Shown here in pieces: positions 1-38,221 of a DNA stretch of 38,221 bases (position 1 is the stretch's first letter; each line of letters begins with the position of its first letter). Where the stretch lies: positions 1 to 38,221 of IMG/VR virus record IMGVR_UViG_3300044960_000301, one strand, 5' to 3'. Source of the DNA: a virus. The position numbers were made by a program, and so were the translations under genes. The notes under the pieces are model-generated. The model made no database searches. It was not told the origin of the DNA and saw only the letters and a program-made list of their open reading frames with translations.

Positions 1-125
1 CTGGCACCATCATTCCGAGCGTCGCCCTTGTGACGGCGGCTGCTGCGATCGTGAAAGCTGGCTCTTACTTCCGCGTGCAACGAATTGGGCCGACGGGCGC
101 TCTCGCGATTGGAGCCTGGAGCTAA
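1..125 (+). CDS. Tail fibre/baseplate protein, C-terminal end only
   Basis: An open frame runs in from the left edge (first complete codon at position 3) and stops with TAA at 123-125, giving the last 40 residues of a protein. The end, with GTIIPSVALV followed by KAGSYFRVQRIG and a terminal GAWS, matches the C-terminal part of a phage tail-fibre module that I recognise from many siphoviruses. The 78-residue fragment at the right edge of the window looks like the N-terminal part of that same module, so the two may be one gene split by the window ends. The start and the middle of the gene are not present. Confidence 0.7.
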   Translation, partial: GTIIPSVALVTAAAAIVKAGSYFRVQRIGPTGALAIGAWS

Positions 126-128
126 GCG

Positions 129-1178
129 ATGGGTGCAATCGCCTTACAGAGCGGGACCGGACGCATCGCACTACAAAGCGGCACAGGCGTGATCCTGCTG
201 CCGAGCGATCCAGGCCCAGGGCGGCCTGATCCTGGCCGCATCACGCAGTTCCGCAGCTCCTTGCAAATCCTAGGCATGACCTATGGTTCGTTTGCGGGGC
301 GGACGGGCGGGGGCGGCGCGGCGGAGCTGCAAGGCGCGTCCACTCTCTCGATGACGGCGACCGCGGCGCTCTCCACGCAAATTACCTGTGCGAGCTCGAC
401 GACGCTCTCGCTCACGGCGAGCGCAGCCCTGACCTCACAAATCACTTGTGCGGGCTCTGCAGCACTGTCGATCACTTCCAGCGGCTCTCTGAGCACCTCG
501 ATAGCCTGTGCTGGAGTGGCCACGCTGAGCATGGCCTCCTTGGGCAGCCTCACGACCAGCATTACCCTTGCTGCGAGCGGTGCACAGCTCACGATGAGCT
601 CAACTGGATCACTGACGACCAGCATTGCCCTTGCCTCCAGCAACAACAACCTCACCATCAACGCGTCGGGAACGTTGTCGCTGGGCTCTGGCATGAGTGC
701 CTCGGCTGCGCTCACTATCGACGCGGCGGCGGTGCTGAGCACACAGATCACAGTGGCAGGTGCGGCGGCGCTGTCGCTGACCGGCTTCGCGGCGCTCACC
801 ACGTCCATCGAGCTTCAGGGAGCCACTAGCGTGTCGATGACCTGCACGGCCTCGCTCACCACATCGTTATCTCTGGTGGCGGCGGTGACGTGTACCGTGA
901 ACGCCTCGGCTTCGCTCGCCACGGTCATCAGCCTGTCAGGTGCGGCGGCTCTCACCATCAATGCGACGGGCGTGGCCACGACGGCGATTCGATTCCAGGC
1001 GGCGGGGCTGATCTCTATTACCGCGTCGGCTAGCCTGGATGTGGTGCGATTTTCACAAACCTTTGCCGTGCGCGTCTCCGTGTCTGATCGTCTCAATGCC
1101 ACGCTGACCGTCGGGACGCCGATTTCCGTTCGGCTCAGCGCGTTGGATAGCATCGACATCTGCCTGACGGCGGGATGA
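129..1178 (+). CDS. Repetitive Ala/Ser/Thr-rich virion (tail fibre-like) protein
   Basis: This 349-residue protein starts at ATG 129, with GGAG at 118-121 placed seven bases before it and overlapping the upstream stop. Residues 1-20 are a direct repeat (IALQSGTG twice) and about 55-65 are glycine-rich. From about 70 to 310 the chain is built from roughly 20-residue imperfect repeats with the pattern LSxTxxxxLxTxIxxA, alternating small and aliphatic residues as in a beta-solenoid or fibrous shaft. The last 40 residues break the pattern. No enzymatic motif is visible. Position among tail genes and composition suggest a tail-tip or fibre shaft; the exact role is inference. Confidence 0.75.
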   Translation: MGAIALQSGTGRIALQSGTGVILLPSDPGPGRPDPGRITQFRSSLQILGMTYGSFAGRTGGGGAAELQGASTLSMTATAALSTQITCASSTTLSLTASAALTSQITCAGSAALSITSSGSLSTSIACAGVATLSMASLGSLTTSITLAASGAQLTMSSTGSLTTSIALASSNNNLTINASGTLSLGSGMSASAALTIDAAAVLSTQITVAGAAALSLTGFAALTTSIELQGATSVSMTCTASLTTSLSLVAAVTCTVNASASLATVISLSGAAALTINATGVATTAIRFQAAGLISITASASLDVVRFSQTFAVRVSVSDRLNATLTVGTPISVRLSALDSIDICLTAG

Positions 1179-1206
1179 TTCGTTTCACAAAAGGAGGGAG
1201 AGAGAC

Positions 1207-2088
1207 ATGTCGATCAAAGCGTTGTTATTGAGCATGCCGCAAGAGGAACAAAACGCCATGCCCTACTCGCAGCTCTGCGAACTGCGGTTGTCCGCATACG
1301 CTGAGCACCTCAGTCAAATGGACGTGCCTGAAAAGCTCGCTGCCTGGGATGGCATCATGCGAACGAAGTATGGCACGACGGTGAAGCTCTGGAACAAAAT
1401 CTATGATTCCTACGTCATGGCGCTCATGACCGTGCGCTATGGCGAGCACGTCGGCCACTGGCCCACGGAATTCTCCTCCCATGATATCGAGCGTGCGGGG
1501 CAATGGGAGCTGGGCCATACGCCAGTCGGCATTCAATACTTGCGAAATCGAGGTGCCATGCTGGCCACGCATGCGGCAATCTGGACGCTCGTGGCAGGCG
1601 CGATGGCCTGCTTGGGCACGCCGCTTGACTGGCTGGTCAGCGTGCCGATCATCGGCACCGCCATGACGGATTACCTGGAGAACAAGCTCGCTGATCATCT
1701 ATTTCGCACAGCGACCTTCGCGAAGCCATCCGTCCTGGCCGTGGCCCTCTATACCGCGGCTCCTGGCGAAACGGGCGGAGGCACGGAAGTAAGTGGTGGC
1801 GGCTATGCGCGCGTCGCCAACAATCCCCAGGACAGCAACTGGAACGGCACGCATGGCACGACTTCGGGTGCGTCGAGCGGATCTGGGGGCGTGGTGAGCA
1901 ACGCGGGGACGCTCACCTTTCCGACGCCTACGGCGAGTTGGGGAACGGTGACGCACTTCGGGCTGTTCGACGCCACGACGGGAGGCAATCTGCTCGTCTA
2001 TGGTGCGCTGACCGCCAGCAAGACCATCAACAACGGGGACCCTGCGCCGACGTTCCAGCCCGCGGCACTCACCTTTACCTTCGCCTAA
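1207..2088 (+). CDS. Tail fibre-type structural protein with unusual N-terminal extension
   Basis: This 293-residue protein has a strong Shine-Dalgarno (AAAGGAGGG) upstream of ATG 1207. Residues about 155-293 match a common phage virion family that begins with a DYLENKLADHLF-type helix and contains VALYTAAPG, GTEVSGGGYAR, FPTPTASWGTV, GLFDA and NNGDP. This family is usually a stand-alone tail or minor structural protein. The first 150 residues are helical, contain a hydrophobic stretch near 120-150 and have no relative I recognise, so the gene looks like a fusion. Neighbouring genes are all tail or lysis genes, supporting a virion role. Confidence 0.75.
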   Translation: MSIKALLLSMPQEEQNAMPYSQLCELRLSAYAEHLSQMDVPEKLAAWDGIMRTKYGTTVKLWNKIYDSYVMALMTVRYGEHVGHWPTEFSSHDIERAGQWELGHTPVGIQYLRNRGAMLATHAAIWTLVAGAMACLGTPLDWLVSVPIIGTAMTDYLENKLADHLFRTATFAKPSVLAVALYTAAPGETGGGTEVSGGGYARVANNPQDSNWNGTHGTTSGASSGSGGVVSNAGTLTFPTPTASWGTVTHFGLFDATTGGNLLVYGALTASKTINNGDPAPTFQPAALTFTFA

Positions 2089-2127
2089 GCACGCCTCGAC
2101 GCACAGGGCAGGAAGGAGGTCGCGCAC

Positions 2128-2442
2128 ATGGCGGTGGTCCTCGTGAGGGGAGATGGCGGCTCGAAAGTCCACGGCACTATCGTTGGCAGCGACGGCGCAC
2201 CCATTGATTTGTCCGGGAAGACCGTGACGCTTGCCTATACACTGGCGGGCGGACCGCTGGTCAAGAGACCGATGACAGTGCTGAATCAGGCGACGAACAA
2301 GGGAGAGGCAGAGTATCAGCTCACGACGAGCGATTTGTCGTCATCGGGAGAATTCGAGGCGGAAATTATTGTTCAGGACGGGCAGAGTGACCAGCTCACA
2401 ACGGAGAAGTTTCGGTGTCGCGTGCGGGAGCCGAAATCATGA
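2128..2442 (+). CDS. BppU-like baseplate upper protein domain
   Basis: This 104-residue protein starts at ATG 2128, preceded by AAGGAGG. It consists of one beta-rich domain with the pattern GDGGSKVHGTIVGSDGAPIDL, GKTVTLAY, KGEAEYQL and GEFEAEIIV. This resembles the N-terminal domain of BppU-type baseplate proteins and of many small phage tail proteins. Its stop overlaps the next start in an ATGA arrangement, so the two are probably translationally coupled. It likely contributes to the baseplate or tail tip; the exact position cannot be told from sequence. Confidence 0.7.
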   Translation: MAVVLVRGDGGSKVHGTIVGSDGAPIDLSGKTVTLAYTLAGGPLVKRPMTVLNQATNKGEAEYQLTTSDLSSSGEFEAEIIVQDGQSDQLTTEKFRCRVREPKS

Positions 2443-2954
2443 CGCCGGACCAATGGCAGACGCTGGCAGCCTTTCGTGGCATGACGAAAGACTATTCCGG
2501 TCGAACCATCGACGTGCGAGACTATTCCTATGCGACGATGTGCTGGCTCAATCAGCTACAACGACGGCTCGGTGCGCCAATTCTACTGATTCGCGGGAAT
2601 CACGGACCAGACGGCAGCGCCGTTGACTGGTGCTGTCCGGACGTGCCGTATGCGCGCCTCGCAATGGAGGTGCTGAGCTTGCCACTCGCCGTCGGCCTCT
2701 ATTCCGGCATGTCGGTCCATACGGATTCGCGACCGCTGGTGCCATATACGCGACCGGCGCGCTGGATGGCGGTGCATGAGGACGAGGAGGACAAGTTGGG
2801 CGATTTGCGGCGGCTAATTTATCGGCGGGACGACGGCTGGTCTTATCTGGTGTGGTCTGAGCGTGATGGGCTGGCCTTCCAGGCATTGCAGACGGTCGTG
2901 GCACTCGCCGAAGCGCGGCGGATGAAGACGCTCGGTGCTGAGCGTGAGACATGA
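2439..2954 (+). CDS. Putative M15-like zinc peptidase (endolysin or tail lysin)
   Basis: I choose ATG 2439 (171 aa), which overlaps the upstream stop as ATGA and has GGGAG eight bases before it; a GTG at 2415 is possible but less likely. A zinc-site pattern of M15/hedgehog type is visible: H55 in GNHGPDGSAVDW with D63, then H94 and D96 in SVHTDSRP. The H-to-D spacing is one residue longer than the canonical SxHxxGxAxD. A C-terminal helical region follows. If active it would cleave peptidoglycan peptide bonds for lysis or DNA entry. The next gene encodes a membrane-anchored coil, which fits a lysis pair. Assignment is by motif only. Confidence 0.5.
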   Translation: MTPDQWQTLAAFRGMTKDYSGRTIDVRDYSYATMCWLNQLQRRLGAPILLIRGNHGPDGSAVDWCCPDVPYARLAMEVLSLPLAVGLYSGMSVHTDSRPLVPYTRPARWMAVHEDEEDKLGDLRRLIYRRDDGWSYLVWSERDGLAFQALQTVVALAEARRMKTLGAERET

Positions 2955-3271
2955 TAGACAGAAAGGAGCGGGCTGGACGCATGGCTCAATCTGATATCTC
3001 GGATGCAATCGTCTCGTTTTGCTTGGGCTTGCTTGGAGGCGCAGGAACGGTGGCGGGATACTTGACAAAACGCTTTCGACGGATTGAGGCGAACCTCGAA
3101 GAGAAAGCCAGTGCCAAGCTCGTGAGTGAGCACGCACTGAAACTGGCGGCGCAAGAAGAAATGAACTATGCGACAGGGCAGCGTCTCAGCGCAATCGAGC
3201 AGGGCGTGCGGGACATGAACCAGAAAATCGACCGGATCCTCTTTATCGTCGTCAAGGAGGCCAAGCAATGA
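2951..3271 (+). CDS. Small membrane-anchored coiled-coil protein, lysis-associated candidate
   Basis: The gene follows the putative peptidase with an ATGA overlap (106 aa from 2951). An alternative ATG at 2981 has AAAGGAG thirteen bases upstream and would give 96 aa. One hydrophobic helix (IVSFCLGLLGGAGTVAGYL) near the N-terminus is followed by a basic residue cluster and a long amphipathic heptad-like helix to the end. This is the topology of inner-membrane spanins and some accessory holin proteins, and it would place the coil in the cytoplasm or periplasm depending on orientation. It is the last gene before a terminator region. Confidence 0.6.
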   Translation: MIDRKERAGRMAQSDISDAIVSFCLGLLGGAGTVAGYLTKRFRRIEANLEEKASAKLVSEHALKLAAQEEMNYATGQRLSAIEQGVRDMNQKIDRILFIVVKEAKQ

Positions 3272-3385
3272 TTGAACGCATGCACCAATGACTCCGCACG
3301 CACCTCCGCCTCCGTTCCTGAATGTCTCCTACCACGAACAACGTCCGACGAGATATTGAGCATCCTATAGAACGCCAACGCCTCA

Positions 3386-3395
3386 GTACTAGTAC
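3386..3395. repeat. Perfect 10-bp palindrome GTACTAGTAC
   Basis: The sequence is identical on both strands and lies in the non-coding boundary region just upstream of an inverted repeat. It could be a dimeric protein binding site, but ten bases alone is weak evidence. Confidence 0.35.
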
Positions 3396-3409
3396 CTAGT
3401 GCTCTGCTC

Positions 3410-3455
3410 GTGCTCTGCGCACGGCCTCTGATTTCCTAGTCTGAGCGCAGAGCAC
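3410..3455. repeat. 11-bp perfect inverted repeat with 24-nt loop
   Basis: GTGCTCTGCGC (3410-3420) is the exact reverse complement of GCGCAGAGCAC (3445-3455). No T-run follows, so it is not a classical terminator. It may be a transcript-end stabilising hairpin or an operator. A second partial copy of the left arm (GTGCTCTG) lies directly upstream. Confidence 0.5.
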
Positions 3456-3471
3456 AGCATGTTCTCCAAGT

Positions 3472-3497
3472 GGTCCGGCCTTCTGGACCCCTGTTTT
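3472..3497 (+). terminator. Probable intrinsic terminator after the lysis genes
   Basis: GGTCCGG (3472-3478) pairs with CTGGACC (3483-3489), including one G-T wobble, around a CCTT tetraloop. Four T residues follow at 3494-3497 after CCTG. It sits about 200 bases after the last late gene. The T-run is short, so efficiency is uncertain. Confidence 0.5.
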
Positions 3498-3580
3498 GCC
3501 CCAAAACCCCTGAAAAAACGGGCCTTTCTGCACAACGTAGAAATCTCCAAGAGAAGGCGATTTTCCTCTTGGCAATATGA

Positions 3581-3609
3581 TTGATGATATGCCAAAATCC
3601 AAGTGTAAG
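3581..3609 (+). promoter_or_regulatory. Weak sigma70-like promoter candidate for the first early gene
   Basis: TTGATG at 3581-3586 and TGTAAG at 3604-3609 are separated by exactly 17 bases; each matches four of six consensus positions. The predicted start near 3616 would place the structured leader (from 3621) at the very 5' end of the transcript. The match is weak and could be chance. Confidence 0.3.
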
Positions 3610-3620
3610 GCGATTTTACC

Positions 3621-3660
3621 GGGACGCCCCTCCCGCCGCAAAGGCAAAGGGCATGGAGGA
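3621..3660 (+). promoter_or_regulatory. Structured mRNA leader, copy 1 (pseudoknot-capable)
   Basis: GGGA (3621-3624) can pair with TCCC (3631-3634). The loop of that hairpin contains GCCC (3626-3629), which can pair with GGGC (3649-3652), giving an H-type pseudoknot. A GCC/GGC mini-hairpin lies between (3635-3645). The element ends at the Shine-Dalgarno GGAGG (3655-3659) of the gene at 3665. CCTCC (3629-3633) could instead pair with the GGAGG, an arrangement that would block ribosome entry. Near-identical leaders precede the genes at 4078 and 4663. No known riboswitch class was recognised. Confidence 0.6.
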
Positions 3661-3664
3661 CACC

Positions 3665-3892
3665 ATGTATAGAATAGTCTATGAATACCGAGATCGGTTC
3701 CCGCGTTATCTTGACCCAACGGACAGCTCGCTGAGTTACGCGGAGACTCTGAGCCAAGCGCGGCGCCATGCGCGACGAGTCGCAGGTGCCACGCGCAGCC
3801 GACCGCTCGTTGACAGCGCAGACTACCCACCGTCCGTTGTCGAGCGACGCACGAACCGGGACTTCCAGGTAACGATAATTGACATAGGTTAG
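3665..3892 (+). CDS. Small protein of unknown function, first early gene
   Basis: I choose ATG 3665 (75 aa) because GGAGG lies five bases upstream at the end of the structured leader; longer starts upstream would run through that leader. The protein is basic and mostly helical in the middle (TLSQARRHARRVAG), with no recognisable domain, signal peptide or membrane helix. Its position just after the late terminator and behind a regulated leader suggests an early accessory or host-interaction role, which is inference. Confidence 0.6.
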   Translation: MYRIVYEYRDRFPRYLDPTDSSLSYAETLSQARRHARRVAGATRSRPLVDSADYPPSVVERRTNRDFQVTIIDIG

Positions 3893-3900
3893 AGGCGGAC

Positions 3901-4022
3901 ATGAGCATCACGATCCAGACCGCTCAGACAGCATGACGATAGAGATACCAGGCGTCTGCATCATCCCATCCCCAATGCCCGATCAGGGAGAAGGAGCAGG
4001 ACCATGCGAGGAGTGGAGATAG
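3901..4022 (+). other. Two overlapping mini-ORFs, possibly a degenerate gene remnant
   Basis: ATG 3901 opens an 11-codon frame reading MSITIQTAQTA, which closely resembles the start of the downstream gene at 4078 (MNISIQTEG). Its stop overlaps a second ATG at 3933, which opens a 29-codon frame ending at 4022. The resemblance suggests a truncated duplicate. Either frame could also be an expressed micropeptide, but the evidence is slight. Confidence 0.25.
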
Positions 4023-4035
4023 GAATGTGTTAGGA

Positions 4036-4073
4036 GGGACGCCCCTCCCGCCGAGAGGCGAAGGGCAGGAGGA
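4036..4073 (+). promoter_or_regulatory. Structured mRNA leader, copy 2
   Basis: The same plan as copy 1: GGGA (4036-4039) with TCCC (4046-4049), loop GCCC (4041-4044) with GGGC (4063-4066), and a GCC/GGC hairpin closed by a GAGA (GNRA-type) tetraloop (4050-4059). The Shine-Dalgarno GGAGG is at 4068-4072. CCTCC (4044-4048) is complementary to that site. Confidence 0.6.
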
Positions 4074-4077
4074 CATC

Positions 4078-4614
4078 ATGAATATCTCAATCCAGACCGA
4101 GGGTCGCCGGACTTACCTGACCGGCGACACCTATCCCCTCCGGGACCGGTTGCGTGCCATCGGCGCGCACTGGGACCCCGAGCGCAAGGCCTGGTGGACG
4201 GCCAAGCGCGAGGAGGCCGCGAAACTCGTGGCCTCCGTAGCATCCACACAGTCTTCAGACGCTCCGCGCGATGGTCTCTTCTCTCTCGTCGTTGCCCGCG
4301 TCCGCTATCATGGGCATGCCTATTATCTGGCTGGCCGATCTGACGGCCAGCCAGTGACGACGAAGGACGGGAGTCGCTCGCTTCTCTACTTTCGCGACGG
4401 CAGCAAACAGTTCTGGGCCTCCAGTTCAGAGCTTATGATCATCAGCGCTTATCAGACTCCTCGGAGCATCAACGAGCTGCGCGCCTTCGCGGCCGCCGTC
4501 CAGGCCCAACAGGAGCCCGATGAGTGCTGGGCCTGCAAGAAATTTTGCACCTGTGCGAGCGGGTTCTGCCGTCACCATCACGATGGATGCGATGTGTGCG
4601 GCGCGGATCATTGA
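4078..4614 (+). CDS. DUF5710/HARP-like domain protein with C-terminal zinc-binding cluster
   Basis: ATG 4078 follows GGAGG of leader copy 2 (178 aa). Residues about 10-50 (TYPLRDRLRAIGAHWDPERK, then AWW) match a small domain found in phage and plasmid proteins and related to HARP/DUF5710 domains. These are linked to binding of nucleic-acid structures in helicases and primases. A central region of about 100 residues is not recognised. The last 30 residues are rich in Cys and His (CWAC, CTC, CRHHHDGC, CGADH) and probably bind zinc. A DNA-binding accessory role in replication is a reasonable inference; no catalytic motif is visible. Confidence 0.6.
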   Translation: MNISIQTEGRRTYLTGDTYPLRDRLRAIGAHWDPERKAWWTAKREEAAKLVASVASTQSSDAPRDGLFSLVVARVRYHGHAYYLAGRSDGQPVTTKDGSRSLLYFRDGSKQFWASSSELMIISAYQTPRSINELRAFAAAVQAQQEPDECWACKKFCTCASGFCRHHHDGCDVCGADH

Positions 4615-4617
4615 CGA

Positions 4618-4656
4618 GGGATGCCCATCCCGCCTCGGTCGGGGCAAAGGGCGGAG
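4618..4656 (+). promoter_or_regulatory. Structured mRNA leader, copy 3 (diverged)
   Basis: GGGA (4618-4621) pairs with TCCC (4628-4631), loop GCCC (4623-4626) with GGGC (4649-4652), and the central hairpin is enlarged to GCCTC/GGGGC around GGTC (4632-4645). The sequence differs from copies 1 and 2 but the pairings are kept. Loop and central stem positions changed together, which supports selection on structure. CATC (4626-4629) can pair with GATG (4656-4659) next to the start codon, in place of the CCTCC:GGAGG pairing of the other copies. Confidence 0.55.
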
Positions 4657-4662
4657 ATGATC

Positions 4663-5157
4663 ATGCATGCGGGGCGTTTAATTGACAGGATTCATGACAC
4701 GCAAGAGCGTCTAATTCTCCGTGTTCAGGATCGCGGCGGACGCTGCCTGGACGTCTACGTCCGCGAAGAGGATCGCGCGGACGCCGCCTCCATCTGGGGT
4801 GGCGGCCCGGTCCGCTACGAGTACCGGGGACGAAAGGCCTGGCTCATCCCCATCAGGGAACGGTCAAAGTGGCCGTCCCAGTCTCAGCCTAAGCCAACGA
4901 GAGGCGTGGATTCTCCCATTAAAGAAAGGAGAGAAATCATGGCCAAAGTATATTCAGCGCGACTCTTGGATCGGTTCGAACTCGCGAATGGGCGACTCGT
5001 CATTAGAGCGCAAGATTATAACGGCAGGATCATCGAGGTGGCCGTGCGGGAGCCTGATAGAGCTGATGCATGTCGGCTCTACGGGAGGGAGGGTTTCCTG
5101 TACCAGTACCGAGGGGGCAGGCCCTTCTTCCTCGCAGACGAGTCCGAGGCGGAATGA
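4663..5157 (+). CDS. Tandem-duplicated small-domain protein with internal start
   Basis: ATG 4663 follows GGCGGAG of leader copy 3 (164 aa); ATG 4657 is an alternative. The protein contains two homologous halves. Residues 1-66 have GRLIDRIH, LILRVQDRGGRCLDVYVRE, DRADAASIWGG and YEYRGRKAWLI. Residues 93-164 have ARLLDRFE, LVIRAQDYNGRIIEVAVRE, DRADACRLYG and YQYRGGRPFFL. Between them, an in-frame ATG at 4939 has its own Shine-Dalgarno (AAAGGAGAG, 4925-4932), so the second half may also be made separately as a 72-aa protein. Function unknown; the small beta-rich domain has no motif I recognise. Confidence 0.65.
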   Translation: MHAGRLIDRIHDTQERLILRVQDRGGRCLDVYVREEDRADAASIWGGGPVRYEYRGRKAWLIPIRERSKWPSQSQPKPTRGVDSPIKERREIMAKVYSARLLDRFELANGRLVIRAQDYNGRIIEVAVREPDRADACRLYGREGFLYQYRGGRPFFLADESEAE

Positions 5158-5174
5158 CGCAATAAGGAGGACGT

Positions 5175-5420
5175 ATGACGGACTCCAATGATCATTTAAC
5201 TATACTCTGGGCGGCGGAGGTCCGCCGGCGACGGCAGGCGCTCCGCGAGCAGATGGAGCGGCACCGGGCGGTGCTTCGGACGCAGCGGCGAAATGCACGA
5301 TGGGAGGAAGGTCGTCTGCTGGACGAGGCGGCTGCATCACGGGCGGCCGCCCGAAAGGCGGCCTGGCTCGCCGCCGCCGTGCTCATGACGATCCTCATCA
5401 TCGTGACCGCTCTTCTGTGA
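5175..5420 (+). CDS. Small tail-anchored membrane protein
   Basis: The protein has 81 residues, with AAGGAGG ending seven bases before ATG 5175. A long, Arg-rich helix (residues 15-60) is followed by one C-terminal hydrophobic helix (AAWLAAAVLMTILIIVTALL) and no tail beyond it. This is a tail-anchored topology with a cytoplasmic coiled coil. There is no lipobox or signal peptide. It lies at the end of the early small-gene group. A role in host membrane interaction is possible but not shown. Confidence 0.6.
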   Translation: MTDSNDHLTILWAAEVRRRRQALREQMERHRAVLRTQRRNARWEEGRLLDEAAASRAAARKAAWLAAAVLMTILIIVTALL

Positions 5421-5520
5421 TCACTAATCTTCCGGCTGCCGGCGCCGCCGCTGAGTGCGCCGGACGGGCTCTACGCTCTCAGACGGCGTGGTGCCCGTGC
5501 CTTAATAGCGTTGAGCGCGC

Positions 5521-5571
5521 GGCGGTCGCGGGTCCCTCTCCCGCGACCGCCTAGGGCCTCTATGCGGAGGC
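5521..5571 (+). promoter_or_regulatory. Strong 12-bp hairpin plus second hairpin before the ATPase gene
   Basis: GGCGGTCGCGGG (5521-5532) is the perfect complement of CCCGCGACCGCC (5540-5551) around a 7-nt loop. A second hairpin, GCCTC/GAGGC (5556-5560, 5567-5571), follows at once. No T-run follows either, so this is not a standard terminator. It may protect or process the mRNA, or cause partial termination between the small early genes and the ATPase operon. The rest of 5421-5587 shows nothing else. Confidence 0.5.
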
Positions 5572-5587
5572 TATAAGGGTGGAGTCA

Positions 5588-7072
5588 ATGAACATCGTCG
5601 AACAATTTATCAAAGCACGGCGGTGCGGCGTGCCTCTGCTGGGCATCGAAACGCCGGACCAGGCGGCAACGATCAAACGGCTCGTTGCGGCACTCAACGG
5701 CAAGGGCAACGTGGCCGCACTGAGCTGGGACATTGGACGAGGCCTCCTGGCCGCGAATGAAGCGGGAAAAGAAGAGGTCAAGCGCCTGGCACCGGACGAG
5801 ACCGCAGCACTCAATCTGATCAATCCCACCGAGTTGCTGAATCGGGCAAACGATCTCAGGTCCAAGAGCGTGCTGTTCATCTTCAACGCGCACCGGTTCT
5901 ATGACAACGATGGCGTCATGCAAGCCATCTGGAACCTGCGCGACCCCTTCAAGGCCTCAGGGCGCATGTTGGTCCTGATGGGACCGACACTGCGCTTGCC
6001 GATGGAGCTCGAGCGGGACATTATTGTCCTGGACGAACCTCTCCCGACCGACGACGACCTGGCGAGCATCATTCGGAGCGTGTATGAGTACGCTGCGCTC
6101 GCGGCACCGTCGGCGGACAAGATGCAGCAGCTCGTGCGCGCGGTGCGCGGACTGGCCGCCTTCCCCGCAGAGCAGGCGGTCGCGATGGCGCTGGACAAGG
6201 ATGGTGCGAATGTAGCACGGCTCTGGGAGCTAAAGCGCAAGATGGTCGAGCAGACGCGCGGTCTCACCATGTATAACGGTGGCGAGACATTCGATGATAT
6301 AGGCGGGATTGAGCGCGTCAAGCGGTTTGGCACGCTCCTCTTCTCGGGAAGCCAGCCGCCGGCAGCCATTATCTTCGTCGACGAAATCGAAAAAGCGCTG
6401 GCAGGATCGAGTGGCGTGGGCGATAGCAGCGGGACCAGCCAAGACCAGCTAGGAGTGCTCCTGTCGGCCATGCAGGACAACGAGTGGTCAGGCATGATTG
6501 CCGTCGGGCCTCCTGGGTGCGCGAAGTCGATGTACGCCAAGGCGCTCGGGAATACCTTCGGTGTGCCGACGATCAGGCTTGACCTTGGAGCCATGAAGGG
6601 CAGTCTGGTCGGGCAGAGCGAGCAGCAGGTGCGCGCGGCTGTCAAAATCATCAAATCCGTGGCCGGCTCCTCGGCGCACTGGGTTGCGACGTGCAATCGG
6701 CTCGACACGCTGCCACCTGAGCTGCGTCGGAGGTTCACTGATGGCATCTGGTTTTTTGATCTGCCCGATGAGACGGAGCGGGCAGCCATTTGGAAAACGC
6801 TCCTGGCGAAGTATTCCATCCAGGACACGGAGATGCCGAATGATGACGGATGGACAGGGGCGGATATTCGGAATGTTTGTTCGATTGCGCACCGGCTGCG
6901 CTGCTCACTGAAGGAAGCGGCGACATACATCACGCCGGTGTCTAAAAGTGATCCCTCGTCAATTGAGCGGCTTCGCAAGCTGGCGGACGGCTCGTTTCTC
7001 TCAGCAAGCTATCCTGGCGTCTATGAGAGGAGCCGCAAGCAGGAGGCGGATGGAAGGAGGGTGAATGTATGA
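5588..7072 (+). CDS. Ycf46-like AAA+ ATPase with permuted Walker motifs
   Basis: ATG 5588 with GTGGAG upstream; 494 aa. Residues 1-230 resemble the degenerate N-terminal part of Ycf46-type ATPases (FIKARRCGVPLLGIETP, ALSWDIGRGLL, FIFNAHRF, DEPLPTDDDL). The AAA+ part starts with FDDIGGIERVKRFG. Unusually, the Walker B motif IIFVDEIEKA (D265, E266) comes before Walker A GPPGCAKS (307-314). LVGQSEQQVR, the sensor VATCNRLDTLPPELRRRF and WFFDLPDETER then follow in normal order. Walker A has Ala for the usual Gly before Lys. It heads a tight operon with DUF1257- and DUF2997-like genes, an association also known in bacteria and plastids. A remodelling ATPase is likely; its substrate is unknown. Confidence 0.8.
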   Translation: MNIVEQFIKARRCGVPLLGIETPDQAATIKRLVAALNGKGNVAALSWDIGRGLLAANEAGKEEVKRLAPDETAALNLINPTELLNRANDLRSKSVLFIFNAHRFYDNDGVMQAIWNLRDPFKASGRMLVLMGPTLRLPMELERDIIVLDEPLPTDDDLASIIRSVYEYAALAAPSADKMQQLVRAVRGLAAFPAEQAVAMALDKDGANVARLWELKRKMVEQTRGLTMYNGGETFDDIGGIERVKRFGTLLFSGSQPPAAIIFVDEIEKALAGSSGVGDSSGTSQDQLGVLLSAMQDNEWSGMIAVGPPGCAKSMYAKALGNTFGVPTIRLDLGAMKGSLVGQSEQQVRAAVKIIKSVAGSSAHWVATCNRLDTLPPELRRRFTDGIWFFDLPDETERAAIWKTLLAKYSIQDTEMPNDDGWTGADIRNVCSIAHRLRCSLKEAATYITPVSKSDPSSIERLRKLADGSFLSASYPGVYERSRKQEADGRRVNV

Positions 7073-7305
7073 GCATGCAGCCATTCTACTCGTTGCAGAT
7101 TAGCGCGTCTGATGGTTCGTTCAACATCGAGAGCTGGCACGACGCGGAAAAGATAGTGGTGCGCGTGACCTGCGCGCTCTGTCACAAGGAAATCACCATC
7201 GAGGAACATGTCCTCCGTTCTCCACAGACCGCAATCGAACGCCAGGTGGAGGACTGCGCGAGACTCGGACGCGAGATATTGTCGAGATATATTTGCGGTC
7301 ATTAA
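7069..7305 (+). CDS. Small protein of unknown function in the ATPase operon
   Basis: The gene overlaps the ATPase stop by ATGA (78 aa), with GGAGGGTG upstream. ATG 7075 two codons later is an alternative start. It contains a single CALCHKE motif near residue 35, a knuckle that could hold half a metal site, and a helical C-terminus (AIERQVEDCARLGREIL). I recognise no family. Translational coupling to the ATPase suggests a linked function. Confidence 0.6.
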   Translation: MSMQPFYSLQISASDGSFNIESWHDAEKIVVRVTCALCHKEITIEEHVLRSPQTAIERQVEDCARLGREILSRYICGH

Positions 7306-7319
7306 CCAGGAGGCAGACG

Positions 7320-7667
7320 ATGCCGTGCGATACCATCAGGAAAACAACGGTGCTCGTGACGAGGATGGACAAACAGATCCTTCTGGATGGGTTGCGGGCC
7401 GCGGGCTTCGATGCTCGTCTGACGGAGAGCGGACAAGTGATGTTTTGCAAGCGCGGATCATACCTCTATCATACCTATTCCGACGGCAAGCTCGACATCA
7501 ATGGCGTGGGGTCCGCGGTCATTGGCCAGGCCGAGGACTTCATCGCGGAAGTGAAGCGTGCCTACTCGGCACAGGTCGTCCGCTCTACTGCAATACGGTT
7601 TGGTTGGACCCTGAAGGAAACGAAAACTGCGAAGGGCGTGCAGTTTGAAGCCATGAGGAGGCGCTAG
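7320..7667 (+). CDS. DUF1257 (Ycf35)-like protein
   Basis: ATG 7320 has AGGAGG six bases upstream; 115 aa. The layout fits DUF1257/Ycf35: an N-terminal TIRKTTVLVTRMDKQILLDGL followed by AAGF, a central beta region ending in DINGVGS, then a helix with QAEDFIAEVKRAYSAQVV, and a last GW-containing strand. Identification is from remembered family pattern, supported by the neighbours: a Ycf46-like ATPase upstream and a DUF2997-like gene directly downstream. The biochemical role of this family is not established. Confidence 0.6.
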   Translation: MPCDTIRKTTVLVTRMDKQILLDGLRAAGFDARLTESGQVMFCKRGSYLYHTYSDGKLDINGVGSAVIGQAEDFIAEVKRAYSAQVVRSTAIRFGWTLKETKTAKGVQFEAMRRR

Positions 7668-7669
7668 AC

Positions 7670-7879
7670 ATGGTCGACAAGATCATCATCACGATTTTAG
7701 AAGACGGGACCATCAAGACGCAGACGGATACTGTGAGTGCACCGAACCATCAGAGCGCCGACAAATTCCTGGCCGACATGGCGCGTCTGGCGGGCGGCGC
7801 CACAGAAGTGGTCCGAAAGGGCAAGGGATCTCACCACCACCACGTGCACGCGCACGAAGGACACGGATCGAGCCACTAG
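7670..7879 (+). CDS. DUF2997-like small protein with histidine-rich tail
   Basis: This 69-residue protein starts two bases after the previous stop, with GAGGAGG upstream. Residues 1-55 form a short beta-beta-alpha unit (KIIITILEDGTIKTQT, then SADKFLADMARLAGG) typical of DUF2997. The C-terminus is SHHHHVHAHEGHGSSH, eight histidines in the last 16 residues, which is unusual for the family and could bind nickel, zinc or cobalt. It stops with TAG. The order ATPase, DUF1257, DUF2997 is a recurrent cluster. Confidence 0.6.
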   Translation: MVDKIIITILEDGTIKTQTDTVSAPNHQSADKFLADMARLAGGATEVVRKGKGSHHHHVHAHEGHGSSH

Positions 7880-7935
7880 ACAGAACGAGCAATCCATGCT
7901 CTGTCGCGAACCTAACCAGGGGGGAGGACGTCAAC

Positions 7936-8868
7936 ATGAGAGCAGCAGCAGCAGACAAGAAGAAGATTGATCTTCAGAAGGAAGCCGTGTGCCTCAGCGT
8001 CAAACTGGGCATGCTGCGGACGAAACGGCGGATTCAGACGGAGCAAATCATCACGGACGCCGACAAAGAGATGGTCCACGTGGCAAAGAGCATTCTGGAA
8101 AGCCCGGAGCTGCAGGCGATTGATCGGTGGCATGGTCAGGTGCGCTCCTACCTCAAGAGTCGCTGCCTGCCGTCGCCCTTCAGGCACGGCGTCTATCTGA
8201 TCCGTCTGACGCTGGTTAGTGAAGTGATGGAGAAGCTCGGCGAATTCGAGCGCGGGCAGAAAGAGCTGATCGAGACATTCATGACGTACTACACAGGCGT
8301 GTATGAGCAGCGCACCGACGCCAACTCACCGCTGCGGCAGCGGCTCCAAAGCCTCTATGACCCGTCCGACTATCCCGCTCCTGAGCGCGTCCGGCGGGCC
8401 TTCCGATTCGAGACGCAGCTCTGGGAAATCGGCACGCCCGGCGCGTTGAAGAGCCTCGACCGTGCGCTCTATGAGCGAGAGCTGGCGAAGATGCAGAATG
8501 TGTGGGACGAGGCGCGCAACGCCATCACGCAGGTGCTCCTCAAGGAATTTCGAGACATGACGAAGCGCTTAGCCGACCGACTTACGCCAGGGGAAGATGG
8601 CAAGCCGAAAGTCTTTCGCGATTCCCTGGTGGGGAACTTGCAGGAATGGCTCGACGTCTTTGACCAGCGGGCACTCACCGACGACGACGACTTGGTCGCG
8701 CTGGTGCAGAAGGCGCGCGCGCTCATCAGCGGCATCAAGCCCGACACCATCCGCGAGAGTGAGGGGCTGAAGGCGGAGGTCGCACAGGAAATGCAGCTCA
8801 TCACGGAGCGGCTTGACGCCTGCATTGTGGAGAAACCAGGACGGTTGATTGACCTGGACGACGATTGA
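7936..8868 (+). CDS. DUF3150-like helical protein
   Basis: ATG 7936 follows GGGGGGAGG; 310 aa, almost wholly helical and charged. The N-terminal part (LSVKLGMLRTKRRI, ADKEMVHVAKSILES, YLKSRCLPSPFRHGVYLI, ELIETFMTYY) matches what I remember of DUF3150, a family common in phages and often near AAA+ ATPases. The C-terminal half has further long helices and an acidic end. It may be a partner or substrate of the Ycf46-like ATPase operon; the mechanism is unknown. Confidence 0.6.
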   Translation: MRAAAADKKKIDLQKEAVCLSVKLGMLRTKRRIQTEQIITDADKEMVHVAKSILESPELQAIDRWHGQVRSYLKSRCLPSPFRHGVYLIRLTLVSEVMEKLGEFERGQKELIETFMTYYTGVYEQRTDANSPLRQRLQSLYDPSDYPAPERVRRAFRFETQLWEIGTPGALKSLDRALYERELAKMQNVWDEARNAITQVLLKEFRDMTKRLADRLTPGEDGKPKVFRDSLVGNLQEWLDVFDQRALTDDDDLVALVQKARALISGIKPDTIRESEGLKAEVAQEMQLITERLDACIVEKPGRLIDLDDD

Positions 8869-8910
8869 GTAGCCCTAAGCTCTTAGGAGCAGCGGAAGGA
8901 GGTCAGTTCG

Positions 8911-9108
8911 ATGAACAGCTGGCGTTGTGACGAGTGCAAGATCGCACTGGACATTGCAGACGTCGTTGAGTGCGGTCAGTGCTGGCGTGGATTCTGCGAG
9001 CGTTGCCTGACAGCCTGTGAGCGCTGTCCGTATGAGCCGCTATTCTGTCCGACCTGTCTGCCAGAGCACGAGCTCGACTATCACACGGAGGAACCCGACC
9101 TGGGATGA
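8911..9108 (+). CDS. Small RING-like or double zinc-finger protein
   Basis: The protein has 65 residues, with GAAGGAGG upstream of ATG 8911. Ten cysteines and one histidine appear in a cross-brace-like order: CDEC, CGQC, FCERC, CERC, FCPTC, PEHE. This is enough for two zinc ions, as in RING, PHD or B-box folds. No other domain is present. It is one of several very small zinc proteins in this phage. Role unknown; protein or nucleic-acid binding is plausible. Confidence 0.65.
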   Translation: MNSWRCDECKIALDIADVVECGQCWRGFCERCLTACERCPYEPLFCPTCLPEHELDYHTEEPDLG

Positions 9109-9114
9109 CACAAA

Positions 9115-9140
9115 GGGCAGGAGCCGTTCAGCTCCTGCCC
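9115..9140 (+). promoter_or_regulatory. Perfect 10-bp hairpin after the zinc-finger gene
   Basis: GGGCAGGAGC (9115-9124) pairs perfectly with GCTCCTGCCC (9131-9140) around a six-base loop. It begins seven bases after the stop of the zinc-finger gene. No T-run follows, so it is either a weak terminator or an mRNA 3'-end stabiliser. Confidence 0.5.
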
Positions 9141-9165
9141 TCACCCAACCAAGGAGAGGTGTGCC

Positions 9166-9255
9166 GTGCGACGCGGCGCACCCAACCCAACCGTTGCCAA
9201 TGATATACCAAGCAACACAAAAAAGCAAGAGAAAGGGGCAACGTATGGGTGCTAA
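9166..9255 (+). CDS. Possible 29-residue micropeptide gene
   Basis: GTG 9166 lies five bases after AAGGAGAGGT and opens a 29-codon frame that overlaps the next gene by 11 bases. The peptide begins MRRGAPNPTVAND and ends KKQEKGATYGC. The Shine-Dalgarno is as good as that of real neighbours, but length and composition give no further support. Confidence 0.3.
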   Translation: MRRGAPNPTVANDIPSNTKKQEKGATYGC

Positions 9256-9526
9256 AAAGAAGGCCGGACGGCGGAAGTCATTTGAAGTGTATGGCTGCTT
9301 TGAAATCCTCGGCCAGGGCGTCATCGAGCGCTGGCAAGGAGAAGCAACGAGTGCGGCAGCGGCAGTGCGCCGTGCGGTGATGACTCTCTGGCGGCGTCCG
9401 TCCGTTCGCTGGAAGCATGTCACCTCGGCGAACTTCACGATACAGCCCAAACACCACAAGGAGGACGCACGTGGCGAATCAAAGCCGGCTGCTCGAAGAG
9501 CGCCAGCGTGGCATCGGCGGCTCTGA
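9245..9526 (+). CDS. Small basic protein of unknown function
   Basis: ATG 9245, after AAAGGGGC, opens a 93-residue frame. The core (KSFEVYGCFEILGQGVIERW, SAAAAVRRAVMTLWRRPSVR) looks like a compact alpha/beta domain with a basic surface. The last 18 residues overlap the YqaJ nuclease gene in another frame and are low in complexity. No family recognised. Its place just before recombination genes may mean a DNA-related role. Confidence 0.55.
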   Translation: MGAKKKAGRRKSFEVYGCFEILGQGVIERWQGEATSAAAAVRRAVMTLWRRPSVRWKHVTSANFTIQPKHHKEDARGESKPAARRAPAWHRRL

Positions 9527-10499
9527 TGTCGGCGCCATCTTCGGTCTCAATAAATGGAAGAGCCTGGCGCGGCTCTGGCTGGAGAAAACGGGTCGGCTCT
9601 CGGAGAGCGAGGCGAGCGCAGAGACCGAGATGATGGAGTGGGGGCGCTATTTGGAGGCGCCCATCGCGCGGAAGTATAGCGAACGGACCGGGAGGCGCAT
9701 TGTGCGGCCACGGGCGATGTGCGTGCATCCGGACTATCCGTTCATGGTCGGACATCCCGACCGCTTTCAATTCGACGCGACCCGGCCGAAGAAGACACGC
9801 CGTGGTGTGCTCGAAGTGAAGCAGGCCGTGTTCGGCAAATTGCGAGACTGGAGCCAGCAGGGTGTGCCGGCTCAGTACTACTTGCAGCTCCAGCACTATC
9901 TCGCCATCACGGGATTGCAGTGGGGGAGCTTTGCCGTCCTGTTCGGCGGGAGCAAGTTGGTGTACTTTGACATCCTGCGCGACGACAAATTGATTGCGTT
10001 GATGATTGAGCGCGAGCGCGAGTTCTGGGAGTACGTGCAGCGCGATATTCCGCCACCGATGGAGCTGGGCATGGCACTGAACGAGGAGCTGGTCAATTAT
10101 TTTCCAAAGGCCAGCCGTGTCGAGCCGCTCGACCTATCGAATGTGCCAGAAGCCTACGGTCGCGGATTTCAACTGCTCCGCTATAAGAGGCTGCACAAAT
10201 CACTCACCGAGAAAATCGCCGAGCACGAGTGCTGGTTTAAGCTCCAGATGTCCGAGTATGCTGAGGCGCGTGTCGGCTCCGCCATTCGAGTGACATGGAC
10301 GCCAGGCGAGCGAAAGAGCATCAACCTGGACAAGCTCAGGCGAGACTATCCCGAGCTCGCAAAGGCGCTGACGGAGACGAAGCCGATGCGACGCTTCAGC
10401 ATTATGGCGCTCGAAGAGATACCAGAGGACGAGCAGGACGAGGAGTCCGCCCTGGAGTCCTCGTTGATTGTCAGTGCGCGACGGATCGAGCTGGAGTGA
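9471..10499 (+). CDS. YqaJ-type viral recombinase exonuclease
   Basis: GTG 9471 with AAGGAGG upstream; 342 aa. The PD-(D/E)XK nuclease motifs of the YqaJ/lambda-exonuclease family are visible: GIGGSDVGAIFG (14-25), E62 in GRYLEAPIA, D97 in GHPDRF, E115-x-K117 in LEVKQA, and QYYLQLQHYLAI (135-146). These enzymes digest one strand of double-stranded DNA to give 3' single-stranded tails for annealing-type recombination. Residues beyond about 220 form a helical C-terminal extension. The next gene is its likely annealing partner, giving a two-gene recombination operon. Confidence 0.85.
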   Translation: MANQSRLLEERQRGIGGSDVGAIFGLNKWKSLARLWLEKTGRLSESEASAETEMMEWGRYLEAPIARKYSERTGRRIVRPRAMCVHPDYPFMVGHPDRFQFDATRPKKTRRGVLEVKQAVFGKLRDWSQQGVPAQYYLQLQHYLAITGLQWGSFAVLFGGSKLVYFDILRDDKLIALMIEREREFWEYVQRDIPPPMELGMALNEELVNYFPKASRVEPLDLSNVPEAYGRGFQLLRYKRLHKSLTEKIAEHECWFKLQMSEYAEARVGSAIRVTWTPGERKSINLDKLRRDYPELAKALTETKPMRRFSIMALEEIPEDEQDEESALESSLIVSARRIELE

Positions 10500-10538
10500 C
10501 GAGCAGCGACGACACACAACCAAAACGAGGAGGGCAGC

Positions 10539-11852
10539 ATGACACAAGAAGTCACAACAACGGGGTTCTCACAACTCAGTCTAGAGAAGAGCGCAGAACT
10601 GGCGGCGATTGCCGTGGCCGCAGCGGCGAAGGCCGAAGTCGAGTCGGCCTATGTCATGGCGGAGCGGCACCCGAGGAATGAGGAGGAGGCACGCGCCCGG
10701 ATCAAACGTGCGTGCATGGATCCGCTCTTTGCCAAGAAGGCGCGATACCAGAAGCCCGTCGGGACGAAACTCGTGAATGGCCGATGGGAAAAGCAATATG
10801 TGGTTGGACCATCCATTCGCTTCGCGGAGGAAATGTTGCGGAGCTGGCGCAATGTGCTCACACAGCAGACGACCATTTACGATGATGCGACCAAGCGCGT
10901 CGTGAAAATCACGGTCAGAGACCTCGAAGCCAACGTCAGTTACTCCAAGGAAATCCTGCTAGAGAAAACCGTTGAGCGGCGGAGTGGAAAGGACCGGCAG
11001 GTCCTCGGACAGCGGAAGAACAGCGATGGCGTGGACGTCTATATCGTGGTGGCAACGGAGGACGAGCTCGCGATGAAAGAGGCGGCGCAAGCCTCGAAAA
11101 TCATCAGGAACAATGGGTTGCGCTTCATTCCTCAGCACATCATCGACGAGGCTCTCATGGAAGTCGACCGTGTGCTCCGGGAAAAGATCGCGAAAGACCC
11201 CGACGCTGAACGGCGAGAACTTGTCGATGGCTTCATGCGCCGTGGTATCACCGTCCCCCAGCTGGAGGGATATACCGGATCGCCCGTCGCGCAATGGTCT
11301 GTCGACCAGATGGCTGAGCTGCGCGATATCCTGACCAGTATTGAAGACGGACACGCAACCTGGCAGGAATTCGTGGAGGCCTCGAAGGAGCAGCAGCTCG
11401 CGCAGAAGAGCCAGGTGGAGACGAAGGGTGCCGAGATTGCGAGGGCGGCTGAGCAACCACACAAAGTCGCCATGCCGCCCGCGCAGCCCAAAGAGCCGGC
11501 GAAAGCGACGAAGAAGAAGGAGCCGCAGACCGATGACGCGAAGCCAGAAGAGCACACTCCGACAGCGGAGGAGGAACGTGGGCAGACGCAACCCTCAACA
11601 CCTGAGCCAGCAGCGCCGAAAGACGCCGCACTGCACGTCGCCGAGCAAGTGAGCCAGATCGAGGCGGAATTGATGGGGTCATCAGAGGGCCTGAAAGCTT
11701 ACCGGCAGCTCTGGACGTATTTCCGTCTTCCGCAGGAGGGATTTGGAAAGAATGGCGCAGGAAAGTATCTTCTACCGCAACAGCTCCCGTTTTTCCTCCG
11801 TCAAATTGAGAAAGCTCTGAACGAGGTTCGACAAAAGGACAGGAAGTCATAA
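10539..11852 (+). CDS. Putative single-strand annealing partner of YqaJ nuclease
   Basis: ATG 10539 with GAGGAGGG upstream; 437 aa. Residues about 40-290 match a family common in phage recombination regions: GPSIRFAEEMLRSWRN, VKITVRDLEANVSYSKE, EKTVERR, YIVVATEDELAMKEAA, ASKIIRNNGLR. I recall this family only as a recombination-linked protein of unproven fold. A disordered Pro/Glu/Lys-rich linker (about 300-370) leads to a C-terminal domain of 65 residues, probably a protein-interaction tail. Pairing with an exonuclease suggests a RecT/Erf-like role, but this is inference from context. Confidence 0.55.
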   Translation: MTQEVTTTGFSQLSLEKSAELAAIAVAAAAKAEVESAYVMAERHPRNEEEARARIKRACMDPLFAKKARYQKPVGTKLVNGRWEKQYVVGPSIRFAEEMLRSWRNVLTQQTTIYDDATKRVVKITVRDLEANVSYSKEILLEKTVERRSGKDRQVLGQRKNSDGVDVYIVVATEDELAMKEAAQASKIIRNNGLRFIPQHIIDEALMEVDRVLREKIAKDPDAERRELVDGFMRRGITVPQLEGYTGSPVAQWSVDQMAELRDILTSIEDGHATWQEFVEASKEQQLAQKSQVETKGAEIARAAEQPHKVAMPPAQPKEPAKATKKKEPQTDDAKPEEHTPTAEEERGQTQPSTPEPAAPKDAALHVAEQVSQIEAELMGSSEGLKAYRQLWTYFRLPQEGFGKNGAGKYLLPQQLPFFLRQIEKALNEVRQKDRKS

Positions 11853-11887
11853 TCGGACGACGAGGAAGCGGACGAAGTGCGCACTAG

Positions 11888-11913
11888 AACCCCTGGACAA
11901 TACAAGGGTTTTT
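11888..11913 (+). terminator. Possible weak intrinsic terminator after the recombination operon
   Basis: AACCC (11888-11892) pairs with GGGTT (11906-11910), and the T-run continues to 11913 (five T residues). The stem is only 5-6 bp with a 13-nt loop. It lies 35 bases after the stop of the annealing-protein gene. Confidence 0.4.
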
Positions 11914-11922
11914 GATGGTTAG

Positions 11923-11953
11923 CGAGGCGGATGTGAGTATCTGGCTCGCCTCG
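11923..11953. repeat. 7-bp inverted repeat CGAGGCG
   Basis: CGAGGCG (11923-11929) is the reverse complement of CGCCTCG (11947-11953), and a G-T pair extends it to 8 bp. It could be an operator or a hairpin in the candidate origin region. Confidence 0.35.
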
Positions 11954-11973
11954 TCGTGGATGGTGTGCGCACT

Positions 11974-12009
11974 CGAACACCTTGTTAACACATGGTTTTT
12001 GAGTGTTCG
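11974..12009. repeat. 7-bp inverted repeat CGAACAC
   Basis: CGAACAC (11974-11980) pairs with GTGTTCG (12003-12009). The spacer contains the palindrome GTTAAC. It lies immediately upstream of the iterons. Confidence 0.35.
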
Positions 12010-12018
12010 TGAGGAGAG

Positions 12019-12101
12019 CTCAGTATATTACGCAGAGTGCTCAGTATATTACGCAGAGTGCTCAGTATATTACGCAGAGGAGCCAAGTATATTATCAGCA
12101 G
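12019..12101. repeat. 21-bp iterons, three copies plus one degenerate
   Basis: Units at 12019-12039, 12040-12060 and 12061-12081 share CTCAGTATATTACGCAGAG; the first two are identical over 21 bases and the third over 19. A fourth, diverged unit (12082-12101) keeps AAGTATATTA and CAG. The units are head-to-tail with no spacers, two helical turns apart, and have an A+T-rich core in an otherwise GC-rich genome. This fits binding sites of the replication initiator encoded 300 bases downstream, or of a repressor. Confidence 0.75.
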
Positions 12102-12112
12102 TTGCCCTTCTC

Positions 12113-12148
12113 AGAGACAGAGACAGAGACAGAGACAGAGACAGAGAC
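12113..12148. repeat. AGAGAC hexamer microsatellite, six perfect copies
   Basis: Six perfect copies of AGAGAC (purine-rich strand) run from 12113 to 12148 and decay into an AG run to about 12157. One strand is nearly all purine with a C every six bases. Such tracts can slip in replication and can form unusual helices. A GCGAG-type repeat follows at 12179-12199. Confidence 0.8.
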
Positions 12149-12207
12149 AGAGAGAGAGGGGCGACGAAGAAAGTGTCGTGCGAGGCGAGGCGAGGCGAGA
12201 TGAGTGG

Positions 12208-12235
12208 TTGCGTTTTCTGGTCAGTATGCTATTAT
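12208..12235 (+). promoter_or_regulatory. Extended -10 promoter for the replication operon
   Basis: TATTAT (12230-12235) matches five of six -10 positions and is preceded by TG in the extended -10 position. TTGCGT (12208-12213) is a partial -35 with a 16-base spacer. The predicted start is near 12242, giving a leader of about 170 bases that contains the hairpin at 12356-12387. Confidence 0.45.
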
Positions 12236-12355
12236 GCGCCGCCTTTTGCTGGAGCCGATGGTATGCGCGCTAAGGGACGAGCGCTAGAAGATCGCAACGT
12301 ATCGTGGGCCTTTCCTGGCGAGAGCCGTCCCTCTTTCGCTTGGGAAAGAACAAGG

Positions 12356-12387
12356 GAGCCGCTGACCTGGAGTCAGATCAGCGGCTC
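12356..12387 (+). promoter_or_regulatory. 10-bp leader hairpin before the replication initiator
   Basis: GAGCCGCTGA (12356-12365) is perfectly complementary to TCAGCGGCTC (12378-12387), with a 12-nt loop; one wobble and one more pair can extend it. It ends 13 bases before the Shine-Dalgarno AGGAGG (12401-12406). It could attenuate transcription or shape translation of the initiator. Confidence 0.45.
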
Positions 12388-12414
12388 TCTGTGTTTCATC
12401 AGGAGGCATTTGGG

Positions 12415-13275
12415 ATGCTCTTTCTGCAGATTAAGAACTTTGACAAGTTCCAGTACTACCGGCACCGAAACCCACCCTGGATTCGGCTCTATACTGAGCT
12501 CCTCGACGACAAGGAATTTCACGAACTTCCTGACGCGAGCCGTGCGCTGGCGCCGTTCCTCTGGCTCCTCGGAGCGAAAGCAGACCAGCCCGGCGTGCTC
12601 GTCTATGACGTGGATGTCTTAGCGTTCAAGCTCAGACGATCACGTGAGTGGATGGAGCGCGCGCTTGAACCACTGATCAACGCCGGATTTGTGATTGTCA
12701 GTGAGCGAGATGCGAGCGGGATGCTCGTGTCTTGTAAGCAAGATGCGACGTCAGAGTCAGAGACAGAGCGAGAAGCAAAGGGTGATGCGAGCAACGCGCT
12801 GGCACGCTCACCGAAGAGGAGGAGGAGCGGCGGCGTCGTGGATGAAAGTTTCATCGCAGAGCTGGAAGCCGACGTCGCATTTTCTCCGATCCGCCCTCAT
12901 CTCCGCATGATCGTCAAAGCGGCGGAGGAGTGGGCAAAGGAGCGGCGTCGAAACTTTACGCGGGCGTTCGTCCGGAATTGGCTGGTGAGGGAAATGCGGG
13001 ATATTCGCACTCTGCCAGGACACACCGTGCCGGTCCGTGTCATCGGCTCGTGCTCCTACCGTGACAAAAAACCAGGTGAGCGTTTTTTGACGCCGTGCGG
13101 ACAACCACTGTATGAGCCTAAGGACGGCGAAGCATGGCCGAGCGACGGCGTGCTCCGCTACTGTGAACAGCATTATCGTCACGTCGCAGCGAAGAAAAAA
13201 CCAACCAAACAGGAGCAACCCAAAGATGACGACCAAGAAGAGGGCCGAGCCGCCACTGCGGCAGCTTCCAGCTGA
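12415..13275 (+). CDS. Replication initiator / replisome organiser-like protein
   Basis: ATG 12415 with AGGAGG eight bases upstream; 286 aa. The N-terminus (LQIKNFDKFQYYRHRNPPWI, LYTELLDDKEF, LPDASRA, FLWLLGAKAD) is the winged-helix start typical of phage replication initiators of the DnaD/replisome-organiser group. A Ser/Glu-rich linker (about 110-145) leads to a helical middle and a C-terminal segment with two Cys (GSCSYRD, FLTPCGQPLY) and a CEQH motif, possibly a zinc knuckle. It overlaps the DnaB helicase gene by 50 bases and lies next to iterons, so it probably binds the origin and loads the helicase. Confidence 0.7.
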   Translation: MLFLQIKNFDKFQYYRHRNPPWIRLYTELLDDKEFHELPDASRALAPFLWLLGAKADQPGVLVYDVDVLAFKLRRSREWMERALEPLINAGFVIVSERDASGMLVSCKQDATSESETEREAKGDASNALARSPKRRRSGGVVDESFIAELEADVAFSPIRPHLRMIVKAAEEWAKERRRNFTRAFVRNWLVREMRDIRTLPGHTVPVRVIGSCSYRDKKPGERFLTPCGQPLYEPKDGEAWPSDGVLRYCEQHYRHVAAKKKPTKQEQPKDDDQEEGRAATAAASS

Positions 13276-14596
13276 CATCGAGGCCGAGCGCTCCGTGCTC
13301 GGAGCGATCCTGCTCTCTGGGACGGCGCTGGATGCGGCGAGAGTAATGCTTCGGACGGAAGATTTCTCCCTGATTCGGCACCGGATTATCTGGGACGCCA
13401 TGCTGGAGTTAGGCGCGCAGTCCACGGACTCCATGGACATTGACTACTTGCAGCTCTGCGACAAGCTGCGGCAGCTCGGGAAGCTCGACGACTGCGGCGG
13501 TCTGTCCTATATCGCCGAACTGGTACAGGACGTGTTCTCCGCCGCTCAGATTCTGACGCACGCGAAAATCGTCAAAGAGCAGTCGCTCCGTCGCCAACTC
13601 ATCCGCGAGTTGTCAACGTCCATCGAGCGACTGTATGAGTGTGAAGCGCCGGACGTCGTCGGGATGGACGCGCAAGCAGCCATCTTCCAGAGGCTCAACG
13701 GGCGGGAGGCGAAAGCCTGGCAGGAATGCCGCGCGGTCATGATGGACACGGTCGACTTCTGTGATCGCATGCAAAAGCTCGACTCCGAACGCCTGCTGGG
13801 GATTCCATCCGGATTGATTGATCTCGATGCCATGCTCGGCGGCTGGCAACGAGGCACGCTGATCATCGTCGGCGGGCGTCCATCGATGGGAAAGACGGCA
13901 CTGGCGCTCAAGGCCGCGCTAGAGGCGGCGATGCGCGGACTGACCGTCGGCTTCGTGTCGCTCGAAATGACGGGCCGTCAGCTCGGCCTGCGCATGCTGA
14001 GCATGGAAGCGCGCGTTAATCTGGTCGGGCTTCGCATGGGCGAGCGGCTTACCTCAGAGGGTTGGCGGCAGATCGTGCAGGCCGCGGGGCGGCTCGAACC
14101 ATTGCCGCTCTATATCGACGATAGCTCTGCCTTGGACGTGCATCAGCTCCGTGCGAAGGCGCGTCAGTTGAAGAGCCAGCAAGGGCTGGACCTGCTGGTC
14201 GTCGATTATCTGCAGCTCATGTCGGTGTCTCCTGGCCTGGACCGCCGCCAGGGACTGGAAGAGGTGAGCCGCGGCCTCAAGCTCATCGCGAAAGAACTCG
14301 ACATCGCCGTCATCGCACTCTCCCAGTTGAGCCGCAGCTGTGAGCAGCGTGAGGATAAGCGCCCGCTCATGTCGGATTTACGCGAGACGGGATCGATCGA
14401 ACAGGACGCCGATGTGGTGCTCATGCTCTACCGTGACGAGGTGTACAATCCGGAAGCCGCCCAAGGTGAAGCCGAGATTCTCGTGCGGAAGAACCGCGAC
14501 GGCATGGCAGGCGACGTGCGTGTGGCCTGGCTCGCCGAGCAGGTGCGCTTCGATAACTTGGAACGATACCGCGCGGAAGGAGAGCTGAATGTCTGA
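13226..14596 (+). CDS. dnaB: Replicative DNA helicase, DnaB family
   Basis: ATG 13226 with AGGAG ten bases upstream; 456 aa, the usual length for DnaB. The N-terminal domain carries LPADIEAERSVLGAILL, and GGLSYIAELV occurs near residue 90. The RecA-like domain has Walker A GGRPSMGKT (216-224), FVSLEMT, Walker B LLVVDYLQLM (D327) and the C-terminal arginine-rich part with QLSRSCEQR, MSDLRETGSIEQDAD and YRDE. It unwinds DNA at the fork as a hexamer. It is translated from inside the end of the initiator gene, and the next gene starts before its stop, so the operon is tightly coupled. Confidence 0.95.
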   Translation: MTTKKRAEPPLRQLPADIEAERSVLGAILLSGTALDAARVMLRTEDFSLIRHRIIWDAMLELGAQSTDSMDIDYLQLCDKLRQLGKLDDCGGLSYIAELVQDVFSAAQILTHAKIVKEQSLRRQLIRELSTSIERLYECEAPDVVGMDAQAAIFQRLNGREAKAWQECRAVMMDTVDFCDRMQKLDSERLLGIPSGLIDLDAMLGGWQRGTLIIVGGRPSMGKTALALKAALEAAMRGLTVGFVSLEMTGRQLGLRMLSMEARVNLVGLRMGERLTSEGWRQIVQAAGRLEPLPLYIDDSSALDVHQLRAKARQLKSQQGLDLLVVDYLQLMSVSPGLDRRQGLEEVSRGLKLIAKELDIAVIALSQLSRSCEQREDKRPLMSDLRETGSIEQDADVVLMLYRDEVYNPEAAQGEAEILVRKNRDGMAGDVRVAWLAEQVRFDNLERYRAEGELNV

Positions 14597-15248
14597 GCAA
14601 GGCACTGGTGACGGAATTCGACGAATGCTAGTCTTCAGCATTCCCATGCGGCTCCCTGATTTGAACGAACTCATCGCGTCAAGCGGCTCGATACGTGTCA
14701 ACCGATTCGGACAGCGCGTCCGGGGCTCGAAGTACACCAGTCTCAAGGACCGATATGGCAAGCAAGTCGCCGCCCACATTCAATGCGCGCTCAACGCGCA
14801 ATGTGGCGGCGTGCCAGAGTTGCCCGACCGACTGCTTGGCACGATTCGATTCGACTGGCGCGAACGGGAACGTCGGCGCGATCCGGACAATATCGCCGCG
14901 GGTGGCACCAAACTGATCTTGGACGCCATGAAAGACATCGGCCTGATCTCAAGCGACGGTTGGAAGCTGTACAAAGAAGGAGCCATCGCGATCCTCCACG
15001 CTTTTCATATCGATAAATCTCAGCCAGGCGTCACGGTGACGCTCGTGTATCCACCATCAACAAAGGAGGGCACAGCACATGAGGGAAGCCAAGACGCGGA
15101 CGAAAGGCAAGCTCTCACACCCCGTCAAGGGTGTCAAACCACGACGGTCACTAGTCGGCACCGAAACAATGGTCCATCGCGCACGCCGAAAGTCCATGAC
15201 AGCGGAATTCGACGAGGAGCTGCACGAGAAGGTGAAACATCTCAGTGA
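14589..15248 (+). CDS. rusA: RusA-like Holliday junction resolvase
   Basis: ATG 14589 overlaps the helicase stop; 219 aa. The RusA core covers residues about 12-157, with the acidic catalytic pattern RRDPDN (D98, D100), K108, LDAMKD (D112) and D123 in SSDGW. RusA cuts branched DNA formed in recombination or packaging. The frame continues about 60 residues beyond the usual end, straight through the Shine-Dalgarno and the first 170 bases of the next gene. This C-terminal part is low-complexity and probably reflects loss of an original stop codon. Confidence 0.8.
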   Translation: MSEQGTGDGIRRMLVFSIPMRLPDLNELIASSGSIRVNRFGQRVRGSKYTSLKDRYGKQVAAHIQCALNAQCGGVPELPDRLLGTIRFDWRERERRRDPDNIAAGGTKLILDAMKDIGLISSDGWKLYKEGAIAILHAFHIDKSQPGVTVTLVYPPSTKEGTAHEGSQDADERQALTPRQGCQTTTVTSRHRNNGPSRTPKVHDSGIRRGAAREGETSQ

Positions 15249-15321
15249 CCGCGAAATTGCGGAGCAATACCCACCGGAGCGCGTGGAGAAGTTGCTTAAG
15301 GAAGCGAACCTCAACGCATGA
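15079..15321 (+). CDS. Small basic helical protein of unknown function
   Basis: ATG 15079 follows AAAGGAGGG; 80 aa. The N-terminal half is very basic (REAKTRTKGKLSH, RARRKS) and the C-terminal half is helical (ELHEKVKHLSDREIAEQY, VEKLLKEAN). It resembles a small DNA-binding protein but carries no defined motif. It lies in another frame within the extended end of the RusA gene and overlaps the methyltransferase start by ATGA. Confidence 0.6.
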   Translation: MREAKTRTKGKLSHPVKGVKPRRSLVGTETMVHRARRKSMTAEFDEELHEKVKHLSDREIAEQYPPERVEKLLKEANLNA

Positions 15322-16682
15322 TACCGGACATGATGGCACAAGAAGATCAGGATGACGTCCCTCTGGTTACGGCTGGCGAGGAGGTCCAAGCCACGCTGTT
15401 CGAGGAGGGCCGGCCAACGGAACTCGACTTGTTTGAGGGCACCCTCCCTAGCCAGCACGGGCCGTCGACGGCTCTCGGCCAGGAGCAGCAGGAGGAGGCG
15501 TGCAGCGGTGAAGGTCTGAACGGTCCGACTTCGCCGCTCTTTGGCACTGATTTGTTCGGCAATCCGCTGGAACCTGGACGCAGTAAAGGGAAGCTCGGTG
15601 ACCTGTTCGTCGTGCCTCCGTTTACGGTGCTCGACACTCGGCAAGGGTACTGGCAGGACCGCAAGCGCGCGTGGTGTGCGCTCGGCATTCGCTCCGAACT
15701 TGGACGAGCAAAGGACGCGATGGGCGCGAGCGCTAGTTCCGTCTATAGTGGCACGTCTGAGTGGTCAGGCGTGCGCGGTCCTAGGGAGCACCGAACGAAT
15801 CCAGGAGGTAATCTGCTGAAGTTCTCGCCTGCCATGGCGATTACCCGCAATGGGCAAGGCTATAACGGCGGAAAAATCTATGACGGCAGCCTGTCGAAGG
15901 ACGGCTTGGAAGCAAATTCCACGTCGATCTTCGACCCCGTCCTCTGTGAGCTCTGCTACCGCTGGTTCTGTCCTGAGGGTGGGCTCGTGCTTGATCCCTT
16001 CGCGGGCGGAAGCGTGCGCGGCATCATGGCGGGCCTGCTCAACCGACGCTATTTCGGAATTGACCTGAGAGAGGAACAAGTCGAGGCGAACCGCATCCAA
16101 CACCACTTGATTTGTCCGCACTGTGACATTCAGTGGAAGTGCGGCGACTCTCGAACGGAGCTGCCGAACTATCGCGGTGAGATGGCAGACTTCGTCTTCT
16201 CGTGTCCTCCCTATGCCGACTTGGAGCGTTATAGCGACCTGGAAGCAGATTTATCGACGATGGAGTATGACCAGTTCCTCGAAGCCTATCGAGACATCGT
16301 GGCCTGGTCGATCGTGCATCTGAAGCCTAACCGCTTCGCGGCCTTCGTCGTGTCGGAGCTGCGAACGAAGGATAAGCACGGCTCCTATCGAGGATTCGTG
16401 CGCGATACCATTGCCGCGTTCGAAGACGCGGGCGCGCGCTTTTACAATGAGGCCGTTCTCATTAATGCCATCGGCTCGCTGCCGCTCCGAGTCCAAAAGC
16501 AGTTCAATGCGACGCGCAAGCTCGGTCGGACGCACCAGTATTTGCTGGTGTTCGTCAAGGGCGATCCACGAAAGGCAGCGGAGGCGATCCCACTGACGGA
16601 GACGGTGACACGCCACCAAGACGCGGAGCGTGAGCCTCACCACGATGACGGTGCTGAGGACACTGAGCCTCATCAGTGTTGA
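15318..16682 (+). CDS. DNA methyltransferase (N6-adenine or N4-cytosine type)
   Basis: 454 aa, starting by ATGA overlap with the previous gene. The SAM-binding motif LDPFAGGSVRG (D226) and catalytic motif SCPPY (295-299) are clear. Upstream, RQGYWQDRKRAWCALGIRSE and SIFDPVLCELCYRWFCP are typical of a phage methylase family, as is KTHQY-like text near the end (RTHQYLLVFVKGDP). The SAM motif comes before the catalytic motif, as in alpha/gamma order. The first 90 residues are acidic and variable. No restriction enzyme is present, so it likely protects phage DNA from host nucleases or marks it for regulation. Confidence 0.85.
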   Translation: MIPDMMAQEDQDDVPLVTAGEEVQATLFEEGRPTELDLFEGTLPSQHGPSTALGQEQQEEACSGEGLNGPTSPLFGTDLFGNPLEPGRSKGKLGDLFVVPPFTVLDTRQGYWQDRKRAWCALGIRSELGRAKDAMGASASSVYSGTSEWSGVRGPREHRTNPGGNLLKFSPAMAITRNGQGYNGGKIYDGSLSKDGLEANSTSIFDPVLCELCYRWFCPEGGLVLDPFAGGSVRGIMAGLLNRRYFGIDLREEQVEANRIQHHLICPHCDIQWKCGDSRTELPNYRGEMADFVFSCPPYADLERYSDLEADLSTMEYDQFLEAYRDIVAWSIVHLKPNRFAAFVVSELRTKDKHGSYRGFVRDTIAAFEDAGARFYNEAVLINAIGSLPLRVQKQFNATRKLGRTHQYLLVFVKGDPRKAAEAIPLTETVTRHQDAEREPHHDDGAEDTEPHQC

Positions 16683-16718
16683 GACGGATGGCGATTCGGC
16701 TTGAGAGGAGGTATGACG

Positions 16719-16772
16719 ATGACATTCAAGCCTGGCAATACAGTGGAGCATGAAGAAACGGATGCCGTGTGA
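16719..16772 (+). CDS. Possible 17-residue coupling peptide
   Basis: AGGAGGT lies six bases before ATG 16719 (another ATG is at 16713). The frame has 17 codons and its end overlaps the start of the zinc-ribbon gene at 16750, which lacks a well-spaced Shine-Dalgarno. It may serve to couple translation. No conserved feature is visible in the peptide. Confidence 0.3.
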   Translation: MTFKPGNTVEHEETDAV

Positions 16773-16863
16773 GCACTGTGGAGCCTGGACGACCACGCAG
16801 TGGGATCCCGCGATGGGCGATCTCTGTGCCGACTGTGCACGGATGGTCGCACGAGAGCGGTAG
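16750..16863 (+). CDS. 37-residue zinc-ribbon protein, reading frame open beyond an amber stop
   Basis: ATG 16750 (or 16762) opens a short frame with CEHC and CADC motifs separated by 15 residues, a complete zinc-ribbon core. It ends at TAG 16861-16863. The same frame continues for 26 more codons (AREDEQDSPLEWYLEQEAEW, then AEEGNP) to TGA 16942-16944, which overlaps the next start exactly as ATGA. The region after TAG looks coding, so this may be an interrupted 64-residue gene, a readthrough site or a sequence error. TAG is an ordinary stop in other genes here. Confidence 0.5.
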   Translation: MKKRMPCEHCGAWTTTQWDPAMGDLCADCARMVARER

Positions 16864-16940
16864 GCACGAGAGGATGAGCAAGACAGCCCGCTGGAGTGGT
16901 ATCTGGAGCAAGAGGCAGAGTGGGCAGAGGAGGGCAATCC

Positions 16941-17264
16941 ATGAGCTTCGGTGAGATCCTGCAGCGACTGCAGGAGCGCGGCATCACGCAAACGAGGGAC
17001 GGGTACGGCCGAGACGCACAGGGCCGGTTATGCGATCCTGAGTTCGACTTCCATGCGATCACATCGGTCTGCGTCATCGGCGCGCTGCGCTATGCCTGCA
17101 CGGCCGGATGGATCACGAACCTGGAGAAGAACCAATTGTGCGGGCGCTTGTGGCGTGTCGCCCGCCGGCACGGGTACAAGTCCCTCATTCATGCCAACGA
17201 TGCAGGCGTGTCATTTGACACCTTCGCCGCGTGGGAGACCCAGGCAGTCGCAGAGGACGACTGA
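16941..17264 (+). CDS. DUF6197-like small protein
   Basis: ATG 16941 with GAGGAGGG upstream; 107 aa. The arrangement of an N-terminal helix, GRLCDPE, AITSVCVIGALRYAC, a second helix (LCGRLWRVARRHG) and HANDAGVS resembles DUF6197, a small family seen in actinobacteria and phages. Identification is from memory and moderate. No catalytic residues can be named. Confidence 0.5.
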   Translation: MSFGEILQRLQERGITQTRDGYGRDAQGRLCDPEFDFHAITSVCVIGALRYACTAGWITNLEKNQLCGRLWRVARRHGYKSLIHANDAGVSFDTFAAWETQAVAEDD

Positions 17265-17319
17265 TCTCGTGCGATCCGATGCGTGAATGCTCGATGACGA
17301 TGAGAGGAGGTCCGTGCAT

Positions 17320-17700
17320 ATGCCGCGTCTGCCGCTGAATCCGTGCCGAAATCCAGGCTGCCCCAATCTGGTCTCACGCCCCGGCTATTGTGCCACCTGC
17401 GCGCCACGATTCGATAGTGGCGTGGTGTCGTCGGCACCGCCACCGCCGCGTGGGAATCGTCACGAGCGTGGCTATGGCTACGTCTGGAAGAAACTCCGAG
17501 ACGCGCACTTGCGCAGTGAACCCTATTGCCGCGAATGCGCACGCCTCGGATATCGAGTGAAGGCGACGGACGTGGACCATATTCTCAGTCGTCGGCATGG
17601 CGGCAGCGACGATCCGCGCAATTTGCAGAGCTTGTGTCACTATCACCACTCGCAAAAAACAGCACGCGAGGACGGGCGCTGGACGCGCCGGAGTCATTAA
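17320..17700 (+). CDS. HNH endonuclease
   Basis: I choose ATG 17320 because AGGAGG lies just upstream (126 aa). An N-terminal zinc motif uses C9, C14, C24 and C27. The HNH core has C70 and C73 (PYCREC), the DH pair D86-H87 (VDHILSRRHGG), N101 (NLQSLC), C106 and HYHHSQK with H110. HNH proteins encoded next to the terminase genes are often needed, together with TerL, for cutting DNA during packaging; two genes and a lipoprotein separate it from TerS here. Confidence 0.9.
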   Translation: MPRLPLNPCRNPGCPNLVSRPGYCATCAPRFDSGVVSSAPPPPRGNRHERGYGYVWKKLRDAHLRSEPYCRECARLGYRVKATDVDHILSRRHGGSDDPRNLQSLCHYHHSQKTAREDGRWTRRSH

Positions 17701-17728
17701 CCCAACCGTCAGACAGAGAGGTGCAAGT

Positions 17729-18199
17729 ATGCTTTGGATGTCGCCGCGGTCAGTCTGTCGATCCAACGGACACATTATTCCCTGGCTCCGAGCGCATCAT
17801 CTCGAAGCCAGTCGCGTCGTCAATGTGTTCCTGTTCCCGCGTCTCCGCTTGCTCGCTGCACAGGTCGTTGAGTTGCATGCCGACGATGCGGCCTATCGAT
17901 GGACGCTGCGTCGGCTACGCCTGCCGCCGCCCTACGACTGGACGGAGAATGCACTGCAAGAACAGCTCATCGGACGAAAGGAGGACTCCATGTGCACACG
18001 GCTCTTGCAAAAGGTGGCGTGCTTCTTCGGGAGACACGATCAAATCGTCACGAGACGAAAATTGATCGACAAAGACTTCGGCGCATTCTACTGTGCCGTT
18101 GACGAGCTGAACCGTCACCGGAACGCCCATGTCCAGGCCGAGCGCGGAGACATCTGGTGCTGCTGGAAAGTGTGCCGTTCGTGCAGGAGGGAACTATGA
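17729..18199 (+). CDS. In-frame pair: unknown protein fused to small Cys-containing protein
   Basis: ATG 17729, after GAGAGGTG, opens a 156-residue frame. An internal ATG at 17990 in the same frame has a strong Shine-Dalgarno (AAAGGAGG, 17977-17984). From 17990 on the protein (69 aa; CTRLLQKVACFFGRHD, GDIWCCWKVCRSC) looks like a common type of stand-alone small phage protein with a C-terminal Cys cluster. The upstream 87 residues are helical (RLRLLAAQVVELHADD) and lack their own stop. Either two genes fused by stop-codon loss, or one gene with two products. Functions unknown. Confidence 0.5.
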   Translation: MLWMSPRSVCRSNGHIIPWLRAHHLEASRVVNVFLFPRLRLLAAQVVELHADDAAYRWTLRRLRLPPPYDWTENALQEQLIGRKEDSMCTRLLQKVACFFGRHDQIVTRRKLIDKDFGAFYCAVDELNRHRNAHVQAERGDIWCCWKVCRSCRREL

Positions 18200-18480
18200 G
18201 CGTCGTCGACGAGATGATTGAGCAGCAGGCCAAGGAATGGGCAGAGCGGAAGCCCATGTCCGAGCTTCTCATCCTGGCGCTGTGCTTCCACGGCACCGCC
18301 ATGACGCAAGAGCGAGTCCGCATGATCGTCCGAGCCATTGAACTTCGCTACCAGATGGATCTGACGCGCGCCATTCAAAACGAGCGCGCGTCCATCATGA
18401 AGCTCGTGCAGTCGATCCCTGAACTGCCAGGCAATCTGTGTGGCAAGATTGTCCGTGCCATACAAGAGCGCGCATCATGA
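18196..18480 (+). CDS. Small helical protein of unknown function
   Basis: ATG 18196 overlaps the previous stop (ATGA) with GGAGGG five bases upstream; 94 aa. The chain is helical and amphipathic (EMIEQQAKEWAERKPMSELL, MIVRAIELRYQMD) with no recognised domain. Its place between the HNH nuclease and terminase genes is common for unknown packaging-region proteins. Confidence 0.55.
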   Translation: MSVVDEMIEQQAKEWAERKPMSELLILALCFHGTAMTQERVRMIVRAIELRYQMDLTRAIQNERASIMKLVQSIPELPGNLCGKIVRAIQERAS

Positions 18481-18520
18481 CTTCCGTGAGGCAACCACAG
18501 AACCAACCAAGGAGGACACG

Positions 18521-18646
18521 ATGAGACTACTACTCTTACTTCTGGTGCTTATTGCGTCCGGCTGCGACACTGAGCCAAGTGGCACGGGAGCCACTGGCGG
18601 TTGCGAACGCGACTGTGCCAGGTGCGTCTGTAAGATCAGCGGATGA
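18521..18646 (+). CDS. Very small lipoprotein (41 aa), superinfection-exclusion or spanin candidate
   Basis: ATG 18521 with AAGGAGG upstream. The first 15 residues (RLLLLLLVLIASGC) are a lipoprotein signal with the cysteine at 15-16 in an LIASGC lipobox. The mature part is only about 26 residues and has four more cysteines (GGCERDCARCVCK). It would be lipidated and anchored in a membrane facing the periplasm. It lies far from the lysis genes, next to packaging genes, which fits a moron-like role such as blocking a receptor against other phages. An outer-membrane spanin is the alternative. Confidence 0.6.
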   Translation: MRLLLLLLVLIASGCDTEPSGTGATGGCERDCARCVCKISG

Positions 18647-18766
18647 ACGATGATGGTCATGGGCACGCACCAAGCCCACGTCGCCCACGGCGAACTCACA
18701 CGAGCCTCTTGAAAGAGGGTAGGGGGGGCAAAACTCTGGCGGTTTCGATAGGTACCGGCTGTCGCA

Positions 18767-18805
18767 CCCCAGGTTGCGCGACCGCAGTGGAAGTGGGGCG
18801 TTTTT
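18767..18805 (+). terminator. Possible intrinsic terminator before the cupin gene
   Basis: CCCCA (18767-18771) pairs with TGGGG (18794-18798), and five T residues follow at 18801-18805. The loop has internal pairing possibilities (GGT/ACC). The stem is short, so this is tentative. It lies at the end of a 176-base gap between the lipoprotein and cupin genes in which I see no gene. Confidence 0.3.
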
Positions 18806-18822
18806 CACGAAGAGGAGCCAAC

Positions 18823-19218
18823 ATGAGACAGAAGCGGTGGGTGTGGTGTTGGGGCAAGAAGATTGGCACGGACTACATGACGCGCTGGGGATTCTCGACG
18901 CCGTATGGTGGCGTCTATGTGCACAAGTTCATCGGACCAGACAAGGACGAGCGGCTGCACGATCATCCGTGGCAGTTCGTGAGCCTGATTCTGAAGGGCG
19001 GATATGTCGAAACGACGGCAGGTGTTCCGCCGCGGAAGTGGGAGCACGTCTATTATGGCGCCGGCCGTGTGCTCTTCCGTGCCGAGCGATGGCGGCACAA
19101 GATCTGGGTGGAACCCGGCACGACGTGCTGGACGATCGTCGTGACGGGCCGGCGTCGCCATGCGTGGGGCTTCTATGATGACGAGGGACGATTCTACAAA
19201 TATGAGGGTGAGACGTGA
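18823..19218 (+). CDS. Cupin-fold protein
   Basis: I choose ATG 18823 because GAGGAG lies five bases upstream; earlier in-frame starts run through a low-complexity gap. The product has 131 residues. The cupin signature is clear: DERLHDHPWQFVSLILKGGY with the HxH metal ligands, then a second motif with RAERWRHKIWVEPGTTCWTI, and a final TGRRRHAWGF. This family recurs in phage genomes near the terminase. Enzymatic activity is unknown. Confidence 0.75.
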   Translation: MRQKRWVWCWGKKIGTDYMTRWGFSTPYGGVYVHKFIGPDKDERLHDHPWQFVSLILKGGYVETTAGVPPRKWEHVYYGAGRVLFRAERWRHKIWVEPGTTCWTIVVTGRRRHAWGFYDDEGRFYKYEGET

Positions 19219-19673
19219 GTGCAAAGAAAACTGCCGAGCAGAAGAAGCTGGAAGGGAATAGGGGCAAGCGACCGATTGCACCAGAATCGGTGCTTGAAAT
19301 CGGCGCGCCCGATCCGCCGCCGAGCATGAAGGGCGAAGCACTGCAGCACTGGCGATATTTGTGCGACATCATGCTGTCTATGCGCACATTGACGAAGGCA
19401 CACATGGGCATTCTGATCTTGGCGTGCAATAGCTATGCACAGATGATGCAGTTGGAGCGCGCGATCGCGAAGAAGAAGAGCCTGGTGTATCGACAGAAGG
19501 GCAGCATGGGGCAGCCGGTGGAAAAGCGCGTGATGGAGTTCGATTTACTGACGGCCGTGCGGAAGGATTACAGACGGTGCCTGGTCGAGCTGGGATTGAC
19601 GCCGACCAGTTCGCACCGCGCGAAGGTCATGCCGCAATCGACGAGAGATGGCGTCGGTGAATTCTTTAACTGA
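19215..19673 (+). CDS. terS: Terminase small subunit, P27 family
   Basis: GTG 19215 overlaps the cupin stop as GTGA; 152 aa. The start KKTAEQKKLEGNRGKRPI followed by an E-x-G-APDPP segment is the hallmark of P27-type small terminases. A helical domain follows (LCDIMLSMRTLTKAHMGILI, AVRKDYRRCLVELGLTPTSS). TerS recognises phage DNA and feeds it to TerL, whose gene starts within its last 26 bases. Confidence 0.9.
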   Translation: MSAKKTAEQKKLEGNRGKRPIAPESVLEIGAPDPPPSMKGEALQHWRYLCDIMLSMRTLTKAHMGILILACNSYAQMMQLERAIAKKKSLVYRQKGSMGQPVEKRVMEFDLLTAVRKDYRRCLVELGLTPTSSHRAKVMPQSTRDGVGEFFN

Positions 19674-21402
19674 GCGGTTCGCCCAAGCGTCCGTGGATGA
19701 GTACGTCGATGGCGTCCTGAGTGGGCGCATTGTGACGGGACGCCTCGTGCGCCTGGCCGTCGAGCGCTACGTGCGCGACCTCGACGCCAGTGGCGACCGC
19801 GGCCTCTTCTTTGACGTCAAGAAAGCGGAAAAGGCCACGCGCTTCTTCCGCTACTTGAAGCACAGTAAAGGGGAGTGGGCGGGCAAGGAGCTGGTGCTCT
19901 CACCTTGGCAGCAGTTCGTCAACTGGAATCTATTCGGCTGGTATCGCGAGACGGCAGAAGGGCCACGCCGCCGCTTCAAGAAAGTCTATGCGGAGGTGGC
20001 ACGCAAGAATGGCAAGAGTACGTGGGCGGCGGGGATCGGCCTCTATCTGGCGTTCGCTGACGACGAGGCGGGTGCGGAAGTGTATGCCGCGGCGACGAAA
20101 AAAGACCAGGCGAGGATTGTGCACGGTGAAGCGATGCGCATGGTCAAGGCGTCGCCGTCGTTGCTCTCCTATCTGACCTGTATGAAGGATGTCATCGTGC
20201 GTGACTCGCGCCACCAGAAATTTGAGCCGCTCGGTGCCGACGAGGATACGATGGACGGGCTCAATGTGCACGGCGCGATTATCGACGAGGTGCACGCGCA
20301 CAAGCATTACGGCGTCTGGGATAAAATCGAAACGGCCATCGGTGCACGGCGCAATCCGGTCATCTTCGCCATTACCACGGCGGGGTTCGACCGCGCCACG
20401 CTGTGCTGGGCGCTACACGAGTATGCTGAGCAGATTCTCAACGGCAATGTCCAGGATGAGTCCTTTCTTGCCTATATTGCGACGCTCGATGTGGGCGACT
20501 CCTGGCAAGATCCGGAAGTGTGGATTAAGTCCAACCCGAATCTGGGCGTGTCGGTCAAGGTCGAGCAGCTCTCGGAGCTGGCACAAAAGGCGGAGCGGCT
20601 GCCCGGATTCCAGAATTCCTTTCTTCGTCTGCACCTCAACGTCTGGACGCAGCAGATCAAGCGGTGGATTGACATGGATTTGTGGGACGAGAATGCGGGC
20701 GCGCCGGTTCTGGACCAAGAATTCCTTGGGCGAGCGTGCTATGGCGGGCTGGATTTATCGAGCGTGTCGGATATCACAGCCTATGTGCTCGGCTTTGAAG
20801 ATCCGTTTGACGAGGACTTGTTCACCGTGCGCTGCCAATTCTGGTGCCCTGAGGCGCGACTCTACGACGAGACCAACAAATACCGCGAGCAGTATCAGGC
20901 GTGGCACGCACAGGGTTTATTGAAGATCACGCCAGGTAATGCCATTGATTATGAGTTCATCAAGGCGGAAATCCTGGCAAGCGCGGCGAAGTTCGAGGTC
21001 CGCGAGTTGGCCGTGGACCGACTGTTCCAGGGCTATCACTTGAGCATGCAACTGATGGATGAGGGGATGGTCGTCGTGGGGATGGGCATGGGCTTTCTCA
21101 GCATGGCCGGCCCCATGCGGGAACTAGAGAGACTGCTGCTCCTCAGAAAGCTCCGCCATGGCGGGCACCCGATTCTGCGATGGATGGCGAGCAACTGCGC
21201 GGTGAGGGAAGACCCGGCAGGCAATCTGAAGCCGGACAAGGCTGAAAGTCAAGGGAAAATTGACGGCATCATTGGCATCCTTTGCGCGCTGGATCGCAAA
21301 ATACGTGGTGGCAATCGTCAGTCGATTTATGAGACGCGTGGTCTGCTGGCAATGGGCAAGACGAAGAACGACAAGGAGGGCGGGGAGAATGGCAAAAACT
21401 GA
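19648..21402 (+). CDS. terL: Terminase large subunit
   Basis: 584 aa, start at ATG 19648 inside the end of terS. The ATPase domain has LSPWQQFVNW as adenine motif, Walker A ARKNGKST (118-125) and Walker B GAIIDEVHAH (D213, E214), with a TTAG coupling motif (ITTAGFD). The RNase H-like nuclease domain has GGLDLSSVSDITAY (D369), AVDRLFQGY (near 457) and KIDGI (near 539). It belongs to the HK97-like P27-associated group. It cuts and pumps DNA into the prohead. The end overlaps the next small gene by 14 bases. Confidence 0.95.
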   Translation: MASVNSLTERFAQASVDEYVDGVLSGRIVTGRLVRLAVERYVRDLDASGDRGLFFDVKKAEKATRFFRYLKHSKGEWAGKELVLSPWQQFVNWNLFGWYRETAEGPRRRFKKVYAEVARKNGKSTWAAGIGLYLAFADDEAGAEVYAAATKKDQARIVHGEAMRMVKASPSLLSYLTCMKDVIVRDSRHQKFEPLGADEDTMDGLNVHGAIIDEVHAHKHYGVWDKIETAIGARRNPVIFAITTAGFDRATLCWALHEYAEQILNGNVQDESFLAYIATLDVGDSWQDPEVWIKSNPNLGVSVKVEQLSELAQKAERLPGFQNSFLRLHLNVWTQQIKRWIDMDLWDENAGAPVLDQEFLGRACYGGLDLSSVSDITAYVLGFEDPFDEDLFTVRCQFWCPEARLYDETNKYREQYQAWHAQGLLKITPGNAIDYEFIKAEILASAAKFEVRELAVDRLFQGYHLSMQLMDEGMVVVGMGMGFLSMAGPMRELERLLLLRKLRHGGHPILRWMASNCAVREDPAGNLKPDKAESQGKIDGIIGILCALDRKIRGGNRQSIYETRGLLAMGKTKNDKEGGENGKN

Positions 21403-21577
21403 CGACCTGCTGCGCGAGGACGCAGAGGCAGAACTGACGAAGCTCCTTCGTCATGGCTATGGCATCTTGACAATCAAGATTCACGGGCATAAGATTACAG
21501 CACTCGATTGCCTAACTCGCAAAACGAGACGGGCACGAGCGGATGACGCTAGTCTTCCCCGCGTGTGCGGGGATTGA
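21389..21577 (+). CDS. DUF2292-like small protein whose 3' end overlaps a CRISPR-type repeat
   Basis: ATG 21389 with GGAGGG eight bases upstream; 62 aa. The core LLRHGYGILTIKIHGHKITALD followed by RKTR resembles DUF2292, a small domain with a YGxxxIxxxxGKI pattern. The last eight codons and the TGA stop (21575-21577) are provided by a CRISPR-like repeat (21552-21580), so the present C-terminus (ASLPRVCGD) was probably created when the repeat arrived. A promoter lies inside the coding region (21467-21495). Confidence 0.6.
   Translation: MAKTDDLLREDAEAELTKLLRHGYGILTIKIHGHKITALDCLTRKTRRARADDASLPRVCGD
21467..21495 (+). promoter_or_regulatory. Consensus-like sigma70 promoter upstream of the solitary CRISPR repeat
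   Basis: A perfect -35 TTGACA (21467-21472) is followed by exactly 17 bases and TAAGAT (21490-21495), a -10 with four of six matches including the key first, second and last positions. Transcription should start near 21502, about 50 bases before the repeat. It lies inside a small gene, which is unusual for a phage late region and suggests a dedicated transcript. Confidence 0.6.
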
Positions 21578-21580
21578 CAC
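21552..21580 (+). CRISPR. Solitary type I-E-like CRISPR repeat (29 nt)
   Basis: The 29-nt sequence begins GTCTTCCCCGC and ends GCGGGGATTGACAC, with GTGT between. TCCCCGC (21556-21562) pairs with GCGGGGA (21567-21573) around a GTGT tetraloop, giving the 7-bp stem-loop that Cas6e recognises. Cutting after the stem would leave the 8-nt handle ATTGACAC (21573-21580), comparable to ATAAACCG of E. coli. Length, stem, loop size and handle all fit type I-E repeats. Only one copy was found by eye, so it is not an array. Confidence 0.8.
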
Positions 21581-21603
21581 TGACGGCCAACCGGCACCAA
21601 CGG

Positions 21604-21653
21604 AAGCCGTCGCAGAGGAGAGATTCCAACTCTTCCTTTGCGACGGCTTTTTT
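21604..21653 (+). terminator. Strong intrinsic terminator ending the repeat transcript
   Basis: AAGCCGTCGCA (21604-21614) pairs with TGCGACGGCTT (21639-21649). The stem continues with AGGAGAG against CTCTTCCT with one bulged T, closing on a short loop. Six T residues (21648-21653) follow. This is the best intrinsic terminator in the window. It ends only six bases before the portal start codon. Confidence 0.9.
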
Positions 21654-21658
21654 CGTGT

Positions 21659-22969
21659 ATGCGCCTACTTGAGTTCTTCGCACGCAAGAAGCCTGCGGAT
21701 CAGAGGCCAGTCATCGCGAATGCGTCGCCCGAGAATCCGTCCACGAATCTGGGCAGTCCGGCGTCTTGGCTGGTCGATTTCTTTCACGGCGGCCCCACAC
21801 AGGCAGGCAGGTTCGTCAATTCCGAAACGGCCATGCGGACGAGCGCCGTCTACGCCTGCGTCACGCTGATCGCACAAACCATTGCCAGTCTGCCGCTGAA
21901 AGTCTACCGGCGCGTCGACGGCGATGCGGTTGAGGTGCCGGATCATCCTGCCTACTACTTGCTCCACGACGAGCCCAATCCGGCCATGACGAGCACGGTG
22001 TGGCGCGAATTCCTGGTTGCCAATCTCCTGCTCGGGGGCAATGCATATGCGGCCATAGGACGGACGAAGGGCGGCACGCTGCTGGACCTGTTTCCCATCC
22101 CCTACAGCTATGTGCATCCACGCCGTGTCAACGGCCGCAACCTTTACAAGGTCGATCTCCCTGGCGGTGGCTCTGAGCTGCTGGACCAGAGCGACATGTT
22201 GCACATCCCTGGATTGAGCTTTGATGGGCTCACCGGCCTCTCGGTCATTAGCCACGCGGCACGTGAAGCCGTTGGCCTGGCGCTGGCAACCGAAGAGCAC
22301 GGCGGGCGTGTCTTTAGCAATGGTGCGAGCCTCAAGACCGTCCTGAAGCATCCCAAAAACATCAGCAAGCCCGCGCAAGACCGGCTCAGGACGCAGTTTG
22401 AGGAGCAACACGCTGGGCTCTCGAATGCCGCCAAAACGCTGTTGCTGGAGGAGGGCATGGACGTCTCGGTCGTGAGTATGACGATGGAGGACGCGCAATA
22501 TCTGGAGACGCGGCGATTTCAGGTGGAGGACATTGCGCGGTTCTTCCGCGTGCCGCCTCATTTGATCGGTCACACCGATAAGCAAACCAGTTGGGGGTCC
22601 GGCATCGAGCAGATGTTGCTGGGTTTCCTAACCTTCACCCTCGTGCCCTGGCTCGTGCGCTTCGAGCAGGAATTCAACCGGAAACTGTTTCCGCGCTCGC
22701 CATTCTATGCGCAATTCAAGACACAGGGGCTCCTCCGCGGCGATTCCCAGGCACGCGCGGCCTACTATGCCAGCGGTCATCAACACGGTTGGCTGTCCAT
22801 CAATGAAATTCGCGCTGCGGAAGACATGAACAGAATACCGGGAGGCGACCGGTACTTTATCAACGCGAATCTCGTGCCGCTGGAACGCGCAGGCGAAGCC
22901 TTCCAGTCACGCGGGGTGGCGCCCACTACCGCTGACACTGTATCGGCAAGCGAAGGAGAGAACCCATGA
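21659..22969 (+). CDS. Portal protein, HK97 family
   Basis: ATG 21659 gives 436 aa with a typical RLLEFFARKK start. Family features include AVYACVTLIAQTIASLPLKVY, DHPAYYLLHDEPNP, FLVANLLLGGNAYA, HIPGLSFDGLTG, and FQVEDIARFFRVPPHLIG near 300. Twelve copies would form the DNA channel and head-tail vertex. Unlike almost every other gene here it has no Shine-Dalgarno; the six bases before it directly follow the terminator T-run. It must be expressed by readthrough or antitermination, or from a weak leaderless-like start. Confidence 0.95.
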   Translation: MRLLEFFARKKPADQRPVIANASPENPSTNLGSPASWLVDFFHGGPTQAGRFVNSETAMRTSAVYACVTLIAQTIASLPLKVYRRVDGDAVEVPDHPAYYLLHDEPNPAMTSTVWREFLVANLLLGGNAYAAIGRTKGGTLLDLFPIPYSYVHPRRVNGRNLYKVDLPGGGSELLDQSDMLHIPGLSFDGLTGLSVISHAAREAVGLALATEEHGGRVFSNGASLKTVLKHPKNISKPAQDRLRTQFEEQHAGLSNAAKTLLLEEGMDVSVVSMTMEDAQYLETRRFQVEDIARFFRVPPHLIGHTDKQTSWGSGIEQMLLGFLTFTLVPWLVRFEQEFNRKLFPRSPFYAQFKTQGLLRGDSQARAAYYASGHQHGWLSINEIRAAEDMNRIPGGDRYFINANLVPLERAGEAFQSRGVAPTTADTVSASEGENP

Positions 22970-23694
22970 CCACGAAGCAGATGCTCGCGGGCGCACGACG
23001 CTGGTTTGATATCAGTGCCTCGGCGGAGAGTGACGACGCACAAGTGATGATTTACGATTACATTGGCTGGGGAGGCGTCGAGGCCAAGGATTTTGTCGCG
23101 CGCCTCCACGAGATTAAGGCCTCACGAATTACCGTCTCCATCAATACTCCTGGTGGCGACGTCTTCGAGGGTTTGTCCATCTATAACGCGCTGCGCTCGC
23201 ATGGTGCGCACATCACGACCCGGGTCGACGGCATTGCCGCCTCCATTGGCTCCATTATTGCGCTGGCAGGCGACAAAGTGCTCATGCACGAAGCCAGCTT
23301 CCTCATGATCCACAACGCGTGGGGCTTCGTCATTGGCTCAGCAAAGGACATGCGCGAGATGGCGGAGACGCTCGACAAGGTGAGCGAGAGTCTCCGTGAC
23401 ATTTACGTGAAGCGTACCGGAAAGACGGCGTCAGAGGTGCAGAAGCTGATGGACGACGAGACGTGGTTTACCGCGCAGGAGGCCGTCGATGCCAAGATGG
23501 CGGACGAGATTCTGACGGGCGGAGGCGTGCAGGCGCGAGTCGAATTTGATCTCTCGTCCTATTCCAGAGTTCCCGCGCCGCTCGTCGCGTCGAGTTCCTC
23601 GGAGAGCGCGCGTGTGCAGGAAGAGGGACTCAGGCGGGCCGCTATCATGCGGCGGCGGCTGGCGCTCGTCGAGCGCGGCGGCCTTTCACGGTAA
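22966..23694 (+). CDS. ClpP-type head maturation protease
   Basis: ATG 22966 overlaps the portal stop (ATGA), with GAAGGAGAG upstream; 242 aa. The S14/SppA-like fold shows SINTPGGDVFEG (59-69), the nucleophile S93 in DGIAASIGS and H116 in FLMIHNAWG; the acidic third residue lies near 163-165 (DDETW). It trims scaffold or capsid delta domains during head maturation. The 60 residues after the protease domain are flexible and could act as a scaffold. The capsid gene with an N-terminal coil follows. Confidence 0.9.
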   Translation: MTTKQMLAGARRWFDISASAESDDAQVMIYDYIGWGGVEAKDFVARLHEIKASRITVSINTPGGDVFEGLSIYNALRSHGAHITTRVDGIAASIGSIIALAGDKVLMHEASFLMIHNAWGFVIGSAKDMREMAETLDKVSESLRDIYVKRTGKTASEVQKLMDDETWFTAQEAVDAKMADEILTGGGVQARVEFDLSSYSRVPAPLVASSSSESARVQEEGLRRAAIMRRRLALVERGGLSR

Positions 23695-23713
23695 CACACA
23701 CAAGGAGGGTGGC

Positions 23714-24955
23714 ATGTCATTACTCAAGGTCAAGCAGCTGCGGGCTGAGCGTGTTGAGTTGATTAAGAAGGCGCAAGCCTTGATGACAGACAACATGACG
23801 GCGGAGGAGGTGGCACGGGTTGATGCGATTCTGGCCGACGCCGACAAGAAGCAGGTGGAGATTGAGCGGTGGGAAAAGCTCATCGCGATGGAAGCCGCCT
23901 TACAGGAGCGCGTCGAAATGCGCGCCGGTCTCGATAGCATTTCGCCCGACGAGCAGAAGGAGCGTCAGGTCAGATATGCGCGTGCCTTCGCGACGTGGTT
24001 GCGTGGCGGGATGGAAACGTTGCAGGATGCCGACCGCAAGCTGCTTCTGTCGCAGGCAGGCTTTGCACCGTCGATCTATGCGGCACAAGGTGTCGGTACG
24101 CCGGCAGGCGGCGGGTTCCTCGTGCCTCAGGAATTTAGCGACCGCCTTGATGTCGCACTCAAGTTCTGGGGAGGCATGCTCTCCGTCGCCGAGGTCCTGG
24201 AAACGGGCAGCGGCGCGGATCTGCCGTGGCCGACGGTCAACGACACGACACAGGTCGGCGCGATCCTGACGGAGAATACGGCCATTAGCGCACAGGACAT
24301 AACGGTTGGGAGCGTGACGCTGAAGGCCTACATGTACACGTCCAAGCTGATCGCGGTGAGCTTCCAGCTCATGCAAGACAGCTTTTTCTCGATTGAGAAT
24401 CTGGTGGCGGACATCGCCGGGCAGCGCCTCGGCCGGATTCTGAACCTTCACTTCACGACCGGCGACGGCGCCTCGAAGCCGACCGGGATTGTCACGGCCG
24501 CGGCTCTCGGCAAGACCGGTGCGACGGGTCAGACGACCTCAGTGATCTACGACGATCTCGTGGATTTGATGTATGCCGTCGACCCGGCCTACCGGCCAGG
24601 GGCGAAGTGGATGATGAATGATGCCACCATCAGGGTGATTCGGAAGCTGAAGGATTCTCAAGGGCGTCCGCTCTGGGAGCCGAGCCTGCAGGCAGGGCAG
24701 CCCGATACGTTGCTCGGCTATCCGATCGCCGTGAACAACGACATGCCCGTGATGGCCGCGAATGCCAAGAGCATACTGTTCGGCGCCCTGGATAAGTATA
24801 AAATTCGCCAGGTCAAAGGCGTGACCTTGCTCCGCCTGACCGAGCGATACGCCGACAATCTGCAAGTCGGATTCTTTGCCTTCGCTCGATACGACGGAAA
24901 CCTGATCGACGCGGGCACGAATCCGGTCAAGTATTACGCCAACAGCGCGAGCTAA
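23714..24955 (+). CDS. Major capsid protein, HK97 fold
   Basis: I choose ATG 23714 (413 aa) because CAAGGAGGG lies just upstream. Residues 1-80 form a charged coiled coil (delta-domain scaffold), likely removed by the protease encoded upstream. The mature part starts about residue 100 and has the HK97 marks GGGFLVPQEFSDRL, LPWPTVNDTT, LKAYMYTSKLIAVSFQLMQD, TGDGASKPTGI, PGAKWMMND, LLGYPIAVNNDMP and a C-terminal GFFAFARYDGN. It forms the icosahedral shell. Confidence 0.95.
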   Translation: MSLLKVKQLRAERVELIKKAQALMTDNMTAEEVARVDAILADADKKQVEIERWEKLIAMEAALQERVEMRAGLDSISPDEQKERQVRYARAFATWLRGGMETLQDADRKLLLSQAGFAPSIYAAQGVGTPAGGGFLVPQEFSDRLDVALKFWGGMLSVAEVLETGSGADLPWPTVNDTTQVGAILTENTAISAQDITVGSVTLKAYMYTSKLIAVSFQLMQDSFFSIENLVADIAGQRLGRILNLHFTTGDGASKPTGIVTAAALGKTGATGQTTSVIYDDLVDLMYAVDPAYRPGAKWMMNDATIRVIRKLKDSQGRPLWEPSLQAGQPDTLLGYPIAVNNDMPVMAANAKSILFGALDKYKIRQVKGVTLLRLTERYADNLQVGFFAFARYDGNLIDAGTNPVKYYANSAS

Positions 24956-24984
24956 GCAGGGCGCTCCATCTGGCAAGAGTGAGA

Positions 24985-25018
24985 GCGCTGGCGGTCTGGA
25001 GAGCTGGGCTGCCAGCGC
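24985..25018 (+). promoter_or_regulatory. Perfect 8-bp hairpin after the capsid gene
   Basis: GCGCTGGC (24985-24992) pairs with GCCAGCGC (25011-25018) around an 18-nt loop that holds its own AGC/GCT pairing. No T-run follows. A hairpin right after the most abundant protein gene often protects the mRNA 3' end or reduces downstream expression. Confidence 0.5.
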
Positions 25019-25057
25019 ACGATCTCGCACCAGCGTATCAAAGGGGAGGATGGGACA

Positions 25058-25300
25058 ATGGCCAAGAAATCCAAAGACGAGCAGGTGGAGGAGCAGCGAG
25101 AGGAGCAGCGGAGACCGGACGACTTGGTCCGCTTCCGCACGTCTCAGGCGTGGGCCGGCTTGCGCGTCGAGGACCGCGAAGGGAATGTCGTCGAGCCGGA
25201 ATTCAATTTGGCCGCTGGCGATGAATGCCTCGTCAAGCGCTATGTCGCCGAGGCGCGTCAAGCGGCGGGCTTGGGGGAGTACCTTGGAGAGGCTGAATAG
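25058..25300 (+). CDS. Small head-region protein of unknown function
   Basis: ATG 25058 with GGGGAGG upstream; 80 aa. The N-terminal 25 residues are very charged (KKSKDEQVEEQREEQRR), followed by a small domain with RVEDREGNVVEPEF. Small acidic/basic proteins between capsid and connector genes are common in HK97-like phages. No function can be assigned. Confidence 0.55.
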   Translation: MAKKSKDEQVEEQREEQRRPDDLVRFRTSQAWAGLRVEDREGNVVEPEFNLAAGDECLVKRYVAEARQAAGLGEYLGEAE

Positions 25301-25315
25301 AGCAGAGCGCGGCGC

Positions 25316-25897
25316 ATGATTACCACGGTCTCGAACTGCAAACAATTCCGCGGCCTGGACGTCGACAACGACGAGGATGACGCCGAGCTGGAGCGCATTA
25401 TCGGTGTCGTGCAAACGTGGTTGGAAAAGGAATGCAATCGGAAGTTCGACGATTCTGGCACGACGCCGATCGTCGAATACTACAGCGGCGACGAGTGGCG
25501 CACGGCACTGATTGTCGGGCGTCCTCCAATTATCTCCATCCAGGATGTGCAAATTGACAATCTGAGAGTCTGGGACAAGCCCGTGCTGGACCCTGCCTTC
25601 TATGACGTCTATGACGCTGAAGCGGGCATCATCAAATTCATTAATTACACGTTGCCACGCGGGACGCTGAACGTTCGGCTGCGCTATCGCGGCGGCTATT
25701 CGGTCATTCCGGCCGACCTGGAGCAAGCCGCCATCGAAATGGTGTGGGCGGTGCGGGCGAAGGGTGAGAACAATCTCATCGGCGTGCGCAGCCGCACAGT
25801 GGCCGACGGCTCCGTGCAATATCTCAACCTGGACCTGGGCTCCGCGAACCTCGCGGCGATCATCGAGAAATACACTCTGAGGACGCACGCCTTATGA
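25316..25897 (+). CDS. Head-tail connector (gp6/gp15-like adaptor)
   Basis: 193 aa from ATG 25316; the Shine-Dalgarno is weak. The N-terminal helices (DDAELERIIGVVQTWLEKEC), a central YYSGDEW and IISIQDVQID beta part, and a helical C-terminus (ADLEQAAIEMVWAVRAKG) match the head-completion adaptor family that docks under the portal. Gene order (capsid, adaptor, gp10-like, terminator, tube) supports this. It overlaps the next gene by ATGA. Confidence 0.8.
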   Translation: MITTVSNCKQFRGLDVDNDEDDAELERIIGVVQTWLEKECNRKFDDSGTTPIVEYYSGDEWRTALIVGRPPIISIQDVQIDNLRVWDKPVLDPAFYDVYDAEAGIIKFINYTLPRGTLNVRLRYRGGYSVIPADLEQAAIEMVWAVRAKGENNLIGVRSRTVADGSVQYLNLDLGSANLAAIIEKYTLRTHAL

Positions 25898-26379
25898 GCC
25901 TCTCGATCAAGCTCGACGATACGCATCTGTTGAAATACACCGACGTGCATCTCCTCACCGTCAAGCGGCTCCGCGAAGCCATGAAGCGCGTTGCCAATGC
26001 CGGTCGGAATACCGCGCGACGGCTCCTGAACTCGCAATTCCGACGCCGCACGGGTCGTCTGCGTGCGGCCACGCGCGCCATTCGGACGTCGACCACGGTG
26101 AATCCGGCAATGGTTGCAGCGACGGTCTCGCCGCTACCCAAGCTGACGAACATCTTTGAGCGAGGAGCCACGGTTCCGTCGCGCACCATCAGGGCGAAGC
26201 GAGGCCAAGCGATGAAGATTGCCGTGCGTGGAGACGAACCACGCTTTGTCCGCGGTGAGCTCTTTGCAACTGGCTTTCACTTGGCCGCACGTCCGGTCAA
26301 GATGCCCGCACTGAAGAACATGGAAAAGGTGGCACGCGCTGAAGTCGAGAAGGTCTTACAGGAGGCAGGGAAAAGGTGA
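25894..26379 (+). CDS. HK97 gp10-like head-tail joining protein
   Basis: 161 aa, ATGA-coupled to the connector gene. The helical LREAMKRVANAGRNTARRLL, then RRRTGRLRAATRAI and FERGATVPSRTIRAK, are typical of the gp10 / minor tail Z-like family. These proteins sit at the head-tail joint. The chain is strongly basic. Its stop overlaps the next GTG start. Confidence 0.75.
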   Translation: MSLSIKLDDTHLLKYTDVHLLTVKRLREAMKRVANAGRNTARRLLNSQFRRRTGRLRAATRAIRTSTTVNPAMVAATVSPLPKLTNIFERGATVPSRTIRAKRGQAMKIAVRGDEPRFVRGELFATGFHLAARPVKMPALKNMEKVARAEVEKVLQEAGKR

Positions 26380-26843
26380 CGCCTGAGCCGAGCCTCAGAA
26401 CCGTGCTCCGCGACCGCTGGCTAGCGGCACTGCGTCAAATCGGGCCGACCGACAAGGCAGGCGGCTATCGCTCGAAGGTCACACCCGAAATCCTGTCCGC
26501 ATGGGTCGAGTATGACCAGGTGACGAAGTATCCGGCGATCTGCGTCGTCGTGACGAGCGAAGAGTATGAGCACGAACGCATGCACGGACTCTCCTGCGAG
26601 GTGCTCATGAAGCTGATCGGTTATGTGAATGATGCGAAGGATTGCCGCGCCAAACTGGACGAGCTGATAGAGGACGTCTTCGAGTGCTACGTGAGGAACG
26701 AAGCGGATCTGAGAGCCGACACGGAGAGCTTCCAGTTGGAGAGCCTGACGACGGACGAGGGGACGCAAATCGCGCAGCCCTTCGCGCAGTTCGTCATGAA
26801 CTGGAAGGTCAAGTTCACGCGGACATTCGGTTTCACGGGCTAA
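26376..26843 (+). CDS. Tail terminator-like protein
   Basis: GTG 26376 overlaps the previous stop (GTGA); 155 aa. The pattern of an N-terminal helix, AICVVVTSEEYEHERMHG, helical AKLDELIEDVFEC and a final strand-rich FAQFVMNWKVKFTR resembles tail terminator (lambda U-like) proteins. These cap the tail tube and join it to the head. Assignment rests on position and fold pattern. Confidence 0.6.
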   Translation: MTPEPSLRTVLRDRWLAALRQIGPTDKAGGYRSKVTPEILSAWVEYDQVTKYPAICVVVTSEEYEHERMHGLSCEVLMKLIGYVNDAKDCRAKLDELIEDVFECYVRNEADLRADTESFQLESLTTDEGTQIAQPFAQFVMNWKVKFTRTFGFTG

Positions 26844-26865
26844 CACACAAGAGGAGGGATGACGC

Positions 26866-27294
26866 ATGCCTTCGCAAGCTAAAGCGGGTTATGGCACGCT
26901 CTTGAAGAGAGGGGACGGAGGATCGCCTGAAGTCTTTTCCACCGTCGGGGAAGTTCGTAACATCTCAGGCCCAACCATGGAAGTTGGCGAGGCGGAAGTG
27001 ACCACGCACAGCTCGGCAGCGGCGGGCTCCTTCCGCGAGTTCGTGGCCACGTTGATTGACGCCGGACAGATTGAATTCGAGGTCAACTACAATCCGAGCG
27101 ATGCCACGCACCAAGGCATTCGTTCGGATTTGCTCAACAGGCGCACCGGCAACTGGAAAATTGTGCTCCCTGGCGGAATCGAGACAGTCACGTTTTCGGC
27201 GTTTGTGAAATCGGCACCGTATGAATTCCCGACGGACGACGTGATTAAGCAAAAAATCACGTTGCGCGTGACGGGTGCACCGGTTTGGTCCTAA
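26866..27294 (+). CDS. Major tail tube protein
   Basis: ATG 26866 with GAGGAGGG upstream; 142 aa. The marks of lambda gpV-like tube proteins are GTLLKRGDGG, ISGPTMEVGEAEVTTHSS, FREFVATLIDAGQIEFEVNY, and a terminal KITLRVTGAP. It forms the hexameric rings of the tail tube. A strong leader and location before the chaperone genes agree with this. Confidence 0.9.
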   Translation: MPSQAKAGYGTLLKRGDGGSPEVFSTVGEVRNISGPTMEVGEAEVTTHSSAAAGSFREFVATLIDAGQIEFEVNYNPSDATHQGIRSDLLNRRTGNWKIVLPGGIETVTFSAFVKSAPYEFPTDDVIKQKITLRVTGAPVWS

Positions 27295-27350
27295 AGCAAG
27301 CGAGTAAATTTCTGAGCTGTTAATCTGCGACGCAAGAGGAGGACAAGACA

Positions 27351-27710
27351 ATGCCTAGAGTGACTGTGAATATCCAATCTCCGCTCAGCTATCCGAGCCT
27401 TCCGCCTGCAGCAGATTCACTGGACATTGCGCTGACGCCAGCAGATCCGGTGAACTTTCAGCAGACGCCCATGAGCACGCCGTTCTATCTGATCGCGCTC
27501 AATACAGGCGCGTCCAATTACACGGTGACGATTACCAGCGTCCCGGATTCCAAGCGTCGCTCCGGTGATATCACGGGCTATACTCTGGCGCCGGGCGACA
27601 TGGTCATTCTGCGGTTCGATAATACCGAAGGATGGAAGCAGGCAGACGGGATGCTCTATTACCAGGCGAGCAACGCCGCAGTAAAATTCGCGGTCATTCC
27701 GATCGGGTAA
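27351..27710 (+). CDS. Small beta-rich virion protein
   Basis: ATG 27351 with GAGGAGG upstream; 119 aa. The beta-rich chain has NYTVTITSVPDSKRRSGDI, YTLAPGDMVIL and YYQASNAAVKFAVIPI. I recognise it as a family often found beside the tail tube gene in phages, perhaps a decoration or tube-associated protein. The precise place in the particle is not known to me. Confidence 0.6.
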   Translation: MPRVTVNIQSPLSYPSLPPAADSLDIALTPADPVNFQQTPMSTPFYLIALNTGASNYTVTITSVPDSKRRSGDITGYTLAPGDMVILRFDNTEGWKQADGMLYYQASNAAVKFAVIPIG

Positions 27711-27825
27711 CGCAGCGTGCAGCTAGGCAGAGGCTCTCGTCCTGGGAGCGTGTCCGTCAGCATGATTCGTGTACCAGATGTCAGTGTGTTGATCAGATTG
27801 AACAAAGGAGAAGGAGGGGTGGATC

Positions 27826-28242
27826 ATGGGCGAGCAGACTGTGCCAGTCCTATCAAAAGCGGCTATTCTCGCCGCGGAAGACATCCCAATGGAATGCGTT
27901 GATATGCGTCCCTATGGTTGGCCAGGCGTCGTGTATGTGTGTGGACTGAGCGGCGCAGGGCGAGACGCCTGGGAGTCGAGCTTGATTCGCGTCCGCGGGA
28001 CCAAGCACGAGGCGAATCTGCACAACGCCAGGGCGAAGCTGCTGCAGCGATGTCTGTGCAATGAACGGCGCGAGCTTCTGTTCGAGGAGGAAGAAATCGA
28101 GCAGCTGGGTACGAAGAGCGGTCGTGCTCTGGACTACCTCTTCGGCATTGCCAAGCGGCTCTCCGGGATTGGCGACGACGAAGTGAAGGAGTTAGTAAAA
28201 AACTCCGAGCCCAACCAGGGCGACTCTTCCAGCTCCGTCTAG
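27826..28242 (+). CDS. Tail assembly chaperone (lambda G-like)
   Basis: ATG 27826 with AAGGAGGGG upstream; 138 aa when translation stops at TAG 28240-28242. The alpha/beta domain (PVLSKAAILAAEDIPMECVD, CLCNERRELLF) fits the TAC family placed before the tape measure gene. Near the end, GTA AAA AAC places the slippery heptamer A AAA AAC (28197-28203) in the correct frame. Part of the ribosomes shift by -1 and make the longer G-T product. It holds tape-measure protein soluble during tail assembly. Confidence 0.85.
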   Translation: MGEQTVPVLSKAAILAAEDIPMECVDMRPYGWPGVVYVCGLSGAGRDAWESSLIRVRGTKHEANLHNARAKLLQRCLCNERRELLFEEEEIEQLGTKSGRALDYLFGIAKRLSGIGDDEVKELVKNSEPNQGDSSSSV

Positions 28243-28248
28243 CCCTGG
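28197..28248 (+). promoter_or_regulatory. Programmed -1 ribosomal frameshift site with stimulatory stem-loop
   Basis: The heptamer A AAA AAC lies at 28197-28203 in the 0 frame. Eleven bases later CCAGGGC (28215-28221) pairs perfectly with GCCCTGG (28242-28248); the 0-frame TAG is at the edge of that structure. The -1 frame beginning at 28203 is open straight into the chaperone T-type region and stops at 28571. Heptamer, spacer and stem match the classic arrangement. Confidence 0.9.
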
Positions 28249-28571
28249 CTCTGGGATTTCCGTCGAGACGGGCGCTTCTGACACATTTGTCGAGCCTGGA
28301 TCTGGCAGAATGGGAAGCTTATAGCCTCATTGAACCGTTTGGACCGCTGACCGACTACTGGCGGGCCGGGCTGATTGCCGCCATGGTGCGCAATGTCAAT
28401 CGTACACGAGAGTCGCAGCCCATCGCAAAGCCTGAAGATTTTGTGCCGAACCTGCCCGTGTTCGAGGAGACCGACGAGGAGGACGACGAGCAGCGAGCGC
28501 AGGACGTGGCTGAGCGCGTGCGATCCGCGTTTCGCCTACTCTCACGAGTGCACAAGGATCAGAAGACATGA
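28203..28571 (+). CDS. T domain of the frameshifted tail chaperone (G-T fusion)
   Basis: The -1 frame has no good start of its own; entry by frameshift after codon 126 of the G gene gives a 248-residue fusion. The text just after the shift (RLFQLRLALALGFPSRRALL, then SSLDLAEWEAYSLIEPFG) is conserved in T domains of tail chaperones and begins before any start codon, so the fusion is the natural product. The remainder is acidic and helical. Its stop overlaps the tape measure start by ATGA. Confidence 0.85.
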   Translation, partial: LRAQPGRLFQLRLALALGFPSRRALLTHLSSLDLAEWEAYSLIEPFGPLTDYWRAGLIAAMVRNVNRTRESQPIAKPEDFVPNLPVFEETDEEDDEQRAQDVAERVRSAFRLLSRVHKDQKT

Positions 28572-30919
28572 GCACGCTAACCCTTCAGTTAATCGCTGAT
28601 GCTAGCCGCCTCGTCGCAGGGCTGAGGACGGCACAGACGTCGCTCGATGCCTTCAGGGGTTCGGCCGGACAAGCGGGTGCGCAGTTAGGCGGGAACCTCA
28701 ACCGTGCGCTCGATACCTTGGCCGTCTTGAGCAAAGGTGGTGCGGCAGCGGTCGGAGTGCTAGCCGGAGGGATGGTCGCAGCGGCGACGGCCGCCACGAT
28801 GATGACGCTCAGTGCGGGTGCTCAGGCAGAGGCGATCGAAAAGCTATCGCAGAAGACGGGCATTGCGACGAGCACTCTGCAGGGATGGTCCGTCATCATG
28901 GCGGAAAACAATCTGCAGGGCGAAACGCTCACGTCCGCCATGCGCACCTTGTCCAAGCAAATCGTTGATGCACGGGATCCGGCGAGCAAAGCTGCCGTCG
29001 CCTTCGACGAAATGGGCATTTCCATCACCCAGCTGGGCTCGACGGAGTCCACGTTGCGAGCGGTGGCTGATCGATTCCAGTCCATGCCCGACGGACCGGA
29101 CAAGGCACGCATCGCTGTCGAGCTCTTCGGTAAAAGCGGACTCGAACTCATCCCCTTGCTGAACAAGGGTGCGCGCGCCTTCGATGAGAGCCGCGAGGCC
29201 GCCGTGCGCTTTGGCGCCGTGTTGACCGGGCCGCAACTGGCCGCCCTCTCCGCCGTCGATGATGCCGCCGATCGTTTGGGTGTGGCGCTGCAGGGGCTCA
29301 AGATGCAGCTCAGCGCGGCGTTTGCGCCGATCGTCGTCGCCGGCATCGAGAAGGTCACGTCGGCGATTGCCACGCTCACAAACATCACCGTCAACTACAG
29401 CCGGGCTCTGGAGCAGATCAAGAAAGAGCATCCATTCATCTCCGCCTTATCGCCTTCTATTGCCGCAGCGCTTGCAGCAGCCAGAGCCGCGCAGATGCCA
29501 CCGCCGAGTCCGCCGCCTGAGATGGCGCCACAGTTCGACAGCCACGTGGCCGAATTTGCACTCGCGGCTGCTGAAAAGCAGGAGGCGATCGGGCGGCGCA
29601 TCCGGGACCAGTCGATCGAGCGCTTCAAACTGACCGTGGCCGAAGGGCATGCGCAAGAAGTGCTCGGTCGCAACGTGCTGGCGATTGCGGAGCGCGAACA
29701 GGCGGAGCGCAACGCCGCCTTCGCTCGGCAGTTGGAGCTAGCGGAGCAGGTCCGCGCGCTCCAATTCGAGAAGCCCGCTGGCACCTCTGTCTTTGACGAG
29801 CAGCTCCAGGCCGTCCAGGCTCTCATGGCTCTCATGCCCGAATTGACCGTGCAAGAGGCCCATCTGCTCGCGCTGCACAATCAGTCGCAGGCCGAAGGCA
29901 TTGTGCAGCAGGCGACGGACGCCTGGCAACACCGGAACGACGTGCTCGATCTTGAGGTCGAAAAGCTGCAAGCGCTCGATGCCGTGCAGCAGACACTCTT
30001 CCGCGCAGAGTCTGGGCTCTTGGGCGCGTCCGAGGCGGCACGCCGGGTGCGCATGACGTTGATCGACGCGGAGGCGGACCGCGAACGAGCACGCATTGAG
30101 GAGACTATCTTCGACGAGCGCCGCAAGGCGGCCGCGCTGGAAGCCCTGGACCTGCGGACGGAGGCGCGCCGACGGCAGGCGATCCAGGAATTCCCCAGTT
30201 TCTTCGAAAAGCAGCTGCAGGATCTCGTCGCATCGAACGTCTTCAGCGTCGGCCAAATTGTGTCGTCCTGGACGAGCGGCGTGGCGACGATGATCGTCAA
30301 GGGCGGCGATCTGCGGGCGGTGTGGGAGCAGACGCAGATCGCGCTCGTGCAGGCCGCGCTCAATACGGCCGTGCAGCAGGCGGCGGCCGCGGCGCTGGCG
30401 GCGTCGGCGAACGAGGCGGCGGCCGCGAGCAGTGCCGGAGCCTGGACGGCGGCGGCCGGAGCGATCGGCACGGCGCTTGGCGCCATTGGGGCGGCGGCCA
30501 AGTCTCTCTGGTTCGACGCGATCCTGCCAGCTCTGACCGCAATCGGCGAAGCCATCATGGGCTTTCTGTCGGCGGTGGCGGCGGCGATGAAGGCGACCAT
30601 CTTCGGGATTCCCGTCGGTGTGGCCATCATGGTCGGCGTGGCAGGCATTGCCGCGGCACTCGCGGCGATGAAGGCCATTAGGTTTGCCGAGGGCGGGATT
30701 GCCACCGGACCGATGCAGGCCGTGATCGCTGAGGGCGGGTCGTCCGAGGCCGTCATTCCGCTGAATCGGCGCGGTGCAGCCTTCATGCGGGAAACGTTGG
30801 GGCTGGGCGGTGCCACGCAGCGCATTGAAGTGCCTGTCTATCTCGACGGTCGACAGATCGCGCTGGCTGTGAGCAATCGGCAAGATTCGGCGCTGCGTCG
30901 GATGGGGGTGCCAGCATGA
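28568..30919 (+). CDS. Tape measure protein
   Basis: 783 aa, ATGA-coupled to the chaperone. A TMP-type N-terminus (LIADASRLVAGLRTAQTSLD) is followed by long helices, a Pro-rich break near 315 (PPPSPPPEM), a heptad-rich centre, Ala-rich hydrophobic segments at about 600-700 (including IPVGVAIMVGVAGIAAAL) and the typical end RFAEGGIATGP, AEGGSSEAVIPL. It sets tail length; by the usual rule of about 0.15 nm per residue the tail would be near 115-120 nm. The hydrophobic segments may aid membrane passage of DNA. Confidence 0.95.
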   Translation: MSTLTLQLIADASRLVAGLRTAQTSLDAFRGSAGQAGAQLGGNLNRALDTLAVLSKGGAAAVGVLAGGMVAAATAATMMTLSAGAQAEAIEKLSQKTGIATSTLQGWSVIMAENNLQGETLTSAMRTLSKQIVDARDPASKAAVAFDEMGISITQLGSTESTLRAVADRFQSMPDGPDKARIAVELFGKSGLELIPLLNKGARAFDESREAAVRFGAVLTGPQLAALSAVDDAADRLGVALQGLKMQLSAAFAPIVVAGIEKVTSAIATLTNITVNYSRALEQIKKEHPFISALSPSIAAALAAARAAQMPPPSPPPEMAPQFDSHVAEFALAAAEKQEAIGRRIRDQSIERFKLTVAEGHAQEVLGRNVLAIAEREQAERNAAFARQLELAEQVRALQFEKPAGTSVFDEQLQAVQALMALMPELTVQEAHLLALHNQSQAEGIVQQATDAWQHRNDVLDLEVEKLQALDAVQQTLFRAESGLLGASEAARRVRMTLIDAEADRERARIEETIFDERRKAAALEALDLRTEARRRQAIQEFPSFFEKQLQDLVASNVFSVGQIVSSWTSGVATMIVKGGDLRAVWEQTQIALVQAALNTAVQQAAAAALAASANEAAAASSAGAWTAAAGAIGTALGAIGAAAKSLWFDAILPALTAIGEAIMGFLSAVAAAMKATIFGIPVGVAIMVGVAGIAAALAAMKAIRFAEGGIATGPMQAVIAEGGSSEAVIPLNRRGAAFMRETLGLGGATQRIEVPVYLDGRQIALAVSNRQDSALRRMGVPA

Positions 30920-32628
30920 TTGCCACGGTTGGCCATGCGGCATTCGGGTCGCTGCTGCAGGATTCTGGCGCGATTGCGGACGCGCTCGCCAACGCCCCCT
31001 TTATGCTGGAGCTCAACGGCCGCGATTGGCGATCATGGCTCGCCGTCAGCAGTGTGCAGATTGATGACACGCTGGGGCAGCCGCGGTCCTGTCAATTCGT
31101 GCTCATCAACCCGAGCACGACGCCTAAGCCCGGCGATCTCGTGCGGGTGCTGTATTACGCTGAGGTGCTCTTTGCGGGCATGATGAGTCGCGTGGAGCCC
31201 CAACCCAACACACCCATGAACGTCGTGCAGTATCAGTGCGAGGCAACCGACTGGTCGGTCCTGCTCGTGCGCCGGCGCTTGCGTCGGAATTTTACGAATG
31301 TGCCGGTGGTGAACATCATCGACAGCATCCTGGACAATGAAGTCGCGGGCGAGGGGCTCTCGATCGGCACGATTGATCAGGGGCCCACTATTCCGCTGGT
31401 CGATGCGCGGAATGCACGCATCTTCGACGTCTTGCGTGACGTGGCCGGAGCCACCGGACAGTCCATGTCTATCGATGCCGACAAGCGCGTGCACATCAGG
31501 AGCACATCCGGCGAGACGGCGCCGATCGTCATCGACGAGACGACGGTCGAGGCGTCGTCCCTGGTCGAAGACCTCGAAACCTATCGCAACGTGCAGACGG
31601 TGATCGTGACCGGCACGCCGGCCGTGGGCACCGAGGAGAAGCGGACCGTCACGATCGTGCGGCAGAACGCCGAGCAGATCGCGGCACGGCAGGCCATCGA
31701 AGGAGGCACGGGGCGCTATGAGGACATTGAGGAAGTGACGCATCCGACCTCAAATGACGCAGCGGATCTCGCGTTGATGGGGATTGGATATGCCAACTTG
31801 CGGCTGGCCACGAGCGGCGTGCCGCGCACGACCTTGGCGGTCCGCCTCCGCGGATACGGCTTCCGGGCCGGACAAGTCGCCTCCGTGAATTTGCCGGCCG
31901 TGGGAGCTGTGGGCACATGGTTAATCCAGCGGGCCTCGGCGCGTGAGCAGCACGCACGACATCTCGTCTACGACCTTGAGCTCACGCGATCCGGCGCGCA
32001 ACAACGCGCCTATGAGGCCTGGCTCAATATCGTGCGGGCCGGAAAGGTCGTGGTGCAACTGCCGAGTGCCGTGACCAACAATCTCGCCGTGTTCAATACG
32101 CCCGGCTCCTACACCTGGACGGCTCCCGTGAGCGGCCTGGTGGAGTTCACGTGCTATGGTGGCAGCGGCGGGGCTGGTGGGAAATGGGCCTACACCCAAC
32201 TCCAAGGACACCAGTTTGTCTGTACGGGAGTGGCCTATGGCGGGGCTGGCGGGAATAGTGGCAAGGCCGTGACCACACTCTCTGTGGTCGCCGGTCAGGT
32301 CTATGACGTGATCGTCGGCGCGGCGGGACTGCCGGGCAGCAATGGGCACGGAAATTTGGCGTGCGCCCCCACTTCCGTCGCTGCCACAGGCGGGACGGCG
32401 GGGAGCTCGTCCCAGGTCAAACTTGGCGCGCTGGTGAAGTGTCAGGGAGACGGAGGAGGCGGTGGCGGCGCGGCCAGCGGTGACGATTTCAACGGGTCGC
32501 CTGGCGCACCAGGCAGTCCTGGCAGTGGCATCGGCGACGCCGTGACGGTCGGCGGCGGAAAGTCGGGCGGCGCGAATGCGCCCGATCCACAGTCAGGCCA
32601 AGACGGGCTCGTCGAGATTCGGTGGTAG
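30916..32628 (+). CDS. Baseplate hub/tail protein with glycine-rich C-terminal domain
   Basis: 570 aa, ATGA-coupled to the tape measure gene. Residues 1-370 look like the hub family (gp27/Dit-Tal-like): VSSVQIDDTLGQPRSCQF, GDLVRVLYYAEVLFAGMM, VVNIIDSILD, and RLRGYGFRAGQVASV. From about 395 a distinct domain begins (GSYTWTAPVSGLVEFTCYGG) and is very rich in glycine (GGSGGAGG, YGGAGGNSG, GDGGGGGGAA). Such domains form packed polyglycine helices in some phage adhesins, so this part may contact the host receptor. The fusion of hub and adhesin is inference. Confidence 0.75.
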   Translation: MIATVGHAAFGSLLQDSGAIADALANAPFMLELNGRDWRSWLAVSSVQIDDTLGQPRSCQFVLINPSTTPKPGDLVRVLYYAEVLFAGMMSRVEPQPNTPMNVVQYQCEATDWSVLLVRRRLRRNFTNVPVVNIIDSILDNEVAGEGLSIGTIDQGPTIPLVDARNARIFDVLRDVAGATGQSMSIDADKRVHIRSTSGETAPIVIDETTVEASSLVEDLETYRNVQTVIVTGTPAVGTEEKRTVTIVRQNAEQIAARQAIEGGTGRYEDIEEVTHPTSNDAADLALMGIGYANLRLATSGVPRTTLAVRLRGYGFRAGQVASVNLPAVGAVGTWLIQRASAREQHARHLVYDLELTRSGAQQRAYEAWLNIVRAGKVVVQLPSAVTNNLAVFNTPGSYTWTAPVSGLVEFTCYGGSGGAGGKWAYTQLQGHQFVCTGVAYGGAGGNSGKAVTTLSVVAGQVYDVIVGAAGLPGSNGHGNLACAPTSVAATGGTAGSSSQVKLGALVKCQGDGGGGGGAASGDDFNGSPGAPGSPGSGIGDAVTVGGGKSGGANAPDPQSGQDGLVEIRW

Positions 32629-32637
32629 AGGGCAAGG

Positions 32638-34212
32638 ATGGCGACCCCAGTCAAGAATTTCGCCAAGGTCACCGTCAGTACCGGCTATGATTCGTCGGCC
32701 ACGTCGATCGTCTTGGCGACCGGGCACGGCTCGCGACTTCCCAGCACCGTCCCCTATCCGCTCGTCTGGTGGAATGCCACGGACTACAGCGATCCAAGCG
32801 ACGATCCGAACCGCGAAATCGTGATGGTGACAGCTCGCTCGGGCGACACGCTCACCGTCACGCGCGCCGCCGAAGGCACCACCGCGACGGCGAAGAACGT
32901 GGCCGGAAAAACCTACAAGATGATCCTGAGCATTACGGCGGGCATGTGGGCCGACGTCCATGAACGCGGCTTGTCCGAGAGTTTCCGGGGCCTCGTTGTG
33001 CAGCCTCATCCGAGTGCGGACCAGAGGCTCTCCAAGGTGCTGTTTCGCGCGGATGCCATCGTGATGGACGACGGCGAGGAGATCACCGACTGGAACAATA
33101 TCGTCGTGGATCTGGCCGCGTCTGGCGTGAACGGACTCGATACCGGCAGCGAAGCGCCCTCGACCGCCTATGAACTCTATGCGATCTACAACGGCACGAC
33201 GAAGGCCGGCTTGTTGCACAAGGCGAAGAATTACCGCGAAGACACCAGTTTGACGAGCGGCGAAGACGGCCAGCACGCGCTGCGCGACAACAACGCACGC
33301 ACGAAGCTGAGTCAGGGCTTTCAACTAGCGACAGCCGGGCCGGTCGAATTCATTGATGTCAAGTTGGTCAAGACCGGCACCCCGACGGGGAATTATTGGT
33401 TCACCATCGAGAGTACGGCGGGGGGCGTGCCGAGCGGGACCGTGCTCGCGATGAGCGACAAGTATGACGTGTCCCTGCTCACGACTGATGCGACCTGGGT
33501 GCGCATGCCCTTCAGGGCACCGGCGAGCCTCTCGGCTGCCACGCAATATCATCTCGTCCTGCAGGGTGACTTCACCGTCAGCGCCTCGAATTTCATGGCC
33601 TGGCGCGCCGACACCACCGCGGCCACCTATGCGAACGGGTCGAAGGCGGCCTATGACGGCACGACCTGGACGAACGATCCGGATGACGACTTCATGTTCA
33701 AGGTCTGGGTGACCGAGAACGACACGCCCGTGGTCCTCCCGAGCGGCTATACGCAGAAGGCGCTGATCTGTCCATTCGTGTACAACGACAGCGACAGCCA
33801 TCTGCGCCAGTTCATGCAGCTCGGGCGCAGCATCCAGTGCTTCGCGCGGACCCCGCAGGCGGTGTCAGCGAACGATCAATGGACGATCTTTCCTGCCGGT
33901 GCCGCTCCACTCATCCCGACGCTGTACCATTTGAGCGCTCATGTGCCACCAAGGCCCTGCACGATCCACGTCACACACGGCGCCACCGGCACGCTGGGGA
34001 TTCTTCAATACGGCCATATCAGAGCGACGTGGATTGGCCCACCACAGTGGGCGTCTGGGCCTGGTGCGACTCCTGGGCACGCGGTCTGGACGGCATCATC
34101 GGATGGGTTCACCTATTCGTCGAGAGTGGCGGTCTGCATCGAATATCAGGGAATGATGGCACGATCTGGGAGCGCGTCGTTGTTCGCCCGAATCAACCAA
34201 ATCGATTGGTAA
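32638..34212 (+). CDS. Tail fibre / virion surface protein
   Basis: 524 aa from ATG 32638. Residues 1-105 (YDSSATSIVLATGHGSRLP, YPLVWWNATDY, EIVMVTARSGDTLTVTRAAE) are a widespread N-terminal tail-attachment domain in phage fibres. A central lectin-like beta region (SQGFQLATAGPVEFIDVKLV, GNYWFTIES, QYHLVLQGDF) and a further beta domain follow. It probably forms part of the receptor-binding apparatus. Confidence 0.75.
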   Translation: MATPVKNFAKVTVSTGYDSSATSIVLATGHGSRLPSTVPYPLVWWNATDYSDPSDDPNREIVMVTARSGDTLTVTRAAEGTTATAKNVAGKTYKMILSITAGMWADVHERGLSESFRGLVVQPHPSADQRLSKVLFRADAIVMDDGEEITDWNNIVVDLAASGVNGLDTGSEAPSTAYELYAIYNGTTKAGLLHKAKNYREDTSLTSGEDGQHALRDNNARTKLSQGFQLATAGPVEFIDVKLVKTGTPTGNYWFTIESTAGGVPSGTVLAMSDKYDVSLLTTDATWVRMPFRAPASLSAATQYHLVLQGDFTVSASNFMAWRADTTAATYANGSKAAYDGTTWTNDPDDDFMFKVWVTENDTPVVLPSGYTQKALICPFVYNDSDSHLRQFMQLGRSIQCFARTPQAVSANDQWTIFPAGAAPLIPTLYHLSAHVPPRPCTIHVTHGATGTLGILQYGHIRATWIGPPQWASGPGATPGHAVWTASSDGFTYSSRVAVCIEYQGMMARSGSASLFARINQIDW

Positions 34213-34215
34213 TCG

Positions 34216-34557
34216 ATGAGCACGATCAAGTGGGCCTACAAGCTGGCGACCGGCGAGTTCACCGTGGGGGGACCGTGTGAGCCGCTCTATGATCCGACGA
34301 CCGAGGCCGTGGTGTCACTGCCGCGCTATCCGGACCTGCGAACGGAGCGCTATGATGTCAGCGCGCCGGGCGGGATTCGTCCGGCCACGGCGGAGGAGAT
34401 CAGCGCCTATGATGCGGCGCGGAGCGATGAACGGGCGAAGGCCCAGTTCGACGGCGACAAGTTCATGAGGGCCATCGCGATCTGGACGGCGCAACGACTC
34501 GGCGTGCCGCTCGCGCAGGCACGGCAGGAGATTTTGACCATTCTGAAAACGCTCTAA
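34216..34557 (+). CDS. Small tail-associated or fibre-assembly protein
   Basis: 113 aa from ATG 34216, three bases after the fibre gene stop. It begins with a compact beta part (KWAYKLATGEFTVGG) and ends helically (KFMRAIAIWTAQRLG, QARQEILTILKTL). The layout resembles small proteins encoded after fibre genes that act in fibre folding or sit on the tail. No diagnostic motif. Confidence 0.5.
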   Translation: MSTIKWAYKLATGEFTVGGPCEPLYDPTTEAVVSLPRYPDLRTERYDVSAPGGIRPATAEEISAYDAARSDERAKAQFDGDKFMRAIAIWTAQRLGVPLAQARQEILTILKTL

Positions 34558-34639
34558 TGTGCTGTCGCTGACATCGCCGCCGTGCTCGTCAACACTGAGC
34601 ATGGGAATAGGCGTCATGCTCATCTATGGGAGGTGCTTA

Positions 34640-34804
34640 ATGACTGATCCAAAAACCACGATTTGGGGTGCTCTTTCCGCCACGGGGTTAGCAGTGTTTA
34701 CGTATATGCAAACAAACGGTGACATTTCTAATCCCGCGTTCTGGTTCGGATTGTTGGCCGTCATTGGGAATGCGCTTCACGGATACTTTAGCGCCGATAA
34801 GTAA
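34640..34804 (+). CDS. Holin-like protein with two membrane helices
   Basis: I choose ATG 34640 (54 aa) because GGGAGGT lies just upstream. Two hydrophobic helices (IWGALSATGLAVFTYMQ and PAFWFGLLAVIGNALHGYF) are separated by a polar turn (TNGDISN), with a short charged end. This is the class II holin layout. The next two genes look like lysis accessories. Holins permeabilise the inner membrane at the end of infection. Confidence 0.65.
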   Translation: MTDPKTTIWGALSATGLAVFTYMQTNGDISNPAFWFGLLAVIGNALHGYFSADK

Positions 34805-34812
34805 TGTAAGTA

Positions 34813-35037
34813 ATGGCTTGGTCGGACGCAATCAGTGGCCTTGCGAGCGCATTCTCGCAGGTGTTCCGGTGGGCCTTTGGCTCACAGACCAGGCAGGAGC
34901 GTCGTCTGGAGGCGGAAGCTGAGGCCCTGGAGAAGGAGTGGCATGACACAAGTGATCCACAGCGTCTTGATCGGCTCAATGATATTCGGGCTCGTCTCAA
35001 GCGGTTGCGCGACAAAGCCGCAGCCCGTCGTCTCTAG
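34813..35037 (+). CDS. Coiled-coil protein overlapping the lipoprotein gene (inner spanin-like position)
   Basis: 74 aa from ATG 34813; the Shine-Dalgarno is poor. The N-terminal 22 residues are amphipathic (ISGLASAFSQVFRWAFG) rather than a clear membrane helix; the rest is a highly charged coil (RRLEAEAEALEKEW, RLDRLNDIRARLKRLRD). Its end overlaps by 95 bases a lipoprotein gene in another frame, the arrangement of Rz/Rz1 pairs. The missing strong anchor makes the spanin call tentative. Confidence 0.5.
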   Translation: MAWSDAISGLASAFSQVFRWAFGSQTRQERRLEAEAEALEKEWHDTSDPQRLDRLNDIRARLKRLRDKAAARRL

Positions 35038-35209
35038 CGAAGCGTGCTATCACGCCATTATCAGAGAGCCGGAGGCTCAGTGGCTCAACGCCAGTGGCTG
35101 GGCGCTTGTGAAGCCAGGAGACCTCGTCATTGCTCGCTACTGTGCTGATGAGGATATTCAGTCTATCGTCAACCAGATCCGTGCCCTCACCAATGACGCA
35201 AAGCCATGA
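34943..35209 (+). CDS. Outer-membrane spanin-like lipoprotein
   Basis: I choose ATG 34943 because GAAGGAG lies upstream; 88 aa. The signal peptide HSVLIGSMIFGLVSSGC ends in an SSGC lipobox with the lipidated cysteine near residue 22. The mature part is 67 residues, with further Cys at about 35 and 67. It starts inside the previous coil gene in a different frame, like nested Rz1 genes. Outer-membrane spanins bridge to the inner partner and fuse membranes in the last step of Gram-negative lysis. Confidence 0.6.
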   Translation: MTQVIHSVLIGSMIFGLVSSGCATKPQPVVSSEACYHAIIREPEAQWLNASGWALVKPGDLVIARYCADEDIQSIVNQIRALTNDAKP

Positions 35210-35517
35210 AGGTGTGTCTCTGGCACAAGAAGATTGCTGCCTCGCCAGGTCATTCACTGTGCGAGACGTGCTTGCTGCGCTTGCGCATCCGCGCGCGGTT
35301 GCAGCGTGGGGTGCGGCTCAAGAAGATTCGCTGTCTGAGGTGTGCTCGATCAACCACCGTGCGCGCAGACTGGCGCTTGTGCTGGGTCTGCCGCCGAACC
35401 TTAAGGAGGAATCCCGATGCTGAAATTCGGAAGAACTTTGCTCTTGATCCTGATCGCTATCTGCGCGCCCGCGCTGGCCGAGGCCGCAACGGTGAATCTC
35501 TCGGCCGATCCGAATAG
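35206..35517 (+). CDS. Small Cys-rich, Arg-rich putative zinc protein
   Basis: 103 aa, ATGA-coupled to the lipoprotein gene. Cysteine pairs at CLWH, CETC, CLRC and CWVC lie in an extremely basic chain (LRLRIRARLQRGVRLKK), suggesting two zinc sites and nucleic-acid binding. The last 33 residues overlap the next gene in another frame and are low-complexity, so the functional part probably ends earlier. Confidence 0.55.
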   Translation: MKVCLWHKKIAASPGHSLCETCLLRLRIRARLQRGVRLKKIRCLRCARSTTVRADWRLCWVCRRTLRRNPDAEIRKNFALDPDRYLRARAGRGRNGESLGRSE

Positions 35518-35794
35518 TGAACCTGATTGGGCCGGCGACAACCTCTACCGGGCCACTGGGCCGTGCGCCAACCCCGGCGCGTTTGCCAAGGTGGCTAACG
35601 TCCCAAAAACGAGCGCCGGCGCTATCGTGCAGTTTGCTGATACTGTCACACTCGACGGCACCTACTGCTACGCAGCAACAGCCCTCGACACGGCCGGGAA
35701 CGAAAGCATCTTCTCAAACAAGGTGGAGGTCACGGTCAACGTAAACCCTCCCAGCCCCCCGGCCAACCTGCGGAGTGTCGGTGTCGTGCCCTGA
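35417..35794 (+). CDS. Secreted Ig/fibronectin III-like protein
   Basis: ATG 35417 with AAGGAGG upstream; 125 aa. A classical Sec signal peptide (RTLLLILIAICAPALAEA) is followed by a cleavage site near residue 23. The mature part is one fibronectin III-like beta sandwich (VNLSADPNSEPDWAGDNLYR, GTYCYAATALDTAGNES, NKVEVTV) with two cysteines, ending in PPSPPANLRSVG. Phage proteins with cleavable signals act in the periplasm or on the cell surface. A role in exclusion or cell-wall contact is possible. Confidence 0.65.
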   Translation: MLKFGRTLLLILIAICAPALAEAATVNLSADPNSEPDWAGDNLYRATGPCANPGAFAKVANVPKTSAGAIVQFADTVTLDGTYCYAATALDTAGNESIFSNKVEVTVNVNPPSPPANLRSVGVVP

Positions 35795-35849
35795 CGTGGC
35801 GCTGGCTGCGCTGGCTCTGCTGTTGGCTGTGGGGGTGTTGTTAACGTGA
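35781..35849 (+). CDS. Possible 22-residue hydrophobic peptide
   Basis: GTG 35781, five bases after CGGAG, opens a 22-codon frame encoding a short lead and one hydrophobic helix (ALAALALLLAVGVLLT). It overlaps the end of the secreted-protein gene. It resembles tiny membrane peptides in lysis regions, but the hydrophobic run could be chance from repeated GCTGGC-type codons. Confidence 0.3.
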   Translation: MSCPDVALAALALLLAVGVLLT

Positions 35850-35870
35850 AGTTGCTTGTGAAGGGTGACG

Positions 35871-36203
35871 ATGTACACCTATCGAGCCAAAGTGCTCCGC
35901 GTCGTAGATGGAGATACTGTGGAGCTGGATATTGATCTCGGCTTTGACATTCGGCATCGGTGTGTCGCCCGATTGCGCGGGATCAATGCCCCAGAGGTCA
36001 CAGGTGCGACGAAATACGAGGGGCTGCGGAGCACCAATGCCTTGATTAAGATGCTGGGCGACGGGGACGTCGAAATTACGACCGAGTACCACCGCGAGCG
36101 CGACAAGTACGGGCGCTGTGTGGTGACAATTCGAAAGGATGGGGCCGACATCAACCAACGAATGATTGATGAAGGCTATGCCATGCCGTATAGGGAGTCC
36201 TGA
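35871..36203 (+). CDS. Staphylococcal nuclease-like thermonuclease homologue
   Basis: ATG 35871 (GTG 35865 possible) with AAGGG upstream; 110 aa. The SNase fold is clear: RVVDGDTVELD (D13), RLRGINAPEV (R34, N39, E42) and RDKYGR (R82), ending MIDEGYAMPY. Compared with Staphylococcus nuclease, Asp40 is replaced by Asn (N39), a calcium ligand change that is seen in other relatives. There is no signal peptide, so it acts in the cytoplasm or the virion, for example degrading host DNA or trimming phage DNA. Confidence 0.85.
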   Translation: MYTYRAKVLRVVDGDTVELDIDLGFDIRHRCVARLRGINAPEVTGATKYEGLRSTNALIKMLGDGDVEITTEYHRERDKYGRCVVTIRKDGADINQRMIDEGYAMPYRES

Positions 36204-37390
36204 TGGTAACACTGGCCATCTCAGTGCCGGTCGCGCTCAGCGCCCTGAAGCCGGTCTTTCGGACTCCCTCGATCCCGCTCGGGGCGTTGACTGCGGCCCT
36301 CACCGTCACGCTGCAACGTCCGACCACGGCGCGGCCGCTGCGATGGGACTCGACCGGGCGGTTGCGCGTGTCGCTTGTGATGGTGGTGGATGGGGTCGAG
36401 TACCGTGCCACCGGACAAACGTCTGGTGGCATCAGACTCGATCGAAGCGGGAACGAGGCGTCGGAGTATGTGCTGACCTTTGTCCCGACGGTCCTGCTCG
36501 GCGACAACGCCCGCACCTATCTGCGCACGGCCGTGAAGGATGCTGAAGGCTTCTACAACGACGTGCCGCTGTCGCGCCTGGGCGAAACCGGCTCCGTGAT
36601 CGCGGGCTACCTGTTGCTGGAACGGCTCAGCGGCACGATCGAGACCGTGGTGACGGCGGCGGTGACGCACGAGGCCCCCGCGCCGCGGATTCGATGGAAG
36701 AACTCGGTCGCGTTTGATGCGGCGACCAGCGCGAACGAGGTCAACGGTGATGGGATTCTGAGTCTCACTCATACGGCCAGCGGGACGAATCGCGGCGTCT
36801 TTGCCGGCGGGGGCAACTCGTCCGGTGGCGGCGGACGCCTGAGTACCTCCTGCACGTACGCCGGGAACGCCATGACCGAGCAGTGGGACTTCGTGGCTCA
36901 GCCCTTTTACGGGAATGCCGGGTACGTGCTGGCGGGAGACACGAACATTCCAACGGGGGCGCAGACTGTCACCCAGACGCTTCCCGGTGGCCCTGACGAG
37001 CATGGGCTTGGTGTCATCTCCATGACCGGGGTCCATGGGACGACGCCGGCCGGGACGCCGGCCACCGCAAGCGGCAGTAGCACCGCGGCGTCAGTCACCG
37101 TCACGGACGCGGGTGTCGATGATCTGATTGTCGATAACCTCTATGTGGATAGTGTCATCCCGACCGTCGGAGCCGACCAAACCCAACGCTATGCGCAGGA
37201 CGCAATCGGCGGGTTTAACTATCTCCGTGGATCGACGCAACCCGGCTCTGCTGGTGGCGTCATGTCCTGGAGCTTCAGCGGTGCCAATTCGTGGCTCCTG
37301 GGAGCCGTGGCGATCAAGGCAGCCCCCGCCGGCCTCGCCGGCCCGCTCGTGGGGAGCCGGCTCCTCGGCGTGAAAGGATTGGTGTCATAG
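36203..37390 (+). CDS. Virion structural protein of unknown type (tail/fibre region)
   Basis: 395 aa; ATG 36203 overlaps the nuclease stop as TGATG, with GGGAG upstream. Residues 1-150 are beta-rich (LRWDSTGRLRVSLVMVVDGV, EYRATGQTSGG). The rest looks like a lectin- or ConA-like domain (SVAFDAATSANEVNGDG, GYVLAGDTNIPTG, DDLIVDNLYVDSVIPTVG, WSFSGANSWLLGAVAI). The pattern suggests a surface-exposed beta-sandwich protein. Gene order puts it in the tail fibre group. Confidence 0.6.
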   Translation: MVTLAISVPVALSALKPVFRTPSIPLGALTAALTVTLQRPTTARPLRWDSTGRLRVSLVMVVDGVEYRATGQTSGGIRLDRSGNEASEYVLTFVPTVLLGDNARTYLRTAVKDAEGFYNDVPLSRLGETGSVIAGYLLLERLSGTIETVVTAAVTHEAPAPRIRWKNSVAFDAATSANEVNGDGILSLTHTASGTNRGVFAGGGNSSGGGGRLSTSCTYAGNAMTEQWDFVAQPFYGNAGYVLAGDTNIPTGAQTVTQTLPGGPDEHGLGVISMTGVHGTTPAGTPATASGSSTAASVTVTDAGVDDLIVDNLYVDSVIPTVGADQTQRYAQDAIGGFNYLRGSTQPGSAGGVMSWSFSGANSWLLGAVAIKAAPAGLAGPLVGSRLLGVKGLVS

Positions 37391-37987
37391 ATGGTTCAAC
37401 AGCTTGGTGATTTCCTCAGCGGATCGATCGTCCGCTTCATGTGGAATAGTAATAATGCGGCCGGCGCGAGTGTGAACCCGACCGTCAACGGCAGTATTCG
37501 TATCTACAAAGACGGCAGTACGGTCGAGCGGACATCGAGTGCTGGGATCACCTACACCGCCGGCTTCGACACGCTCACCGGCGTCCATCAGGTCTCGATC
37601 GATCTCAGCGATAATACTGATGCGGGTTTTTATGCCGCCGGCTCCGAGTACTTCGTGGTCCTCGTCGGCGCCACGATCGATGGGCAGACCGTCAATGCCG
37701 TCCTCGCACAGTTTTCGATCGAAAAGAAAAGCGAAAACAAACTCAAGGGCACCTTCGTCGTCGGCGCAGGGGCGACGACCACCAGCATCCCCACGAGCGC
37801 ATTGACACCGGCAGCGTCTGCAACAAATCAGTTTGTTGGGCGCGTCATCATCTTCTCGCGCTCGACCGCAACCGCTGCCCTGCGCGGACAAGGGAGCAGG
37901 ATCACCGCCAGCGCCACCGATGGGACGCTCACGGTTGACCAACTCACGACTGCGCCCCAGAGCGGTGATGTCGGGGAGATTCTCTAA
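37391..37987 (+). CDS. Phage tail/baseplate structural protein
   Basis: 198 aa, starting directly after the previous stop. Residues 1-115 match a family I recognise from many siphoviruses and myoviruses: GSIRIYKDGSTVERTSSAGI, FDTLTGVHQVSIDLSDNTDA, GFYAAGSEYFVVLVGATIDG, TVNAVLAQFSIE. A 75-residue C-terminal part (TFVVGAGATTTSIPTSAL, VGRVIIFSR) is a second beta domain. It lies just before another fibre gene with a TAATG overlap. Confidence 0.75.
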   Translation: MVQQLGDFLSGSIVRFMWNSNNAAGASVNPTVNGSIRIYKDGSTVERTSSAGITYTAGFDTLTGVHQVSIDLSDNTDAGFYAAGSEYFVVLVGATIDGQTVNAVLAQFSIEKKSENKLKGTFVVGAGATTTSIPTSALTPAASATNQFVGRVIIFSRSTATAALRGQGSRITASATDGTLTVDQLTTAPQSGDVGEIL

Positions 37988-38221
37988 TGGCAGACAAGGC
38001 AATTAAGGATTTCACGGTCGAAGTGGCCGCCACCGACATCGCAGACAACGACCGTCTCGCGATTGCAGACACCAGCAATCCGAACGACGACGCGTATGTG
38101 CGCCTTGACTCGGTTCGTTTCTATTCGCGCTCTGAGGCGATCATTCGACTCGGCGCTGACTTCACGCTACAAAACTCGACGGCCATGCAGAAGCTCTTCA
38201 GTGTGGCCAGCGCTCCGAATG
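37987..38221 (+). CDS. Tail fibre protein, N-terminal part only
   Basis: ATG 37987 overlaps the previous stop (TAATG). Seventy-eight codons are present before the window ends. Residues 1-45 (KAIKDFTVEVAATDIADNDR, AIADTSNPND) form a short attachment part, and residues 54-74 (RLGADFTLQNSTAMQKLFSV) begin the fibre module whose C-terminal end matches the fragment at positions 3-125. The last base of the window is the first base of a codon that would continue in frame with base 1, as expected if the two fragments are parts of one gene. Confidence 0.7.
   Translation, partial: MADKAIKDFTVEVAATDIADNDRLAIADTSNPNDDAYVRLDSVRFYSRSEAIIRLGADFTLQNSTAMQKLFSVASAPN

Follow-up and report, generated by a model that had tools for sequence, protein, structure and literature searches.

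Why does a tailed phage carry a single CRISPR repeat between its terminase and portal genes? The window, i.e. the whole stretch of DNA analysed here, is a 38,221-base tailed-phage record with terS, terL, portal, head, tail and replication genes. Its terL–portal gap holds a lone hairpin that resembles the repeats of type I-E CRISPR arrays. Solitary repeat units acting as RNA anti-CRISPRs (Racrs) form an established class, for which 2,103 viral units have been reported (PMC10651486). The sequence-only reading had proposed the hairpin as a probable member of this class.

A lone repeat at the end of a small phage gene

The element, GTCTTCCCCGCGTGTGCGGGGATTGACAC, is a solitary type I-E-like CRISPR repeat, a 29-mer at 21552–21580 on the + strand of the terL–portal gap. 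It has a 7-bp stem, TCCCCGC/GCGGGGA (21556–21562 and 21567–21573, + strand), and the four-nucleotide loop GTGT (21563–21566, + strand) between the stem arms, the hairpin spanning 21556–21573. The Cas6e cut, placed as in other I-E repeats, is predicted between 21572 and 21573 of the + strand, and 3′ of it stands an 8-nt 5′-handle-like segment, ATTGACAC (21573–21580, + strand). The counterparts of this handle are ATCGACCC in L002, a sister phage, and ATCGACC in the repeat of the bacterium Silanimonas. The features of the I-E repeat family are present, i.e. a length of ~28–29 nt, a GC-rich stem of 7 bp, a four-nucleotide loop and an 8-nt post-cut handle. The folding energy of the 29-mer is −18.1 kcal/mol (z −5.0).

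We observed no other site within three mismatches of the repeat in the window (expectation 0.00), and neither the window nor L002 has a second full or partial repeat. Among the window ORFs that were scanned, a subset of all its ORFs, we recognised no Cas protein. Two features of a solitary repeat unit, no second repeat and no cas genes nearby, are thus present, the latter as judged from that subset. The earlier description of a single 29-nt repeat with its stem, four-base loop and 8-nt handle was accurate, and the absence of a second repeat and, among the scanned ORFs, of cas genes was confirmed. Searching Rfam at the gathering and at permissive thresholds gave no match; a real array used as a control also gave no CRISPR family, which makes this result uninformative.

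The repeat is not purely intergenic. Between terL (19648–21402, + strand) and the portal gene (21659–22969, + strand; Phage_portal, E 2e-111 for the product scanned from TTG 21638) lies ORF62, which encodes a small protein of 62 aa (21389–21577, + strand) and overlaps the end of terL. The final codons and the stop of ORF62 fall within the repeat, with the TGA (21575–21577) inside the handle, and the repeat-bearing region encodes the C-terminal residues ASLPRVCGD. The promoter-like sequence described below lies within the same ORF. ORF62 is conserved in L002 (87%) and in another close relative, L003 (74%). In L002, its frame continues across the repeat to a later stop, and in L003 the homologue ends without any repeat. 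The element is thus not intergenic in the sense of the published genome-wide search for solitary repeats, which masks ORFs (PMC10651486); this masking, applied to ORFs of at least 80% confidence, is a search filter and not a functional requirement.

ORF62 has no family above the cut-off in Pfam, PHROGs, NCBIfam or PADLOC; a weak resemblance to DUF2292 was seen for the L003 homologue (E 0.057, below the cut-off). We considered ORF62 as a known Acr and rejected this, as it has no family match and its fold model is weak (pLDDT 63.7). This low-confidence model comprises a helix and two strands, and the repeat-coded C-terminal tail (pLDDT < 50) is predicted to be disordered. No known acr or aca genes were recognised near the repeat.

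Relationship to bacterial type I-E repeats and to sister phages

The nearest sister phage, L002 (identical to L009 and L013; TerL 91%), has a homologous hairpin at the equivalent terL–portal site. This copy, TCTTCCCCGCGCACGCGGGGATCGACC, differs from that of the window in its loop and is identical over 27 nt to a repeat at the edge of a Silanimonas lenta contig. When 84,980 species genomes were scanned with TCTTCCCCGCGNNNGCGGGGATYGAC, this contig end was the single site returned. The window's own repeat had no exact match in these 84,980 genomes, the sole match being the Silanimonas variant, and a sample of 369 genomes from the class had nothing within three mismatches of the 26-mer CTTCCCCGCGTGTGCGGGGATTGACA.

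An array of the near-identical GTCTCCCCCGCGCACGCGGGGATCGACC, which has a 61-nt period, forms the end of another contig of this S. lenta genome and adjoins a I-E cas operon (cas3, cse2, cas7e, cas5e, cas6e and cas1); a 632-aa gene without a Pfam match occupies the cse1 position between cas3 and cse2. In S. lenta, the repeat thus belongs to an array with cas genes and is not solitary as in the window. The window site matches the S. lenta contig-edge repeat at 23/28 positions, compared with no more than 18 in the rest of the window, and with a mean score of 18.75 and a maximum of 22 in 60 simulated sequences. Of two other genomes in the S. lenta family, one shares the S. lenta repeat and has a cas6e, and the other has 87 repeats that differ in the loop. 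One genome of this bacterial family, where no cas6e was found, has a solitary I-E-like hairpin, CATCCCCGCGCGTGCGGGGATCGAC (L024; G123 C26:72908-72932).

Among the best relatives listed for the window repeat (25/28 and 24/28), the 25/28 matches are repeats on an Acetobacter pasteurianus plasmid, whose first 21 nt are identical to those of the window, an identity that reaches up to the predicted Cas6e cut. A sister A. pasteurianus plasmid with similar repeats has a full annotated I-E operon, cas3-casABCDE-cas1e-cas2e. SRUFinder, the published tool for such elements, demands ≥90% identity across ≥90% of a known repeat and a bit score of at least 41.1; our best single repeat copy gave 25/27 (92.6%) and 41 bits, in a BLAST setting other than that of SRUFinder. 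Two other sequences resembling the repeat core are not repeats and were set aside: the one in Escherichia phage atuna is a terminator, and the one in Streptomyces phage Bogota is a coding stretch.

The search of bacterial genomes that the sequence-only reading had proposed thus returned relatives of I-E type (25/28 in Acetobacter, 23/28 in Silanimonas) and no exact match in the 84,980 species genomes. Since L002 shares 27 nt with the repeat of a genome having I-E cas genes and the window shares 21 nt with the Acetobacter plasmid repeats, the origin of the phage element from a CRISPR repeat of type I-E, as first proposed, is well supported by these sequences.

We compared the two phage copies with each other. 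All 17 aligned positions of the stem region are unchanged (17/17), while only one of four loop positions is identical and the bases before it (10 nt) agree in 7/14 columns; the background identity of the two phages is 87% in terL and portal. This pattern points to a stem maintained between the window and L002, although with two sequences, 17 unchanged bases alone are not significant at 87%. The loops are GCAC in L002 and GTGT in the window, and each form matches the repeats of different bacteria.

The repeat is known from these two phages only; L003 lacks it, and no repeat was found in the terL–portal gap of more distant relatives. In six of these (L047, L049, L050, L052, L053 and L055) the gap holds small helix-turn-helix genes, and in L004–L006 it is empty. 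Across the genomes compared, the gap is therefore a variable site. The gap gene upstream of the portal gene in the six relatives is excisionase/MerR-like, and several of them have short repeats such as GCGACAAAC/ACGACAAACC just before the portal gene, which suggests a regulated accessory site.

A candidate decoy RNA and its alternatives

A promoter-like sequence, TTGACA-17-TAAGAT (21467–21495, + strand), recognised by its match to the consensus, lies inside ORF62 and within the 250 bp upstream of the repeat in which a Racr promoter is expected, with a predicted start at ~A21502. Its hexamers are identical in L002, and the repeat-less L003 has TTGACA...TAGGAT. The TTG and ACA codons of this site are uncommon in the phage (14% of Leu and 10% of Thr), and this codon usage hints at a kept promoter. 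Downstream of the repeat, a long intrinsic-terminator hairpin followed by a T6 run (~21602–21653, + strand) is present in the window, L002 and L003 with compensatory pairs; it was absent from the output of a simple terminator scan. The portal ATG (21659) stands almost directly 3′ of the strong T-run of this terminator, and no obvious ribosome-binding site is seen in 21602–21661.

The repeat had been credited with its own promoter and terminator. Both sequences were indeed found, but neither is exclusive to the repeat: the repeat-less L003 has them as well, so that they either predate the repeat or exist independently of it. Similarly, the segment between repeat and terminator (21581–21601, + strand), earlier read as a 23-nt spacer-like segment, is partly common to L003. 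As L003 has no repeat, this segment is, on such a comparison, inherited phage sequence and not an acquired spacer or guide.

We consider it probable that a solitary I-E repeat from a proteobacterial array was captured into the terL–portal gap and acts there as a Racr against the I-E system of the host. This is the best available reading because the lone repeat lies in a promoter-to-terminator unit and because the predicted Cas6e product has a length like that of the type I-F RacrIF1; the homology to I-E repeats and the unchanged stem beside a diverged loop also support it. For RacrIF1, Cas6f binds and cuts the solitary repeat, giving products of ~70 and 76 nt, and the upstream product carries Cas6f and a Cas7f filament and lacks the 5′ handle needed for Cas5f/Cas8f (PMC10651486). 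In the window, a start at ~A21502 and a cut between 21572 and 21573 would yield an upstream product of ~71 nt (21502–21572, + strand), as predicted from the promoter-like site and the repeat position, and this fits a RacrIF1-type decoy mechanism for Cas6e and Cas7e. On these features, we infer a probable Racr, as the sequence-only reading had done.

In the proposed mechanism, a short RNA from ~21502 to ~21652, and/or the 3′ end of an upstream mRNA, would present the repeat to the host Cas6e, which would bind it and cut between 21572 and 21573. The ~71-nt upstream product, having no crRNA 5′ handle, would retain Cas6e on its 3′ stem-loop. Cas7e could polymerise on this product while Cas5e/Cas8e would not be recruited, and the Cascade subunits would be sequestered away from real crRNAs. 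The downstream segment would have no guide role in such a decoy; for RacrIF1, changes in the downstream handle matter little (PMC10651486). We infer the transcription, the Cas6e cleavage, the Cas7e filament, the inhibition and the host itself.

Several observations were counted against a Racr: no host match, no exact bacterial repeat, the promoter and terminator of L003 without a repeat, and no acr or aca gene nearby. As to the host, the spacers of three cognate arrays gave no match to the window above the control level, and no related portal was found in eight Silanimonas genomes, in a search run without a positive control.

The strongest rivals to a Racr are a reduced mini-array and a neutral insertion. 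In the first, the repeat would be the relic of a phage-borne I-E mini-array that was once used via host Cascade against competing phages and is now down to one repeat, which may or may not retain some function. Arrays of this repeat type do occur in two viral contigs, L012 and L040, and on plasmid pTH1, and competition between viruses via mini-arrays is established (PMC11656645). However, the flanks offer this explanation neither a partial repeat, in the window or in L002, nor any trace of an acquired spacer, the post-repeat sequence being partly shared with L003. The window also falls short of a phage mini-CRISPR array proper, which has at least two repeats around a spacer. We regard such a relic as unlikely, albeit with a real chance.

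The second rival is that a host repeat was copied into the phage by recombination or by off-target Cas1–Cas2 activity and is functionless, its short addition to the C terminus of ORF62 being tolerated. Its presence in only two of the three close relatives and in none of the more distant ones is in keeping with this, as are the replacement of the ORF62 stop region by the repeat and the predicted disorder of the extension. What speaks against it is the intact stem in two phages whose genes differ at 12–13% of sites, with the changes falling mostly in loop, handle and flanks, and the placement within a promoter-to-terminator unit, which favours use. We give a neutral insertion a small chance.

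A cis-acting regulatory hairpin between terL/ORF62 and portal (an attenuator or an element of RNA stability or translation), with a coincidental likeness to a CRISPR repeat, is very unlikely. The hairpin does sit in a transcription-control region, between a promoter-like sequence and a terminator, and similar G+C hairpins elsewhere are terminators, as in Escherichia phage atuna. However, the likeness extends past the stem to TCTT and ATYGAC, the 27-nt identity of the L002 copy with a bacterial repeat nearly excludes coincidence, no T-run follows the repeat hairpin and L003 manages without the repeat.

It is barely credible that the RNA serves as a crRNA-like guide, in which the handle-like ATTGACAC and the short segment after it would sit in host Cascade, with the terminator hairpin as the 3′ end, and repress a partly complementary gene of the host or of a rival: the order of handle, segment and hairpin suits it and Cas-dependent repression by repeat-like RNAs has been mentioned as an alternative function (PMC10651486), but a segment partly common to the repeat-less L003 was not chosen as a guide, and three I-E cas loci, not necessarily those of the host, held no convincing seed (best 9 nt, judged to be chance).

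Comparison with known systems and related arrays

As a Racr, the window element would be a further example in a known class and not a new principle, with a modest twist in its overlap with a coding 3′ end. Two I-E Racrs, RacrIE1 and RacrIE2, were tested by Camara-Wilpert et al. in 2023 (PMC10651486). Like these, the window has a solitary I-E-type repeat on a mobile element, with a promoter-like sequence at most 250 bp upstream and no second repeat; unlike these, its repeat overlaps the 3′ end of a conserved ORF. This comparison was made by description, and the activity of the window element is presumed. With RacrIF1, it shares the predicted product length (~71 nt versus ~70/76 nt) and the expected sequestration of Cas6 and Cas7, whereas subtype and repeat differ and a Cas7e filament is what we would expect here. 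RacrIC1, which is bicistronic and located downstream of acrIC5, resembles the window in that the repeat adjoins the 3′ end of a small phage gene; however, RacrIC1 lies 11 nt downstream, whereas the window repeat covers the last codons and the stop, and ORF62 has no known Acr relative.

This overlap allows a bolder proposal, to which we give an outside chance: the last codons of a conserved small gene would themselves be the Racr, one transcript giving both a protein (perhaps an Acr) and, once cut by Cas6e, a decoy RNA, with loop and handle re-tuned to the host repeat. If this double duty is true, searches confined to intergenic regions would miss a whole class. If functional, the window element adds a I-E Racr from an uncultured phage group. 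It would also be an example of a repeat mimic lodged within the coding 3′ end of a gene, a position masked in the published search, so that the class may be undercounted. The locus also provides a natural comparison set at one site, with two sister phages that have the repeat, with differing loops, and one that lacks it.

Phage mini-CRISPR arrays (PMC11656645), of which L012 may serve as an example, have the same type of repeat on a virus with no cas genes seen nearby; they have two repeats around a spacer, unlike the window with its one repeat and no spacer. L012 (IMGVR 3300002925_000094), a Mu-like viral contig, has a two-repeat I-E mini-array with a 61-nt period and a third lone repeat (9117–9205 and 9742–9769, − strand). 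Its spacer weakly matches a packaging gene of Pseudomonas phage 10P302A (24/27, E 0.4), and a S. lenta spacer (L021, ~11778–11810) matches L012 at 7295–7314 in 19/20 nt, a possible host link for L012. On plasmid pTH1 of Hydrogenophilus thermoluteolus (L111), a two-repeat mini-array at 3942 and 4003, whose repeat is that of Silanimonas, is annotated within a hypothetical protein, with no cas gene among the annotated neighbours. L040 (IMGVR 3300033985_000086), a 42-kb viral contig, has a Silanimonas-type I-E array of five repeats (1657–1928), which adjoins tail-fibre-like and DNA methylase-like genes.
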